Made by a program: the position numbers and the translations under genes
NCBI RefSeq assembly: GCF_028198165.1
Contig: NZ_CP116339.1
Span: 744,001 to 808,000 of the forward strand
Length of the DNA: 64,000 nucleotides
Reading direction: 5' to 3'
Origin: Pseudoxanthomonas sp. JBR18
GTDB lineage: Bacteria > Pseudomonadota > Gammaproteobacteria > Xanthomonadales > Xanthomonadaceae
Shown: one piece after another, positions 1 to 64,000 of the stretch
Numbering within the stretch: the stretch's first letter is position 1
How the letters are laid out: the number at the start of each line of letters is the position of its first letter
Notes under the pieces: model-generated
Seen by the model: only the letters and a program-made list of their open reading frames with translations
Database searches by the model: none
Told to the model about the DNA's origin: nothing

Positions 1-129
1 CTCGGCCAGTTGCGCGAACTGCGGCGCATCGCGCCGCTGGCGGATGGATTGCCGCCGTTCGCCGTGGTCCCGCTGCGCGAGACCGCCCGCATCGCCGCCG
101 AGGTCCGCAGCCGACTGTCCCTGGCATGA
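1..129 (+). CDS. 3' end of an unidentified rightward gene (partial)
   Basis: The window opens inside a reading frame that runs 42 codons and ends in TGA at 127-129. The tail is rich in Leu, Arg and Ala and ends RSRLSLA. No motif is visible, so function cannot be assigned. It is convergent with glnE, leaving about 25 bases between the two stop codons. Codon use is the normal GC-rich pattern of its neighbours. Confidence 0.55.
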   Translation, partial: LGQLRELRRIAPLADGLPPFAVVPLRETARIAAEVRSRLSLA

Positions 130-154
130 CAGCCTCTCTGCCCGCGCGCACGCG

Positions 155-2959
155 CTAGGCGGGCTCCTCCTTGCCAGCGGCGAACACCAGACCACCGGCC
201 AGGCAGGCTTCGCGCACGGTCGCGCGGGCGGCCTCCAGCGTCGGCGTCGGACTGGTCAGGCGCGGACGCCGATCCAGCGTGCAGGCCAGGCTGGCCGCCA
301 GCAGGGTCGCGTGCGCGTCCAGCAGGGATGACGGCACCTTCAACAAACCGGCCTCGGCCAGCGCACGGATCAGATCGCGCGTATTGTGCGGGGACAGCAG
401 CGCCGGCGCGTGGGCGGCGTGTTCAAGCACCAGCGCCTGCAGCAGGAACTCCAGGTCGACCAGTCCGCCCGCGCCCTGCTTGAGGTCGAAGCGCGCCGGC
501 GTGCTGCGGTCCAGCTCCGCGCGCATGCGGCCGCGCATGTGCACGACGTCTTCGCGCAGAACGGCCGGGTCGCGCGTCCGGCCCAGGGTTTCGGCGCGGA
601 TCGCCGCGAACGCCTCCAGCAGCGCCGCATCACCCGCAATCCCGCGCGCGCGCGCCAGCGCCTGGTGCTCCCAGGTCCAGGCCCGCTTGCGCTGGTAGTC
701 GGCGTAGCTGTCCAGCGTGCTGACCAGCAGGCCCTTGGCGCCGTCCGGGCGCAGGCGCACGTCCACCGCGTACAGGCGTCCGGCGCCGGTCATCGTCTCC
801 AGCAGGGACACCACCTTCTGCGCCAGGCGCAGGTGCCAGCGCGCGGCATCCAGGCTGCGCGGGCCTTGGGACTGCGCCCCGGCCGGCGCGCGGAACAGGA
901 ACACCAGGTCTAGGTCCGAGCCAAAGCCCATCTCCTCACCGCCCAGGCTGCCGTAGCCGAGCAGCGCGAACTCGCCCCCGGCCACCGTGCCGTGCGCCTG
1001 GGCCACCGCGGCACGCGCCATGTCCAAGATCACCGTGCAGACCGCATCGGCCAGCCACGCCAGCTGGCGTGCCGAATCCTGCGGCGGCTGGCGCGCATCC
1101 AGCGCCGCCAGCGCGATGCGAAAGCCAAAGGCCAAGCGCACCTCGTTGAGTCGGCGCAGGGCGCGCTCGGGATCGGGTTCGGCCAAGGTCGCGGTGCACG
1201 CCGCCCGCATCGCCGCCCGGTCCGGAAGCGGACCGGCGGCACGCGCATCCAGCAGTTCGTCCAGCAATAGCGGGTACTGGGCCACGCGCTCGGCCAGCCA
1301 CGCGCTGCGCGCGACCACATCGACCAGCCGCGCCAATGCCGCCGGCACTTCATCCAGCAACGCCAGATAGCTGGTGCGCCGCAGGATCGACTGCAGCAGC
1401 GCCAGGCAGCGCTGCAGCGCGGCATCGGGCTGGTCGGACGCCGCGGCGGCCTGCAGCATGGCCGGCAGCACGCGGTCCAGGCGCGCGCGGGCACTGTCCG
1501 ACAGCTGGGCCACGCCGGGCGCCTTGAGGAAATCCTGCAGGCGCGAAGCCGACTGCGCGGCATCGGCGAAGCCGACTTCGGCTAGCGCTTCAGGCGCCTG
1601 GTCACTGTCGAGCATGCGCTGGTAAGGCGCCAGCGCAGGGGTTTCCTGCGCGTCCTCCGGGGCCGCCATCAGCGGGGCGAACGCCGCGCTGACCACGTCG
1701 CGCTGCGCGGCAAGCGCCTCGCGCAGGGCGGTGGCGTCCGCGTATCCGAGCGAGACGGCGATGCGATGCGCGTCGGTGGGATCCTCGGGCAAGGTGTGGG
1801 TCTGCGCATCACGCAGCATCTGCAGGCGGTTCTCCAGCACTCGCAGGAAGCGATACGCCGCGCGCAGCCGCGCGGCCACCTCCGGCGCCAGGATCCTCGC
1901 CTGCACCAGCGCGTCCAGGGCCGCGCGCAGGCCGCGCCGGCGCAGGCGCGCGTCGCGCCCGCCATGCACCAGCTGCAGCGCCTGGGCCAGGAATTCGATC
2001 TCGCGGATGCCGCCAGCTCCGCGCTTGATGTCGTCGGCCAGCTCGCGCCGCGCGACCTCGGCGGTGATCATCGCCTTCATCGCACGCAGGCCCTCGAAGG
2101 CGGTGAAATCCAGGTAGCGGCGATAGACGAAGGGGCGCAGCGTCTCCAACCAGGCCTCACCGGCGGCGAGGTCGCCGGCCACCGGGCGCGCCTTGAGCCA
2201 GGCGTAGCGCTCCCAGTCGCGGCCCTCGGTCTGGAAGTAACGGTCCATTCCGGCAAAGGACAGGGCCACCCGGCCGGCGCTGCCGTAAGGCCGCAGGCGC
2301 AGGTCCACGCGATGGCAGAAGCCGTCGGCCGTGGATTGATCCAGCAGCTGCGCCAGACGCTGGCCGAGCCGCGCGAAGTATTCCTCGGCCGCCAGGGGAC
2401 GGGCGCCGTCGGACTCACCGCCCCTGGCGAATCCGTAGACCAGATCCACATCGGAGGAGAAATTCAGCTCGCCGCCGCCGAGCTTGCCCAGACCGAACAC
2501 CACCAGCCGCACCGCAGCGCCCTGCGCATCGCGCACCACGCCGTGACGCTGGGCGAAGTCGCTTTCAAGCGCGTCCAGCGCGGTCTGCAGGCAGGCCTCG
2601 GCCAGCCCCGTGGTGCCGGCCAGGATCTCGTCGACGTCGGCGCCTTCGACCACATCGCGCCAGACCAGCCGCGTGGATTCGGCCACGCGGAAACGGCGCA
2701 GCAACGCGGGCCACTGCGCGAGGGGGGCCTCGGTCAGGGCCGGCGGCGCGAACGGCGTGGTCGCGTCGTCCAGCAGCTCCTCCAGCAGTGGCGGCTGCCG
2801 GCACAGCGTGTCCAGCGCGAAGTCGCTGGCCAGCGTGAGTCGTTCGACCGAGGCACGCACCTGCGCATCGGCGAGTGTGGTTTCGAGTTCCGGCGCGGCG
2901 GCGATCAGACGGCGCAGCGAGGCGGCAATCAGGTCTGGCACTGGGTTCATGGGCACCAA
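155..2959 (-). CDS. glnE: Bifunctional glutamine synthetase adenylyltransferase/deadenylyltransferase
   Basis: GlnE adds AMP to, and removes it from, glutamine synthetase in response to nitrogen status through PII. It is a cytosolic enzyme with two nucleotidyltransferase domains, and both are visible. The N-terminal (deadenylylating) domain has [18 protein letters not shown] at residues 156-173. The C-terminal (adenylylating) domain has [18 protein letters not shown] near residue 670. The 934-residue length matches the family. An in-frame Met at 2950 (MNPVPDL) is an equally good start. Upstream lies a paired inverted repeat, so glnE is probably not co-transcribed with lipB. Confidence 0.97.
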
Positions 2960-2976
2960 GTGTGCCCCAGCCTACC

Positions 2977-3092
2977 CGTGGGAGCCGCCATGGCGGCGAT
3001 GGGGCTTTACCGATTCATTGGCCTTCCAGGCCAGCAATCCCATGATGCGACATTGCAGGCAAAGCCCCGTCGCCGCCCTGGCGGCTCCCACG
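2977..3092. repeat. Paired inverted REP-like element (BIME type), copy 1
   Basis: The element begins GTGGGAGCCGCCATGGCGGC at 2978 and ends with the reverse complement form GGCGGCTCCCACG at 3092. About 50 bases of unrelated sequence lie between the arms. The arms pair over roughly 30 bases including GGGGCTTT/AAGCCCC. Each arm also contains its own short palindrome (GCCGCC/GGCGGC). This is the layout of two REP units facing each other, as described for Pseudomonas and Stenotrophomonas. It fills the 160-base gap between glnE and lipB. A second, more diverged copy lies at 34369-34436. Confidence 0.75.
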
Positions 3093-3119
3093 AGGTGGCT
3101 TATCCCAGGCCGGGTCGCG

Positions 3120-3836
3120 CTATGCCACGTGCGGCGCAGGCACGCCGTCCGCACGCGTCAGCGCAATGCCGAACAGCCCCGCGATCTTTTCCAGCAGCAC
3201 GGACTTGACTGCCTCCATCGACGCCGGGCCGCCCAGATCGGACAGGGCGATGGTCTGCAGGCCTTCATAGCCGCAGGGATTGATGCGGTGGAACGGCTCC
3301 AGGTCCATGGCGATGTTGAAGCTCAACCCGTGGAAGGTGCAGCCGCGGCGCACACGGATGCCCAGCGCGCCGATCTTGGCGCCGGCCACGTAGACGCCCG
3401 GCGCGCCGTCCTTGCGTTCGGCGTGGATGTTCCATTCAGCGCAGGTGTCGATGATGGCCTGCTCGATGCGGCACACGTAGTCGCGCACGCCGATCTTCAG
3501 CCGCTTCAGGTCCAGCAGCGGGTAAAGCACCAACTGGCCGGGGCCGTGGTACGTCACCTGGCCGCCACGATCGACGTGGATGACCGGAATCTCGCCCGGC
3601 GCCAGCACGTGCTCGGGTCGACCGGCCTGGCCCAGGGTGAACACCGGGTCGTGCTCGACCAGCCACAGTTCGTCCGGCGTCGCCTCGTCGCGTGCATCGG
3701 TGAAGGCCTGCATCGCGCGCCACACCGGCGTGTACGGCTGGCGTCCCAGTTCACGCACGATCGCCGGCAGCGGATCGCGCGCGGCAATGACCGCGTCGCC
3801 CGCGGCCGATGGGCAGGACGCGGCTACAGCGTCCAC
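3120..3836 (-). CDS. lipB: Octanoyltransferase (lipoyl(octanoyl) transferase)
   Basis: LipB moves octanoyl groups from acyl carrier protein to the lipoyl domains of 2-oxoacid dehydrogenases and GcvH, the first step of endogenous lipoate synthesis. The family core is present: [18 protein letters not shown] at about 90-107, the catalytic Lys154 in AKIGALGI and Cys188 in NPCGYEG. Length is 238 residues, with an N-terminal stretch slightly longer than in E. coli. The start overlaps the end of the DUF493 gene by 13 bases, the usual ybeD-lipB coupling. Confidence 0.96.
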
Positions 3837-4102
3837 TTCACCTCCGGGTGGTCGCGCAGGGCCGCATGGGCCGCGTCGTACTGCTCGCGCGACTGCGCCC
3901 GGAACGCGATGCGCACCGAGACGTACTTGCCGTTGGACGAATGCTTCCAGCTGACGCGCTCGCTGAGTACCTCGATGCCGGCGTCGGTCAGCAGGCGCGG
4001 AAGCTCCTGCTCCAGCGCGATACCGGCCGGGCCCATCGCGCTCAGCTCGAACGTGCCGGGAAACTGGAAGCCGTGTTCGGGATTGTCGGATGAAATCTGC
4101 AT
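3824..4102 (-). CDS. ybeD: YbeD/DUF493 family protein
   Basis: This is a small cytosolic protein of the DUF493 (YbeD) family, proposed to be regulatory with an ACT-like fold; its biochemical role is not settled. The 92-residue product starts [16 protein letters not shown] and ends in a basic strand (HPEVKWTL). I chose the Met at 4102 over one 23 codons upstream because the family begins close to this FPG segment. It lies between dacC and lipB, the conserved dacA-ybeD-lipB order of gammaproteobacteria, and overlaps lipB. Confidence 0.9.
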
Positions 4103-4157
4103 GGCGCGATTATCGGGGCGGTCGTGCGCAAACCCAAGCCGGGCGGGCGCCATGCAC

Positions 4158-4183
4158 GAAAAAGCCGGCATCTGCCGGCTTCT
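4158..4183 (-). terminator. Rho-independent terminator after dacC
   Basis: An 8-bp GC-rich stem (AGCCGGCA/TGCCGGCT, 4163-4170 and 4173-4180) is followed on the minus strand by a run of five T. It sits 25 bases past the dacC stop and would separate dacC from ybeD-lipB. Confidence 0.8.
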
Positions 4184-4207
4184 TCATCACATCGTGGGGG
4201 GAGCGGA

Positions 4208-5407
4208 TCAGACCGATTCCCACCACATCCACAGGGCATCCCACAGGCGGCGGAAGAAGCCGCCTTCCTCGACGCCCTCCACGGCCACCAGCGGGGCCTC
4301 GGCGATGGTCTTGCCGTCCAGGTTCACCTTGACCGTGCCGATCTTCTGGCCCTTCTTGATTGGCGCGACCAGCTGCTTGGGCACGTCCATCATCGGCTTG
4401 AGCTTGTCGTACTGGCCGCGCGGCACGCCCACCAGCAGCGGCGCGGCCACGCCCAGCTTCACCTCACGCTCGGCGCCCTTCCAGACCTTCTGCTGGGCGA
4501 TGGCCTTGCCCGGCTCGTACAGGCGGTGGGTCTCGTAGAAGCGGAAACCCCAGTTCAGCAGGGCCAGCGAGTCGGTGGCGCGCTGCTTTTCCGACACATC
4601 GCCCATGACCACCGAGATCAGGCGCTGATCGCCGCGCTTGGCCGAATTCATGATGCAGTAGCCGGCCTGCGAGGTATGCCCGGTCTTGATGCCGTCCACG
4701 CTCGGGTCGCGCCACAGCAGCAGGTTGCGGTTCGGCTGGGTGATGCCGTTGACCGTCATTTCCTTGATCTTGTTGTAGGCGTAGGTGTCCGGGTAGTCGC
4801 GGATCAACGCGCGCCCCAGCAGCGCCATGTCGTAGGCGCTGGAGTAATGGCCCTCGGCCGCCAGGCCATGCACGTCGGCGAAGTGGCTGTCCTTCATGCC
4901 CAGGCGCTGGGCGTAGGCGTTCATCAGCTGGACGAAGGCCTCCTCGCTGCCGGCGGTGTGCTCGGCCAAGGCGATGGCCGCGTCGTTGCCCGACTGCACC
5001 ACCATGCCCTTTTCCATGTCCTCCAGGCGCGCGGTCTGGTTGACCGGGAAGCCGCTGTAGCTGCCATCGGTCCCCGCGCCGCCCTCGCGCCAGGCGCGCT
5101 CGGTCATCATGACCTGATCGTCGCGGGTGATCTTGCCGGCCTTGAGCTCGGCGGCCAGCACGTAGGAGGTCATCACCTTGGTCATGCTGGCCGGGGCCAG
5201 ATGCTCGTGGATGTTCGCGCCCGCCAGGACCTGGCCGCTGGCCGCATCCATGACGATCCACGCCTTGGACACCGCCGGAGCCGGCGCGTCGGGGATCTTG
5301 ATCTCCGGCGGCGGCGCGGTCGCGGCTTCGGGCGGCGGCAGCGTCTGGGCGACGGCCGCGCCAACGGCGACGGTCGCCAGGGCGGCAAAGGCGAAACGGA
5401 ACTTCAT
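4208..5407 (-). CDS. dacC: D-alanyl-D-alanine carboxypeptidase (PBP5/6 type)
   Basis: This periplasmic DD-carboxypeptidase removes the terminal D-Ala from peptidoglycan pentapeptides and so limits cross-linking. With the start at 5407 (MKFRFAFAALATVAVGAA) it has a cleavable signal peptide. The three penicillin-binding motifs are in order: SMTK at 74-77, SGN at 139-141 and KTG at 241-243. After about 265 residues comes the PBP5 C-terminal beta domain, and the end (LWDALWMWWESV) looks like the amphipathic membrane anchor. It follows rlpA by 83 bases and ends at a strong terminator. The symbol could equally be dacA. Confidence 0.95.
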   Translation of the reverse strand: MKFRFAFAALATVAVGAAVAQTLPPPEAATAPPPEIKIPDAPAPAVSKAWIVMDAASGQVLAGANIHEHLAPASMTKVMTSYVLAAELKAGKITRDDQVMMTERAWREGGAGTDGSYSGFPVNQTARLEDMEKGMVVQSGNDAAIALAEHTAGSEEAFVQLMNAYAQRLGMKDSHFADVHGLAAEGHYSSAYDMALLGRALIRDYPDTYAYNKIKEMTVNGITQPNRNLLLWRDPSVDGIKTGHTSQAGYCIMNSAKRGDQRLISVVMGDVSEKQRATDSLALLNWGFRFYETHRLYEPGKAIAQQKVWKGAEREVKLGVAAPLLVGVPRGQYDKLKPMMDVPKQLVAPIKKGQKIGTVKVNLDGKTIAEAPLVAVEGVEEGGFFRRLWDALWMWWESV

Positions 5408-5490
5408 GAAGGACTTACCCCTGGAAAACTTGGCGGTGGAAAGGAGCACACGGTCCAGGCATGGACCGGCACGACGCGGATTGGTTCACT

Positions 5491-6852
5491 TCACTCGCGC
5501 ACGACCTGCGGGCGCGAGAACCCCAGGCCGGCAATGCGCGCGGCCAGCGCGTCGGCCCCGGCATTGTCCTCCGCCCCGACCCGCACGCGCCACAGCTTGC
5601 GGCCGCCGGCGATCACATCGCTGATCGAGGCAGTGGCGATGCCGGCCGACACAAGCCGCGCCACCGTGCGCTCGGCATTGTCGCGGCTGGCGAAACTGGC
5701 GACCTGCAGCAGCACGGCCATGGCGGCCTGGCCGTAGGAGCCGACCGGCGCGGACTGGACCGGGATGTTCCGCGTCGGCGCGACGGCGGAAGGCTTCACG
5801 GCCTTGTCCGCCAGCGCAGGCGTGGAGGGCGCGGCAGAGGCCACCGGCGCACCGGGCTCGCCGGTGGCCACATGCACACCCTGGGCCTGCATCCAGGCCT
5901 CGAAACGGTCCGCGCCGGCCGCGGCATCGCCGCCGGCCTTTGCATTGGTGGCCACGTGGTAACGCAACGACGGGTCGCTGGGCGCCCCCTTGGTCCCCAC
6001 CGGTGCGGCACGCGCGGCGTCCACCACCTGCTGTGGCGTGCGCGCCACGGCGGGCGGCAGACCGCCCACCAGCTGGTCCATCGCCGAAGGCTTGACCGGC
6101 GCGGGCTTGCCAGTGGCGATCGTGGTCGGCACCTGGCTGGCGGGCCGGACCTGGCGCCCGCGGCTGGCCAGCAGCGCCGGCAGCCGCGGATCATCGGCAT
6201 GCAGGGCCTTGACCTCGACCCGGCCGGTGCCACGCGCGGTGATCCCCAGCTTGACCGCCGCCGCGTAGCTCAGGTCGATGATTCGCCCATCATGAAAGGG
6301 GCCGCGGTCGTTGATCCGCACGATCACATCGCGTCCGTTGTCCAGATTGGTCACCAGGGCGAAGCTGGGCAGTGGCAGCGTCTTGTGGGCGGCGGTGAAC
6401 TGGTACATGTCGTAGACCTCGTGGTTGGAGGTCTTGCGGCCATGGAACTTCTGCCCGTAGTAGGAGGCCAGGCCCTGCTCGTCGTAGTCGGCCGACGAAT
6501 CGAGCACTTCGTAGCGCTTGCCCAGCACCGTGTACGGGGATTTGTTGCCGTAGGCCGAGGGTGTCTCGTCGGCGATGGTCGGCTCGGCGATGCAGTCCAC
6601 GTCGGGCACTTCGGTGGGGGTGCTGTCGGCCACGCCCGGCTTGTACAGGCCGCCGGCCACGTAGTCGCCGCGCGTGGCCGGATCTTCCTGGGCCGGGCTG
6701 TAGCGGCCATCGCAGCCTGCGGCCACGGCGGCTGGCGCCTTGCCGCCCTTGGGCACGACCACCAGCGCCTCACCCGGCCTGGCGCTCTTGCGTGGCGCGC
6801 TGCTGCACGCCGCCAGGGTCACCACCACCAGCAGGAGCAGCCAGGTCCTCAT
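5491..6852 (-). CDS. rlpA: Septal ring lytic transglycosylase RlpA, lipoprotein
   Basis: RlpA is an outer-membrane lipoprotein that cleaves stem-less glycan strands, mainly at the septum. The lipobox LAAC puts the lipidated Cys at residue 16. A double-psi beta-barrel spans about 110-210, with GLASYYGQKFHGRKTS and INDRGPFHDG. A C-terminal SPOR domain (about 375-453, LLQVASFASRDNAERTV) should bind denuded glycan. A Pro/Ala-rich linker of about 160 residues joins them, making the protein (453 residues) longer than the E. coli one. The start overlaps the mltB stop by 4 bases (ATGA). Confidence 0.95.
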   Translation of the reverse strand: MRTWLLLLVVVTLAACSSAPRKSARPGEALVVVPKGGKAPAAVAAGCDGRYSPAQEDPATRGDYVAGGLYKPGVADSTPTEVPDVDCIAEPTIADETPSAYGNKSPYTVLGKRYEVLDSSADYDEQGLASYYGQKFHGRKTSNHEVYDMYQFTAAHKTLPLPSFALVTNLDNGRDVIVRINDRGPFHDGRIIDLSYAAAVKLGITARGTGRVEVKALHADDPRLPALLASRGRQVRPASQVPTTIATGKPAPVKPSAMDQLVGGLPPAVARTPQQVVDAARAAPVGTKGAPSDPSLRYHVATNAKAGGDAAAGADRFEAWMQAQGVHVATGEPGAPVASAAPSTPALADKAVKPSAVAPTRNIPVQSAPVGSYGQAAMAVLLQVASFASRDNAERTVARLVSAGIATASISDVIAGGRKLWRVRVGAEDNAGADALAARIAGLGFSRPQVVRE

Positions 6853-8009
6853 GCCGGCGGGAGCGGTTTGCCCGCAATGGCCTGGGACAGCTGCCAGACC
6901 GCCATCGCGTACATCTTGGAGTTGTTGTAGCGGGTGATGGCGTAGTAGTTGCGGAAGCCCAGCCAGTATTGCGGGCCATCGGCGGCCGACAGGGTCACCG
7001 GGGTGGCGGTCTCGCCGGCCGGTACCGGCGCCAGCGGCGTGTAGCCACGCGCGGACAGCTCGGCCAGGGTCCAGGTCGGGGTCCAGTCCAGCGGATCGAA
7101 GGCCTCGTGCCCCGGCGCAAGCCTGGCCTGCACGGCCACCGGGCCGCCGCGTTCCCAGCCGTAGGCGCCGCCCTTCTTGACGAAGTAGTTGGCCACCGAA
7201 GAGAAGATGTCGTCGTAGTCGTCGATCAGGTTGATCCGGCCATCGCCGTCGCCATCGACGCCGAAATCGCGGTAGCTGGACGGCATGAACTGGCCCATGC
7301 CCATCGCCCCGGCATAGCTGCCGCGCAGCGTGGCCAGGTCCAGGCCCTGCTCCTTGGACAGGGCGAACAGCTGCCCCAGCTCGTCGCGGAAGAAGCGCTC
7401 GCGACGTGCCTCGTACTGGGCGCGGTCCGGGTCCCCCGTGCGCGGATAGCGGAAGCCGAGCGTGTAAAGCGCATCGACGATCGGCGTCCTGCCGGTATAG
7501 CCGCCATAGCTGGTTTCAACGCCCAGGATGGCCACGATGATCTCGGCCGGCACACCGGTGCGCTCCTGCACGCGCATCAGTTCGGCGCGGTGCTTGTCCA
7601 GGAAGGCCTTGCCGCCGTCGATGCGCGCGGTGGTGATGAAGCGCGGACGGTACTCGTCCCAGCCGATGGTGCGTTCGGCCGGCTTGGACATCAGCTTGAT
7701 GGTGTCCTCGCGCCACTGCGCCGCATCGAGCACCGAGGTGATCCAGGCCGGATCCAGGCCGTAGCGCGCAGCGGTGTCGCGGATGAAGTTGGCCCGGGCG
7801 ACCTCGAAGGGCACCGGGGTCAGGTCCAGGGTCTCGACATCGGCCCGCCGCTCGACCTCGGTCCCGGCCGGCGGCGTCTTGCCGGGAGTGGCCGGGCCAG
7901 AGGAGGCAGGCTCGGCGGCGGTCTGCTTCGGCGGCGTGGGGGGCTTGGGCTGGGTCGCACAGGCGACCAGGCCAAGCGTGAACAGGCAGGCTAGGACACG
8001 TCGGGTCAT
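6849..8009 (-). CDS. mltB: Lytic murein transglycosylase B, lipoprotein
   Basis: MltB cleaves the MurNAc-GlcNAc bond with 1,6-anhydro product formation and acts from the outer membrane. Starting at 8009 (MTRRVLACLFTLGLVACATQ) gives a lipobox with Cys17; starts further upstream would spoil the signal peptide. The catalytic Glu is E165 in ILGVETSYGG. Later come YAGAMGMGQFMPSSYRDFGV and a short EF-hand-like segment (DGDGDGRINLIDD), both typical of the family. It sits between rodA and rlpA, and its stop overlaps the rlpA start. Confidence 0.95.
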   Translation of the reverse strand: MTRRVLACLFTLGLVACATQPKPPTPPKQTAAEPASSGPATPGKTPPAGTEVERRADVETLDLTPVPFEVARANFIRDTAARYGLDPAWITSVLDAAQWREDTIKLMSKPAERTIGWDEYRPRFITTARIDGGKAFLDKHRAELMRVQERTGVPAEIIVAILGVETSYGGYTGRTPIVDALYTLGFRYPRTGDPDRAQYEARRERFFRDELGQLFALSKEQGLDLATLRGSYAGAMGMGQFMPSSYRDFGVDGDGDGRINLIDDYDDIFSSVANYFVKKGGAYGWERGGPVAVQARLAPGHEAFDPLDWTPTWTLAELSARGYTPLAPVPAGETATPVTLSAADGPQYWLGFRNYYAITRYNNSKMYAMAVWQLSQAIAGKPLPPA

Positions 8010-8118
8010 CGGGCGGCAGGTTAGCATGCAGCGATGTGAAATGAACCCTGTCTTGTCAGTCACTTGGACCAGTTTGTTCATGTGCAACCGCGCTTTCACA
8101 CGGCGCCTCGGCGACGGA

Positions 8119-9234
8119 TCAGCGGTTCACCGGACGGTGCCAGCGCACGGCCATGACCAGCCCCAGGCCGGCCAGCAGGGAGACCGCGGAGGTCCCGCCG
8201 TAGCTCATCAGCGGCATCGGCACCCCCACCACCGGCAGCAGGCCGGAAATCATTCCGCCGTTGACCAGCACATAGACGAAGAAGGCCAGGCCCAGCGAGC
8301 CGGCCAGCACGCGCGAATACGTATCGCGCGCCTCCATCGCGATCCACAGGCAGCGCCCGACGATGACCAGGTACAGGGTCAGCACCGTGGCCACCCCGAT
8401 CCAGCCGAACTCCTCGCTGAGCACCGAAAAGGCGAAGTCGGTGGTCTGCTCGGGAATGAAGTTCAGGTGCGACTGGCTGCCCATGCCCCAGCCCTTGCCG
8501 GTCAGCCCGCCCGAGCCGATGGCGATCTGGGACTGGATGATGTTCCAGCCCGCGCCCAGGGCGTCGTTCTCCGGGTTGAGGAACATCATGATGCGGTCCT
8601 TCTGGTAGGGCCGCAGCAGGAAGAACCACGCCACCGGCGCGGCGCTGGCCACGCCGGCCACGCCGATCCCCACCCACCACCACGGCAGGCCCGCCAGCAG
8701 CAGCGCGAACGCGCCCGAGGCGGCGATCAGCACGCCGGTGCCGAAGTCCGGCTGCAGCATGATCAGGCTGGTGGGAATGCCGATGATCACCGCGGCCACC
8801 AGCACCGACGGGATCTTGGGCGGCAGCGGGACGCGATGCAGGTACCAGGCGACCATCATCGGCAGGGTGATCTTCAGCAGTTCCGCCGGCTGCAGGTAGA
8901 ACACCTTCAGGTCCAGCCACTGGCGCCCGTACTTGCCTGTGCCCAGGACGAACACCGCCAGCAGCGGCAGCATGGACAGTGCGTAGGTGATCGGCGTCCA
9001 CGCGCGCAGGCGGGTCATCGAGACCCGCGACAGCGCCCACATCGCCCCGGCACCGATGGCGAAGCGGACCGCCTGGGCGATGACCAGATGGGTGCCGCCG
9101 GTGCTGCCGCCGGCGCTCTTGAGCACCGCCAGGCCGAAACACATCACCCCGGCCAGGGCCACGCACAACACCCAATCCAGGGTGCGCAGGAAGCGCCAGG
9201 CCAGGTCGCCCAGATAGCGCAGCAGTTCGGTCAT
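8119..9234 (-). CDS. rodA: Rod shape-determining protein RodA, SEDS glycosyltransferase
   Basis: RodA polymerises lipid II into glycan strands during elongation and works with PBP2. It is a polytopic inner-membrane protein of 371 residues with about ten hydrophobic segments. SEDS landmarks are visible: LKVFYLQPAELLKI, LQPDFGTG, and the C-terminal PLMSYGGTSAVSLLAGLGL. The start overlaps the mrdA stop by 4 bases, so the transpeptidase and glycosyltransferase are translationally coupled. Confidence 0.96.
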   Translation of the reverse strand: MTELLRYLGDLAWRFLRTLDWVLCVALAGVMCFGLAVLKSAGGSTGGTHLVIAQAVRFAIGAGAMWALSRVSMTRLRAWTPITYALSMLPLLAVFVLGTGKYGRQWLDLKVFYLQPAELLKITLPMMVAWYLHRVPLPPKIPSVLVAAVIIGIPTSLIMLQPDFGTGVLIAASGAFALLLAGLPWWWVGIGVAGVASAAPVAWFFLLRPYQKDRIMMFLNPENDALGAGWNIIQSQIAIGSGGLTGKGWGMGSQSHLNFIPEQTTDFAFSVLSEEFGWIGVATVLTLYLVIVGRCLWIAMEARDTYSRVLAGSLGLAFFVYVLVNGGMISGLLPVVGVPMPLMSYGGTSAVSLLAGLGLVMAVRWHRPVNR

Positions 9235-11312
9235 CGTGGCCCCTGCCCGTTCGAGGCGGCCTGCGGCCTGACCGGCGCGGGCGCGGGTGCATCGGCGGCT
9301 GGCGCGGGCGCGGGACGGGGCGGCGCCGGAGATGGCGGTGCAGGCTGGACTACCTGCGGTGCCTGCGCCTGCTCCGGGTCGACATCGTCCACGCCGAGGG
9401 GCGCGTCGGCATCGGCCTGCGCGCCCTGCGCCTGGGTCGCGGCGACCTGGCTGTCGGTGGGCGTATCGTCACCTGGCATCTTGCCCAGCAGCCACGCATC
9501 GAAGATCTTGCGCGCGATCGGCGCGGCGGTACTGGTGCCGTAGCCACCGCCCTCCACCGCGATGGCCAGGGCGATGGTCGGCGCCTCGGCCGGTGCGAAC
9601 CCCTCGAACAACGCGCGATGGCGCAGATGCATCGGCAGCGACCTGGGGTCGACCGCCGCCAAGCCCTTGCGGCTGACCACCTGCGCGGTGCCGGTCTTGC
9701 CGGCCATCTGGTAGGGCGCGCCATAGGTCACCGAATACCCGGTTCCGCCCGGACGCATGGTGTCCATCATGCCCTCCCGGATCCATTGCAGGTTGTCCGG
9801 ATGGTCGGTGATCGGCCTGGTCGGGCCCTGCCCGACCGGCTTCCAGGGCTGGTCGAACCCCTGCCGCTCGTCCATCACCAGATGCGGGGTGCGCAGTTGC
9901 CCGTCGGCAACGCCGGAGATGGCGCGCACCAGCTGCAGCGGGGTTACCTTCCAATCGCCCTGGCCGATGGCGATGTTGACCGTATCGCCCGGATACCACG
10001 GCTCACGCCGGCTCTTCATCTTGTAGGCCGGCGACGGCACGATCCCGCCCGACTCGCCAGTCAGATCGATTCCGGTGGGCACGCCGAAGCCATACTTGCG
10101 CATGTACTTGTCGACTTCCTGGATGCCCATGTCGATGGCGAGCTTGTAGTAGTAGGTATTGACCGACTGGGCGATGGATTTGCGCAGGTCGGTCCAGCCG
10201 TGGCCGCCGCGATGCGAATCGCCCCAGCCGCGGCTCACCCCGGGCAGATAGAACATGCCGGTGGACAGGATCTTGTCCTGCGGCCTGCGTGCGCCGCTCT
10301 CCAGTCCGGCCAGCCCCAGCAGCGGCTTGATCGTCGACCCGGGCGCCACGCCGCCCAGCACTAGGCGGTTGAACTGCGGGCGCGAGGGGTTGTCGTTGAG
10401 CGCCTTGAAATCCTTGGAGGAGATGCCGTTGACGAACAGGTTGGTGTCGTAGCTGGGCAGGCTGACCATGCCCAGGATCTCGCCGGTGCGCGGATCCATG
10501 GCCACCGCCGCGCCCTCGTAGTCGCCAAAGGCCTCGGTCATGGCCTGCTGCAGGCGGATATCGATGGACAGCTTGAGGTCGGTGCCGGCCTGCGCCGGGA
10601 CCCGGCCGACGACGCCCAGCGCGCGGCCCTCCACGTTGGTCTCGACCTTCTCGTAGCCGATCTTGCCGCGCAGCTGATCTTCGTAATACCGCTCCAGCCC
10701 GGTCTTGCCGATGTGGGTCAGGGCCGAATTGGCCTCGCCCAGCTGCTTGAGGTCGTCCTCATCCACCCGGCCCACGTAGCCGATGACATGCGCCAGCAGC
10801 GGACCGTAGGGGTAATGGCGGATCAGATACGGCACCACTTCCACCCCGGGAAAGCGCCAGCGGTTCACCGCCAGGGCCGCCATCTCCTCCTCGGTGAGGC
10901 GCGGCTTGAGGGTGATGCCACGAAAGCCACGGGCCACCTTGCGCTTGTCCAGGAAGTGCTGCACTTCCTCCGGATCCAGCGTCACGATCTTGCCCAGCGC
11001 ATCGAGCCAGTCGGCCGGGTCGCCGGCCTGGTCGGGCACGACATCCAGGCGGAAGGCCGGAATGTTCTCGGCCACCAGCACGCCGTTGCGGTCGTAGATG
11101 CTGCCGCGCGCCGGCACCACCGGGCGCAATTTGATCCGGTTGGCCTCCGAGCGGGTCGCGTATTCGGCGTGGTCGAGCACCTGCAGCTTGAAGTACCAGG
11201 CGCCCAGGCCCGCCAGGCACAGGAACACGCCGATGAAGCCCAGCACGGCGCGGCGGCGAAACTGGTCGGCCTCCGCGTGGGGGTTTTTCATCGGTCGGCG
11301 GCGGGACATCAT
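9231..11312 (-). CDS. mrdA: Penicillin-binding protein 2 (elongation transpeptidase)
   Basis: PBP2 is the DD-transpeptidase of the rod complex. A single membrane anchor lies at about 20-42, then the dimerisation domain, then the transpeptidase with STIK near residue 325, SVN near 382 and KTGT near 537. After the catalytic domain comes a low-complexity Pro/Ala/Gln tail of about 85 residues (from about 608). That makes the protein 693 residues against about 630 in E. coli. Possible starts are 11312, 11309 and 11291 (MKNPHAEAD). It lies 10 bases after mreD. Confidence 0.96.
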   Translation of the reverse strand: MMSRRRPMKNPHAEADQFRRRAVLGFIGVFLCLAGLGAWYFKLQVLDHAEYATRSEANRIKLRPVVPARGSIYDRNGVLVAENIPAFRLDVVPDQAGDPADWLDALGKIVTLDPEEVQHFLDKRKVARGFRGITLKPRLTEEEMAALAVNRWRFPGVEVVPYLIRHYPYGPLLAHVIGYVGRVDEDDLKQLGEANSALTHIGKTGLERYYEDQLRGKIGYEKVETNVEGRALGVVGRVPAQAGTDLKLSIDIRLQQAMTEAFGDYEGAAVAMDPRTGEILGMVSLPSYDTNLFVNGISSKDFKALNDNPSRPQFNRLVLGGVAPGSTIKPLLGLAGLESGARRPQDKILSTGMFYLPGVSRGWGDSHRGGHGWTDLRKSIAQSVNTYYYKLAIDMGIQEVDKYMRKYGFGVPTGIDLTGESGGIVPSPAYKMKSRREPWYPGDTVNIAIGQGDWKVTPLQLVRAISGVADGQLRTPHLVMDERQGFDQPWKPVGQGPTRPITDHPDNLQWIREGMMDTMRPGGTGYSVTYGAPYQMAGKTGTAQVVSRKGLAAVDPRSLPMHLRHRALFEGFAPAEAPTIALAIAVEGGGYGTSTAAPIARKIFDAWLLGKMPGDDTPTDSQVAATQAQGAQADADAPLGVDDVDPEQAQAPQVVQPAPPSPAPPRPAPAPAADAPAPAPVRPQAASNGQGPR

Positions 11313-11322
11313 CGCATCGCGC

Positions 11323-11802
11323 TCAGGGACGCCGCCCCAGGCGCAGGCTGTCGAGCAGCACGAATGTGGGCGGCCACAGCAGCATGCCCAGCAGTGGCGC
11401 CCACCAATAGGCCCAGGGCAGCACCGGCTCGCCGATGGCCAGGTGAATCGCGCTGGCGACGATCCGATCGTTCACCAGCAGCCCGCCCATGGCCAGGGCC
11501 TGCTGGGACAGGGGGAAGAAGCGCAGGCGGGCGCGGAAGCGCTGCAGGATGAAGGCCATGATCACCAGGCGCAGCGCCTGCTCACCCAGCAGGCCGCCGA
11601 AGCCCAGGTCGGCCACCAGGCCGACGATGAATACAAACCCCAGGCCGACCCGTTCGGGTTCCTCGATCACCCAGTACGCCAGCACCAGCGCCAGCCAGTA
11701 GGGACGCAGCGGCTGCACCACCAGCGGCAGCGGCAGCAGCGCCAGCAGCAGGGCCAGCAGCACGCTGGCGGGCAACACCCAGGCGTGGCGGGTGCGGCTC
11801 AT
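11323..11802 (-). CDS. mreD: Rod shape-determining protein MreD
   Basis: MreD is a small inner-membrane protein of the elongasome that binds MreC and modulates PBP2 activation. The 159-residue product has about five hydrophobic segments, starting ASVLLALLLALLPLPL and including LVLAYWVIEEPERVGLG, the charged signature seen in MreD. The start overlaps the mreC stop by 4 bases (11799-11802). Confidence 0.93.
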   Translation of the reverse strand: MSRTRHAWVLPASVLLALLLALLPLPLVVQPLRPYWLALVLAYWVIEEPERVGLGFVFIVGLVADLGFGGLLGEQALRLVIMAFILQRFRARLRFFPLSQQALAMGGLLVNDRIVASAIHLAIGEPVLPWAYWWAPLLGMLLWPPTFVLLDSLRLGRRP

Positions 11803-12869
11803 CGGGTCGGTTCCGTCGGCGCGGTGGCCGGGGGCGGGATGTCGCGTGCAGGCGCCGGCGCGGCTGGCGTCCGGCGCGCGGCCTTGCCCGGGGGCTGGCC
11901 CGCGTCAGGCGCTGGCGTCTCCGCATCCCTGGCCGGGGTCGTCTGTGTGCCTGCGTCCGCACCGCCCTTGGCCGACGGGAGCGCAGCCGGATCCGTCGGC
12001 GCGGCGTCGGCAGGCACGGGCGGCGCGGCGTCGGCGGCCTTGAGCAGCAGCACGTTGCGGCCCCGGTCCAGATGCGCGGCTGGGGTCAGCTCGCCAACCA
12101 GGAAGGTGCGGCTGTCGTCGGCATGCAGATCGATGACCTTGCCCACCGGGAATCCTGGCGGAAACCGCCCGCCCAGCCCGGAGGTCACCACCACGTCGCC
12201 GTCCTTGATGTCCGCGTTCAGCGGCACGTTCATCAGCTGCAGCTGGTCGCTGCGCCCGTTGCCGAAGGCCAGCATGCGCACGCCGTTGCGCTGGACCATC
12301 ACCGGGACCGCGTGGTCCGGGTCGGTGAGCAGCAGCACCGTCGAATAGGCGGGCATCACCTGCACGATCTGACCCAACAGGCCGCCAGCGTCGATGACCG
12401 GCTGGCCGACATAGACCCCATCGTTGGCCCCGGCGTCCAGGACCAGCCGCTGGCGGGTCGGATCCAGGTCGATGTTGAGTACCGCCGCCAGCTGCACGTC
12501 CAGGCCGCGATTGCCTGCGGCGTTGAGCAGCGCGCGCAGCTGCACGTTGTCGGCCACCGCGGCGCTGAGTCGGGTCAGGCGCGCATTGGACACCAGCAAC
12601 TCATCGCGCAGGCGTCGGTTCTCCGCGGTCAGCTGGGTGAGCGTGGCCGCATCGTCCTGCAGGCGCGTGCCCAGCTTGCCGGGCAGCCCGGCGACCCACC
12701 ACAGCGGCTGGGCGGCCAGGCCGGCCTCACGCCGGGCCTGGTGCAGCCAGCCGCCGCGGTGGTCGAGGATGACCAGCGCCACGCCCAGCGCCAGATAGGC
12801 CAGCAGCCGCAGCGAGCTGGCGATCTCGCCAGGGCGTGGGGCAACAGGAGGGCCAGCGTAGGAAGGCAC
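11799..12869 (-). CDS. mreC: Rod shape-determining protein MreC
   Basis: MreC spans the inner membrane once (about 20-40) and forms a periplasmic scaffold that activates PBP2. A coiled-coil segment (about 70-110, TQLTAENRRLRDELLVSNAR) precedes the beta-barrel core, which contains GLLGQIVQVMPAYSTVLLL. The last 80 residues or so are Pro/Ala/Asp/Thr-rich low complexity and are absent from the E. coli protein. The start follows mreB by 142 bases, and the coding end overlaps mreD. Confidence 0.95.
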   Translation of the reverse strand: MPSYAGPPVAPRPGEIASSLRLLAYLALGVALVILDHRGGWLHQARREAGLAAQPLWWVAGLPGKLGTRLQDDAATLTQLTAENRRLRDELLVSNARLTRLSAAVADNVQLRALLNAAGNRGLDVQLAAVLNIDLDPTRQRLVLDAGANDGVYVGQPVIDAGGLLGQIVQVMPAYSTVLLLTDPDHAVPVMVQRNGVRMLAFGNGRSDQLQLMNVPLNADIKDGDVVVTSGLGGRFPPGFPVGKVIDLHADDSRTFLVGELTPAAHLDRGRNVLLLKAADAAPPVPADAAPTDPAALPSAKGGADAGTQTTPARDAETPAPDAGQPPGKAARRTPAAPAPARDIPPPATAPTEPTR

Positions 12870-13011
12870 GGAAGGCGGCTAGCGAAGGGACGGAAAGGAG
12901 GCCGGACCGCAAGGCCCGGAAGCAGCCGCCAGCCCGTGTCGGCCGGGAGCCAGCGGTGGCCACGGCATGCGCGTGGCGGTCATGGCCGGCCCCGGTTGCC
13001 GGCACGGAGCG

Positions 13012-14139
<1,128 letters not shown>

Positions 14140-14348
14140 CTAGCAATCCCCCATGCGGCATACAAGGAAAATCGCAGCGCGCAACGGGCTTCCAGCCACC
14201 TGCGCGATGCCGTGCCCGGGCCGGCCGGCTGGCCCTGTCCGGCCCCAGCCGGTAACCTTGTCGCTTCGTGCCGGCCCTGGGGCCGGTCTTCCCGACCCGC
14301 CCAGGCGACCTCGCGCGCCGGGCAACCGTGACCCCTGCCAAGGCCGCC

Positions 14349-15281
14349 ATGTCCGCTCTGATCTGTGGTTCCCTCGCCTACGACACCATCATGGTGTTTC
14401 CGGACCAGTTCAAGAACCACATCCTGCCGGACAAGGTGCACATCCTGAATGTGTCCTTCCTGGTCCCGCGGATGCGCCGCGAGTTCGGTGGCTGCGCCGG
14501 CAACATCGCCTACAACCTGCATCTGCTGGGCGGCAAGCCGATCCCGATGGGCACGGTGGGCCAGGATTTCGGCGCCTATCGCGAGCATTTCGAGTCGCTG
14601 GGCATCGACCTGTCGCGGGTGAAGGTGATCGAGGACCTGTTCACCCCGCAGGCCTTCATCACCACCGACCACGACAACAACCAGATCACCGCCTTCCACC
14701 CAGGCGCGATGATGCGGTCCTACGAGAACCACGTGAAGGACGTGCCCGGCGTGACCCTGGGCCTGGTCGGCCCGGACGGACGCGAGGGCATGATCCAGAA
14801 CGCCACCGAATTCGCCGAAGCCGGTACCCCCTTCATCTTCGACCCCGGCCAGGCCATGCCGCTGTTCAACGGGCCGGAGCTGCGCACCTTCATCGAGCAG
14901 GCCGACTACGTGGTGGTCAACGACTACGAATCCAACCTGCTGCAGGAGCGCACCGGCTGGGACGAGCAGGCCATCGTCAGCCGGGTCCAGGCCTACATCA
15001 CCACCCAGGGCCCGAAGGGCGCGCTGGTGCACACCCCCGGCAAGACCTATGACGTACCGCCGGCGCACGAGCGCCGGGTGGTCGATCCCACCGGTTGCGG
15101 CGACGCGTTCCGCGCCGGGCTGATCTTCGGCATCGAGCGCGGCTGCGACTGGCTGACCATCGGCCGCATGGGCAACCTGATGGGCGCGCTGAAGGTCGAG
15201 CATCCCGGCACCCAGAACCAGCGCTTCGACTTCGACGAGTTCAACGACCAGTTCAAGCAGCAGTTCGGCTACGCGCTCTGA
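14349..15281 (+). CDS. PfkB-family carbohydrate/nucleoside kinase (adenosine kinase-like)
   Basis: This is a ribokinase-fold kinase of 310 residues. It has the N-terminal glycine-rich substrate motif GGCAGNIAYNLHLLGG (about 53-68) and the C-terminal PfkB signature DPTGCGDAFRAGLIFG near 245-260, including the catalytic Asp. Orthologues in Xanthomonas are usually annotated as sugar or adenosine kinase; the substrate cannot be read from sequence. It stands alone, divergent from mreB, and is followed by a hairpin terminator. The Met at 14349 is chosen because MSALICGSLAYDTIM begins the fold directly. Confidence 0.88.
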   Translation: MSALICGSLAYDTIMVFPDQFKNHILPDKVHILNVSFLVPRMRREFGGCAGNIAYNLHLLGGKPIPMGTVGQDFGAYREHFESLGIDLSRVKVIEDLFTPQAFITTDHDNNQITAFHPGAMMRSYENHVKDVPGVTLGLVGPDGREGMIQNATEFAEAGTPFIFDPGQAMPLFNGPELRTFIEQADYVVVNDYESNLLQERTGWDEQAIVSRVQAYITTQGPKGALVHTPGKTYDVPPAHERRVVDPTGCGDAFRAGLIFGIERGCDWLTIGRMGNLMGALKVEHPGTQNQRFDFDEFNDQFKQQFGYAL

Positions 15282-15308
15282 GCTAGCGGGTCGCAGGATC
15301 CACCCATG

Positions 15309-15336
15309 AAGGGCGGCCTCCTAGCCGCCTTTTCAT
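15309..15336 (+). terminator. Terminator after the PfkB kinase
   Basis: GGCGGC (15312-15317) pairs with GCCGCC (15324-15329) over a 6-base loop. TTTT follows on the plus strand, 30 bases after the kinase stop. Confidence 0.7.
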
Positions 15337-15350
15337 TGCGACGAAAAGCA

Positions 15351-15382
15351 AAAAGGGCGGACCCCGAGGGGCCCGCCCTTTT
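15351..15382 (-). terminator. Strong, probably bidirectional terminator after the porin gene
   Basis: AAAAGGGCGG (15351-15360) pairs perfectly with CCGCCCTTTT (15373-15382), with a further CCCC/GGGG inside. It is symmetrical, so it can stop the leftward porin transcript and back up the kinase terminator. Confidence 0.85.
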
Positions 15383-15402
15383 GCTCTGTACTGGACGCGC
15401 GG

Positions 15403-16524
15403 TCAGAACATGACCTGGGCACGCATCTCGAAGGCATTGGGGTCCACTTCGACGCCGGCGCGGCGACTGTGTGCCTTGACGTAGTTGGCCTGCACCTTGA
15501 AGTGCTTGCCGAAGTAGTAATTGGCACCCAGCGTCCAGTCATGCTGGTAGCCACCCTCGATGCCGGCGTCGTTGAGATCCAGGTCGCTGTAGCGCGCGAG
15601 CAGTTCCACCGCGCCGGCCGGATGCGTGGGCGTCACATTGCCCAGGGTGCCGTTGTAGGCCCGCGACTCACCGGTCAGGATCCAGCTGCCGTAGACGGTG
15701 TTGCCCTGGGCGTGGAAGTCGGCATGGCCGTCGCGGGCCACGTCCTCTTCCAGATGCTCGGCCAGTACGGTGAACGGCCCGGCGATGCGGATGAACTCCA
15801 GGCCGCCGCGCTGGATGTGCGTGGTCCCCGGCAATGCTCCGCTGTCGATCAGCCGCGTGTCAGTCAGCCCGGCCTCGAGCTTGGCGCGCACGCGCGCGGA
15901 GGTGGCGTCGGGGTTCTCGACCGAATAGGCCAGGCCCAGGTGGATCACGTCGCCTGCCTCCTTGTGCGGCGTCCACGCGAAATGCCCGGCCATGGTGGTG
16001 CCATGGTTGGTGGCCTCCGGACTGCCGCCGGCAAACCCCTGGAGCTGCAGCGCATAGGTCTTGCGGGTCAGGGCCCATTCGACGCCGGTGCGACGGCCCT
16101 CGTAGATCGCCTGGGTGGCCAGCGGCGCCTCCAGCAGCGAGGTCGCGCGCGAGGACCCGACCGAGTCCAAGCCCACCGGTGTCTTGATGTAGCCCACCCG
16201 CACCGCACCGTAGTCCTTGCCGAACAGCGCCTTGGTCTGGACGCGCAGGTAGATGTCCAGCCACAGGTCCGACTGGTAGTCGTAGTAGGCCATCGCGTCC
16301 AGGACGCCATCGAGCTTGTACGTCATGCCGAATTCCTTGCGGCGCATGTCGTCGTCGTTCTCGAACCGGGCGTCGTCCCCGCTGAAGTGGTTCTGGTCGT
16401 AGGCAAAGTTGCCGGTCAGGCTCAACTGGCCGCCACCGTTGTCGAAGGTGTAGCTGGTCGGCCAGTCAGCCGCCGCGGCCGAGCCTGCGACACACAGCAG
16501 TCCGGCGGTCAAAAGTCCCCGCAT
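15403..16524 (-). CDS. Outer-membrane porin, OprP/OprO family
   Basis: A trimeric-type outer-membrane porin, probably admitting an anionic substrate. With the start at 16524 (MRGLLTAGLLCVAGSAAAA) there is a signal peptide, preceded by a good ribosome site (GGGAG). The mature chain is built of alternating strands with many Tyr/Trp/Asp, contains FGKDYGAVRVGYIKTPVG, and ends in the aromatic-terminated strand EMRAQVMF required for outer-membrane assembly. This resembles the phosphate-selective porin O/P family, although family members have other substrates too. It follows the MHS transporter by 69 bases in the same direction, so the two probably serve one import route. Confidence 0.86.
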   Translation of the reverse strand: MRGLLTAGLLCVAGSAAAADWPTSYTFDNGGGQLSLTGNFAYDQNHFSGDDARFENDDDMRRKEFGMTYKLDGVLDAMAYYDYQSDLWLDIYLRVQTKALFGKDYGAVRVGYIKTPVGLDSVGSSRATSLLEAPLATQAIYEGRRTGVEWALTRKTYALQLQGFAGGSPEATNHGTTMAGHFAWTPHKEAGDVIHLGLAYSVENPDATSARVRAKLEAGLTDTRLIDSGALPGTTHIQRGGLEFIRIAGPFTVLAEHLEEDVARDGHADFHAQGNTVYGSWILTGESRAYNGTLGNVTPTHPAGAVELLARYSDLDLNDAGIEGGYQHDWTLGANYYFGKHFKVQANYVKAHSRRAGVEVDPNAFEMRAQVMF

Positions 16525-16593
16525 CTTGCGCTCCCCAAAAGTGTTCTTGTCATTGTGAAAGAGGCTGGACCGAAGCGGGCCAGGCATCGCGCG

Positions 16594-17937
16594 TCAACCG
16601 TGCGAAGAGCGCAGGCGCGAGCTTAGGGTGGATGCCGCGCGGCCGGACATCCTCCGATCGTCTGAGAACGCGCCGCGACGATACAGCAGCAAAGCACCGA
16701 TCAGGGCCACGACCGCGGCGGCCGCCAGCCAGGCACCCGGCATGGCCTTGTTGCCGGTGACCTGGATCAACCAGGTCGAGATGGCCGGTGTGAAGCCGCC
16801 GAAGATCGCCTGGGACAGGCTGTAAGCCAGCGAGAAGCCGGTCGCACGCACGTTGGCGGGCATGATCTCGGTCAGGGTGACGACCATCACCCCCTGGTAG
16901 CCACCGTATAGAAACGAGAACCACATCAAGGTTCCGAGCAAGTGCCCGAACGAGGGCGAGCCCACCAGCCAGTGCATGGCCGGATAGGCGGTCAGTGCGA
17001 TCAGGATCGAGAACGTCAGCATTACCCGCAGGCGCCCCACCCGGTCGGACAGCGCGCCCATGAAGGGGATCCAGATGAAGTTCGACACGCCCACGGCCAC
17101 GGTGCAGATGAAGCTGTCCATCGAGGTGAGGCCCAACTCGCGCTTGCCGAAGGTCGGGGTGTAGGCCGTGATCAGGTAGAACATCACGCTGGTCAGGGTC
17201 ACCAGGAACACGGCCAGGATCACGATCCGCCAATCACGCGCCAGGGCGCCATAGACCTCGCGCAGGGTCGGCCGGCGCTTGGCGATCTGCGCCTTGAATG
17301 CCTCGGTCTCCTGCAGCGAGCGACGGATGTAGAACAGGAACGGCACGATCAGGCAGCCGATCAGGAACGGCACGCGCCAGCCCCAGCTCTGCATCTGGTC
17401 CTCGCTCAGGGTCAGCCGCAGGACCACGCCGATGACCGCGGCGAAGACCACCGCCACCTGCTGGCTGGCCGACTGCCAGCTCACGAAGAAGCCGCGTCGC
17501 CCCGGGGTGGCGATCTCGGACAGATACACCGAGACGCCGCCGGACTCGGCGCCGGCCGAGAACCCCTGCAGCAGGCGCCCGATCAGCACGATGATCGGCG
17601 CGGCGATGCCGATGGTCGCGTAGCTAGGAGTCAGGGCGATCATCAGCACACCGGCGGACATCAGCGCCAGACTGAGGATCAGGCCCGCGCGGCGGCCGTG
17701 CCGGTCGATGTAGCCCCCCAGGACGATCGCCCCCAGCGGGCGCATGAGGAAGCCCATGCCGAAGGTGACCAGCGAGAGCATGAGCGAGACGAACTCGCTG
17801 TCGCTGGGGAACATCGCATGGGCAATGGCCGAGGCATAGAAGCCATAGACCATGAAGTCGAACATTTCCAGGAAATTGCCGCTGACGACGCGGAAGACAT
17901 TGCTCCGCGAATGGGTGGCGGGCGTTTGCGCAGACAT
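16594..17937 (-). CDS. MFS transporter, metabolite:H+ symporter (MHS) family, carboxylate type
   Basis: This 447-residue inner-membrane symporter has twelve predicted helices. It opens NVFRVVSGNFLEMFDFMVYG, as in the citrate/tricarballylate symporter group, and carries the loop motif GGYIDRHGRRAGL between helices 2 and 3. The family imports organic acids with protons. It heads the left arm of the catabolic island, with a ribosome site GAGG 8 bases before the ATG, and is transcribed from a promoter overlapped by operator site 1. The substrate is probably a di- or tricarboxylate or other organic acid; which one is not visible. Confidence 0.9.
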   Translation of the reverse strand: MSAQTPATHSRSNVFRVVSGNFLEMFDFMVYGFYASAIAHAMFPSDSEFVSLMLSLVTFGMGFLMRPLGAIVLGGYIDRHGRRAGLILSLALMSAGVLMIALTPSYATIGIAAPIIVLIGRLLQGFSAGAESGGVSVYLSEIATPGRRGFFVSWQSASQQVAVVFAAVIGVVLRLTLSEDQMQSWGWRVPFLIGCLIVPFLFYIRRSLQETEAFKAQIAKRRPTLREVYGALARDWRIVILAVFLVTLTSVMFYLITAYTPTFGKRELGLTSMDSFICTVAVGVSNFIWIPFMGALSDRVGRLRVMLTFSILIALTAYPAMHWLVGSPSFGHLLGTLMWFSFLYGGYQGVMVVTLTEIMPANVRATGFSLAYSLSQAIFGGFTPAISTWLIQVTGNKAMPGAWLAAAAVVALIGALLLYRRGAFSDDRRMSGRAASTLSSRLRSSHG

Positions 17938-17978
17938 GGAAGCATCCTCACGAAGGACGTAGTCGAGCCAATGTTCTA

Positions 17979-18011
17979 TATTTCAGAACGTCGTTTTGTA
18001 TCTCGAAACGA
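17979..18011. promoter_or_regulatory. Operator site 1 (IclR-type triple half-site) at the transporter promoter
   Basis: CAGAACGTCGTTTTG (17984-17998) is a near-perfect 15-bp inverted repeat. ATTTCAGAACG at 17980 recurs as ATCTCGAAACG at 18000, exactly 20 bases later, giving three half-sites at 10-base steps. The same arrangement recurs at 18153-18185. IclR-family activators such as PcaU and PobR bind three 10-bp repeats. The site begins immediately downstream of the predicted transporter -10 box, so a bound protein would cover the transcription start. Confidence 0.75.
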
Positions 18012-18040
18012 CTAGATCAGACGATTTCGACAAGCGTCAA
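18011..18040 (-). promoter_or_regulatory. Predicted sigma-70 promoter of the transporter-porin arm
   Basis: On the minus strand TTGACG (18035-18040) and TCTAGT (18011-18016) are separated by 18 bases. The predicted start near 18004 falls inside operator site 1. The opposite promoter has the same spacing and the same position relative to its own operator, which strengthens both calls. Confidence 0.55.
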
Positions 18041-18123
18041 CGTGCACTGCAGCATGTTCCAGCATGCGAAATGCGGGCGTTTCGGCATATGGAAAGACGC
18101 TCCAGGTGCCAGAGGCGCACCGG

Positions 18124-18153
18124 TTGACAGCCAATTTTGTTCCGGCGTAGCGT
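18124..18153 (+). promoter_or_regulatory. Predicted sigma-70 promoter of the iclR-CoA enzyme arm
   Basis: A consensus TTGACA (18124-18129) is followed after 18 bases by TAGCGT (18148-18153). Transcription would start near 18160 inside operator site 2, leaving a leader of only about 24 bases before the regulator's ATG. Confidence 0.6.
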
Positions 18154-18185
18154 ATTTCGAAACGCCGTTCTGATATTTGGAATAT
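18153..18185. promoter_or_regulatory. Operator site 2 (IclR-type triple half-site) at the regulator promoter
   Basis: CGAAACGCCGTTCTG (18158-18172) is the counterpart of the site 1 palindrome, preceded by ATTTC and followed by a third, weaker half-site ATTTGGAATAT that runs into the ATG at 18184. Site 1 and site 2 align over about 30 bases in the same orientation. The position over the start site suggests autoregulation. Confidence 0.75.
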
Positions 18186-18969
18186 GGATACCACCCTGCT
18201 CAAAGGGCTCAACGTGCTCGAGCTGCTCGCCCAGAGCGAACAGCCCAAGGGCGTGTCGGACATCGCCCGCGCCCTCAACCTGACCAAGAGCAACGTGCAC
18301 CGCACGCTGCAGACGCTGGTCGCCGCCGGCTATGTCCGCGTCGGCAGCCGGCCCGGCACCTATGTCTGCACACTCAAGCTGTTCGAGCTGGCCAGCCCGC
18401 TGGTGGCGCGCCTGGATGTGCGCCAGCTGGCCGAACCGGTGATGCAGGCGCTGGCCGGCAAGACACAGGAAACCATCCACCTGGCTGTGCTCGACCGGCT
18501 GGAGGTGATCTATCTGCACAAGATCGAGAGCCCGCAGCCGGTGCGCGCCTACTCCAGCGTGGGCGGCCGGGCGCCGGCTCACGCGGTCGCCACAGGCAAG
18601 GTCCTGCTGGCCTGGCAGGACGCGGCCACCCTGGCGACGCTGCCGGAGCGCTTCGAGCGCCCCACCTCGCGCACCCTGCCCGACCGTCATGCGCTGCTGG
18701 CCGAGACCGCCCAGGTGCGCGCCCAGGGCTATGCCATCAATCGTGGCGAATGGCGCGAAGGCGTGTGCGGCGCGGCGGCCGTGATCCTGGATGCGCAGCG
18801 TCAGGTGATCGCCGCGGTCGGCGTTTCCGGCCCTTCCGAACGGCTGCGCCCGGCCGCGCTGCGCAAGCACGCCGAACGCGTAGTCGAGGCCGCCCGCGAC
18901 ATCTCGCGGGCCATGGGCTGCACCCGCTACGAACCCCTGCTGCCGGCCGGCGCCGCCGTCGCCGCCTGA
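18184..18969 (+). CDS. IclR-family transcriptional regulator
   Basis: This 261-residue regulator has an N-terminal winged helix-turn-helix (about 8-65, with PKGVSDIARALNLTKSNVHR as recognition region). A C-terminal effector-binding domain (about 80-250) follows, including GRAPAHAVATGKVLLAW and RGEWREGVCGAAAVI. IclR proteins sense small organic acids or aromatic intermediates. It is the first gene of the right arm and is preceded by two operator sites, so it probably controls both arms. The ribosome site is weak because the operator occupies that stretch. Confidence 0.93.
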   Translation: MDTTLLKGLNVLELLAQSEQPKGVSDIARALNLTKSNVHRTLQTLVAAGYVRVGSRPGTYVCTLKLFELASPLVARLDVRQLAEPVMQALAGKTQETIHLAVLDRLEVIYLHKIESPQPVRAYSSVGGRAPAHAVATGKVLLAWQDAATLATLPERFERPTSRTLPDRHALLAETAQVRAQGYAINRGEWREGVCGAAAVILDAQRQVIAAVGVSGPSERLRPAALRKHAERVVEAARDISRAMGCTRYEPLLPAGAAVAA

Positions 18970-18998
18970 TCCCCGACAACGCCCCAAGGAGTCCCACC

Positions 18999-20207
18999 AT
19001 GCAATTGCCCCTGACCGGCGTGCGCGTCGTCGAATTCTGTTCCGTGGCCGCCGGCCCGTACTGCGCCATGCTGCTGGCCGACATGGGCGCGGACGTGATC
19101 AAGGTCGAGAACCCCAATGGCGGCGACTCCATGCGGGCCTGGCCGCCGCTGACCGAAGGCTTCAGTGAGAACTTCGCCTCGGTCAACCGCAACAAGCGCG
19201 CGATCACCCTGGACCTGAAGGATGCGACCGACAACGCGCGCGCCAAGGCGCTGATCGAAGGCGCCGACGTGGTCCTGGAGAACAACCGCCCCGGCGTGAT
19301 GCAGCGCCTCGGGCTGGACTACGCGGCGATGTCCCGGACCAACCCGAAGCTGGTGTACTGCTCGATCTCCGCCTTTGGTCAGGAAGGCCCGCGCGCGCGC
19401 GAGGCGGGCTTCGACCTGACCCTGCAGGCCATGAGCGGCGTGATGAGCGTGACCGGCGAGGAAGGTGGCGCGCCGGTGAAGTGTGGCGTGCCGCTGTCGG
19501 ACTTCTGCACCGGCCTGTACGCCGCCTATGCAATCGCCGCCGCGCTGATGCAGGCGCGTGCCACCGGCCAGGGCACGCACGTGGACGCTTCGATGTTCGG
19601 CGCCTCGCTGGCAGTGGCCGCGCTGCAGACCAGCGAATACTTCGGCAGTGGCCGCGACCCGCGCAAGCTGGGCTCGGCGCATCCGCGCAACGCGCCCTAC
19701 CAGGCGTTCCAAGCGCGCGATGGCTGGTTCGCGATGGCCGCCGGCAACAACGCCCTCTTCAAGGCCGCGTGCAACGCGATGGACTGGCCGGAGCTGGCCG
19801 ACGACCCGCGCTTTGCCTCCACCGCGCTGCGCGCCCAGCACCAGGCCGAGCTGAAAGCGCTGCTGGACGAGCGCGTGTTCTCCAAACTGGATGCGGCCGA
19901 CCTGCTGGCGCGCTTCCGCGCCGCCGGCGTGCCGTGCTCGCCGATCAACACCTATTCCGAGGCGCTGGCCGATCCGCAGGTCGAACACATGGGCTGGGTG
20001 TCGCAGATCGCCCTGCCCGGTGGGGGCAGCGCGCGCACGTTCGGTTCGCCGCTGCGCTTTTCCGGACAGGCGTTTCCGATCACCCGCGACCCGCCCGCGT
20101 TGGGCCAGCACAATGCCGAGGTCTTCGCCGAGATCGACGCCCTGATCGCGGCTCGCACCCATGACGCGGAGGTGGATGCGCCGCCGAAGGTGGCCCGCCA
20201 TGCGTGA
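18999..20207 (+). CDS. CaiB/BaiF family (class III) CoA-transferase
   Basis: Class III CoA-transferases move CoA between carboxylic acids through aspartyl-CoA intermediates. The 402-residue protein has the family opening LTGVRVVEFCSVAAGPYCAM and the segment VNRNKRAITLDLKD. The expected catalytic Asp is D168 in GVPLSDFCTGLYAA. A ribosome site (AAGGA) lies 8 bases before the ATG. It is the first enzyme after the regulator and its end overlaps the crotonase by 8 bases. Its likely job is to load CoA onto the imported acid, or onto an intermediate, from a recycled CoA ester. Confidence 0.92.
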   Translation: MQLPLTGVRVVEFCSVAAGPYCAMLLADMGADVIKVENPNGGDSMRAWPPLTEGFSENFASVNRNKRAITLDLKDATDNARAKALIEGADVVLENNRPGVMQRLGLDYAAMSRTNPKLVYCSISAFGQEGPRAREAGFDLTLQAMSGVMSVTGEEGGAPVKCGVPLSDFCTGLYAAYAIAAALMQARATGQGTHVDASMFGASLAVAALQTSEYFGSGRDPRKLGSAHPRNAPYQAFQARDGWFAMAAGNNALFKAACNAMDWPELADDPRFASTALRAQHQAELKALLDERVFSKLDAADLLARFRAAGVPCSPINTYSEALADPQVEHMGWVSQIALPGGGSARTFGSPLRFSGQAFPITRDPPALGQHNAEVFAEIDALIAARTHDAEVDAPPKVARHA

Positions 20208-20940
20208 TGTCGTCAAGGAACTGCGGGTCGAACGCAGCGGCGCGACTCTGACCCTCGCCCTCGATCGGCCCGACAAGCGCAACGCGCTTTCGCCCACGCT
20301 GGTCGATGCCCTGCTCGAAGCGGTGCAGACCGCCTGCACCGATGGCACGCGCCTGCTGGTGCTGCGCGGCGAAGGCAGGAACTTCTGCGCCGGCTTCGAC
20401 CTGTCCGACTACGCCGATGCCAGCGAAGGCGACCTGCTGCTGCGCTTCGTGCGCATCGAGCAACTGTTGCAGGCGGTGGCCCACGCCCCGTTCGAGACGG
20501 TGGCACTGGCGCACGGCCGCAACTTCGGCGCCGGCGTGGACCTGATCTGCAGCTGCGACCGCCGCATCGGCGCGCCGGAGGCGAGCTTCATGATGCCGGG
20601 GCTGGGCTTCGGCCTGGTGCTGGGCACCCGACGCTACGCAACACGCGTGGGCGCGGTGCGTGCGCGCCGCGTGCTGGGCGACGGGCTCACCTTCGACGCA
20701 AAGACCGCACTGGCCGACGGGTTTCTCACCGACATCGTGGCGCAGCACGACTGGGACACGCAGCTCGCCCAACTGCAGACCGCCACGCTGCCGCGCCTGA
20801 CCGCCGACACCTGGCAGCGCCTGGATGCCGCCCTGCTGCCCGATACGCGCGCCGCCGACATGGCCGCGCTGGTCGAGTCAGCCGCAGTGCCCGGCATCCA
20901 TGACCGCATCGGCCGCTATCGCGAAGGAGCCAAGGCATGA
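20200..20940 (+). CDS. Crotonase-superfamily (enoyl-CoA hydratase/isomerase) protein with altered active site
   Basis: This 246-residue protein has the crotonase fold and oxyanion-hole segment (NFCAGFDL, 61-68). In classical enoyl-CoA hydratases two Glu residues activate water. Here the first position is Asp114 (FGAGVDL) and the second appears to be Gly134 (MMPGLGFG). It therefore probably does something other than simple hydration, such as isomerisation, C-C bond hydrolysis or lyase chemistry. The start at 20200 overlaps the CoA-transferase stop by 8 bases, and the end overlaps the next gene by 4, so translation is coupled. Confidence 0.9.
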   Translation: MRDVVKELRVERSGATLTLALDRPDKRNALSPTLVDALLEAVQTACTDGTRLLVLRGEGRNFCAGFDLSDYADASEGDLLLRFVRIEQLLQAVAHAPFETVALAHGRNFGAGVDLICSCDRRIGAPEASFMMPGLGFGLVLGTRRYATRVGAVRARRVLGDGLTFDAKTALADGFLTDIVAQHDWDTQLAQLQTATLPRLTADTWQRLDAALLPDTRAADMAALVESAAVPGIHDRIGRYREGAKA

Positions 20941-21773
20941 GCAACAAGACCTCCAGCAAGCAGCTGTCGATCGAGGCATTGGCCGCGCTGGTGCCCGATG
21001 GCGCCTCGCTGGCACTGGGCGGCAGCTTCCTCCACCGCGGGCCGTTCGCGCTCGTGCGTGAACTGATCCGCCAGGGCCGCAAGGATCTGGACATCATCAA
21101 GCAATCGCCCGGCTACGACATCGACCTGCTGTGCCGCGCGGGCGCGGTGCGCCGCACACGTGCCGGCATCGTGGCGATGGAAGGCAACTTCGGCCTCGCG
21201 CCCTGGTACCGCAAGGCCGTCGAACGCCAGCAGATCGAACTGGAAGAGCACGCCTGCGCCACGCTCACCGCCGGGCTGCGGGCGTCCGCGTTCGGCGTGC
21301 CGTTCATGCCGGTTGGCGGCGTGCATGGCTCGGCCCTGGTCGAGCTCAACGGCTGGAAGGCGATCGACGATCCCTACGGCCAGGGTGGGCCGACCTATGT
21401 GATTCCGGCGATCACGCCCGACTTCGCGGTCATTCATGCCAACGAGGTCAGCCCGAATGGCGACGTGCGCGTCTATGGCACCTCGCATTGGGACCGCATC
21501 ATGACCCGCGCCGCGGACAAGGTGATCGTGGTGGCAGAACGCCTCGCAGATGAGGAAACCTTCCGCACCCAACCCGAGCTGACCCTGGTGCCACACTTCA
21601 TGACCGCCGCCTACGCGGTGGTGCCCAACGGCGCGTGGCCGGGCTCGTGCTGGCCGCATTACGAAGTCGATTATCCGGCGGTCACCGCGTACCTGGAGGA
21701 CGCGCCGGGCGCGCTCCAGGCGCACCTGGACGCCGCGCCGGAAGCGCGCGCAGCGGAGGTGGCCCATGGCTGA
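20937..21773 (+). CDS. CoA-transferase-like protein, alpha subunit (GctA/IpdA type)
   Basis: This is the alpha half of a two-subunit family I CoA-transferase fold, 278 residues. It shows the glycine-rich LALGGSFLHRGPFALVREL near the start and GNFGLAPWYRKAVERQQIEL at 83-102. E103 and E104 lie near the position where the Mycobacterium ring-opening hydrolase IpdA has its catalytic Glu. Glutaconate CoA-transferase is the other close relative. It overlaps the crotonase by 4 bases (ATGA) and the beta subunit by 8 bases, so equal amounts of the two subunits are expected. Confidence 0.88.
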   Translation: MSNKTSSKQLSIEALAALVPDGASLALGGSFLHRGPFALVRELIRQGRKDLDIIKQSPGYDIDLLCRAGAVRRTRAGIVAMEGNFGLAPWYRKAVERQQIELEEHACATLTAGLRASAFGVPFMPVGGVHGSALVELNGWKAIDDPYGQGGPTYVIPAITPDFAVIHANEVSPNGDVRVYGTSHWDRIMTRAADKVIVVAERLADEETFRTQPELTLVPHFMTAAYAVVPNGAWPGSCWPHYEVDYPAVTAYLEDAPGALQAHLDAAPEARAAEVAHG

Positions 21774-22500
21774 GTCCTGGTCCGGCTTCTCTTACATCGT
21801 TACCAACCTGGCGCGCTTCGTGCGCCCGCACGAGGTCACCTTCAGCGGGGTCAATTCCACGCTGCCGATGCTGGCCTGCCTGATGGCCAAGCGCGCCTAC
21901 GATTTCGAGTTCACCTTCATCAACGTGGCCGGCGGCGTCGATCCGCAGCCGTCGATGATCCCCATCTCCAGTTCCGATCCGGTGCTGGCCGAGCGCTCGA
22001 CGGCGATCTTCGCCAACGAGGATTTCTACGACCTGTGCACGCGTGGCCGCATGGACCTGTGCTTTCTCGGCGCGGCGCAGATCGACGGCGCGGGCCGCAC
22101 CAATGTGTCCGCGATCGGCGACTGGCATGCGCCCAAGGTGCGCCTGCCCGGTGGTGGGGGTGGTGCGGTGATGCTGCCGACCGCGCGCCGCGCCTGCACG
22201 TGGCGCACCGAGCATTCGACTCGCACGCTGGTGGACACGCTGGATTTCGTCACCGCCGCCGGCGGCCTGGCCGGCGTGGTGACGCCGATCGCGGTCTTCA
22301 TCAAGCGCGATGACAGGCTGGCACTGGCCTCGTGGCACCCGGACGTGACCCTGGAGGAAGTGCGGGCGCGCACCGGCTTCGCGTTCGACGCCAGCGGCGC
22401 CACGCCGACACCGCTGCCCAGCCAGGCCGAGGTCGATGCCCTGCGCGCGCTCGATCCCGATGGGCAGTTCGAGCGCGACGCCAAGGTCCGGCTGCACTGA
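21766..22500 (+). CDS. CoA-transferase-like protein, beta subunit (GctB/IpdB type)
   Basis: This is the 244-residue partner of the upstream alpha subunit. In glutaconate CoA-transferase the beta subunit carries the Glu that forms the CoA thioester, in a segment like YESG. By my alignment the matching segment here is INVAGG, so the Glu is missing. This is how IpdB-type hydrolases differ from true transferases. Also visible are LCFLGAAQIDGAGRTNVSAI and LPGGGGGAVML. The alignment was done by eye, so the missing residue is an inference. Confidence 0.86.
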   Translation: MAESWSGFSYIVTNLARFVRPHEVTFSGVNSTLPMLACLMAKRAYDFEFTFINVAGGVDPQPSMIPISSSDPVLAERSTAIFANEDFYDLCTRGRMDLCFLGAAQIDGAGRTNVSAIGDWHAPKVRLPGGGGGAVMLPTARRACTWRTEHSTRTLVDTLDFVTAAGGLAGVVTPIAVFIKRDDRLALASWHPDVTLEEVRARTGFAFDASGATPTPLPSQAEVDALRALDPDGQFERDAKVRLH

Positions 22501-22609
22501 TCCAGGCTTCCGCGCCTGCACGCGTGAATCCCGCCGGCCCGTCCCGCGCCGGCCACGTCACTGACGGACCCCACGCCGCCATTCCGCCCTCCCCGCAACA
22601 GGAGTCGCC

Positions 22610-24100
22610 ATGTCGTCTGCCCAATCCCTCAGCCATCTGCTCCGCGACGCGCTGCGCACGCATGCGCAGGCCGGTCTTGCCGCCTTGATCGGTCCGTTCG
22701 GCGAGGTGAGCTACGCGCAGCTGGCGCGTCACGTCGATGCAGCCGCCGCCGCCGCGCACGCCTGGGGCCTGCGGCGTGGCGAGCTGGTCGGCGTGATCGC
22801 GCGCAAGACCCCCGAGAGTGTGGCGACCTTTTTCGGGCTGATGCAGGCCGGCGGCTGCGCCGGCTTCATGGAGCCAGGCCTGGCGATGGATGCCATCGCC
22901 GAGCGCATGCAGTCGGTAGGCATGCAGCGGCTGGTCGTGGAGCACGCCGACGACGGTGCCCAACTGCAAAAAGCGATCCCAGGTCTGCAGGTCATCGCAC
23001 TGGAGGCAATGGCCAGCGAAGGCGCGTGGATCGACGACGGCCTGGCACCGGGCGATGCGGCACAGATCCTGTTCACCAGCGGCAGCACGGGCAAGTCCAA
23101 AGGCGTGCTGCAGCCGCACCGCGGGCTATTGGCCAACGCCCGTGGCGTGATCGCGCACACCGGCATCACGCGCAACGACCGCTTGCTGCACGTCATGCCG
23201 GTCCATCATACCAATGGCGTCAACAACCAGTTGATCGCCCCCCTGCTGTGCGGCGCGCAGGTGGTCCTGATCGAGCGCTTCCGTGCCGAAGACTGCGTGC
23301 AGCAGCTGCGCGATTACGCGCCGACCTACCTCACCGGCGTGCCGACCATGTACGCGCGCATGCTCCCGCTCCTGCGCGAGGGCGAGCGCTTCCCGTCGCT
23401 GCGCTTCCTGCGCTGCGGCTCGGCCCCGATCACATCGGCACTGCAGGAGCAGATCGAGCAGGCCTTCGGCGTTGAACTGCTGGTCTCCTACGGCCTGTCC
23501 GAAGCCACCTGCACCTCGACCATGAATCCGCCGGGCGCGCGCCGTATCGGCAGCATCGGCACCGTGCTCGAAGGCCAGGTCGTCAGGCTTTTCAAGCCAG
23601 GCACCGAGGAAGTCGTCACCGAAGGCGAAGGCGAGATCCGCATTGGCGGCGATGCGCTGATGCTGGGTTACATCGGCACCGAGGCCGCCCAACCGATCGA
23701 ACACGGCTGGCTGCTCACCGGCGACCTGGGCCGCTTCGACGCCGAGGGCTATCTGTCGATCACCGGCCGCATCAAGGACGTGATCATCCGCGGCGGCGAG
23801 AACCTCTCGCCCGCCCTGATCGAGGGCGAGCTCAGTCGCCACCCTGCGGTGGCCGAATGCTGCGTGGTCGGCATGCCGCACCATGACCTGGGCGAGGTGC
23901 CGGTGGCCTTCGTGGTCCTGGACCCCAGCGCCCCTGCGGTGACAAGCGAGACGCTGCAGGACCTGATCCGGGAGAAGCTCGCGCGGGCCTACGTGCCGGC
24001 TGAAGTGAAGTTCCTGACGACCTTGCCGGTCAATGGCGTAGGCAAGGTGGATCGCAAGGCGCTGCGGCGAGGGTTTGAGGCTGCGCCGCAGGCGGCTTAG
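22610..24100 (+). CDS. Class I adenylate-forming acyl-CoA ligase (AMP-dependent)
   Basis: The enzyme activates a carboxylic acid with ATP and then transfers it to CoA. The 496-residue protein has the P-loop FTSGSTGKSKG (155-165), YGLSEAT near 300, TGDLGRFDAEGYLSITGR near 366, and the C-terminal NGVGKVDRKAL with the adenylation Lys. A ribosome site CAGGAG precedes the ATG. It is the last gene of the right arm, 109 bases after the beta subunit. The acid substrate is unknown; the side-chain pocket gives no obvious hint of aromatic or long-chain preference. Confidence 0.92.
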   Translation: MSSAQSLSHLLRDALRTHAQAGLAALIGPFGEVSYAQLARHVDAAAAAAHAWGLRRGELVGVIARKTPESVATFFGLMQAGGCAGFMEPGLAMDAIAERMQSVGMQRLVVEHADDGAQLQKAIPGLQVIALEAMASEGAWIDDGLAPGDAAQILFTSGSTGKSKGVLQPHRGLLANARGVIAHTGITRNDRLLHVMPVHHTNGVNNQLIAPLLCGAQVVLIERFRAEDCVQQLRDYAPTYLTGVPTMYARMLPLLREGERFPSLRFLRCGSAPITSALQEQIEQAFGVELLVSYGLSEATCTSTMNPPGARRIGSIGTVLEGQVVRLFKPGTEEVVTEGEGEIRIGGDALMLGYIGTEAAQPIEHGWLLTGDLGRFDAEGYLSITGRIKDVIIRGGENLSPALIEGELSRHPAVAECCVVGMPHHDLGEVPVAFVVLDPSAPAVTSETLQDLIREKLARAYVPAEVKFLTTLPVNGVGKVDRKALRRGFEAAPQAA

Positions 24101-24161
24101 CTTTTACTTGCCGCACGCGTGGCGCAGCACGCTGATCTTCTTTGAGAGCAAGAGCTTTCGT

Positions 24162-24211
24162 GCGGCTTCGCCGCCCGCCCTACTTTCTTCGCTCGTGCAA
24201 AGAAGAGTAGG
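24162..24211. repeat. Two adjacent hairpins downstream of the acyl-CoA ligase
   Basis: GCGGC-TTC-GCCGC (24162-24174) is followed by a longer imperfect stem (24177-24211) pairing GCCCTACTTTCTT with AAGAAGAGTAGGC. The second resembles the final helix of the two larger repeats further right. It may serve as transcript end for the rightward operon, although there is no clear U tract. Confidence 0.5.
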
Positions 24212-24382
24212 CAAAGAGGTGCGTTTCAACAGACGCATGTCTGGTCAACACGCCCCGGGCGGCACGCCTGCGCTACGCGCCGGTCCGCTACGTGACGAGG
24301 GATTTTTGGAAGCGGGAGCAGAAGCCAAATGCCCAAGAAGCAAAGTCCCTAGATGACCACACATTCGTCTGTTGTAAGGCGC

Positions 24383-24400
24383 TTCCCGCTTTCGCGGGAA
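24383..24400. repeat. Short REP-like palindrome
   Basis: TTCCCGC-TTTC-GCGGGAA (24383-24400), followed by TGACG, is the reverse complement of the CGTCA-TTCCCGCGAAAGCGGGAA type of dispersed repeat seen in many proteobacteria. Confidence 0.55.
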
Positions 24401-24450
24401 TGACGAGTTGACGCAGTTGTAAGCGCTGTTGCTGTTGTTGCTTCCAGCTT

Positions 24451-24658
24451 TACCTGTCTGAGCCGTAAAGCGAGCCGAGCATCGCAGAAGAAGACGGCCG
24501 AAGAGTCGCCCTGTCTGAGCGAAGCGAGTTTGGGCGACGTGCCGTCTTCTTCGAGAAGCGCAGGGAACCGCCGCATCGCGGCGGCGAGTGTCCGGCGAGA
24601 AGCGGTTTTGCTTCCTTTTTCCAAGACAAAAGGAAGTCGCGCCCGAAGGGCGTGAAAG
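24451..24658. repeat. Structured repeat, copy A
   Basis: About 208 bases foldable into four helices: 24487-24498 with 24541-24552 (12 bp, perfect), 24505-24511 with 24532-24538, 24568-24574 with 24578-24584, and 24611-24619 with 24628-24636. The first two are nested around a loop, TGTCTGAGCGAAGCGAG, that is identical in copy B. Copy B keeps every helix but with different base pairs, so pairing rather than sequence is conserved. Product and strand of transcription are unknown. Confidence 0.75.
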
Positions 24659-24759
24659 CTCCTGCTCCTGCTGTAGCTCCTGCTCCTGCTGTAGCTCCTG
24701 CTCCTGCTGTAGCTCCTGCTCCTGCTGTAGCTCCTGCTCCTGCTGTAGCTCCTGCCGTA
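24658..24759. repeat. 18-bp tandem repeat array
   Basis: Five exact copies of GCTCCTGCTCCTGCTGTA followed by a partial sixth copy (24748-24759, GCTCCTGCCGTA). It joins the two structured repeat copies. Because 18 is a multiple of three, every frame stays open; the minus strand reads Glu-Leu-Gln-Gln-Glu-Gln repeatedly in one frame and Ser-Arg/Ser-Tyr in another. I see no ribosome site or conserved protein around it. The array is likely to vary in copy number between strains. Confidence 0.9.
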
Positions 24760-24769
24760 CCCAGGCCTC

Positions 24770-25013
24770 ACCTATCTGAGCCGTAAAGCGAGCCGAGCAC
24801 CGGAATAAAGCAGGGGCGAAGAGGCGCCCTGTCTGAGCGAAGCGAGTTTGGGCGCCGTCCCTAAAAAGGCATAAATGCCCTGCTTTGCGAGGAGCGCAGG
24901 GAACCGATGCACAGCATCGGCGAGTGTTTTCAATCCCCTTTTTGGGACCGGCGAGTAGCGGTTTTGCCTTCTTTTGCCGCGACAAAAGAAGGTCGCGCCC
25001 GTAGGCGCGAAAG
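24770..25013. repeat. Structured repeat, copy B
   Basis: About 244 bases sharing with copy A the opening ACCT(A/G)TCTGAGCCGTAA, the loop TGTCTGAGCGAAGCGAG and the closing CGCGCCCG. Helices: 24807-24815 with 24878-24886, 24823-24829 with 24850-24856, 24904-24910 with 24914-24920, and 24967-24976 with 24983-24992. Extra bases inside the first helix (24857-24877) and after the third account for the greater length. The helices differ from copy A by paired changes on both sides. Confidence 0.75.
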
Positions 25014-25088
25014 CCTTTTCTCGAGCCGCGCTGCAAGCGCGAGTGCTTTAACTCAACGTATCGACGTCACAGACAAAAGCAGAGAAAC

Positions 25089-25814
25089 CTACTTCCCCCA
25101 CCCCGGCATCTGATCGGCGTCCAACCCGCCGGTCTCGAACTCCGCCGTCTGCGTCCCCCCGGCCTTCACCGGGAACTCGATCTTCAGGGTCTTGGCGTGC
25201 GCGGCCAGCTTCCACAGGCCCTTGTAGTCGGTGATGAACATCGCGATGGCCTCATCGGTATCCGGCCGCCAGGCATCCATGGCCTTGGGCTTGCCATCGT
25301 CGACGCTCACTTTCACCTTGCAGCCTTTCAGGCACGGGAAATCACCGGCCTTGAGCACCAGATAGGCGCTCTGCTTCCACTCGGGATGGTCGCGGAAGAC
25401 CAGCTGTACGTCCTGCTTCTTCCCACTGCCGTCGGTGTCCAGCGGCTCGGTGCTCATGATCGAAGCCGAGACCTGCGGACCGCCGTTGATCATTACCTGG
25501 TTGTAGTTCCACAGATTGGCCAGACGGCGCTCTTCGCGCGCGGCCTCGGCCTTGGTCTTGGCCTCCTGGTAGTGCGCCTGGATCTTCTTGGCCGCTTCCG
25601 AGTCCGGGTACTGATCGGTCAGCGCGCTGCCGTGCACGCGTGCCATCTCCCAGTTCTGCGCGGTGTAGGCCTGGTCGAACTGCTCGGCCAGCTTGTCGGC
25701 CGCCTGCTTGTCCTTGGCCGCCTGGGCCGCCGCCTGCTCGCGCATCTGCGCTTCGTGATCGGTACAGCCCAGCAGGGCGACGGCGCACAGGGAGGACAGC
25801 AGCAGACGTTTCAT
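25089..25814 (-). CDS. Lipoprotein of unknown function
   Basis: I do not recognise the family. The 241-residue protein begins MKRLLLSSLCAVALLGCTDHE, a lipoprotein signal with Cys17. Residues about 20-45 and 85-100 are Ala/Lys/Glu-rich and probably helical or coiled coil, covering a stretch spaced like a tetratricopeptide repeat (AQNWEMARVHGSALTDQYPDS). The C-terminal half (about 105-241) is a beta-rich globular part with two close Cys (FPCLKGCKVKV) that may pair. It lies alone between the repeat region and the aminopeptidase. Confidence 0.8.
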   Translation of the reverse strand: MKRLLLSSLCAVALLGCTDHEAQMREQAAAQAAKDKQAADKLAEQFDQAYTAQNWEMARVHGSALTDQYPDSEAAKKIQAHYQEAKTKAEAAREERRLANLWNYNQVMINGGPQVSASIMSTEPLDTDGSGKKQDVQLVFRDHPEWKQSAYLVLKAGDFPCLKGCKVKVSVDDGKPKAMDAWRPDTDEAIAMFITDYKGLWKLAAHAKTLKIEFPVKAGGTQTAEFETGGLDADQMPGWGK

Positions 25815-25920
25815 CGGTCAATGGCTCCGGGCAAGGCGGGATCGGGGCGGCCGGCACCGGTCTGGACACCTGGTCGCACCGGTCGATTGTACGTGCCGCT
25901 GCTGGTAAGGCCGCGCCAAT

Positions 25921-25957
25921 GAAAAGGCCGCCGCACTCCCGGAGGAACACGGCGGCC
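25921..25957 (-). terminator. Terminator after the M1 aminopeptidase
   Basis: GGCCGCCG (25926-25933) pairs with CGGCGGCC (25950-25957). On the minus strand TTTTC follows. It lies 23 bases past the aminopeptidase stop. Confidence 0.75.
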
Positions 25958-25979
25958 CATGTAGGACGACCCTGACCGC

Positions 25980-27974
25980 TTACTGCGCGGCGGGGGCGTC
26001 GGCCTTGGGCGGCTGCGGCGCGGCCGGGGCTTCCGGCGCCTCAGGCGGGTGCGCCTGCGCCTGCTCCAGCATCGCCTTTACCGAGGCGGTGGTGATCGGG
26101 TGATAGCCCGGCTCGGCCTTGGCAAAGGCGTCCTTGGCGAAGGCCAGGCCCTCGGGGGTTTTCACCAGCTCGGCGTAGATCGGCATGATCAGCTTGCGCC
26201 GACCCACGCGCTCGATGAAGGCGCCGGCCTGCTCCCACGCGTCCTTGTCGCCGCTGCGGATGGCCAGCGGATACCAGCGCATGGCGATCTCGCCATTGGA
26301 GGTCCCAGTGAAGTGATAGGTATCGTCGAGCTGCTTGAGCTTGTCCAGCGGCTGCGTCTCACCCAACCCATCAATGAAATGCACCCACTGCTGGGTCACC
26401 CATTCATCGGTGGCCTGCTTGGACGGCAAGGTGCCGCTGCCCAGCCAGGCGATACGCGCGGTGTCGACCAGAGCGAAGCCACGCGACTGCGCACGCGGTG
26501 CGAACGAGGGAATGCCCGGCTGGTGCAGCCAGGCGTCCAGCTCGGCATCGGTGACCGCGTTGGGGTTCTTGGGCAGCAAGTTCTTGCGCAGATCCTCCAC
26601 GAACTGGTCGGTGGTCGCGCTCTTGAAGCCCTGGTCGTCGAACCAGCTCCGCAGGAACGGATCGAAGACCTCGCGCCCGAAGCGCTGCTCCAGGAACTGC
26701 AGGAACCAAGCGCCCTTGACGTAGGGCACGCTGGTCAACGCTTCGTCCGGGTCGCGGCCGGTCAACGGTGCCAGCTCCAGGACCTGGTCCTGCGGCGGCA
26801 TGTCCTTGATCTCGTCGGCCAGGTCCTTCTGATCGATCTGGCGCTCCATCTCGGCCAACTCCTGCCCGTACAGCGCCTCGGTGATGCGCGCCTGCACGTA
26901 GGTGGTGAATCCCTCGTTGAGCCAGATGTCCTTCCACGAGGCGTTGGTCACCAGGTTGCCCGACCAGCTGTGCGCCAGTTCGTGGGCCACCAGCGAGACC
27001 AGCGACTTGTCGCCCACGATCACCGTCGGGGTGGCGAAGGTCAGGGTCGGGTTTTCCATGCCACCGAACGGGAAGGACGGCGGCAGCACCAGGATGTCGT
27101 AGCGGCCCCACCGATACGGCCCGTAAAGCTTCTCGGTGGTGGTGATCATCTTCTCGGTGTCCTCGAACTCGGCCGCGGCCTTGTCGGCCATGGCCGGCTC
27201 GGCCCACACGCCGGCGCGATCGGAGAGCTTGCGGAACACCAGGTCGCCCGCGGCGATGGCCAGCAGGTAGGACGGGATCGGCTTGTTCTGCACGAAGAAA
27301 TAATCGCCGTCGCGCACCGAGGCCGGGTCGTTGCCCGCGCTCATCAGGACCATCACGTCGGGCCGGCTGGTCACGTGCGCGGTGTAGGTGAAACGCACGC
27401 CGGGCGTATCCTGCAGCGGCACCCAGCTGCGGGCATGGATGGCCTCGGACTGGCTAAACATGAAGGGCAGTTGCTTGCCCTCGGTCATCGCCGGGGTCAG
27501 CCACTGCAGGCCCGAAGCGTCCGGCGAGGTGTGGTAGGTCACGCGCACGGTGGGATCGCGCTGTGGCACCTGGATGGTCAGCTTGCGGCCGTACACCTTG
27601 TCCGCATCGGCCAGGCTGAACTCCAGCGGATGGAAGTCCTGGCTGCCCTGCGCGGCCCCCTCGACCTTTTCGATCGTCAGCGCGCGCGTGTCCAGGACCA
27701 GCTCGGTGGCCTGGGGCTGCTTCCAGTCCAGCTTGTAGGTCGCCGTGCCGGCGATCTGTCGGGCATCGAAGTCCACGCCCACGTCCAGCGCCAGGTCCTT
27801 GATGACCACCTTGTCGGGCTGCGCATAGGAGCTTTCGTCATGGCGACGGTCGGACTTGGACACGGCGGCGGCCTTGGGAGCGGGAGTCTGGCTGGCCTCG
27901 GGGGAGGCGGTTTCCTTGGAGCACGCCGTGAGCATCACGGCGGCACAGGACATCATCAGGAACGCGGAACGCAT
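25980..27974 (-). CDS. M1-family zinc aminopeptidase, leukotriene A4 hydrolase-like, lipoprotein
   Basis: This zinc metallopeptidase releases N-terminal amino acids and is probably envelope-bound. The start at 27974 (MRSAFLMMSCAAVMLTACSK) gives a lipobox with Cys18. The exopeptidase motif is GGMEN, followed by the zinc site HELAHSWSGN and the third ligand in WLNEGFTTYV, around residues 300-350. A helical C-terminal domain containing WLHQPGIPSF matches the leukotriene A4 hydrolase group rather than PepN. The last 30 residues are Pro/Ala-rich. It is a single-gene unit with its own terminator. Confidence 0.92.
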   Translation of the reverse strand: MRSAFLMMSCAAVMLTACSKETASPEASQTPAPKAAAVSKSDRRHDESSYAQPDKVVIKDLALDVGVDFDARQIAGTATYKLDWKQPQATELVLDTRALTIEKVEGAAQGSQDFHPLEFSLADADKVYGRKLTIQVPQRDPTVRVTYHTSPDASGLQWLTPAMTEGKQLPFMFSQSEAIHARSWVPLQDTPGVRFTYTAHVTSRPDVMVLMSAGNDPASVRDGDYFFVQNKPIPSYLLAIAAGDLVFRKLSDRAGVWAEPAMADKAAAEFEDTEKMITTTEKLYGPYRWGRYDILVLPPSFPFGGMENPTLTFATPTVIVGDKSLVSLVAHELAHSWSGNLVTNASWKDIWLNEGFTTYVQARITEALYGQELAEMERQIDQKDLADEIKDMPPQDQVLELAPLTGRDPDEALTSVPYVKGAWFLQFLEQRFGREVFDPFLRSWFDDQGFKSATTDQFVEDLRKNLLPKNPNAVTDAELDAWLHQPGIPSFAPRAQSRGFALVDTARIAWLGSGTLPSKQATDEWVTQQWVHFIDGLGETQPLDKLKQLDDTYHFTGTSNGEIAMRWYPLAIRSGDKDAWEQAGAFIERVGRRKLIMPIYAELVKTPEGLAFAKDAFAKAEPGYHPITTASVKAMLEQAQAHPPEAPEAPAAPQPPKADAPAAQ

Positions 27975-28041
27975 CGGCGGCGGCATCCAGGCTTGTTCAA
28001 CGGGAGAACCTCCATTCTAGCCGGTGCCTGCACACGCAACC

Positions 28042-28087
28042 GGTCCTGGATCAAGTCGGCGCCGCGCCGGCGCCTGTATCCAGGACC
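28042..28087. repeat. Perfect 10-bp inverted repeat spanning the end of the GGDEF gene
   Basis: GGTCCTGGAT (28042-28051) pairs with ATCCAGGACC (28078-28087), enclosing a second GGCGCC/GGCGCC stem. The stop codon of the GGDEF gene lies inside it. There is no T tract on either side. Confidence 0.6.
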
Positions 28088-28938
28088 AGGCGCCGGCCTC
28101 CGCCGAACTTGGCGCGATACATCGCCGCATCGGCACGACGGTAAAGCAGCGCGCGTTCCTCGCCGGGCAGGTGCACGGCGGCGCCCGCACTCAGGTGCAG
28201 CGGGCGAACGGCCTGACCTTCGGGCATTTCAAGGTGTACGCGCCAGTCCTCCACCCGTGCGCAGGCCTCGACCGCCTCCAGGTGCAGGCCCATCAGGAAC
28301 TCGTCGCCGCCCCAGCGGCCGATCCAATCCCGCGGACCCAGCCAGGCGCGCGCCTGCTCGACCAGGCGCACCAGCGCCGCGTCCCCTGCTGCGTGGCCTT
28401 CCCGGTCGTTGAGCTGCTTGAGATTGTCCAGATCCACCACGAACAGCACAAACGGCATGGAACCGCCGTCCGCGCGGCGGACCGAGTTGGCCAGCGCCTG
28501 CTCGCAACCGCGGCGATTGAGCGCGCCGGTCAGCGCATCGGTCTGCGCCTCGCGCTCCAGATCACGCAGGTCCGCGTCGGCGCCCTGCAGGCTGCGGTTG
28601 ATACGACGCAGCAACTGGCTGACCTCGTCTCGCCCCGTGTCGGGCAGGCGCGGCGGCGGCAGGCCGGGTGCGGACTGGGAGGCATCCAGCATCGCCATCG
28701 CCTGGCGCAGCGGCGCCAGCATCCTGCGCATGGCCAGCAGCGTGGCAGCGGTTCCCAACAGGGTCGCCACCAGCACCACCAAGAGGACGGTGATCGCCTC
28801 GGGGCGCGCAAGACCGCCGTACAACAACAACCAGCCAGCCAGCAGGATCAGCGGCGTATGGATCCCCAGGAACGCCACGGCCAGCAACCGCAGCCCCAGG
28901 GAGCGGGGCGCAAGTCGCGCCAGCACCTGTTGCATCAT
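28051..28938 (-). CDS. Membrane-bound diguanylate cyclase (GGDEF protein)
   Basis: It should make cyclic di-GMP from two GTP. Two hydrophobic segments (about 17-40 and 48-70) are followed by a short linker with a HAMP-like helix, and then a GGDEF domain from about 130. The signature is intact (RWGGDEF, with GGDEF at 210-214), and DALTGALNRRG marks the domain start. The RxxD inhibitory site that normally sits just before GGDEF is not present (the sequence reads GPRDWIG), so product inhibition may be weak. No sensory domain of size is visible. It is transcribed alone, 114 bases downstream of ubiE. Confidence 0.92.
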   Translation of the reverse strand: MMQQVLARLAPRSLGLRLLAVAFLGIHTPLILLAGWLLLYGGLARPEAITVLLVVLVATLLGTAATLLAMRRMLAPLRQAMAMLDASQSAPGLPPPRLPDTGRDEVSQLLRRINRSLQGADADLRDLEREAQTDALTGALNRRGCEQALANSVRRADGGSMPFVLFVVDLDNLKQLNDREGHAAGDAALVRLVEQARAWLGPRDWIGRWGGDEFLMGLHLEAVEACARVEDWRVHLEMPEGQAVRPLHLSAGAAVHLPGEERALLYRRADAAMYRAKFGGGRRLVLDTGAGAAPT

Positions 28939-29052
28939 CCAATGAGGACCGGAAATCCAAAACCCGGCAGCTTAGCAAGCTCTTCGGCAGGCCCACGCAC
29001 GACGCGTTCGTCATGCTTAGTCCGTCCCATTGTGACAGGACCGATCCGCTGA

Positions 29053-29814
29053 TCAGGCCTTGTAGCCGTCGTGGATGGCGACGATGCCAGCGGACAGGTT
29101 GGTGTACCGGCACCGTGCAAAACCAGCCTCGGTCATCATCGCCTTGAGCTGTTCCTGCGGCGGATGCTTGCGGATGGATTCGGCCAGGTACTGGTAGCTG
29201 TCCGCGTCGCCGGCGAACAACTTGCCCAGGCGCGGCAGCACCTTGAACGAGTGGAAGTCGTATATGGGACGGAACCACTCCGGCTTGACCTCGGAGAACT
29301 CCAGCACCCGCGCCTGTCCGCCCACCTTGAGCACGCGGTACATCTCGCGCAGGCCCGCGTCCTTGTCGGTCACGTTGCGCAGGCCAAAGGCGATGGTCAC
29401 CAGGTCGAAGCTGTTGTCCGGGAACGGCAGCGCCTCGGCATTGCACTGAACGTACTCCATGCCGGCGACGAGTCCGCGATCGGTCATGCGGTCGCGTCCG
29501 ACGGTCAACATGCCGGCATTGATGTCGCCCAGCACGATGCTGCCGGTCTTGCCCACGCGCGACTTGAGCAGTGCGGCGATATCGCCGGTGCCGCCGGCCA
29601 GATCCAGGACCCGGTCACCCGGACGCACCTGCGCGGTGGCGGTGAAGTAGCGCTTCCAGACCCGGTGAATGCCCAGACTCATCAGGTCGTTCATCAGGTC
29701 GTACTTGCCTGCGACCGAGGTGAAGACCTCGCCGACCAGCTTCTGCTTGTCGCGCGCGGCGACGTCACGGAAGCCGAAATGGGTGGTGCCGGAGTTGTAG
29801 GGGGATTCGCTCAT
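29053..29814 (-). CDS. ubiE: Ubiquinone/menaquinone biosynthesis C-methyltransferase
   Basis: UbiE methylates the quinone ring carbon using S-adenosylmethionine. The 253-residue product has the SAM-binding [15 protein letters not shown] near 70-84 and the two UbiE signatures [18 protein letters not shown] and RVLEFSEV. It ends [12 protein letters not shown], the conserved family terminus. It stands alone, without ubiJ or ubiB beside it, unlike the E. coli operon. Confidence 0.97.
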
Positions 29815-29884
29815 AGCGCTGATTATCGCACCGACCGGCGGCCGATGGCGTCATGGCGGCAGCGCGCCGGCCCGCACAATGCAC

Positions 29885-29908
29885 AAGGGCGCACCGAAGT
29901 GCGCCCTT
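29885..29908 (-). terminator. Hairpin after the sugar transporter gene
   Basis: AAGGGCGCAC and GTGCGCCCTT form a perfect 10-bp stem with a CGAA loop. The T tract on the minus strand is short (TTG), so termination strength is uncertain. Confidence 0.55.
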
Positions 29909-29950
29909 GTGGGACAGCCCTCGCGCTGGCACAAGCCAGCGCATGAGGCC

Positions 29951-31261
29951 TTACGACCGCGTGGTCGTGGCCGGCGGCACTGGCTCGCGCACGCGCGACC
30001 CGCTGATGCCGTAGTAGGCGATGTACAGGTAGCACACCAGCGGCAGGACGAAGGCGTGGTGCAGGCCGATGTGGTCGGCCAGGAAGCCCATCAGCAGCGG
30101 CAGCACCGCACCGCCGACGATGGCCATGATCAGCAGCGAGGACGCCCGGTTGGTCAGCGGTCCCAGCTTGGCCATGCCCAGGGTGAAGATGGTCGGGAAC
30201 ATGATCGAGTTGAACAGGCCGATGGCGACCACGGCATAGACCGCCGTCATGCCCGAGGTGGACAGCGTGATCAGCAGCAAGACCGTCGCCAGGGCCGCGA
30301 ACACCGCCAGCAGCTTGCCCGCGTCGATCCGCACCAGCAGCGCGGAGCCGATGAAGCGCCCGACCATCGCGCCAGTCCAGTACGCCGACACATAGCCGGT
30401 GGCGGCCTTCTCGGTCATCGCGCCGATCTCGGGCATGGAAAGATAGTTGACCAGCACGCTGCCGATCGACACCTCGGCCCCCACGTAGAAGAAAAGGCCG
30501 AGCACGCCCAGCAGCACATGGCGATGACGCAACGGCTCGAAGATGCCGTAGTGCCGGGGCTCGTTCTGCTCGCTGGCCTCGGCGATGGCCGGCAGGCGGA
30601 ACAGGAAGATGAAGACCGCCAGCGCAAACAGCGCGATCCCCAGCCCCAGGTACGGCATCTGCACCGCACCGGCCTCGGCTGCGCGGTAGCTCATCGCATC
30701 GGCCTGCGACATGGCCGCCAGTTGCTCGGGCGTCTTGGGATCGGCCACCAGGATCAGGAGACCACCGAACACCGGCGCGATGGCCGTGCCCAGCGAATTG
30801 AAGGCCTGCGACAGGTTCAGGCGGCTGGATGCGGTCTTCTCAGGCCCCAAAAGGGCGACATAGGGATTGGCCGCCACCTGCAGGATGGTGATGCCCGTGG
30901 CCAGCACGAACAGCGCCCCCAGGAACAGGGGATAACTGTGCGCGGCGGCGGCGGGCCAGAACATCAGTGCGCCCACGCCTGCGACCGCCAGCCCGGCCAC
31001 GATCCCGTTCTTGTACCCCAGGTGCGCCACCAGGCGTCCGGCGGGCAGGCCCATCAGGAAGTACGCGCCGAAAAAGGTGAACTGCACCAGCATCGCCTGG
31101 GTGTAATTCAGGGTGAACACCGACTTGAGATGCGGGATCAGAATGTCGTTCAGACAGGTCAGAAAGCCCCACATGAAGAAGATGGTGGTGACCACCGCCA
31201 TCGCCAGTTTTGGCGTCGACCGTACGGTCGTGGCAGAGGTCGGCGTGGGACTCGCGTGCAT
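29951..31261 (-). CDS. Sugar MFS transporter, FucP/GluP family
   Basis: This twelve-helix proton symporter resembles Brucella GluP and E. coli FucP, which import glucose/galactose or fucose. Family features are VTTIFFMWGFLTCLNDILIP in helix 1 and ILQVAANPYVALLGP in the middle. I start it at 31261 (MHASPTPTSATT, 436 residues); the open frame extends 47 codons further but reads as non-membrane sequence. No sugar-catabolic gene is adjacent, so the substrate is not fixed by context. Confidence 0.9.
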   Translation of the reverse strand: MHASPTPTSATTVRSTPKLAMAVVTTIFFMWGFLTCLNDILIPHLKSVFTLNYTQAMLVQFTFFGAYFLMGLPAGRLVAHLGYKNGIVAGLAVAGVGALMFWPAAAAHSYPLFLGALFVLATGITILQVAANPYVALLGPEKTASSRLNLSQAFNSLGTAIAPVFGGLLILVADPKTPEQLAAMSQADAMSYRAAEAGAVQMPYLGLGIALFALAVFIFLFRLPAIAEASEQNEPRHYGIFEPLRHRHVLLGVLGLFFYVGAEVSIGSVLVNYLSMPEIGAMTEKAATGYVSAYWTGAMVGRFIGSALLVRIDAGKLLAVFAALATVLLLITLSTSGMTAVYAVVAIGLFNSIMFPTIFTLGMAKLGPLTNRASSLLIMAIVGGAVLPLLMGFLADHIGLHHAFVLPLVCYLYIAYYGISGSRVREPVPPATTTRS

Positions 31262-31391
31262 CAGGGGCACTCCTGCTGGAAACGCTTTCGCGGGGGCGCG
31301 CAGTATTTCATGCCCGCCAGGATCGCCCTGCTGCAGTGCAATATAGGCGGCATCATTTCGGCCCTGCCCGATCCGCCCTACCGGAGACCCC

Positions 31392-31847
31392 ATGATCGCC
31401 ACGCCCGACTACCGTGCCCTGCTGGACACCGCCATTGAACAAGCCCGCAAGGGCCTGGCCGAAGGCGGCATCCCGATCGGCGCGGCGCTCTACCACGCCG
31501 ACGGGCGCCTGTTGGGCTGCGGCCACAATCGCCGCGTGCAGGAAGACGACCCGTCCGTGCACGGCGAGACCGACGCCTTCCGCAAGGCCGGCCGCCAGCG
31601 AAGCTACCGCGACACCATCATGGTCACCACCCTTGCCCCCTGCTGGTACTGCTCCGGGCTGGTGCGCCAGTTCGGCATCGGCACGGTGGTGGTGGGCGAA
31701 TCGCGCACCTTCCAGGGTGGCGTGGACTGGCTGCGCGAGGCCGGCGTCAACGTGATCGACCTGGACAGCCAGGAGTGCGTGGACCTGTTGGGCGGCTTCA
31801 TCGAGAAGCACCCCGAAGTCTGGAACGAGGACATCGGCGAGGAGTGA
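31392..31847 (+). CDS. Nucleobase/nucleoside deaminase, yeast cytosine deaminase-like
   Basis: This cytidine-deaminase-fold hydrolase of 151 residues carries the zinc site HGETDA (H57, E59) and APCWYC (C84, C87). The C-terminal WNEDIGEE and the overall spacing resemble yeast cytosine deaminase Fcy1 more than the tRNA adenosine deaminase TadA. Substrate could be cytosine, isoguanine or another amino-heterocycle. It is divergent from the sugar transporter (130 bases between starts) and convergent with the sigma-factor operon (9 bases between stops). Confidence 0.88.
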   Translation: MIATPDYRALLDTAIEQARKGLAEGGIPIGAALYHADGRLLGCGHNRRVQEDDPSVHGETDAFRKAGRQRSYRDTIMVTTLAPCWYCSGLVRQFGIGTVVVGESRTFQGGVDWLREAGVNVIDLDSQECVDLLGGFIEKHPEVWNEDIGEE

Positions 31848-31855
31848 GGGGCCTT

Positions 31856-32443
31856 TCAGCCCTCCAGTAGCGCCTCCAGCCGCGCAAGACGCTCCAGGCG
31901 CCGTCGGCAGCGCCGGCCGAGGACCACGCCGATGAGCGCGAAAACCAGCACCACCAACGCGTTGGCGATCCCGCTCATGGCCCAGTTCCGGGCAGGCAGC
32001 GTCTCTGGCAAGCCCGCCAGCCCCCAGACCATGAGTGCCATCCACAGCAGCAGCGAGATCCAGATGGAGACCCGCCACAACAGCACCGAGGTCTGCGTGC
32101 GGGTACGTTCGAAAGCGATCAGCGCCCCGGGGTCCAAAGTCCGCGCACGCCATTGATGACGTCGCTTCCATTGCACCCAGGCCATGTGGAACACGACCAA
32201 GGCGATTAAACCCCACAGGACCGAGGCGGGAATCGACTCGGGGGACTGCCACATGACTCTCAGACAATTGCCGATGGCGATCATCGCGACGAGCAGTTCG
32301 CCGATCCACCACAGGCGCACGCGCCGGCTGCGGCGGGCCACTTCGGCATGCAGCGCCGGCCACGGGGGTGTGACGGCCCCCTGCGCCTGCCAGTCGGCGG
32401 CCCATGTTTCCCAGTCTTCGGTATGCGGGTCTGACTGCTGCAT
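31856..32443 (-). CDS. Membrane protein, possible anti-sigma factor partner
   Basis: I do not recognise the family. The 195-residue protein has a soluble N-terminal part (about 1-40, rich in Trp and acidic residues), four hydrophobic segments (about 44-62, 72-90, 120-145 and 158-178) and a basic C-terminus. It starts inside the stop of the sigma-factor gene (TGATG junction). Membrane proteins at this position are often anti-sigma factors, but no zinc HxxxCxxC motif is present. The role is inferred from position only. Confidence 0.72.
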   Translation of the reverse strand: MQQSDPHTEDWETWAADWQAQGAVTPPWPALHAEVARRSRRVRLWWIGELLVAMIAIGNCLRVMWQSPESIPASVLWGLIALVVFHMAWVQWKRRHQWRARTLDPGALIAFERTRTQTSVLLWRVSIWISLLLWMALMVWGLAGLPETLPARNWAMSGIANALVVLVFALIGVVLGRRCRRRLERLARLEALLEG

Positions 32444-32946
32444 CACTTCTCCTCCATCCACACACGCAACTGCTTGCGTGCCCGGCTGAGCCGCTGCGCG
32501 ACGGTGTTCTCCTCCAGGCCCAGCGCCTGGCCGACCTCGCGGTTGGAGAAGCCCTCCAGCGAGAGCGAGACCACCTGCCGATAGCCCAAAGGCAGGCGGC
32601 GCACGGCCTGCAGCAGGTCGTCGCGACGCTGGCCGGTCTGGGCGTGCCGGACCGGGTCCGCCTGCGGATCGGCCAGATCCTCGTCCAAGGCGCCGCTTGG
32701 CTGGCGCTTGTCGTGCATCAGCGCATCCACCGCGCGGTTGTGCGCGACGCGGGCGATATAAGCCCGCAACGAGCCCTCACCCCGCCACTGCGGCAGGGCC
32801 TGCCACACGGCGATGCCGATGTCCTGCAGCAGGTCATCCCGTCGTGCAGGCTCGCGGACATAACTGGCCGCCACGCGCGCCAGCAACGGCCAGTGCGCGT
32901 GCAGCATCTGCTCCGGTGATGCCTCCTGCTGGTGCAAGGCCGCCAA
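32443..32946 (-). CDS. ECF-type RNA polymerase sigma factor
   Basis: Region 2 is visible (RDDLLQDIGIAVWQALPQW, AYIARVAHNRAVDAL) and so is region 4 (LPLGYRQVVSLSLEGFSNRE with the helix-turn-helix following). Start choice is unclear. TTG at 32946 is 5 bases past the upstream stop codon; another TTG lies at 32937; an ATG at 32907 gives 154 residues and still keeps region 2 whole. An ATG at 33069 would overlap the upstream membrane gene by 118 bases and is unlikely. The gene is the middle of a three-gene operon of membrane protein, sigma factor and membrane protein. Confidence 0.88.
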   Translation of the reverse strand: MAALHQQEASPEQMLHAHWPLLARVAASYVREPARRDDLLQDIGIAVWQALPQWRGEGSLRAYIARVAHNRAVDALMHDKRQPSGALDEDLADPQADPVRHAQTGQRRDDLLQAVRRLPLGYRQVVSLSLEGFSNREVGQALGLEENTVAQRLSRARKQLRVWMEEK

Positions 32947-32951
32947 GTCCC

Positions 32952-33683
32952 TCAGGCGTGTTGGGGCGGGTCGAAGGTGTCCCGATACGCCCAATAGCCT
33001 ACATAGCCCAGCGGCAGCACCAGCAGCAGAAGCCAGGGCTGATACACGAAGCCGACCACCAGCGCGCATGACACCAGCAGCGACACCGTCAGCGGGCGCC
33101 AGCCGGTCCGCAGCAGGCGCAGATTCTCCCCCAGCGCCATGCCAGCCGGCATGCCATCGAGCACCATCCGCGGCACGGTGAAGAACAGCAGCATGGCCGG
33201 AATCGTCCCCGAGCCGAGGACACAGGCCACTTGCGCCCGCGAGAAGGCCTGCCCGACGCCGGGATCCGCCGTCAGCAGCAGTCGTGCCGCCGGTCCGCCC
33301 GCCAGCCCCCAGGCCAGCAGCACCTGCAGGACGAAGACACAGGCGGACATCAGGGCCACCAGGATCAGCGTGTTACGCAGCGCAAGCGTACGCCGCAGCG
33401 CCAGGCCCATCGCGAAGCGCCCGCTGCGTACCCGCTGGTCGGTCGTCACCAGCCACCACACCGACACCATGGGCACTAGCAGCTTGGAGACAACGACACC
33501 CGCAACCGGAACGCCGACCTGCAGCACGGCCTCGACAAGCATCGGGCAGAGGCACAACGCCATCCATCGCAGCGGGACGGCGCGGAACATCCGCCAGGCC
33601 TGACCACACCAGTGCAGAAAGCGCCGCGCGGGCCAAGGCTGGCGGGGGGCCTGGGATAAAGCGGGAGATGAGGCGATGTGCAT
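32952..33683 (-). CDS. Integral membrane protein of unknown function
   Basis: This 243-residue protein has a basic, soluble N-terminus and about six hydrophobic segments. Near the end it carries GENLRLLRTGWRPLTVSLLV, and VPRMVLDGMPAGMAL precedes that. The pattern resembles BPSS1780-type membrane proteins of Burkholderia, which are themselves uncharacterised; this likeness is weak. It is the first gene of the sigma-factor operon and ends 5 bases before the TTG start proposed for the sigma gene. Confidence 0.78.
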   Translation of the reverse strand: MHIASSPALSQAPRQPWPARRFLHWCGQAWRMFRAVPLRWMALCLCPMLVEAVLQVGVPVAGVVVSKLLVPMVSVWWLVTTDQRVRSGRFAMGLALRRTLALRNTLILVALMSACVFVLQVLLAWGLAGGPAARLLLTADPGVGQAFSRAQVACVLGSGTIPAMLLFFTVPRMVLDGMPAGMALGENLRLLRTGWRPLTVSLLVSCALVVGFVYQPWLLLLVLPLGYVGYWAYRDTFDPPQHA

Positions 33684-33802
33684 GCGACGCTCCTGTCGGG
33701 TGGTGTCTTGTCAAAGACCGTCCCTGCAGGAAAAACCTGACACGCATGATCGTCACGACCCATCGCGACTGTTCTCGCAGGTGTCCGTTGCCCAACTCAA
33801 CG

Positions 33803-33834
33803 CAAAACGGCGCGCCCTGAAAGGAACGCGCCGT
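33803..33834 (-). terminator. Terminator after the small periplasmic protein gene
   Basis: ACGGCGCG (33807-33814) pairs with CGCGCCGT (33827-33834). TTTTGCG follows on the minus strand, 25 bases past the stop of the gene starting at 34285. Confidence 0.75.
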
Positions 33835-33859
33835 CGTACAACCCGAGCGGCCCGCTGGC

Positions 33860-34285
33860 CTACATCGGATCGATATGGAACGCACCGAAGGCGATACCCA
33901 CGTCCCAGCCCTTGCCGGTCCCGGCCAGCGACAGGGAGACCTCGCCCTTGGTCATGACCTGGGCCTTGCTGGACTTCTCCGCGCCGGCATGCGCCTCGGC
34001 GGTAGCGTAGCTGCCCAGCACCTCGTTGAGGTTGCGCACCTCGGTGAACTCACCGGTCCCCTCGATGGTCGACTTGCCCACCGTCAGGCCGCCGCCCTTG
34101 GCGCTGACCTTGACCGGCATGCTCTCGCCATCGTCGCAGGTCACCCGGCCGGTGCCTTCGGAGGTCTTGTAGAACGCCGACCAGCCGGACATCTTGAAGT
34201 CCAAATGGCAGGTGGTCCGCGCATAGGAGGGCGCGGCGAACGCGGCCAGTGACAGTGCCGAGACGAGCGCAAGCGAACGCAGCAT
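33860..34285 (-). CDS. Small secreted protein of unknown function
   Basis: This 141-residue protein starts MLRSLALVSALSLAAFAAPSYA, a cleavable signal peptide. The mature part has two Cys (TTCHLDF and RVTCDDG) that could form a disulphide in the periplasm, followed by a Gly/Lys-rich beta segment (AKGGGLTVGKSTIEGTGEF). Close homologues appear to be conserved hypothetical proteins; I can assign no function. It has its own terminator and follows a repeat element upstream. Confidence 0.8.
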   Translation of the reverse strand: MLRSLALVSALSLAAFAAPSYARTTCHLDFKMSGWSAFYKTSEGTGRVTCDDGESMPVKVSAKGGGLTVGKSTIEGTGEFTEVRNLNEVLGSYATAEAHAGAEKSSKAQVMTKGEVSLSLAGTGKGWDVGIAFGAFHIDPM

Positions 34286-34368
34286 GGGCGACTCCCGAAG
34301 GAAATGAACAGGGCCGTGAGCATGCTCGCCGCTGGGTGAAGGCAGCCTAAAACTTCGCCTCCCCTGGT

Positions 34369-34436
34369 GTGGGAGCCGCCACGGCGGCGAAGGGCTTCAC
34401 CAGGAAAGCCTCATCGCCATCATGGCAGCTCCCCAC
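34369..34436. repeat. Paired inverted REP-like element, copy 2
   Basis: GTGGGAGCCGCCACGGCGGCGA at the left (first 20 bases match copy 1 except one) faces GGCAGCTCCCCAC at the right, with AAGGGCTT/AAAGCCT also pairing. The right arm is more decayed than in the copy at 2977-3092. Confidence 0.65.
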
Positions 34437-34451
34437 CCGGCATCGGCAACG

Positions 34452-34478
34452 AAAAAAGCGCTCCCTGGGGAGCGCCTT
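34452..34478 (-). terminator. Rho-independent terminator after hslU
   Basis: GCGCTCCC (34458-34465) pairs with GGGAGCGC (34468-34475). Six T follow on the minus strand, 24 bases past the hslU stop. Confidence 0.85.
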
Positions 34479-34501
34479 TGTCGTGTTGATCGCAGGCCGG
34501 A

Positions 34502-35875
34502 TCAGAGAATGTAACGACTCAGATCCGGGTCCTGCACCAGCTCGTCCAGGTACTTGTCCACGTAGGCGCGGTCGATGGCGACGGTCTCGCCATCGCGGTC
34601 GGGAGCTTCGTAGCTGAGCGTGTCGAGCAAGCGTTCGAGCACGGTATGCAGGCGACGCGCGCCGATGTTCTCCTGACGCTCGTTGACCTGGGCGGCGATC
34701 TCGGCCAGCCGCTCCACGGCCTCGGGCGCGAAGGACAACGTTACGCCTTCGGTCTGCATCAGCTGCACGTACTGCTTGGTCAGCGCGGCCTTGGGCTCGG
34801 TGAGGATGCGCACGAAGTCGTCCTTGCTCAACGCCCCCAGTTCCACGCGGATCGGGAAGCGGCCCTGCAGCTCGGGGATCAGGTCGCTGGGCTTGGCCAG
34901 GTGGAAGGCGCCGGAGGCGATGAACAGGATGTGGTCGGTCTTGACCGTGCCGTACTTGGTCGACACGTTGCTGCCTTCCACCAGCGGCAGCAGGTCGCGC
35001 TGCACGCCCTCGCGCGATACATCGCCGCCGCCGACGTTGTCGCCGCGCTTGGCCACCTTGTCGATCTCGTCGATGAAGACGATGCCGTGCTGCTCGCAGG
35101 CCTCGATCGCCGCGGCGCGCACATCGTCCTCGTTGACCAGCTTGGCGGCTTCTTCTTCGATCAGCTGCGGCCGCGCGGCCTTGATGGTCACCGTGCGCTT
35201 CTGGGTCTTGCCGCCGCCCAGGTTGGAGAACATCTGCTTGAGCTGCTGGCCCATTTCCTCCATGCCCGGCGGGGTCATGATGTCCACGCCGCCGGTGTTG
35301 AGCGAAAGCTCCAGCTCGATTTCCTTGTCGTCCAGCTCGCCCTTGCGCAGCATCTTGCGAAACTTGGCCCGGGTGTCGTTGTCCTGCGCGGACGGCTCAT
35401 TGGCGACCACCGACGGATCGAAGCCGATGCCGCTGCTGCGCTTGGGCAGCAGCGCATCGAGAATACGGTCTTCGGCGCGCTCCTCGGCCTGGGTGCGCAC
35501 GCGCGCCTTGGCCTGTTCGCGATAGAGCTTGACCGCGGTATCGGCCAGATCGCGGATGATCTGCTCCACGTCCTTGCCGACATAGCCGACCTCGGTGAAG
35601 CGCGTGGCCTCGACCTTGGTGAACGGTGCATTGGCCAAGGTGGCCAGGCGCCGGGCGATCTCGGTCTTGCCCACGCCGGTCGGCCCGATCATCAGGATGT
35701 TCTTGGGCATCACCTCATTGCGCAGCTCCGGATCGAGCTGGGCGCGGCGCCAGCGGTTGCGCAGCGCGATGGCGACCGCACGCTTGGCCGCGTGCTGGCC
35801 GACGATGTGGCGGTCCAGCTCCTGCACGATCTCGCGCGGGGTCATGGTGGAAGAGGTCTGGGGAATCATCGACAT
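34502..35875 (-). CDS. hslU: ATP-dependent protease ATPase subunit HslU (ClpY)
   Basis: HslU is the AAA+ unfoldase that feeds substrates to HslV. It has Walker A GPTGVGKT (64-71), Walker B FIDEIDK near 260 and the conserved C-terminal DLSRYIL that inserts into HslV to activate it. The large I domain lies between the Walker motifs. The start at 35875 ([17 protein letters not shown]) gives 457 residues, as in Xanthomonas; a shorter start at 35845 (MTPREIV) is possible. It is co-directional with hslV, 127 bases downstream. Confidence 0.97.
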
Positions 35876-36002
35876 GGAATGCTCGCGAATGAGGCAGGGA
35901 TTTCGGCTTTCGGCCGGAACGACCGTCAACGGTGCGGATAGGGCCCCGCTTGCCGGGGCCGGGATGCGAAGACGAGGCAGCGCGACGCGCGCTTTGCGTC
36001 GC

Positions 36003-36554
36003 TTACAGCTCCTCGACCACCACGTTGCGATTGGTGTAGATGCAGATGTCACCGGCGATATGCAGCGCCTCGGTGGCGATGGTCTTGGCATCCAACTCGG
36101 TATGGCCCATCAGCGCACGCGCAGCCGACAGCGCGTAGGATCCACCGGAGCCGATGGCGATGATGCCGTCCTCCGGCTCGATCACATCGCCGGTGCCGCT
36201 GATGATCAGCGAGGTGTCCTTGTCGGCCACGGCCAACAGCGCTTCCAACTTGCCGTAGCGGCGCTCGGTGCGCCAATCCTTAGCCAGTTCCACGGCGGCA
36301 CGCTGCAGTTGGCCGTGCTTTTCCAGCTTGGCCTCGAACAGTTCGAACAGGGTGAAGGCATCGGCCGCGGCGCCAGCGAAACCGGCCAACACGTGGCCGT
36401 CGCGGCCCAGCCGCCGCACCTTGCGCGCGTTGCCCTTCATCACGGTATGGCCCAGCGTGACCTGGCCATCACCGGCGATGGCGACATGGCCGTTGCGGCG
36501 CACCGACAGGATGGTGGTGGCATGAAAGACGTTGGGGTTCTGGCTGGGGTCCAT
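36003..36554 (-). CDS. hslV: ATP-dependent protease proteolytic subunit HslV (ClpQ)
   Basis: HslV is the threonine peptidase dodecamer of the HslUV protease. The start at 36554 gives 183 residues with a 12-residue propeptide; cleavage before T13 would expose the catalytic Thr in [18 protein letters not shown]. The segment [19 protein letters not shown] (here [16 protein letters not shown]) and [15 protein letters not shown] are typical. Heat-shock control is expected from the family, but I could not identify a convincing sigma-32 promoter. Confidence 0.97.
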
Positions 36555-36878
36555 GGCAGGCTCCGAAATGCTTCCAGAGCAGATGGGGCGCCTGTACCGG
36601 GTCTTCAACCCGCGATCCGCGCCTGAGGGCCGGCACGCAGGCACGGCTGTCGCGATGACTTCCTCGCGGGGCCGCGATGCCGTCTGCGCCCCTTATTCGC
36701 CGCTTGCAGCACTGCTTGCTGCCGTCAAGCAGTGCCTTGGCCCGGCTGGTGCCCGCGATGTCTGGTCATTCGAGGCACCGCCTCCAGGCCGTGCAAGCTG
36801 AACCATGACCAGACTGACATTGGGTGCAGCGCGTCGACCAAGGCCCGGCCCCTGCTCGACCGCCGGTGCCGACAAGGC
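36555..36878. other. Intergenic region upstream of hslV
   Basis: These 324 bases separate the end of the DUF1203 gene from hslV. The clearest element is a perfect palindrome at 36709-36735. No gene, tRNA or clear sigma-32 promoter was seen. Confidence 0.5.
36709..36735. repeat. Perfect 10-bp palindrome upstream of hslV
   Basis: GCACTGCTTG (36709-36718) and CAAGCAGTGC (36726-36735) are exact inverted copies around a 7-base loop. No T tract follows on either strand, so it may be an operator or RNA hairpin rather than a terminator. Confidence 0.6.
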
Positions 36879-37352
36879 TCAGGCGACGCGGCTGGCCAGG
36901 CACGAAAAGCACCCCTGCCGTGCGTTATGCAGATGCGCGTAGGCCACATCCTGGTTCGCGAACAAGTCATCCAGTGCCTGGGCGACATCGATCCCTTGAT
37001 ACACCTCGGCGCACAGCATCATGGCGCGCTGGTCGTAGGCACGCAGCGAGATCAGGCGGCGGCTGACATAGGGCGGGACATCGCCCGGCGCCAGCACCGC
37101 CTGCGTCACCTTGGCACGCACGTAGACCGGACCGGAACTGCGATAGGGCGAGTCGACGGCGTGGTGCAGATACGGGAGCAGCAGTACGTCTTCGCCGAGC
37201 GGCGCATCCTCCAGGCTGATGCGGCACGGATAGCCAGACGCGTCATCGACGCGGCAACGTCGCATGCCGCGCGTGGCCAAGGCCGCGTCGTCCATTGCGA
37301 AGAAGGGCTGGAAGGCCTGGTGGTCGAGACCGGAGAGCTGGAAACGGGACAT
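36879..37352 (-). CDS. DUF1203 family protein
   Basis: This 157-residue cytosolic protein begins MSRFQLSGLDHQAFQPFF, as DUF1203 members do. It contains DDASGYPCRISLEDA, VLLLPYLHH and a terminal ARQGCFSCLASRVA with two close Cys. The family has no established function. The start at 37352 is preferred over 37403 because the extra residues are atypical. It lies downstream of xerC by 84 bases in the same direction. Confidence 0.85.
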   Translation of the reverse strand: MSRFQLSGLDHQAFQPFFAMDDAALATRGMRRCRVDDASGYPCRISLEDAPLGEDVLLLPYLHHAVDSPYRSSGPVYVRAKVTQAVLAPGDVPPYVSRRLISLRAYDQRAMMLCAEVYQGIDVAQALDDLFANQDVAYAHLHNARQGCFSCLASRVA

Positions 37353-37436
37353 GGGGGCACCGCGGATGGATCGAACACCAGCATGACCGCCGGCACGCCG
37401 CACCGCTCGCCGTTTGCGGACATCACATTGCGTTGC

Positions 37437-38315
37437 TCAGGACTTGCGCCTGGCCCGTGGATGCGCCCCGTCATAGACCTTGGCCAGGTGCTGAAAATCC
37501 AGGTGCGTATAGACCTGCGTGGTGGCGATGTCCGCATGTCCGAGCAGTTCCTGCACGCCGCGCAGGTCCCCGGAGGACTCTAGGATATGGCTGGCAAAGC
37601 TGTGCCGCAGCATGTGCGGGTGGACATGCTTGAACAGGCCCTGGCGCTGGGCCAGCTGCTTGATCCGCAGCTGCACGGCGCGCTGCGAGATGGGCGCGCC
37701 ACCGCGCCCGGGAAACACCTGCGCGCTGTCGGCCGCGGGCCGGTCTTCGCGCCAGGCCTGCAAGGCCTGCCGCGCATGGCGGCCCACCGGCACGATGCGC
37801 TGCTTGCGTCCCTTACCCAGCACCGTGACCAGGCCGGCCGCCAGGTCCAAGTCCTGCCAGCGCAGCGCGCACAGCTCGCTCAGGCGCAGGCCCGAGGAAT
37901 AGAACAGCTCCAGCAACGCGCGATCGCGTAGTCCCAGCGGCGCGTCGGTGGGCACCTCGACCAGTTGCGTGGCCTCGTCGGCATCGAGCACCTTGGGCAA
38001 CTTGCGCGACGCCTTGGGCGCACGCAGGCCGGCCGCGGGGCTGGCGGGGATGCGCCCATGCTTGAGCAGCCAGCTGTAGAAGCTGCGGCACGCGGAAAGA
38101 CGGCGCTGCAAGCTCTTGGGTGCCAGCCCGGCGCGGTGTCCGGCGGCGATGAAGGCCCGCAGCTGGTCGGCCTGCAACTCTTCCAGGTCGACGATCTCCT
38201 GGCCCTGTGCCCACTGGGCCAGCGCGGTCAGATCACGCCGGTAGGCGTCCAGGGTGTGCGCGGAGACCTGACGCTCGACACGCAGGTGCTCAAGGAAGGA
38301 TTCAACGGCGGACAT
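37437..38315 (-). CDS. xerC: Tyrosine recombinase XerC
   Basis: XerC, with XerD, resolves chromosome dimers at dif. The 292-residue product has the SAM-like N-terminal core-binding domain and the full catalytic set: R144 (SGLRLSEL), K168 (LGKGRKQR), H234 and R237 (HPHMLRHSF), H260 (ELLGH) and nucleophile Y269 (QVYTHLD). The position after DUF484 and dapF is the conserved Xer locus and makes it chromosomal XerC rather than a mobile-element integrase. Confidence 0.96.
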
Positions 38316-38376
38316 ACCGTGGCCTCATGGCTGCATCCGCTGACGCAGCACGCGCGTGACCATCGCGGTCATGCGC

Positions 38377-39069
38377 CTAGTCCGCGGCGTCGAAACGCTT
38401 GAGCGCCACAGCAAGCGCCTCGCCCATCATGCGCAAGAACAGCGTTCCCATGCCGGGATAGAAGCGGTTGCCATCGCGGCTGCCCACCGCGACCAAGCCC
38501 ACGCCGGGCAGCGGCAGCAGCGCCGACGAACCGACTTCGTCTGCCTGGGAGGCATAGAGCAGGGCATTTTTCTGTGGCTGCAGGCGTCCGCAAAGCGGCT
38601 CGCCATCGGCCAGGCAGTCGCGGAACGGCGCCAGGTGGGGACTGTCGGACGGCATGGACTGCAGCCAGGGCGCCTGGGCCAGCGACTCGGGCACCGGCTG
38701 GAAGATGACGAGACGCACCAGATCCCCGTGGAAGTCTTCCTCCAGCGAGGCGGCCATCGCCGACAAGGTGCCTGCGACGCTGTCCTGCCGCAGCAGGGCC
38801 AGGGTCAGCTGATGGACGCGCACGGCCAGGCGCTCGTTCTCCAGGGCGTTGGCCGACAGCTCGCCCAAGCGCCGCGACAGCTCACGGTTCTTGTCACGCA
38901 GGACGTCGAGCTGATAGCTGGCCAGCGAGGCAGTCGGGCCCTCTTCCCGCGGCACGACCAGCGTGGCGGCCAGATCGGGGAACTGTTTCAGGAAGGTCGG
39001 ATGGCGGCGCAGCCAGGCTGCGACCTCGTGGGCGCCGAGTTTCTCGGTCACTTGGCTCATGGATTCCAC
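38377..39069 (-). CDS. DUF484 (YigA-like) family protein
   Basis: This 230-residue protein has a helical N-terminus (about 1-80, including a likely coiled coil around [21 protein letters not shown] in part) and a GAF-like C-terminal domain (about 90-225). The family is conserved between dapF and xerC in gammaproteobacteria and its function is unsettled. Its start overlaps the dapF end by 13 bases, and xerC starts 61 bases after it. Confidence 0.9.
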
Positions 39070-39899
39070 TCTCCCTCGTAGACAAAGGTCGCCGGCCCGG
39101 ACATCACCACGGGGGCGTCGTCCGCTGGCCAGTCGATCTGGAGGTCGCCGCCCGGCAAGGCGACGGTGACACTGCGCTCGACCAGGCCACGCCGCATCAG
39201 CACCACGGCGGCGGCGCAGGCGCCACTGCCGCAGGCCAGGGTTTCGCCCACCCCACGCTCGAACACCCGCAGCGCGATCCGGGTCGGCGACACCACCTGG
39301 GCGAACCCTACGTTGACCGACTCGGGGAACGCCGGCAGACGCTGCAACGCAGGTCCCAGCGTGGCGACCGGCGCCAGCGCGATGTCATCGACCTGCAGCA
39401 CCGCATGCGGGTTTCCCATCGAGACCGCACCAAAGCTCACCGGCTGGCCATCCAGCAAGACCTGGTAAGGATCCTGCGGCGTGTCGAAGCCGGCCAACGG
39501 GAGCTGCGCCGGATCCCAGCGCGGCACGCCCATGGCCACGGCGAATCCAGCCTGGCCGCGCTGGACGCGATGCAGTCCGGCGGGACTTTCCATCTGGAAG
39601 TCATCGCCACCGGCGGTTCCGTCACGCACCAGCCAGGCCGCCACGCAACGTGCGCCGTTACCGCACTGCCCGGCCAGCGAACCATCGGCATTCCAGATCC
39701 GGTAGGAGGCCACGGCATCCGGACTGCGGGGAGCCTCGATCGTCAGGAGTTGGTCGCAGCCCACGCCCCGATGCCGGTCGGCCAGGCGCGCGGCCAGTTC
39801 GGCATCGGGTGCCGGCCGCCCGCCGCGCAGATCCAGCACCACAAAATCATTGCCCGCGCCATGCATCTTGGAAAAGCGCAGCGGCGTGGGGTCATTCAT
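39057..39899 (-). CDS. dapF: Diaminopimelate epimerase
   Basis: DapF converts LL- to meso-diaminopimelate for lysine and peptidoglycan. The start at 39899 ([20 protein letters not shown]) gives 280 residues. The two catalytic Cys lie in [11 protein letters not shown] and [11 protein letters not shown]. The family opening [11 protein letters not shown] is exact. It overlaps the lipoprotein gene upstream by 8 bases and DUF484 downstream by 13. Confidence 0.97.
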
Positions 39900-40182
39900 T
39901 CCCGCTGGTACCGCCTTCATCCACCGCTTGCTCCGCGGCGGCATCGGCTGCCGAGGGCGCGGAGGTCTCGTCCTCGGACTTGATCTGCACCGGGGGCGTG
40001 GCGCCCTGTTCGCCGACGGGCGCGACCTGGGTCGGCGTGGCGGCGGGATCATCAACAGCCGGTGACGCGGCCGGCTGCACCGGAACGGGCTTTTCGGGCA
40101 GCACAAGCGGCCCCTTGTTGCCACAGGCCGACAGGGCCAGCAGCACGGCGCTCGACAGCGCAAATCGGGAGACGGTCTTCAT
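39892..40182 (-). CDS. lptM: LptM/YifL-type small lipoprotein
   Basis: The 96-residue product starts [20 protein letters not shown], a lipoprotein signal, and continues [12 protein letters not shown], the short conserved motif of LptM (YifL). In E. coli this motif helps LptD mature in the outer membrane. The rest is Pro/Ala/Glu-rich, acidic and disordered, and longer than in E. coli. The position immediately before dapF is the same as in enterobacteria, which supports the call. Confidence 0.88.
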
Positions 40183-40250
40183 GGGCAAAGAGTATAGCGA
40201 GTGCGTGCAGCGTCCCAACGCAACATCCACCCACGGGACGGCTACCGCAT

Positions 40251-40682
40251 TCAGCCGTCCTGCGGCGGCTCCGGGCGCTGCCACAGCCAGATCACCACCG
40301 CCGACATGCACAGCACGGGGATGGCGGACATCCACCAGTGATGCCCAGCGAAGGCCAGCATCACTCCGACGGTGAACACGGCGCTGGCCAGCATGGTCCA
40401 GCTGGCCAACCACTTGGCCCGCCGCGGCACCGCGCCATGGGTCTGCCAGTCGCGGATCACCGGACCGAAGTGGCGGTGTTCCATGAGCGCCCGGTGCAGC
40501 TTCTCCGAGCCCCGCGAAGCGGCAAAGGCCGCGATCAGGATGAACACCGTGGTCGGCATGACCGGCAGGAACAGCCCGATCACCCCCAGCAGCAGGCTGC
40601 TCCAGGCCAGCAACCACCACGCCCAGCGAAAGCGGGTGGGCGGCGGGGAGACCTGAGGCGGGATGGGCGTGTGCACGCGCAT
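40251..40682 (-). CDS. DUF454 (YbaN-like) inner-membrane protein
   Basis: This is a small membrane protein with four hydrophobic segments. The first carries LLLGVIGLFLPVMPTTVFIL, the DUF454 signature, followed by AFAASRGSEKLHRALMEH. Function in the family is unknown. Starting at 40682 gives 143 residues; a start at 40712 (MTPTQVV) would add ten. Neither has a strong ribosome site. It ends 68 bases upstream of lptM. Confidence 0.85.
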   Translation of the reverse strand: MRVHTPIPPQVSPPPTRFRWAWWLLAWSSLLLGVIGLFLPVMPTTVFILIAAFAASRGSEKLHRALMEHRHFGPVIRDWQTHGAVPRRAKWLASWTMLASAVFTVGVMLAFAGHHWWMSAIPVLCMSAVVIWLWQRPEPPQDG

Positions 40683-40956
40683 ATTCTCGCGCACCACTTG
40701 TGTAGGCGTCATCGCGGCACGCACACGCAGCGTTGCGCCCCTGGCGCACTCGCGCCCGCCGACCGCATCACCAAGCTGTGCCCGCAGGCAATCGCCCAAG
40801 GGCCGGGAAGCATCACCTGCGGGACGATGCCAGCCTCAGAACTGCCACGACCAGCTCAGCTGCGCACCAAACTCACGCTGCCCATCGCCGACTCGGCCGT
40901 CAAAAGCGCGCGGCACTTCACCGCACACCATTCACCAAGCCAAGGAATGCGCAGCC

Positions 40957-43080
40957 TTAGCCGTCGCTGCCTACGCCCAACTGGTCCAGCATGAAGGCGT
41001 AGTACTCGGACATTTCCTGGTAGCGGCGGAAGCGACCGGACTTGCCGCCGTGGCCGGCTTCCATGTTGATGCGGAACACCACCGGCTGCTTGCCGGTGTC
41101 CAGGTCACGCAGCCGGGCGACGTACTTGGTGGGCTCCCAGTACTGCACCTGGGAGTCCCACAGGCCGGTCCCGACGAACATCGCCGGATACGCACGGGCC
41201 TTGAGGTTGTCGTAGGGCGAATAGGTGACGATGTAGTCGTAGAACGCCTTCTGCTCCGGGTTGCCCCATTCGTCGTACTCGTTGGTGGTCAGCGGGATGC
41301 TCGGATCCAGCATGGTGGTGACCACGTCCACGAACGGCACCTGGGAAATGATCACCCGGTAGTCGTCCGGCGCCATGTTGGTGATCGCCCCCATCAGCAG
41401 GCCACCGGCGCTGCCCCCCATCGCCGCGACACGGTCCTTGGCGGCGTAGCCCTGCTTGACCAGCGCCTCGGTCACGTCGATGAAGTCGGTGAAGGTGTTC
41501 TTCTTCTTGAGCAGCTTGCCGTTGTCGTACCAGGCCCGTCCCATCTCCTCGCCGCCGCGGATGTGGGCAATGGCGTAGACCATGCCGCGGTCCAGCAGGC
41601 TCACCACCGTACCGGAGAAGCCCGGATCCATCGACGCGCCGTAGCTGCCGTAGCCATATTGCAGCAGCGCGGCGGTGCCATCCTTCTTGAAGCCGTTCTT
41701 GTACACCAGCGAGACCGGGACCTTGGTGCCATCGCGCGCGGTGACCCACAGGCGCTCGGTGGTGTACTTGGACGGGTCGTAGCCCAGCACCGGCTGCTGC
41801 TTCATCAGCCGCCGCTCGCCGGTGACCGTATTGAGCTCGTAGGTGGTGGCCGGCGTGGTCAACGAGGTGTAGCTGTAGCGCAACCACGGCGTGTCGTGTT
41901 CGGCATTGACGTCCAGCCCCATCGAGTAGGCGGGCTCGTCGGCCTTGACGAATTCGGAGGCGCCGTCCCGCTTCAGCAGCCGGATGCGCTCCAGCCCTTC
42001 CGAACGCTCGCCGATCGCGGTGAAGCCATCGAACAGCTCGAAGCCATCGATGTAGACGCTGTCGCTGTGCGCGACCCAGTCGGTCCACTGCTTGCGCGAA
42101 CTTGCACCGTCCGGTGCGGTGACGAGCTTGAAGTTGGTGGCGCCATCGGCATTGGTGCGGATCACCCAGCGGCCATCGAAATGATCGGCGTCGTATTCGA
42201 CGTCGCGGGCGCGCGGGGCCAGCACGGTGAAGGACTGCGGATCGGCCGCCGGCGCGTAGCGCTCTTCGCTGGAGACCGTGCTGTGCAGGCCGATGGTGAT
42301 GTACTTGTCGTCGCGGGTGCGCCCCACGCCCATGTAGAAGCTGTCGTCGTGCTCCTCGTAGACAAGCGGGTCGTCGGCGACCGGCGTGCCCAGCACGTGC
42401 TTCTTCACGCGCACGGTGAGCAGGGTCTCCGGGTCGTTCTCGACATAGAACAGGGTTTTGTTGTCGTCGGCCCAGACCACGTTGGCCGACACGCCGGGGA
42501 TCTCGTCGGGCAGCACCTTGCCCGTGGCCAGGTCCTTGAAGCGGATCGTGTACTGGCGCCGGCCCACCGCGTCATCGGCGTAGGCCAGCAGGGTGTTGTC
42601 CTGGCTGACGTCCCAGTCGCCGACGCTGTAGTAGCCCTTGCCCTGGGCCAGCGCGTTGACGTCCAGCAGCACTTCCTCCGTCGCGCCCATGTCGCCCTTG
42701 CGGCGCGCATGGATCGGATAGTCCTTGCCGGTCTCGTAGCGGGAGTAATACCAGTAGCCACGCTCGCGGTAAGGCACCGAGGCATCATCCTGCTTGATGC
42801 GCGCGACGATCTCCTTGTACAGCGTGTCCTGCAACGGCTTGAGCGGCGCCATGACCTGGTCGGCGTAGGCGTTCTCGGCCTTGAGGTAGTCGAGCATCTG
42901 CGGGTTGGTGCGCGTGTCGTCGCGCAACCAGTAGTACTCGTCCTGGCGCTGCGCGCCGAACGGCGCGGTGACCAGGTGCGGCTTCTTCTCGACATCCGGC
43001 GGGGTGAGTTGAGCGGCCAGGGTGGAAACGGGGGAGAGCGTCATCAGGGTCGAAATCACAAGAGGAATGAAGGTTTTCAT
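40957..43080 (-). CDS. Oligopeptidase B (S9A), exported form
   Basis: This is a serine oligopeptidase that cleaves after basic residues in short peptides. The start at 43080 (MKTFIPLVISTLMTLSPVST) gives a signal peptide, so it is predicted to be periplasmic, unlike E. coli PtrB. A beta-propeller (about 90-420) precedes the alpha/beta-hydrolase domain. The nucleophile Ser is in GGSAGG near 553, and the His in MEAGHGGKSGR near 690. GRAWYDNGKLLKKKNTF is the oligopeptidase B hallmark. Length is 707 residues. It is divergent from the aminotransferase. Confidence 0.93.
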   Translation of the reverse strand: MKTFIPLVISTLMTLSPVSTLAAQLTPPDVEKKPHLVTAPFGAQRQDEYYWLRDDTRTNPQMLDYLKAENAYADQVMAPLKPLQDTLYKEIVARIKQDDASVPYRERGYWYYSRYETGKDYPIHARRKGDMGATEEVLLDVNALAQGKGYYSVGDWDVSQDNTLLAYADDAVGRRQYTIRFKDLATGKVLPDEIPGVSANVVWADDNKTLFYVENDPETLLTVRVKKHVLGTPVADDPLVYEEHDDSFYMGVGRTRDDKYITIGLHSTVSSEERYAPAADPQSFTVLAPRARDVEYDADHFDGRWVIRTNADGATNFKLVTAPDGASSRKQWTDWVAHSDSVYIDGFELFDGFTAIGERSEGLERIRLLKRDGASEFVKADEPAYSMGLDVNAEHDTPWLRYSYTSLTTPATTYELNTVTGERRLMKQQPVLGYDPSKYTTERLWVTARDGTKVPVSLVYKNGFKKDGTAALLQYGYGSYGASMDPGFSGTVVSLLDRGMVYAIAHIRGGEEMGRAWYDNGKLLKKKNTFTDFIDVTEALVKQGYAAKDRVAAMGGSAGGLLMGAITNMAPDDYRVIISQVPFVDVVTTMLDPSIPLTTNEYDEWGNPEQKAFYDYIVTYSPYDNLKARAYPAMFVGTGLWDSQVQYWEPTKYVARLRDLDTGKQPVVFRINMEAGHGGKSGRFRRYQEMSEYYAFMLDQLGVGSDG

Positions 43081-43181
43081 CGGCGTGCAGGCGCGTTCCA
43101 CACCAGGGAGATGCGGCAGTGTCCATGTCAACGCCGGGCGGTGGCAAGCCGGGACAGGCTGACAGTCCTATCATGGGAACG

Positions 43182-44375
43182 ATGAACCCCTCTGCGTCTT
43201 CCGCCCGCCTCCCCTACAGCCAGCGCAGTCGCGATATCGCCCCTTTCCGGGTGATGCAGCTCAGCGCACGCGCGGCCGAACTTGAGCGCGCCGGCGCCGA
43301 CGTGATCCACATGGAGGTCGGCGAGCCGGACTTCACCACCGCCGCGCCCATCGTCCAGGCGGGGCAGGCCGCGCTGGCCAAGGGACAGACGCGCTATACC
43401 GGTTCACGCGGGCTTCCGGCCTTGCGCGAGGCGCTGTCGCGCTTCTACCAGCAGCGCTATGGATTGGACATCGGACCGGAGCGGATCATGATCACGCCCG
43501 GTGGCTCGGGCGCGCTGCTGCTCGCCAGCGCCTTGCTCGTCGACCCCGGGCGGCACTGGCTGATGGCCGACCCGGCCTATCCCTGCAACCGCCAGTTCCT
43601 GCGGGTCATGGAAGGCAGCGCGCGGCTGGTGCCGGCCGGCCCGGAGAGCCAGTACCAGCTCACCCCGGCGCAGGTGGCTGCGCACTGGGACTCGGACACC
43701 GTCGGGGCGCTGGTTGCCTCGCCGGCCAATCCGACCGGCACCGTGCTTTCGCGCGAGGCACTGGCCGCGCTGTCGGACGCGGTGACCGCGCGCGGCGGGC
43801 ACCTGGTGGTCGACGAGATCTACCACGGGCTGACCTACGGCATGGACGCGCCCAGCGTGCTGGAGGTCGATCCGGATGCGTTCGTGCTCAACAGCTTCTC
43901 CAAGTACTTCGGCATGACCGGCTGGCGCCTGGGGTGGCTGGTCGCCCCGGCCGACGCCATCCCCGCGCTGGAGCGCCTGGCACAGAACCTCTACATCGCC
44001 CCGTCGACCATCGCCCAGCACGCGGCGTTGGCGTGCTTCGCGCCGGAGACCATCGCCATCCTGGAAGCGCGCCGCGCCGCCTTCCAGGCCCGGCGCGACT
44101 GGCTGCTGCCGGCACTGCGCGGGCTGGGTTTCGAGATTCCGGTCGAGCCGCAGGGCGCCTTCTACCTGTACGCCGACATCAGCCGCTTCAGCCAGGATGC
44201 GCAGGCCTTCTGCGCGCATTTCCTGGAAACCGAGCACGTGGCCTTCACCCCGGGGATCGACTTTGGCGACCACCGCAACGGCCAGCACGTGCGCTTTGCC
44301 TACGCCAACAGCCTGGAACGGCTGCAGGAAGCCGTGACGCGCATCGCCCGCGGCCTGGAGACCTTCCGACACTGA
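43182..44375 (+). CDS. PLP-dependent class I/II aminotransferase
   Basis: This fold-type I aminotransferase of 397 residues has MITPGGSGALLLA, SPANPTGTVLS, the Asp/Tyr pair VDEIYHGLTYG and the cofactor Lys K241 in NSFSKYFGMTGWRLGW. It resembles aspartate/tyrosine/alanine aminotransferases of the AspC/MfnC kind; the amino donor cannot be told from sequence. An alternative Met at 43173 exists; the chosen one has GGGA upstream at suitable spacing. It is divergent from oligopeptidase B by 101 bases. Confidence 0.9.
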   Translation: MNPSASSARLPYSQRSRDIAPFRVMQLSARAAELERAGADVIHMEVGEPDFTTAAPIVQAGQAALAKGQTRYTGSRGLPALREALSRFYQQRYGLDIGPERIMITPGGSGALLLASALLVDPGRHWLMADPAYPCNRQFLRVMEGSARLVPAGPESQYQLTPAQVAAHWDSDTVGALVASPANPTGTVLSREALAALSDAVTARGGHLVVDEIYHGLTYGMDAPSVLEVDPDAFVLNSFSKYFGMTGWRLGWLVAPADAIPALERLAQNLYIAPSTIAQHAALACFAPETIAILEARRAAFQARRDWLLPALRGLGFEIPVEPQGAFYLYADISRFSQDAQAFCAHFLETEHVAFTPGIDFGDHRNGQHVRFAYANSLERLQEAVTRIARGLETFRH

Positions 44376-44379
44376 GGCC

Positions 44380-44406
44380 AGGCGCGACCGGCCCGCGGTC
44401 GCGCCT
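44380..44406. terminator. Hairpin between convergent aminotransferase and S9 peptidase
   Basis: AGGCGCGACC and GGTCGCGCCT form a perfect 10-bp stem with a 7-base loop, just past the aminotransferase stop. No T tract follows, so it may act as a shared transcript end or only as an RNA stabiliser. Confidence 0.45.
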
Positions 44407-44426
44407 GCCCCAACCGGCACCCGGCT

Positions 44427-46526
44427 TCAGTCGGCCAGCTGCTCCCACAGGAAGGTATAGGCCAACGCGTTCATGTGCGCGGACTGCGCATTGTTGGCCG
44501 CGCCGCCGTGGCCGCCTTCGATGTTCTCGTAGTAGCGCACGTCCTTGCCGGCATCGAGCATCATCGCCGCCATCTTGCGCGCATGCCCGGGATGCACGCG
44601 GTCGTCGCGCGTGGAGGTCATGAACAGCGTCGGCGGATACTGCTTGCTGGCATCGAACAGGTGATACGGGGAGAAGGTCTTGATGTAGTCCCAGTCGGCC
44701 GTATCCGGGTTGCCGTACTCGGCCATCCACGACGCACCAGCCAGCAGGTGGCTGTAGCGCTTCATGTCCAGTAGCGGCACCTGGACCACGATCGCGCCGA
44801 ACAGCTGCGGATACTGGGTGAGCATGTTGCCCATCAGCAATCCCCCGTTGCTGCCCCCTTGCGCACCGAGGTGCCTGGGCGAGGTGATCTTCCTGTCCAC
44901 CAGATCCTGGGCGACGGCGGCAAAATCCTCATAGGCCTTGTGGCGATTGGCCTTGAGCGCGGCCTGGTGCCAGCGCGGGCCGTACTCGCCACCACCGCGG
45001 ATGTTGGCCACCGCATACACGCCTCCCTTCTCCAGCCAGCCCTTGCCGATGCCACCCGAGTAACCCGGCGTCATCGAGATCTCGAACCCGCCATAGCCAT
45101 ACAGCAGCGTCGGCGCGGTGCCGTCGTACTTCAGGTCCTTGGGCCGCACCAGGAAATACGGCACCCGGGTCCCGTCCTTGGACGTGGCGAAGTGCTGCTC
45201 GATCACATCGCGCGAGGCATCGAAGAAGGCCGGCATCGTCTTCAGCGGTTCGATCTGCGCCTGCGGGGTAGCCGCATCGGCCAGCAACAGCGTGGTCGGC
45301 GTCAGGTAATCGGTGACCGTCAGCCACAGCGCGTCGGAATGCTCGGCATCCACGGCGCTGGCGCTGATCGCGCCAAAGGGGGAATCGCCCACCTTCAGCG
45401 GCCTGGAGACCCACTTGCCCTGCTCGTGGGTCAACACGCTGAGGCGGTTCTTGACGTCCTCCATGACGTTGAGCACGACGTGGTGCCGGGTGAGCGTCGC
45501 CCCGGCCAGCGAGGTTGTCAGCGTCGGCTCGAACAGCACATCGAACTCGCGCTTGCCGGCCATGAAGTCATCGAAGCGCGTGACCAGGAACGAGCCGGCC
45601 TGGTAGGTCTTGCCACCCACCGTCCACGGCTCACGCAGTTCCAGCCCCAGCCACTCGCGCTGCACCGACTTCTGCGCCGAATTGGGCGCATCGATCTTGG
45701 TCAGCGTGCCGTCCTTGCCCCGCAGATAGAGCTCATCGTTGTAGAAGGCGATGGTGCGGGAGACGAAATCGCGCTCGAAGCCCGGCGTGGCATCGTGCAT
45801 CGCCGCGATGTACATGTCGTCGGCCTTGCCCTCGTATACCACCTTGGCCGATTCCAGCGGCGTGCCGCGCTTCCATTCCTTGACGATGCGGGGATAGCCC
45901 GAGGAGGTCATGCTGCCTTCGCCGAAGTCGGTGTAGACGTACACCGTGTCCGCGTCGATCCAGCCCAGGCCGCCCTTGGCCGCCGGGCGATAGAAGCCAT
46001 CCTCCACCCAGGTCTTGGTGGTCAGGTCGAACTCGCGGGTCACATCGGCGTCCGAGCCGCCGCGCGAGAGCGCGATCAGGCAGCGGGTGTAGTCCGGCTC
46101 CCGGCAATCGGCGCCGTGCCAGACCCAGGTTTCCTTCTCCACGGCGTTGAGCGCGTCGATGTCCAGTACCGTTTCCCAGGCCGGATGGGGCTTGCGGTAC
46201 TCGGCCAGGGTGGTGCGGCGCCACACGCCACGCGCGTGGTCCTGGTCCTTCCACAGGTTGTAGTAGTACTCACCGATCTTCTGGACATAGGGAATCTTGG
46301 CGTCCGAGTCCAGGATGGTGCGGATCTCGCCTTCCAGTTGCTTGAACTGCGGCGTGTCGGCCAGGGCGGCCTCGGTGCGGGCGTTCTGGGCCTTGACCCA
46401 GGTCAGCGGTCGTTCGCCTTCGACCTCCTCCATCCACTGGTAAGGGTCGTCGGTCATCGGGGCCTCCTGGGCGGGTGCGCTGCTGGCGGCTAGGCCGGCC
46501 ACCAGTGCAAGGGCGAGTCGGGTCAT
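44427..46526 (-). CDS. Prolyl oligopeptidase family (S9A) serine peptidase, exported
   Basis: This 699-residue peptidase cuts short peptides, probably after Pro. The start at 46526 (MTRLALALVAGLAASSAPAQ) gives a signal peptide. A propeller domain with DDPYQWMEEVEGERPLTWV at its start precedes the hydrolase domain. It has the segment YGYGGFEISMTPGYS, the nucleophile in QGGSNGGLLMG near 559, an Asp in TSTRDDRVHPGHARK and a His in IEGGHGGAANN. It is related to, but clearly distinct from, the oligopeptidase B at 40957-43080. It is convergent with the aminotransferase. Confidence 0.93.
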   Translation of the reverse strand: MTRLALALVAGLAASSAPAQEAPMTDDPYQWMEEVEGERPLTWVKAQNARTEAALADTPQFKQLEGEIRTILDSDAKIPYVQKIGEYYYNLWKDQDHARGVWRRTTLAEYRKPHPAWETVLDIDALNAVEKETWVWHGADCREPDYTRCLIALSRGGSDADVTREFDLTTKTWVEDGFYRPAAKGGLGWIDADTVYVYTDFGEGSMTSSGYPRIVKEWKRGTPLESAKVVYEGKADDMYIAAMHDATPGFERDFVSRTIAFYNDELYLRGKDGTLTKIDAPNSAQKSVQREWLGLELREPWTVGGKTYQAGSFLVTRFDDFMAGKREFDVLFEPTLTTSLAGATLTRHHVVLNVMEDVKNRLSVLTHEQGKWVSRPLKVGDSPFGAISASAVDAEHSDALWLTVTDYLTPTTLLLADAATPQAQIEPLKTMPAFFDASRDVIEQHFATSKDGTRVPYFLVRPKDLKYDGTAPTLLYGYGGFEISMTPGYSGGIGKGWLEKGGVYAVANIRGGGEYGPRWHQAALKANRHKAYEDFAAVAQDLVDRKITSPRHLGAQGGSNGGLLMGNMLTQYPQLFGAIVVQVPLLDMKRYSHLLAGASWMAEYGNPDTADWDYIKTFSPYHLFDASKQYPPTLFMTSTRDDRVHPGHARKMAAMMLDAGKDVRYYENIEGGHGGAANNAQSAHMNALAYTFLWEQLAD

Positions 46527-46599
46527 CGTGGGATCCGTGCGATTCAAGTCGCCGGAACGCTAGCACAGCCACCCTCGCCCATTGCCGCAGCGCTCGACC

Positions 46600-46935
46600 T
46601 CAGGCGGCGGTCCGCAGGCCGCTGCGGCTGGACTTGCGACGGCGCGCCTGCGAACCGCGACGACGGCGACGGGGCGGCGCCGCGGATCGAGCTTGGCGAC
46701 CGGCGCCCAGCGGCAGGCGGAAGCGATACAGCGACCACCACGCCGTCAGCGGCATGCCGACCAGCCACAGCGGCAGCCAGCCCAGTCCCTGGGTGTGTTC
46801 CCGGGCGGCCGGCAACAACAGCACCATGACCAGGCCGGTCAGGGTCAGCCCGCGCAACAGGTGGGCCAGCCGGGGGTCTGGCGGACCGGCCAGACGAGCC
46901 GGAGCAGAAACGTTCACTGCACGATACGTGGACAT
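46600..46935 (-). CDS. Small membrane protein of unknown function
   Basis: This 111-residue product has two hydrophobic segments (GLTLTGLVMVLLLPAA and GWLPLWLVGMPLTAWW) joined by a short hydrophilic turn. A strongly basic C-terminus (APPRRRRRGSQARRRKSSR) is likely cytosolic. I do not recognise it beyond similarity to small conserved hypothetical proteins of the group. It lies 73 bases upstream of the S9 peptidase and may be transcribed with it. Confidence 0.65.
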   Translation of the reverse strand: MSTYRAVNVSAPARLAGPPDPRLAHLLRGLTLTGLVMVLLLPAAREHTQGLGWLPLWLVGMPLTAWWSLYRFRLPLGAGRQARSAAPPRRRRRGSQARRRKSSRSGLRTAA

Positions 46936-47061
46936 GGCGGGCCTCCAGTCAGGGTGGAGGCGCAGCGTGCCCCCGGCGATTCTCACCGGTTGCGACCTGC
47001 CCGACGGGGCGTTGACATCGCCTGGCCTAGCCTGCAGGTCCCGGCCGGAAAAGCTGCTGCC

Positions 47062-47652
47062 ATGTCCCACGCGCTCCGCTCCCTGGCCGCTGGTGGCCTG
47101 ATCCTGGCAACACTGCTGATGGCCGCCTGTGCGAGCGATCCCATGCCCCATTCCGTCTCGACGACCCCCATCGATCTCCAGCGCTACATGGGCGCTTGGC
47201 ACGTCATCGCCCACGTGCCCTACTTCGGCGAACGCGGCCATGTCGCCAGCCGTGACGAATACACCCTGCGCCCCAACGGCAGCATCGGCGTGCATTACGT
47301 CTACCAGGAGGGCTTCGGCCAGCCGGTCAAGGATCTGAACTCGCGCGCCACGGTCAAGGACGGCACCGGCAACCGGCGCTGGACCACCTGGTTCTTCGGC
47401 GTGATCCCGACCAAGTACCGGATTCTGGAGGTGGCTCCGGATTACAGCTGGGCCTTGGTGGATTACCCCGGCCGTGACCTGGCGTGGGTCTTTTCGCGCA
47501 CGGCCGATATGTCCGATGCCCAGTACGCCGATCTGGTCGCGAAGATGGCCGTGCACGGCGTGGACACGCACAAGCTGGTGCGCGTCCCCCAACTGGCCGA
47601 GCAGGAAGGACAGCCCGGGTTCGCTGCCGCCAAGAAGCCTCGCCAACGCTGA
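47062..47652 (+). CDS. Lipocalin-family lipoprotein (Blc-like)
   Basis: This is an outer-membrane lipocalin, probably binding lipids or other hydrophobic molecules. The start at 47062 (MSHALRSLAAGGLILATLLM) is followed by a lipobox AAC. The lipocalin fold signature is present: YMGAWHVIAHVPYF with the conserved Gly-x-Trp. Later come VIPTKYRILEVAPDYSWALV and the Arg-bearing WVFSRT. It is 196 residues, with a short charged tail. It is convergent with secA. Confidence 0.9.
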   Translation: MSHALRSLAAGGLILATLLMAACASDPMPHSVSTTPIDLQRYMGAWHVIAHVPYFGERGHVASRDEYTLRPNGSIGVHYVYQEGFGQPVKDLNSRATVKDGTGNRRWTTWFFGVIPTKYRILEVAPDYSWALVDYPGRDLAWVFSRTADMSDAQYADLVAKMAVHGVDTHKLVRVPQLAEQEGQPGFAAAKKPRQR

Positions 47653-47753
47653 GGCCTTTTCACGTCGCGCGCGCCGCGTCCGGCATGGGTGGATCGGACC
47701 GATCAGGCGCTCATGTCATCCGCCGCCTGCACGCTTCGACGGCTGAAATGAAA

Positions 47754-47783
47754 GAAGGCCCGGATGTCGCCATCCGGGCCTTC
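47754..47783 (-). terminator. Terminator shared by secA and the lipocalin gene
   Basis: GAAGGCCCGGATG (47754-47766) pairs perfectly with CATCCGGGCCTTC (47771-47783) around TCGC. On the minus strand TTTC follows, 27 bases past the secA stop. The symmetry may allow it to serve the lipocalin gene as well. Confidence 0.85.
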
Positions 47784-47809
47784 ATGTCTCAAGCGTGGAC
47801 CGAGGTCGG

Positions 47810-50560
<2,751 letters not shown>

Positions 50561-50636
50561 GGACGAGGAACCGGAATGGAAAGGAGCGTCGGCACCGCGC
50601 AGGCCTCATGTACCCCCAAGGCCCGGTGCCGAAAAG

Positions 50637-50665
50637 CGAAACAGGGCGCAAGGCGCCCCGTTTCG
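50637..50665 (-). terminator. Terminator after the M23 peptidase gene
   Basis: CGAAAC-A-GGGCGC (50637 onward) pairs with GCGCCC-C-GTTTCG (to 50665) around AAG, with one mismatch. On the minus strand GCTTTTC follows. It lies between the M23 gene and secA. Confidence 0.7.
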
Positions 50666-50775
50666 GCAACACGACATTGTAGCTTGGGGCGCGCCGCCCT
50701 GAATCAAGCCGCGCGGAAGATCACGCTGGCTGCGCGCGCAGGCCCGCCGTTGCGACGTCTGCCAGACTGCGCCCC

Positions 50776-51726
50776 TCAGCCGCGGACGCGGGTGCCGACC
50801 GGCGTGGGGCCTTCGCCCAGAAACTTGCGCGGATTGACCACGCGCCCGTCCTCCCAGACCTCGAAATGCACGTGGGCTCCGGTGGAACGCCCCGTGGAAC
50901 CGGCTTTGGCCACCATCTGCCCGGCGCGGACCAGGTCGCCGGCCTTCACCACCAGGCGGGAATTGTGCGCGTAGCGGGTGACATAGCCGTTGCCGTGGTC
51001 GACCTCGACCACGTTGCCGTAACCGCTGCGGACCCCGGCGTAGCTCACCACGCCGTCGGCCACGGCCAGGACCGGGTCGCCCACATTGGCCTTGAAGTCG
51101 ATGCCCTTGTGGTACTGACCACCACCGCCGAACGGATCGGCACGCCCCCCGAAGGGCGAGGTGATGTAGGTATGGGCCAGTGGCATCCGTGAGGGCGTCG
51201 CGTTGCGGTCCAGCTGGCGATTGAACAGCAGCGACTCCAGCACCGAGAGCTGCTGGCCGGAAGTGTCGAACTTGTTCTTCAGCGCATCCAGTCCCTGGGA
51301 CAGTTCACGTGGGGGCATGTCGCTGGACGCCTCGGCGCCGCCAACGCCGACCGGCTCATCGAAGTTGAACTCGCCATCGGCGAGCTTGCCCATCTGGGTC
51401 AGCCGTTCGCCCAGGGCATTGAGCCGGTTGGCCTGGGCCTGCAGTTCGCCCAACCGGGCGGACATGGCGTTGATTTCCTGCTGCGCCCCGCGCTTGACCT
51501 GGTCCAGCTCGGCGGCCTGGCGCTGCGCCTTGGCCTCCAGGTAGGACACGCGGGCCATGCCGAAGGCACTGTGACCGATCACACCGACCACCAGCCCACT
51601 GGCCAGCAGGATGCCCGCGCTCAGCAGCGGACGGGTGTGACTGAAACGACGCGCCTGGACGGTACGGATGGCCAGCTGATGGCGGGCCCAGGAGCGCGTA
51701 TTGTGGAGAACGTTGTTCAAGCTCAT
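50776..51726 (-). CDS. M23-family peptidase with membrane anchor and coiled coil
   Basis: This is a LytM-domain protein of 316 residues, either a wall endopeptidase or an amidase activator. A signal anchor lies at about 35-57 (LLSAGILLASGLVVGVIGHS). A coiled coil follows at about 62-110, and the LytM domain at about 185-305 has the zinc residues H and D in YHKGIDF and the HVHFEV motif. All four zinc-site positions appear present (HxxxD and HxH), suggesting an active enzyme. It starts at 51726, only 9 bases from the divergent dciA start at 51736. Confidence 0.92.
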   Translation of the reverse strand: MSLNNVLHNTRSWARHQLAIRTVQARRFSHTRPLLSAGILLASGLVVGVIGHSAFGMARVSYLEAKAQRQAAELDQVKRGAQQEINAMSARLGELQAQANRLNALGERLTQMGKLADGEFNFDEPVGVGGAEASSDMPPRELSQGLDALKNKFDTSGQQLSVLESLLFNRQLDRNATPSRMPLAHTYITSPFGGRADPFGGGGQYHKGIDFKANVGDPVLAVADGVVSYAGVRSGYGNVVEVDHGNGYVTRYAHNSRLVVKAGDLVRAGQMVAKAGSTGRSTGAHVHFEVWEDGRVVNPRKFLGEGPTPVGTRVRG

Positions 51727-51735
51727 GGATCTGTG

Positions 51736-52209
51736 ATGTCTCGTTCTAAGTCCCAGTCGCGTCAACCGGCGGCCCCGCGTCCGGCCCTGGAGGCCGCGAT
51801 GGCGTCACCTGCCGCTGACCCGCTGCGTCGTGCCATGCAGCTGGACGCGCTGGAACAGCAACTACACCCCTATCTTCCGCCTGGACTGGCCGACCATTGC
51901 CGGTTGGCCAATGTCGCGGGCGGACGCTTGGTTTTTGTGGTCGATGCGCCCGTCTGGCAGGCCAAGCTGCGCCTGGCCTCCAACGAACTCATCGAGGCTG
52001 CCCGATCCATCGGGCTGACAGTCACCGCAGTCACTGCCAGAACGACCCTGCAACCGCTGTTCCCAAATGCAGCGGACGAGCCGCCGAAACCAGGCTTGAC
52101 CCCGACGGCGCGCGCGGCGCTTCGGGAAGCCCTGGCGATGCTCGAAGACTCCCCAGACTCCGAGGCATCCGATTCGGGAACCGGCCGACACCCCGTTCAG
52201 CAACGTTAA
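51736..52209 (+). CDS. dciA: DUF721/DciA-family replicative helicase loader
   Basis: DUF721 proteins include DciA, which loads DnaB helicase in bacteria without DnaC. The 157-residue product has a KH-like core (about 35-110, with VAGGRLVFVVDAPVWQAKL) and a disordered C-terminus. Two starts are plausible. ATG at 51736 lacks a ribosome site, while ATG at 51799 has GGAGG five bases upstream and gives 136 residues. The placement near secA and lpxC is as in Xanthomonas. Confidence 0.85.
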   Translation: MSRSKSQSRQPAAPRPALEAAMASPAADPLRRAMQLDALEQQLHPYLPPGLADHCRLANVAGGRLVFVVDAPVWQAKLRLASNELIEAARSIGLTVTAVTARTTLQPLFPNAADEPPKPGLTPTARAALREALAMLEDSPDSEASDSGTGRHPVQQR

Positions 52210-52267
52210 GGCGAAGTGCAGGACCGGCAGGCATCGTACCGGCCCGTGGCGGACCAGTCGTTAGGCA

Positions 52268-52290
52268 GAAATTAAAAGAAAGTTAATTTC
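52268..52290. repeat. AT-rich inverted repeat between dciA and lpxC
   Basis: GAAATTAA (52268-52275) and TTAATTTC (52283-52290) are exact inverted copies around AAGAAAG. The AT-richness stands out strongly from the surrounding GC-rich sequence. It lies between convergent genes and could be a weak terminator or a protein-binding site. Confidence 0.5.
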
Positions 52291-52355
52291 ATCGCGTACA
52301 GGCGACGCGGTTCACGCTTTGGCAGTCGGGCCCGCCCTGGGGCCGAGCGGCACCG

Positions 52356-53273
52356 CTAGTAAGCGGGGACAGGCGTCCCGTAGAGACGGGGAGCCGTCGC
52401 CGTGGTCTCCGGACCAAAGGAGACTTCTTCCCAGGCATCGGTCTGGGCCATCAGGGCCCTGACCAGGGTGTTGTTCAACGCATGGCCGGACTTGTAGCCC
52501 TCGTAGGCGCCGAGGATCGGGCCGCCAGCCAGATACAGGTCGCCGATGGCGTCCAGGATCTTGTGACGGACGAACTCATCGGCATAGCGCAGGCCGTCGT
52601 CGTTGAGCACACGGAACTCGTCGAGCACGATGGCGTTGTCCATCGATCCGCCCAGGCCCAGGTTGCGCTCGCGCATGTACTCCAGGTCGCGCATGAAGCC
52701 GAAGGTGCGCGCGCGCGCGACTTCCTTCACGTAGCCACCGGTGGAGAAATCGACCTCGGCACGCGATTGCGAAGCCGGGATCATGGGGTGGTCGAACTTG
52801 ACCGTGAAGCCGAGCTTGAAGCCTTCGTACGGCTCGAAGCGGGCGATCTTGTCGCCGTCCCGCACTTCCACAGTCTTCATCACCCGGATGAAGCGCTTGG
52901 GCACGTTCTGCTCGACGATGCCCGCGGACTGGAGCAGGAACACGAACGGACTGGCCGAGCCATCCATGATCGGCAGTTCGGCCGAGGACAGCTCGACATA
53001 GACATTGTCCACGCCCAGGCCCGCCAGCGCCGACATCAGGTGCTCGACGGTCTGCACCTTGGCCGGCCCGCAGCTCAGCCCGGTGCACAGCGTGGTTTCG
53101 GTGACCAGGGCGGCATCGGCGGGAATTTCCACGACCGGGTCCAGATCGACCCGGCGGAAGACCACGCCGGTGTTCGGCGCAGCCGGGCGCAGGGTCATGA
53201 AGACCTTTTCGCCGCTATGCAGGCCGACGCCGGTGGCGCGGATCACGTTCTTGAGGGTGCGCTGGGGGATCAT
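52356..53273 (-). CDS. lpxC: UDP-3-O-acyl-N-acetylglucosamine deacetylase
   Basis: LpxC is the committed, zinc-dependent step of lipid A synthesis. The start at 53273 ([21 protein letters not shown]) gives 305 residues. Zinc-ligand segments are [19 protein letters not shown] (first His) and [15 protein letters not shown] (His and Asp). The end GTPVPAY is longer than in E. coli. It is the last gene of the dcw cluster, separated from ftsZ by a terminator and a possible promoter. Confidence 0.97.
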
Positions 53274-53312
53274 GGATCGCGATGCTTGGGGAGGACGACG
53301 CGCGTCAAAGCT

Positions 53313-53329
53313 GCGTGAGAATATCACGC
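53313..53329. promoter_or_regulatory. Inverted repeat upstream of lpxC, possible operator over a -10 box
   Basis: GCGTGA-GAATA-TCACGC is a perfect 6-bp inverted repeat lying 40 bases before the lpxC start. On the minus strand its centre reads TATTCT, a fair -10 box, but no good -35 is seen. Confidence 0.4.
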
Positions 53330-53404
53330 GTCCATCTGAATCTGTACGGAAGAGGACAGTAACTCAGCCCGTCCTCCGCGGTTACGCGAGCGCTGCCTGC
53401 CGGA

Positions 53405-53438
53405 AAAATCCGCCGGGCCAGATGAAGTGGCCCGGCGG
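53405..53438 (-). terminator. Rho-independent terminator after ftsZ
   Basis: CCGCCGGGCCA (53410-53420) pairs perfectly with TGGCCCGGCGG (53428-53438). On the minus strand ATTTTTCC follows. It is about 200 bases past the ftsZ stop. Confidence 0.85.
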
Positions 53439-53644
53439 AAAGGCATGGACATGTCACGGTGTTGCGATGGGAGGCGGCGACCGTGAGGGGACGGCCGGCC
53501 ACGCTCCCCGGTTCGATCAGCCAGTCTGGCGGCCAGCGGCGAGCGGACCGCCCGCGAGATGATGCCTCGCAGACCGACGAGCGGCCGGCCGCGGAAGCCC
53601 CGGTCGCGTCGTCTTGGCGTCCACCTGTTCCGCCATGGACGGCA

Positions 53645-54910
53645 TCAGTCTGCCTGGCGGCGCAGGAACGCCGGGATGTCCAGGTAGTTGTCCGGCAGCT
53701 CGGCCACCGCGGCACCGCCATTGCCACCGGTCGGGGCCGAGGATTCGCTGGCGTTGCGGCGCAGGCCCAGACCCTGGGTGGCACCGGCCACCGGATCGGC
53801 CTTGGCCTGGGTGGTGTTGGGCATGGCGACCGCATCGACCGGCAGGCCGGTGGTGGCATCGCGCACCAGCTTGATCGGCGCACGCACCGGCTCGCGCTGG
53901 TAGCTGCCGCCCAGGTCGGCACCGCCACGCACCGGCTGGCGCACGGTCGCACGGTTCAGGCCGGTGGCCACCACGGTGACGCGCACTTCGTCCTGCATGT
54001 TCGGATCGAGCACGGTCCCGACCACCACGGTGGCGTCTTCGGAGGCGAAGCCTTCCACGGTGCGGCCGACCTCGTCGAACTCGGCCATGGTGAAGTCCGG
54101 GCCAGCGGTGATGTTGACCAGGATGCCGTTGGCACCGGCCAGGTTCACGTCGTCCAGCAGCGGGTTCTGGATGGCGGCCTCGGCGGCGGCCTGGGCGCGA
54201 TCGTCGCCGCGGGCGGCGCCGGTGCCCATCATGGCCAGGCCCATTTCGCTCATCACGGTGCGCACGTCGGCGAAGTCGACGTTGATCAGGCCCGGACGCA
54301 CGATCAGGTCGGCGATGCCCTGCACCGCGCCCAGCAGCACGTCATTGGCCGCACGGAAGGCCTGGATCATGGTGGCGTTACGGCCCAGCACGGTGATCAG
54401 CTTCTCGTTGGGGATGGTGATCAGCGAGTCGCAGTGGGCGGAGAGTTCCTCGATGCCCTTCAGCGCGACCTGCATGCGGCGACGCCCCTCGAACGGGAAC
54501 GGCTTGGTGACCACGGCCACGGTCAGGATGCCCATCTCCTTGGCCAGCTGTGCCACCACCGGGGCTGCGCCCGTACCGGTGCCACCGCCCATGCCGGCGG
54601 TGATGAACACCATGTCGGCGCCCTCGAGCACCTCGATGATGCGGTCGCGGTCTTCCAGGGCGGCCTGACGACCGACCTCCGGGTTGGCGCCGGCGCCCAG
54701 CCCCTTGGTGACGTTGCCGCCGAGTTGCAGCTGCTGCTTGGCGCCGCAGTTCTTGATCGCCTGCGAATCGGTGTTGGCGGTGATGAATTCCACGCCATCC
54801 ACGCTGGAGCTGACCATGTGGGCCACGGCGTTGCCGCCGCCGCCGCCCACGCCGATGACCTTGATCACCGCGTTGGGAGCCATCGTTTCAACCAGTTCGA
54901 AATGTGCCAT
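53645..54910 (-). CDS. ftsZ: Cell division protein FtsZ
   Basis: FtsZ is the tubulin-like GTPase that forms the division ring. The start at 54910 ([20 protein letters not shown]) gives 421 residues. The tubulin signature GGGTGTG is at about 106-112, after the N-terminal [11 protein letters not shown] linker of about 85 residues leads to the C-terminal peptide [15 protein letters not shown], which binds FtsA and ZipA. A ribosome site GAGGA precedes it. It is 127 bases downstream of ftsA, with room for its own promoter. Confidence 0.98.
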
Positions 54911-55037
54911 GTCCGTTGTCCTCATTCTTATGTGGGTAAGTCTTGGTGGTGTTGCTGGGTGACGCTCAAATCCCGTGGTTTCTCTCCCGCCTCACGCACA
55001 GCGCGCCCTCACGCTGGCGTCGTGCCTCATGACCGCG

Positions 55038-56273
55038 CTAGAACTCGCCGCGGTACCAGTTCTTCAACTTCTTGAAGAGGCTGCCGGCCTTGCCCGTGGG
55101 CAGGCTCGGACGCCTCGGATGTTCGATCTGACTGCCCATCAGCAGCAGGCCCACGCCGGTGGCATGGACCGGATTGCCGACCACCTCGCCCAGCCCGGTG
55201 ACGTGCTGGGGGATGCCGATGCGCACCGGCATCTGCAGCATTTCCTCGGCCAACTCGACCACGCCTTCCATCTTCGAGGCGCCACCGGTCAGGACCATGC
55301 CCGCGCGTACCAACTCCTCGAAGCCTGAGCGGCGCAGCTCGGCCTGGACCATCTCGAAGATCTCCTCGTACCGCCCCTGCACGGCCTGGGCCAGCGAGTG
55401 GCGCGGCATGCGGCGCGGCGGACGGTCGCCGACCGACGGCACCTGGATGCTTTCCTCGGCGGTGGCCAACTGGGCCAGCGCGCAGGCGTAGCGGACCTTG
55501 ATCTGCTCGGCTTCGGGTGTCGGGGTGCGCAGCATGTGCGCGATGTCATTGGTGACGTGATCACCGGCGATCGGCAGCGAGGCGGTGTGGCAGATCGCGC
55601 CCTGCACGAACACCGCCAGGTCGGTGGTGCCCGCGCCCATGTCGACCAGGACCACGCCCAGTTCGCGCTCGTCGGCGGTCAACACGGCCACCGAGGAACC
55701 CAGCGAGGACAGGATCAGGTCGTCGATCTGCAGCCCGCAGCGCTGCACACACTTGGAGATGTTGGCCGCGGCCGACTGCGCGCACACCACCAGGTGTGCG
55801 TGCACCTCCAGGCGCACGCCGGTCATGCCGACCGGATTGCGGATGCCTTCCTGCGAATCATCCAGCACGTACTCGCGCGGGATGGCGTGCAGGATCCTCT
55901 GGTCGGCCGGGATGGCCACGGCCTTGGCCGCCTCCAGCACACGGTCCAGGTCGTTCCAGGTCACCTCGCCATCGCGGATCGGGACGATGCCGGGCGAGTT
56001 CTTGCATTGCACATGCGCGCCGGAGATCGACGCGTAAACGCTGCGGATCTCGCAGCCGGCCATCAGCTCGGCCTCTTCCACCGCGCGCTGGATCGACTGC
56101 ACGGTGGACTCGATGTCCACCACCACGCCGCGCTTGAGGCCGCGCGATTCATGGCTGCCGATGCCGATCACCTCGATCGGGTTGCCTGGCGAATATTCGC
56201 CGACCAGCGCGGTCACCTTGGAGGTGCCGATGTCCAGTCCGACGATCAGGGATTTGTCGCCCTTGCGATTCAT
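55038..56273 (-). CDS. ftsA: Cell division protein FtsA
   Basis: FtsA is the actin-like protein that tethers FtsZ to the membrane. The 411-residue product starts [20 protein letters not shown], with the phosphate-1 motif, and has VLVDMGAGTTDLAVF in the middle and GMVLTGGASKMEGVVEL toward the end. The C-terminus (SLFKKLKNWYRGEF) is the amphipathic membrane-targeting helix. The start overlaps the ftsQ stop by 4 bases. Confidence 0.97.
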   Translation of the reverse strand: MNRKGDKSLIVGLDIGTSKVTALVGEYSPGNPIEVIGIGSHESRGLKRGVVVDIESTVQSIQRAVEEAELMAGCEIRSVYASISGAHVQCKNSPGIVPIRDGEVTWNDLDRVLEAAKAVAIPADQRILHAIPREYVLDDSQEGIRNPVGMTGVRLEVHAHLVVCAQSAAANISKCVQRCGLQIDDLILSSLGSSVAVLTADERELGVVLVDMGAGTTDLAVFVQGAICHTASLPIAGDHVTNDIAHMLRTPTPEAEQIKVRYACALAQLATAEESIQVPSVGDRPPRRMPRHSLAQAVQGRYEEIFEMVQAELRRSGFEELVRAGMVLTGGASKMEGVVELAEEMLQMPVRIGIPQHVTGLGEVVGNPVHATGVGLLLMGSQIEHPRRPSLPTGKAGSLFKKLKNWYRGEF

Positions 56274-57070
56274 GCGTGGATTGCCTGCTGTGATGCGCGC
56301 CGGGCCGTGGCGAGCTGACGGCGCGGCGCGGCGATGCTGTAAGAAATGGGGGTACTGGCCGCATCGGCGGCCGGCTTGGCATCGCCCCAGGTCAGGGCGA
56401 AGCCATTGGTGTAGCGCAGGTCCGCACGCTGCAGGACGCGGGGGTCGCCCAGCAGGCGCGGCAGCAGGCGGGCGAAGCGTTCCAGGCGCGGGCGCGCATC
56501 GGTGCGGCCGATCACCACGTCCAGCCCGTTATCGAAGCGCAGCGACCAGCTCCCGCGCGCGTCCATCACCAGCGCCTCGACCTTCAGGCCCATGGGCGCG
56601 AACAGCTGCCCGGACTCGTTGTAGAGCGAGACGACCTCGGTGACCTGCCCGTCCGGCCCGCCCAGCTGCGGCAGCGCGCTGGCATCGACGTTGCGCGGGA
56701 CCAGGAACAGCGCGCCATCGGTGGACAGCAACCGATCGCTGTCCCAGCGGGCGAACGGCGTGTGCTCGACCACGCTGACTTCCAGCACATCGGGCCAGCG
56801 CTTGCGCACCTGCGCGCTCTCCACCCACGGTAGGCGCTCGACCGCATCCTGCGCGCTGCGCAGGTTCACCGCGAAGAAGCCCTCATGCGCATAGGGCAGC
56901 AGCACGGTACGCAGCAACTTCGGATCCACGCGATGCAGCTCACCGGTCACCCGCAGGCGCTTGAGCGGCCAGCGGTCGGCACCGATCCAGCCGTTGAACA
57001 CGGCCACGACCGGCAACGCCACCAGGGCCAGCGCCAGGATCCAGGTCAGCATGCGCAGCGCGTTGCTCAT
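56270..57070 (-). CDS. ftsQ: Cell division protein FtsQ
   Basis: FtsQ links early and late divisome proteins through FtsB and FtsL. Starting at 57070 gives 266 residues: a short cytosolic tail, one transmembrane segment (about 5-27, [19 protein letters not shown]), a POTRA domain (about 37-105, [19 protein letters not shown]) and a beta domain to the end. The start overlaps the ddl stop by 4 bases and the stop overlaps ftsA by 4. Longer in-frame starts would lie inside ddl. Confidence 0.94.
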
Positions 57071-58041
57071 GCGGCGTCGCGCTCCAGGGTCGATTCCAGG
57101 ATGCGCCAGCACAGGTCTTCGAAGCCGATGCCCGCCTGGCGCGCGGCCTTGGGCACCAGCGAATGACTGGTCATGCCCGGCGCGGTGTTGACTTCCAGCA
57201 GGAAGAAGGCACCGCTGGTGGCGTCGCGCATCACATCCACACGCCCCCAACCGCGGCAGCCCGCCGCAGCGAAGGCAGCCAGCGCGATGCGGCGGATCTC
57301 GTCCTCGGCCGCGCCCTCCAGCCCCGGGCACAGGTACTGGGTGTCCTCGGCGATGTACTTGGCGTCGTAGTCGTACCACGCGCCCTTGGGCACGATGCGG
57401 ATGGAGGGCAGCGCCACGCCATCGAGGATGCCGACGGTGAGCTCGTCGCCCACCACCAGCTGCTCCATGAGCAGCTCGCCGTCATAGCGCGCGGCCAGCG
57501 CCACGGCCTGGTCCAGCTGCGCGCCTTCGAACACACGGGTCACCCCGACGCTGGAGCCTTCATTGGCCGGCTTGACGATCACCGGCAGGCCCAGCTGCGC
57601 GGCCGCGGCATGGACGTCGGTCGCGCGCGCGGTCGAGGCCAGGCGCACATAGCGCGGCGTCGGCAGGCCCAGCGACAGCCAGACCTGCTTGGTGCGGACC
57701 TTGTCCATGCTCAGCGCCGAGCCCAGCACGTCCGAGCCGGTGTAAGGCAGGCCGAAGGCGGCCATCAGGCCCTGCACGATGCCGTCCTCGCCCCCGCCGT
57801 TGTGGCCGTGGAGGATGTTGAACACGCGGTCGCAACCGCCATCGGCCAGCAACTGCGCCAGCGCTGGGATGCCATCCACGGGGAAGGCGTCCACGCCGCG
57901 CGAACGCAGGGCTTCGAGCACATTCGCGCCCGAATTCAGCGACACCTCGCGCTCGCTGGAGGTGCCCCCCATCAGCACGGCCACGCGGCCGAAGGTGGCC
58001 GGATCGGTGCAGCGCGACGGCGGAAAGGCCGGCTGCGTCAT
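57067..58041 (-). CDS. ddl: D-alanine--D-alanine ligase
   Basis: Ddl makes the D-Ala-D-Ala dipeptide for MurF. It is an ATP-grasp enzyme of 324 residues with [17 protein letters not shown] at the start, [33 protein letters not shown] and [18 protein letters not shown]. The position between murC and ftsQ marks it as the DdlB type. The start overlaps the murC stop by 4 bases. Confidence 0.97.
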
Positions 58042-59492
58042 GCGCCCTCACCTTCGGCGGCAAAGCCCTGCGCGGCGATCTGCTGGGCCATGTGGCCGAT
58101 ATCGCCCGCGCCCATCATCAGCAGCAGGTCACCATCCTGCAGCACGTCGGGCAGCACGCGCGGCAGGTCGGCCACCTGGCCGACCACGACCGGTTCATTG
58201 CGGCCGCGCGCACGGATGGCGCGGGCCAGCGACTTGGCATCGGCGCCGGCGATCGGCGCTTCGCCGGCCGGATAGACCTCGCTCAACACCAGCGCGTCGA
58301 CTTCGCTCAGGACCGCGGCGAAGGCATCGAACTGGTCGCGCGTGCGGCTGTAGCGGTGCGGTTGGAAGGCCACGACCAGGCGCTTGTCCGGCCAGCCGCC
58401 ACGCGCGGCGGCAAAGACGGCGGCCAGCTCCTTGGGATGGTGGCCGTAGTCGTCGATCAGCTGCACGGTCGCGCCCTTGCCGGTCTCGATCGCGCCCAGG
58501 TCGTTGAAGCGGCGGCCGATGCCGGAGAAATTGCGCAGCGCCGTGGCGATCGTGCCCGGCTGCACGCCCAGCTGCCAGCCCACCGCCGCGGCGGCCAGCG
58601 CGTTGAGCACGTTGTGGTGGCCAGGCAACGCCAGGGTCACGCCGACCGACACGTCTTCGGGCAGGCACAGGGTGAAGCGCATGCGCCCGCCCTCCTGGAC
58701 CACGTTCTCGGCGCGGATGTCGGCGTTGTCCGACAGGCCGTAGGTCATCACATGGCGCGGCGTCTCGGCGGCCAGCGCGGCCACTTCCGGGTCGTCGATG
58801 CACAGCACGGCCAAGCCGTAGAACGGCAGGCGCTGCAGGAACTCGGCGAACGCGGCCTGCACCCGGGCAAAGTCGTTGCCGTAGTTCTCCAGGTGGTCGG
58901 CATCGATGTTGGTGATGACCGCGATCAGCGGATTCAGGCGCAGGAAGCTGCCATCGCTCTCGTCGGCCTCGGCCACCAGCCACTGACCATCGCCCAGCTT
59001 GGCGTTGGCACCGGCCGAGAGCAGCTGGCCGCCGATCACGTAGGTCGGATCCAGGCCGCCTTCGCTCAGGATCGCGGCGGTCAGGCTGGTGGTGGTGGTC
59101 TTGCCATGGGTGCCGGCCACGGCAATGCCGCGGCGGAAGCGCATCAGCTCGGCCAGCATCATCGCGCGCGGCACGATCGGGATGCGCTGGCTGCGCGCTT
59201 CCATCAGCTCGGGATTGTCGGCCTTGATCGCGCTGGAGACCACCACGCAGTCGGTGCCCAGCACATTGGAGGCGTTGTGGCCGCGCATCACGCGCGCGCC
59301 CAGTGAGGCCAGGCGCTTGGTAGCGGCATTCTCAGAGGCGTCAGAGCCGGAAACCTCGTAGCCCAGCGTGCACAGCACTTCGGCGATACCGCTCATGCCC
59401 GAGCCGCCGATGCCGACGAAGTGCACGCGGCGGAAGGCCTGTGCCAAGTTGCCGGTGTTCTGCAACCGGCGTTCACGCGCCGCGGAAATCAT
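58038..59492 (-). CDS. murC: UDP-N-acetylmuramate--L-alanine ligase
   Basis: MurC adds the first amino acid of the stem peptide. It is 484 residues from the start at 59492. It has the UDP-binding [18 protein letters not shown], the ATP loop [13 protein letters not shown] near 123-135, EADESDGSF and the C-terminal [11 protein letters not shown]. The start overlaps the murG stop by 4 bases and the stop overlaps ddl by 4. Confidence 0.97.
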
Positions 59493-60610
59493 GCGGCTTC
59501 CTCCAGGATGATGTCTGCGATGCGTTCGGCCGCATCGATGCGGGCCAGGCCGCGCGCGGCGATGGCCATGTCCATACAACGCTGCGGATCGGCCGAAAGC
59601 TGGGCCAGCACGCGCTGCAGGTGGACGTTCAAGGTGTCGTCCTGCTTGAGCAGGACGGCGGCGCCATGCTCGACCAGGTACTGGGCGTTCTTGGTCTGGT
59701 GGTCGTCCACCGCCGCGGCGAAGGGCACCAGCACGCTACCCACGCCCACGGCGCACAGCTCGGCCAGGGTCGAGGCGCCGGCGCGGCACACCACCAGGTC
59801 GGCCCAGGCATAGGCCTGGGCCATGTCGGCGATGAAGCTCTCCACGCTCGCCGGCACGCCGGCCTGCGCGTAGGCGGCGTCGGCTTCGGCGCGTAGCTTC
59901 TCGCCGCACTGGTGGCGCACCTCGGCCGGCAGCTTGAGCGCCGCAAGAGCCTGGGGCACGGCGATGTTCAACGCACGCGCGCCCTGGCTGCCGCCCAGCA
60001 CTAGCAGGCGCAGCGGACCTTCGCGTCCGGCCAGGCGTTCGGCCGGCGGCGCGATGGCGGCGATCTCCTCGCGCACCGGGTTGCCGACGGCTTCCTCGCG
60101 CGTGGCGAAGCTACCCGGAAAACCGGTGAGCACCCGACGGGCGAACCTCGACAGGGCCTTGTTGGTCATGCCCGGCGCGCGGTTCTGTTCGTGCACCAGC
60201 AGGGGCCGGCCCTGCAGCCTGGCGGCCAGCCCACCCGGACCGGCGGCATAGCCACCAAAGCTGATCACCGCGCGTGGGGCGCGCTGGCGCAGGACGCGGG
60301 CGGCGGCGTTCACCGCCGACAGGATGCGCAGCGGTGCGCCCAGCAGGGCGGCCGCGCCCTTCCCGCGCAGGCCCTTGACCGCAATGGTGTCCAGCGGGAT
60401 GTCGTGCTGCGGCACCAGGCGCGTTTCCATCTGCCCGTCGGCGCCCAGCCAGGTGACCGCCACGCCGCGCGCGCGCAGCACCTTGGCCACCGCCAGCGCG
60501 GGGAAGATATGGCCGCCGGTGCCGCCGGCCAGGATCATCACGGGATGCTCCTGTTGAGTCCCCGCACAGGGATGTGCGGGCTCTTGCGAGGGATTCGCAT
60601 GAAAGTTCAC
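59489..60610 (-). CDS. murG: Lipid II-forming GlcNAc transferase
   Basis: MurG adds GlcNAc to lipid I on the inner face of the membrane. It has the GT-B glycine loops [18 protein letters not shown] (25-42) and [15 protein letters not shown] second domain has [14 protein letters not shown] and [16 protein letters not shown]. The start at 60610 overlaps the ftsW stop by 4 bases and gives a 24-residue N-terminal extension; a start at 60538 would begin at the first glycine loop. Confidence 0.96.
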
Positions 60611-61908
60611 CCGATCCTCTCGAAGGTGGGTTCGATGCGCGAGTTCAGACGGCTGGTGCCGCGCGACGTCGGCTTCACCGTGGCCGCGGGCGGCGTGGGC
60701 TCGCTGGCGGTCTGCGCCGGAGCACTCTCGTCGCGCTGTTCGCGCGGCTCCATGCCACGGACCAGTGCGACCTGTTTCTCGGCGCGACTCAGTTCATAGG
60801 ACACGCGCAGCAGCAGGCCCATGGCCGCACAGGTCATCAGCACCGACGAGCCGCCGGAAGAAATCAGTGGCAGGGTCAGGCCCTTGGTCGGCAGCATGCC
60901 CAGGTTGACGCCCACCGACACGAAGGCCTGCATGCCGATCCACAGCGCGATGCCGAAGGCGATGTAGCCGGCGAAATGGCGGCGCATCTCCACGCAGCGA
61001 TAGCCGATGTACAGCGCGCGACCGACCAGCAGCGCGTACAGCCCGATGATGGCGCACACGCCGACGAAGCCCAGTTCCTCGCCGATCACCGAAAAGATGA
61101 AGTCGGTATGGGCCTCGGGCAGATAGTTGAGCTTCTGCACCGAGCTGCCCAGGCCCACGCCGGTCCACTGGCCACGGCCGATCGCCATCAGCGCGTTGGA
61201 CAGCTGGTAGCCGGAGCCCAGCTGGTCCTTCCAGGGGTCCAGGAACGAAGTCACCCGGCGCATGCGATAGGGCTCGAACACCACCAGCGCCACCAGCGCC
61301 GGCAGCAACGCCAACACCGGCATGGTCATGCGCGGCAGGTTGGCGCCACCCAGGATCAGCATGCCGGCGGTGATGCCCAGCAGCAGCGTGGACGAACCGA
61401 AATCCGGCTGCAGCAGCAGCAGCGTGATCAGCACCAACACCACGCCGATCGCCTTGATCAGCGCCGCCCAGGTCGCATTGACCTCGTCACGGAAGCGCAC
61501 CAAGTAGCTGGCCAGCCACACGATGTAGAGCACCTTGACCGCCTCGACGGTCTGGAAGCGGGTCACTACCAGGTTGACCCAGCGCCGCGCGCCATTGACC
61601 GTGCTGCCCAGGCCGGGAACGAACACCACCACCAGCAGGGCGAAGCAGCCGAGCAGCAGCAGGCGGTTGTATTTCTCGATGGTCTTGAGCTCCATCCGCA
61701 TCGCCGCGTACGCCAGCCCCAGCCCCAGTCCGAGGAACAGCACGTGGCGGCTCAGGTAGTAATAGGGCGTGCTGGCCATGGCGATGGACGCCGAGGCCAC
61801 CATCACCACGCCGACCGCCGCCAGCGCCGCCGCGGCGGTCGCCAACCAGAAGTCGTACTGCCCATCGATCGATTCCAGGCGCATGGCCTGTTTGCGGAAG
61901 TCGTTCAT
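60607..61908 (-). CDS. ftsW: Septal SEDS peptidoglycan glycosyltransferase FtsW
   Basis: FtsW polymerises septal glycan with FtsI. It is 433 residues, with about ten transmembrane segments. SEDS motifs include [50 protein letters not shown] and [18 protein letters not shown] disordered, basic C-terminal tail of about 60 residues is present. Its start shares one base with the mraY stop. No murD lies between mraY and ftsW. Confidence 0.97.
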
Positions 61909-62993
61909 CAGCGCACCTTCAACGTGGCCAAACCGACAAGGACCAGGATCACGGAGATGATCCAGAACCGCACGATCACGCGCGGCTCGGGCCATCCCTT
62001 GAGTTCGAAGTGGTGGTGGATCGGCGCCATGCGAAACACGCGCTTGCCGGTCAGCTTGAAGCTGGCCACCTGGATCATCACCGAGAGCGTCTCGATCACG
62101 AACACGCCACCCATGATCACCAGCACCAGCTCCTGGCGCACGATCACCGCGATCGTGCCCAGCACCGCACCGAGCGCCAGCGCGCCGATGTCGCCCATGA
62201 ACACCATGGCCGGATAGGTGTTGAACCACAGAAAGCCCAGCCCGGCGCCGGCGATGGCCGCGCAGATGATCACCAGTTCACCGGCGCCCGGCACCTGCGG
62301 AATCTGCAGATAGTTGGAGAACACCGCGTTGCCCGAGGCATAGGCGAACACCGCTAGCGCGCAGGCCACCAGCACGGTGGGCATGATCGCCAGCCCATCC
62401 AGGCCGTCGGTCAGGTTGACCGCATTGGAGAAGCCGACGATCCAGAAATAGGCGATGGCGATGAAGCCGAAACCGGCCAGCGGCAGCGCCACGGCCTTGA
62501 ACAGCGGGATGTAGAACGTGGTCGCCGCGGCCACATCGGCGGTGTGCCACAGGAAGATGCCCGCAGCCAGGCCGAAGATCGACTGCAGCAGGTACTTCCA
62601 GCGCGACTTGAGCCCGTTGGGATCGCGCTTGACGATCTTGATCCAGTCGTCGTACCAGCCGATCACCCCGAAGGCCACCATCACCGCCAGCACCAGCCAC
62701 ACGTAGCGGTTGCGTAGGTCGCCCCACAGCAGCGTGGCCATCAGCACCGTCATCAGGATCAGCGCCCCGCCCATGGTCGGCGTGCCGGCTTTGGAGAAGT
62801 GGCTCTGCGGGCCATCGGTGCGGATCGGCTGGCCGCCCTTGAACTGCGCCAGCTTGCGGATCACCGCCGGCCCCAGCCACAGCGACAGGAAGAGCGCGGT
62901 GAGCGCCGCCAGGATCGCGCGCAGGGTCAGATAGTTGAAGACCGCAAAGACCGAGTCCAGTTGCCGCAGCCAGCGGGCCAGTTCAAGCAGCAT
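61908..62993 (-). CDS. mraY: Phospho-N-acetylmuramoyl-pentapeptide transferase
   Basis: MraY makes lipid I by moving phospho-MurNAc-pentapeptide to undecaprenyl phosphate. It is 361 residues with ten membrane segments. Motifs include [10 protein letters not shown], the Asp pair [22 protein letters not shown] and [15 protein letters not shown]. The start at 62993 lies 11 bases inside the end of murF; the open frame upstream of it is murF antisense-frame sequence. Confidence 0.98.
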
Positions 62994-64000
62994 GCGCGGT
63001 GCCTCCCGTGGATTGCGCGGGCGCGGCGGGAAGCAGCGCGGTGACGATGCGGTCCATGGCACTGCCACGGGATCCCTTGACCAGTACGCGCACCTGCGCG
63101 GCCGGATCGATGGACGCCAGGTCCCGGGCCAGTGCCTGGGCCAGTGCGGCATGGGTGTCGAACGTGCGCGCGCCCTCGCCGTAAGCCTGCGCGGCGTGCG
63201 CACTTAGTTCGCCCAACGCATACAGGCGGGCGATGCCGGCCTGCCTGGCACGCAGGCCGGCGGCGACGTGCAGCGCGGGGCCTTCGGGACCCAGCTCGCG
63301 CATGTCGCCCAGCACCAGCCAGCCCTGCCGCGTGATGGCTGCCAGGGTGTCGATGGCCGCGGCCAGCGAGCCGGGATTGGCGTTGTAGCTGTCATCCACC
63401 AGTACCGCACCGGATGGCAGCGTCTGCGCCACCTGACGGCCGGCGACCGGACGCGCGGCGGCCAGCCCCTCGACGATGGTGTCCAGCGCCACGCCGCAGC
63501 CCAGCGCCAGACCCGTCGCGGCTAGCGCGTTGCGCACGTTATGGCGGCCAGGCAGAGCCAGGGTGACTTCGGCCTCACCTTCCGGCGTGACCAGCACGAA
63601 GCGCGAGCCCTCCGCGCCGGTGACGATGTTGCGCGCGCGGATGTCGGCGCTGCACTCCAGGCCGAAGCGCAGCACGCGCCGCCCTGGCACTAGCCCGGCA
63701 AACACTTCAACGAAGGCGTCATCGGCATTGATCACCGCCACACCGTCGGCGGGCAGCGCGCTGTAGATGGCGCCCTTGGTCCGGGCCACGCCCAGCAGGC
63801 TGCCCATGCGCTCCAGGTGCGCGGCGGCGATGTTGTTGACCAGCGCCACGTCCGGGCGCGCGACGTCGGTGAGGTAGGCGATATCGCCCGGCTTGCCGGC
63901 GCCCATCTCGTAGACGGCGTATTCGGTCGTGTCCGGCGCCTCGATCACCGCCAGCGGCAGGCCGATCTCATTGTTGCGATTGCCCGGCGTGCAATAGGTT
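62983..64000 (-). CDS. murF: UDP-MurNAc-tripeptide--D-Ala-D-Ala ligase (5' end outside window)
   Basis: MurF attaches D-Ala-D-Ala to the nucleotide tripeptide. The frame runs open to the window edge with the conserved [43 protein letters not shown] and [15 protein letters not shown], so about 340 C-terminal residues are present. The N-terminal UDP-binding domain and the ATP loop fall beyond 64000. The GTG at 63948 is internal, not the start. It overlaps mraY by 11 bases. Confidence 0.96.

Follow-up and report, generated by a model that had tools for sequence, protein, structure and literature searches.

A dispersed, seven-helix structured element in intergenic DNA of Pseudoxanthomonas and other Gammaproteobacteria

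Here we describe a bacterial intergenic repeat whose copies differ in their letters and agree in their fold. The window, a 64,000-nucleotide stretch of the Pseudoxanthomonas sp. JBR18 chromosome (NZ_CP116339.1, positions 744,001 to 808,000, numbered here from its first letter), contains two complete copies, A and B, of a structured element that we call type 1 and that is an uncatalogued, undescribed family by Rfam and the literature searched. On balance, we think that type 1 is probably a structure-recognised interspersed element of Gammaproteobacteria, similar in kind to REP/BIME sequences and with a new architecture. An earlier sequence-only reading of this DNA had described two intergenic copies with four helices, and all helices and coordinates that it named are present in the sequence. 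The covariation of these helices, as judged from aligned sequences, is proven by the family and is not provable from copies A and B alone.

Two copies in the window and the fold of the family

Copy A is a complete element of the U subtype (GCAUCG...GAGAAGC) on the plus strand at 24454..24659 (model R1, 233.5 bits, E 8.5e-63), and is also matched by the core model R2 at 24462-24599. Copy B, complete and of the C subtype (GCACCG...GAGGAGC), lies on the same strand at 24772..25014 (R1, 199.1 bits, E 2.4e-53; E-values of both models are rough) and holds two insertions, 24857-24875 and 24927-24947. From 5' to 3', type 1 consists of a hexamer tract (TTGCTG-like, drifting, with a period of six) followed by helices P1, P2, P3, P4, P5 and P6-P7. 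Its limits, set by us, are where similarity fades, near CTGTCTGAGCC... and ...GAAAGC.

In copy A the closing helix P1 (24462..24596, plus strand, as are all helices given here) pairs GCCG at 24462-24465 with CGGC at 24593-24596; it was found by RNAalifold and by covariation of its arms, which in the family covary across more than 100 nt. The central helix P2 (24479..24559, pairing 24479-24483 with 24555-24559; RNAalifold and covariation) has a GCA/GA internal loop on either side, and these two loops stand in two-fold symmetry. Its pairs join element positions 26-27 and 29-30 to 102-103 and 105-106, and its U-A/C-G pair covaries. P3 (24487-24498/24541-24552), read in the sequence, is highly variable with two-sided changes. 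P4 (24505-24511/24532-24538) and P5 (24568-24574/24578-24584) were read in the sequence and the family alignment, P4 being capped at 24512-24528 by the conserved loop UGAGCGNAGCGAG with a GNA triloop. The 3' module (24611..24655) comprises P6 (24611-24619/24628-24636) and the last hairpin P7 (24637-24644/24648-24655, thus within 24637-24655). Copy B has P3 at 24807-24815/24878-24886, P4 at 24823-24829/24850-24856, P5 at 24904-24910/24914-24920 and P6 at 24967-24976/24983-24992. The four helices seen earlier, which are P3 to P6 in our numbering, are therefore all real, the first two being nested on one arm, whereas P1, P2 and P7 had been missed.

A TTGCTG-type hexamer tract, read in the sequence, stands 5' of copy A at 24425..24445 (plus strand), and such tracts were found 5' of many of the type-1 copies read. 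At 24657..24755 an 18-nt unit, three hexamers each, is repeated 5.5 times (plus strand; Tandem Repeats Finder, 100% matches), and we take this perfect array to be the 5' tract of copy B in expanded form. No Rfam match at the gathering score was obtained in the window or in 15 type-1 loci, distant members included, and 24050-25100 gave sub-threshold matches only. A literature search with longer stretches of element letters found no paper, and the papers listed for short stretches looked unrelated, in agreement with the earlier statement that no named family matches.

RNAalifold on 25 aligned copies of the JBR18 genome (alignment A1, 25 of the 30 placed copies, leaving out L033 and four truncated, interrupted or divergent ones) gave 58 pairs, 23 of them changed on both sides, with 18 broken pair cells out of 1450. 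Mean identity among 13 own-genome copies is only 84%, so the structure has been kept while the letters drift. In alignment A3 (69 matches at E 1e-30 or better from 45 chosen loci, 64 distinct rows), whose rows overlap the training set and are fitted to the model, 97.9% of pairs are standard and 529 cells are changed on both sides, against 152.6 in shuffled alignments and 29-61 in slid structures. Alignment A5 holds 37 model-found and model-aligned matches, which come from 28 loci of other families within the order and class and were not part of training. It is 94.4% paired; 453 of its cells are changed on both sides, where shuffling gives 133.9 and sliding 71-117, and its covariation score is 0.737 against 0.166. 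With its rows outside training, A5 is the stronger covariation test of the two alignments. The proposal that the helices are kept by compensatory change is borne out in both, and covariation stands above the background of the shuffled as well as the slid controls.

P1 was also tested without any model. Out of 36 minority arms, 14 form a stack of at least 6 Watson-Crick pairs with the distant partner arm of the same copy, against an average of 3.3 and a maximum of 9 in 500 shuffles; the mean longest stack is 4.94 against 3.92, with a stack of 3 or less in 6 of the 36 arms (loci L148-L184 are included in the counts of P1 arms, apices and subtype pairs). The conserved parts of type 1 are its junctions and caps and the free parts its stems, and loops and junctions are conserved across bacterial families. 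The loop that had been called invariant is conserved in most members and has variable positions, TGT[CT]TGAGCG[ACT]AGCGAG. Of the pattern-found apices, 172 of 178 carry CGNAGC and 2 carry GGA, and P5 loops have GNA in 89 of 181 and TNC in one. Hairpins of the form GCGNAGC are very stable in DNA.

The strand that folds can be read from the balance of GU and AC cells. Among paired columns of A3, GU outnumbers AC by 139 to 17 cells (28 versus 8 columns, p 0.0012), with a weaker bias when only rare types are counted (47 versus 17), and A5 has 54 GU versus 14 AC cells (17 versus 5 columns, p 0.017). Because the two are expected to be equal without strand selection, the excess of GU points to folding of the plus strand. 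This comparison shows selection on the plus strand to adopt, single-stranded, the fold P1-P7, and RNA or single-stranded DNA would both fit. Folding copy A on its own says less about the strand than the GU/AC bias does: against dinucleotide shuffles its plus strand reaches z -3.80 as RNA (1 of 200 shuffles as good) and z -4.45 as DNA, and its minus strand also beats the shuffles, with z -3.46 and z -3.97. Copy B reaches z -2.30 (4 of 200 as good), and its single-sequence fold misses some family helices. Family covariation and strand bias together uphold the original description as a structured RNA or DNA element.

Some distant members have additional parts. L326, L327, L337, L045, L057 and L264, members from other families, carry around the core a long outer stem that by eye measures about 20-25 bp or more and whose letters are unrelated from copy to copy. 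L138, L140 and L143 carry a hairpin with a GGA loop, placed at the P4 apex, close to it or just upstream. Tandem short matches at G823:C23 170541-170743 span model positions 14-104 only and may represent a shortened version of the element.

Range, placement and exchange of copies

Homologues were collected across the 4.6-Mb JBR18 chromosome, giving 30 placed copies with blastn (copy B as query) and 33 matches with R1. In the same-genus set, R1 matches occur in 12 of 41 genomes. True copies are found in 7 of 25 Pseudoxanthomonas genomes (G000, which is JBR18, G004, G007, G009, G010, G015 and G017), with 6 to 52 matches each, and outside Pseudoxanthomonas G032 and G027 have matches. Weak matches in G011, G012 and G024 (1, 1 and 4) were rejected as members, five of the six being read as a sister repeat that shares the 3' module. 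Type 1 is patchy in the genus, even between close relatives.

A named pattern scan returned at least 117 stretches, of which 80 were scored with R1. All 50 from Lysobacterales (Pseudoxanthomonas, Luteimonas, Lysobacter, Xanthomonas, Stenotrophomonas and others) scored E 0.01 or better, while the remaining 30, whose taxa are different or unclassified, included 1 true member, in the assembly of an unclassified proteobacterium, and another stretch at E 0.13; hence the pattern alone is unspecific and the model specific. R1 run on 55 loci (three earlier ones included) gave 89 matches in 53, and no match in L093 (Pseudomonas) and L094 (Roseateles). The core model R2 matched 46 of 250 genomes and 14 of 77 genera in the order sample, with 49 of 369 genomes and 41 of 272 genera in the Gammaproteobacteria sample. 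For 18 genomes of the latter sample the best match was aligned, and the remaining genomes rest on score; per-genome copy numbers in these wide searches count no more than 8 to 12 scored candidates. In the phylum sample 5 of 299 genomes matched, all five Gammaproteobacteria. The suggestion of a dispersed Xanthomonadaceae repeat was thus right about dispersal and too narrow about range, since the model matches many families of Gammaproteobacteria. With one Luteimonas copy as query, plasmids gave no match and phages one chance 31-base match (E 0.7). In viruses one exact pattern found 7 stretches with 0 members by R1, and a second pattern found 0.

The copies lie mostly in non-divergent gaps, as single copies or opposed pairs, at sites that are shared yet empty in some species. 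In a gap survey of matches in 72 of 103 loci, with genes called by a simple GC-frame rule and some loci orthologous and so partly non-independent, the 58 classed element gaps comprised 31 co-directional, 26 convergent and 1 divergent, against 135, 36 and 52 among 223 other gaps. Divergent gaps are avoided (p 4e-5) and convergent gaps enriched. In JBR18 alone, the 26 of 30 copies with both neighbours called are in 14 convergent, 12 co-directional and 0 divergent gaps. Of 28 two-copy gaps 27 are tail-to-tail, and convergent copy pairs are U/C heterotypic in 41 of 59. Head-to-head pairs are seen in other genomes, Stenotrophomonas-like ones among them. In co-directional gaps the single copies favour neither orientation, with 7 sense and 10 antisense, which leaves a sense-strand 3' UTR element unsupported. 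In L195 (5776-14400, JBR18 about 550.8-559.4 kb), genes of an AT-rich island are separated by four type-1 copies that lie on the same strand and resemble one another, an arrangement like a cassette array; by eye, we take the island genes to be IS3-type transposases and genes for DUF4062-like and VWA-like proteins.

The same syntenic sites carry pairs or single copies in JBR18, G004, G017 and G010. A shared site also lies between genes that we read as pcaG and pcaB, where the gap is 38 nt in G006 (empty) and 759 nt with a tail-to-tail pair in JBR18; the pair is present in 5 genomes (JBR18 and four others), and the empty site of G006 is too diverged for reading a target duplication. Beside the lipoprotein gene of the window, an element occurs at the orthologous site in G009, and none in the stretches of G004, G017, G007, G010 and G013. 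At four tail-to-tail sites the side order of the subtypes is the same in JBR18 and G004 and opposite in G017 (4 of 4). The cores are swapped at site S1364, with tails and spacer unchanged, and at site S2000 the subtypes are swapped while an insertion stays on the right, so exchange between copies is needed and not simple inversion only. With subtypes kept apart, same-site copies of G004 and G017 have a mean identity of 0.956 (12 pairs), against 0.961 for same-subtype copies from different sites (72 pairs) and within-genome means of 0.959 and 0.958. That same-site copies are no more alike than different-site copies fits homogenisation or recent spread. Together, these sequence comparisons show copies that appear to have been reshuffled and homogenised within genomes.

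The sister repeat

Head-to-head with copy A, on the minus strand at 24144..24385 (identified by similarity, with the right end set by eye), stands an eroded copy of a second repeat family, the sister repeat or type 2; the part 24144-24312 of this copy resembles many dispersed copies. Type 2 is also head-to-head with type 1 at the orthologous site L314, and the loci that were read in G009, G007 and G010 show it adjoining type 1 in this way. Intact type-2 copies were seen in L301-L312 and L314-L316. In the copies read, the repeat ends with a module resembling the 3' module P6-P7 of type 1. GGA-loop hairpins, one or two per locus and mostly of the form CA-N-GGA-TG, are present in 19 of 19 type-2 loci (14 from G009, G007 and G010, 5 from G011, G012 and G024), and the type-2 copy of the window has none. 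In 49 named loci, CA-N-GGA-UG hairpins number 13 in 55.9 kb near type 1 versus 6 in 303.7 kb far from it, and for eight control trinucleotides taken together the counts are 10 near and 49 far. The CsrA consensus is RUACARGGAUGU. The type-2 hairpin form resembles CsrA/RsmA sites, and these are candidate sites only.

Nature of the element

REP/BIME sequences are dispersed, extragenic and foldable, and occur singly or as head-to-head or tail-to-tail dimers including heterodimers (PMC2613905, PMC3733652). REPs are palindromes of 20-40 bp with a GTAG or CGTC end. Type 1 shares with them (GTAG and CGTC REPs, and SMAG of Stenotrophomonas) the dispersal, the extragenic position, the foldability and the single or opposed arrangement, down to its tail-to-tail pairs. 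It is not a single 20-40 bp palindrome; it is about 205 nt long, has seven helices, with 58 pairs in the family fold and conserved junctions between them, and shows a strand bias. Some copies contain GTAG and CGTC internally, within limits that we set ourselves. The Y1 transposase PF01797 is present in 33 of 41 genomes and by eye does not track type-1 copy number; G017 has 13 type-1 matches and no Y1. A Y1/RAYT transposase was therefore rejected as mobiliser, no correlation with copy number being seen.

Other known systems share single traits with type 1. Integron attC sites conserve structure, not stem sequence, on one folding strand, as type 1 appears to do; their core consists of R'/R'' GTTRRRY...RYYYAAC with extrahelical bases, and no GTTRRRY/RYYYAAC core was noticed by eye in the alignment. 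ERIC, BOX and similar repeats are modular, intergenic and predicted to fold when transcribed; their architecture seems to differ from that of type 1, with Rfam as the means of comparison. The likeness to CsrA/RsmA sponges (CsrB, RsmX/Y/Z) lies in type 2, with its GGA loops mostly closed by CA/UG, whereas type 1 is without a conserved GGA hairpin; instead of several GGA loops, its apices have the 2 in 178 given above.

A descent from a known insertion sequence, a MITE with fixed terminal repeats or an integron attC would suit dispersed, opposed copies and the four same-strand copies between AT-rich island genes at about 550-560 kb. It is the least probable explanation we considered: the outer stems of the copies read differ, unlike fixed terminal inverted repeats, stem and flank letters vary by copy, no ORF belonging to type 1 was seen, and neither a tracking Y1 transposase nor an attC core speaks for it. 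In the tests run, the element did not turn out to be a remnant of an insertion sequence or protein gene. Very unlikely too is that template switching (quasi-palindrome correction) matched the arms without any selection on folding. Local stems are long and perfect, and the hybrid copy S1428R_G000, with mismatched P3/P4 arms, shows recombination acting on arms; such switching is opposed by the GU-over-AC asymmetry, by P1 arms that covary over more than 100 nt, and by loops and junctions kept across families.

Two further readings have the element act as RNA. That the copies are genes for trans-acting small RNAs, for example titrating CsrA/RsmA, with each copy its own transcription unit, seems improbable to us: the structure is RNA-like and strand-specific, and CA-N-GGA-UG hairpins, similar to the CsrA consensus, occur in the sister repeats and a few type-1 relatives and cluster near type 1, but no promoter-like site was found within 24050-25150, upstream conservation beyond the hexamers was not seen, type 1 in the window has no such hairpin, and the type-2 remnant there has lost its own. 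Somewhat less unlikely, and still doubtful, is a host-serving RNA in which an intercistronic or 3' fold blocks 3'-5' decay or guides processing, with each copy kept in place. Diverged copies that are intact, the enrichment between convergent genes (26 of 58 versus 36 of 223), shared syntenic sites such as pcaG-pcaB, and terminator-like matches in the window region (9 versus 1.5 expected, many made by hairpins inside the copies) are what it would lead one to expect. It does not account for single copies being antisense as often as sense, for the patchiness among close relatives, or for the antisense copy coming first in the head-to-head pairs of other genera.

Copies without a sense bias, avoiding divergent gaps and patchy among genomes, speak for an interspersed element that is tolerated away from promoters, and the intactness of diverged copies favours continuing selection or exchange. 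The copies are more intact than plain dead mobile DNA should be, and this tilts the balance towards host use. Our preferred reading, the REP/BIME-like interspersed element, would work as follows. A host or mobile factor may read the folded strand, as RNA or as single-stranded DNA at replication, through the conserved junctions; as junctions and caps are conserved and stems free, it must read shape. This recognition would let the element spread, be retained, or both, as proposed for REP/BIME, and recombination between copies would homogenise type 1. A non-autonomous mobile element, as the sequence-only reading had suggested, is thus part of the favoured interpretation, and no mobiliser or binding protein was found for it, Y1 transposases not tracking type 1. 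More tentatively, and with less confidence than in the preferred reading itself, type 1 could be one member of a new interspersed class in Gammaproteobacteria, with a seven-helix strand that is recognised, heterodimers, CsrA/RsmA-like sister repeats, a modular superfamily sharing the 3' module under different structured heads, and a trans-acting factor of its own.

The structured element, often in many copies, was matched in 49 of the 369 gammaproteobacterial genomes sampled, and it is missing from Rfam 15. The sister repeat hints at a possible link to CsrA/RsmA in Lysobacterales. With dozens of natural variants of one fold in a single genome, the binding partner can be sought directly, and type 1 allows a test of whether repeats between genes are selfish, structural or regulatory.
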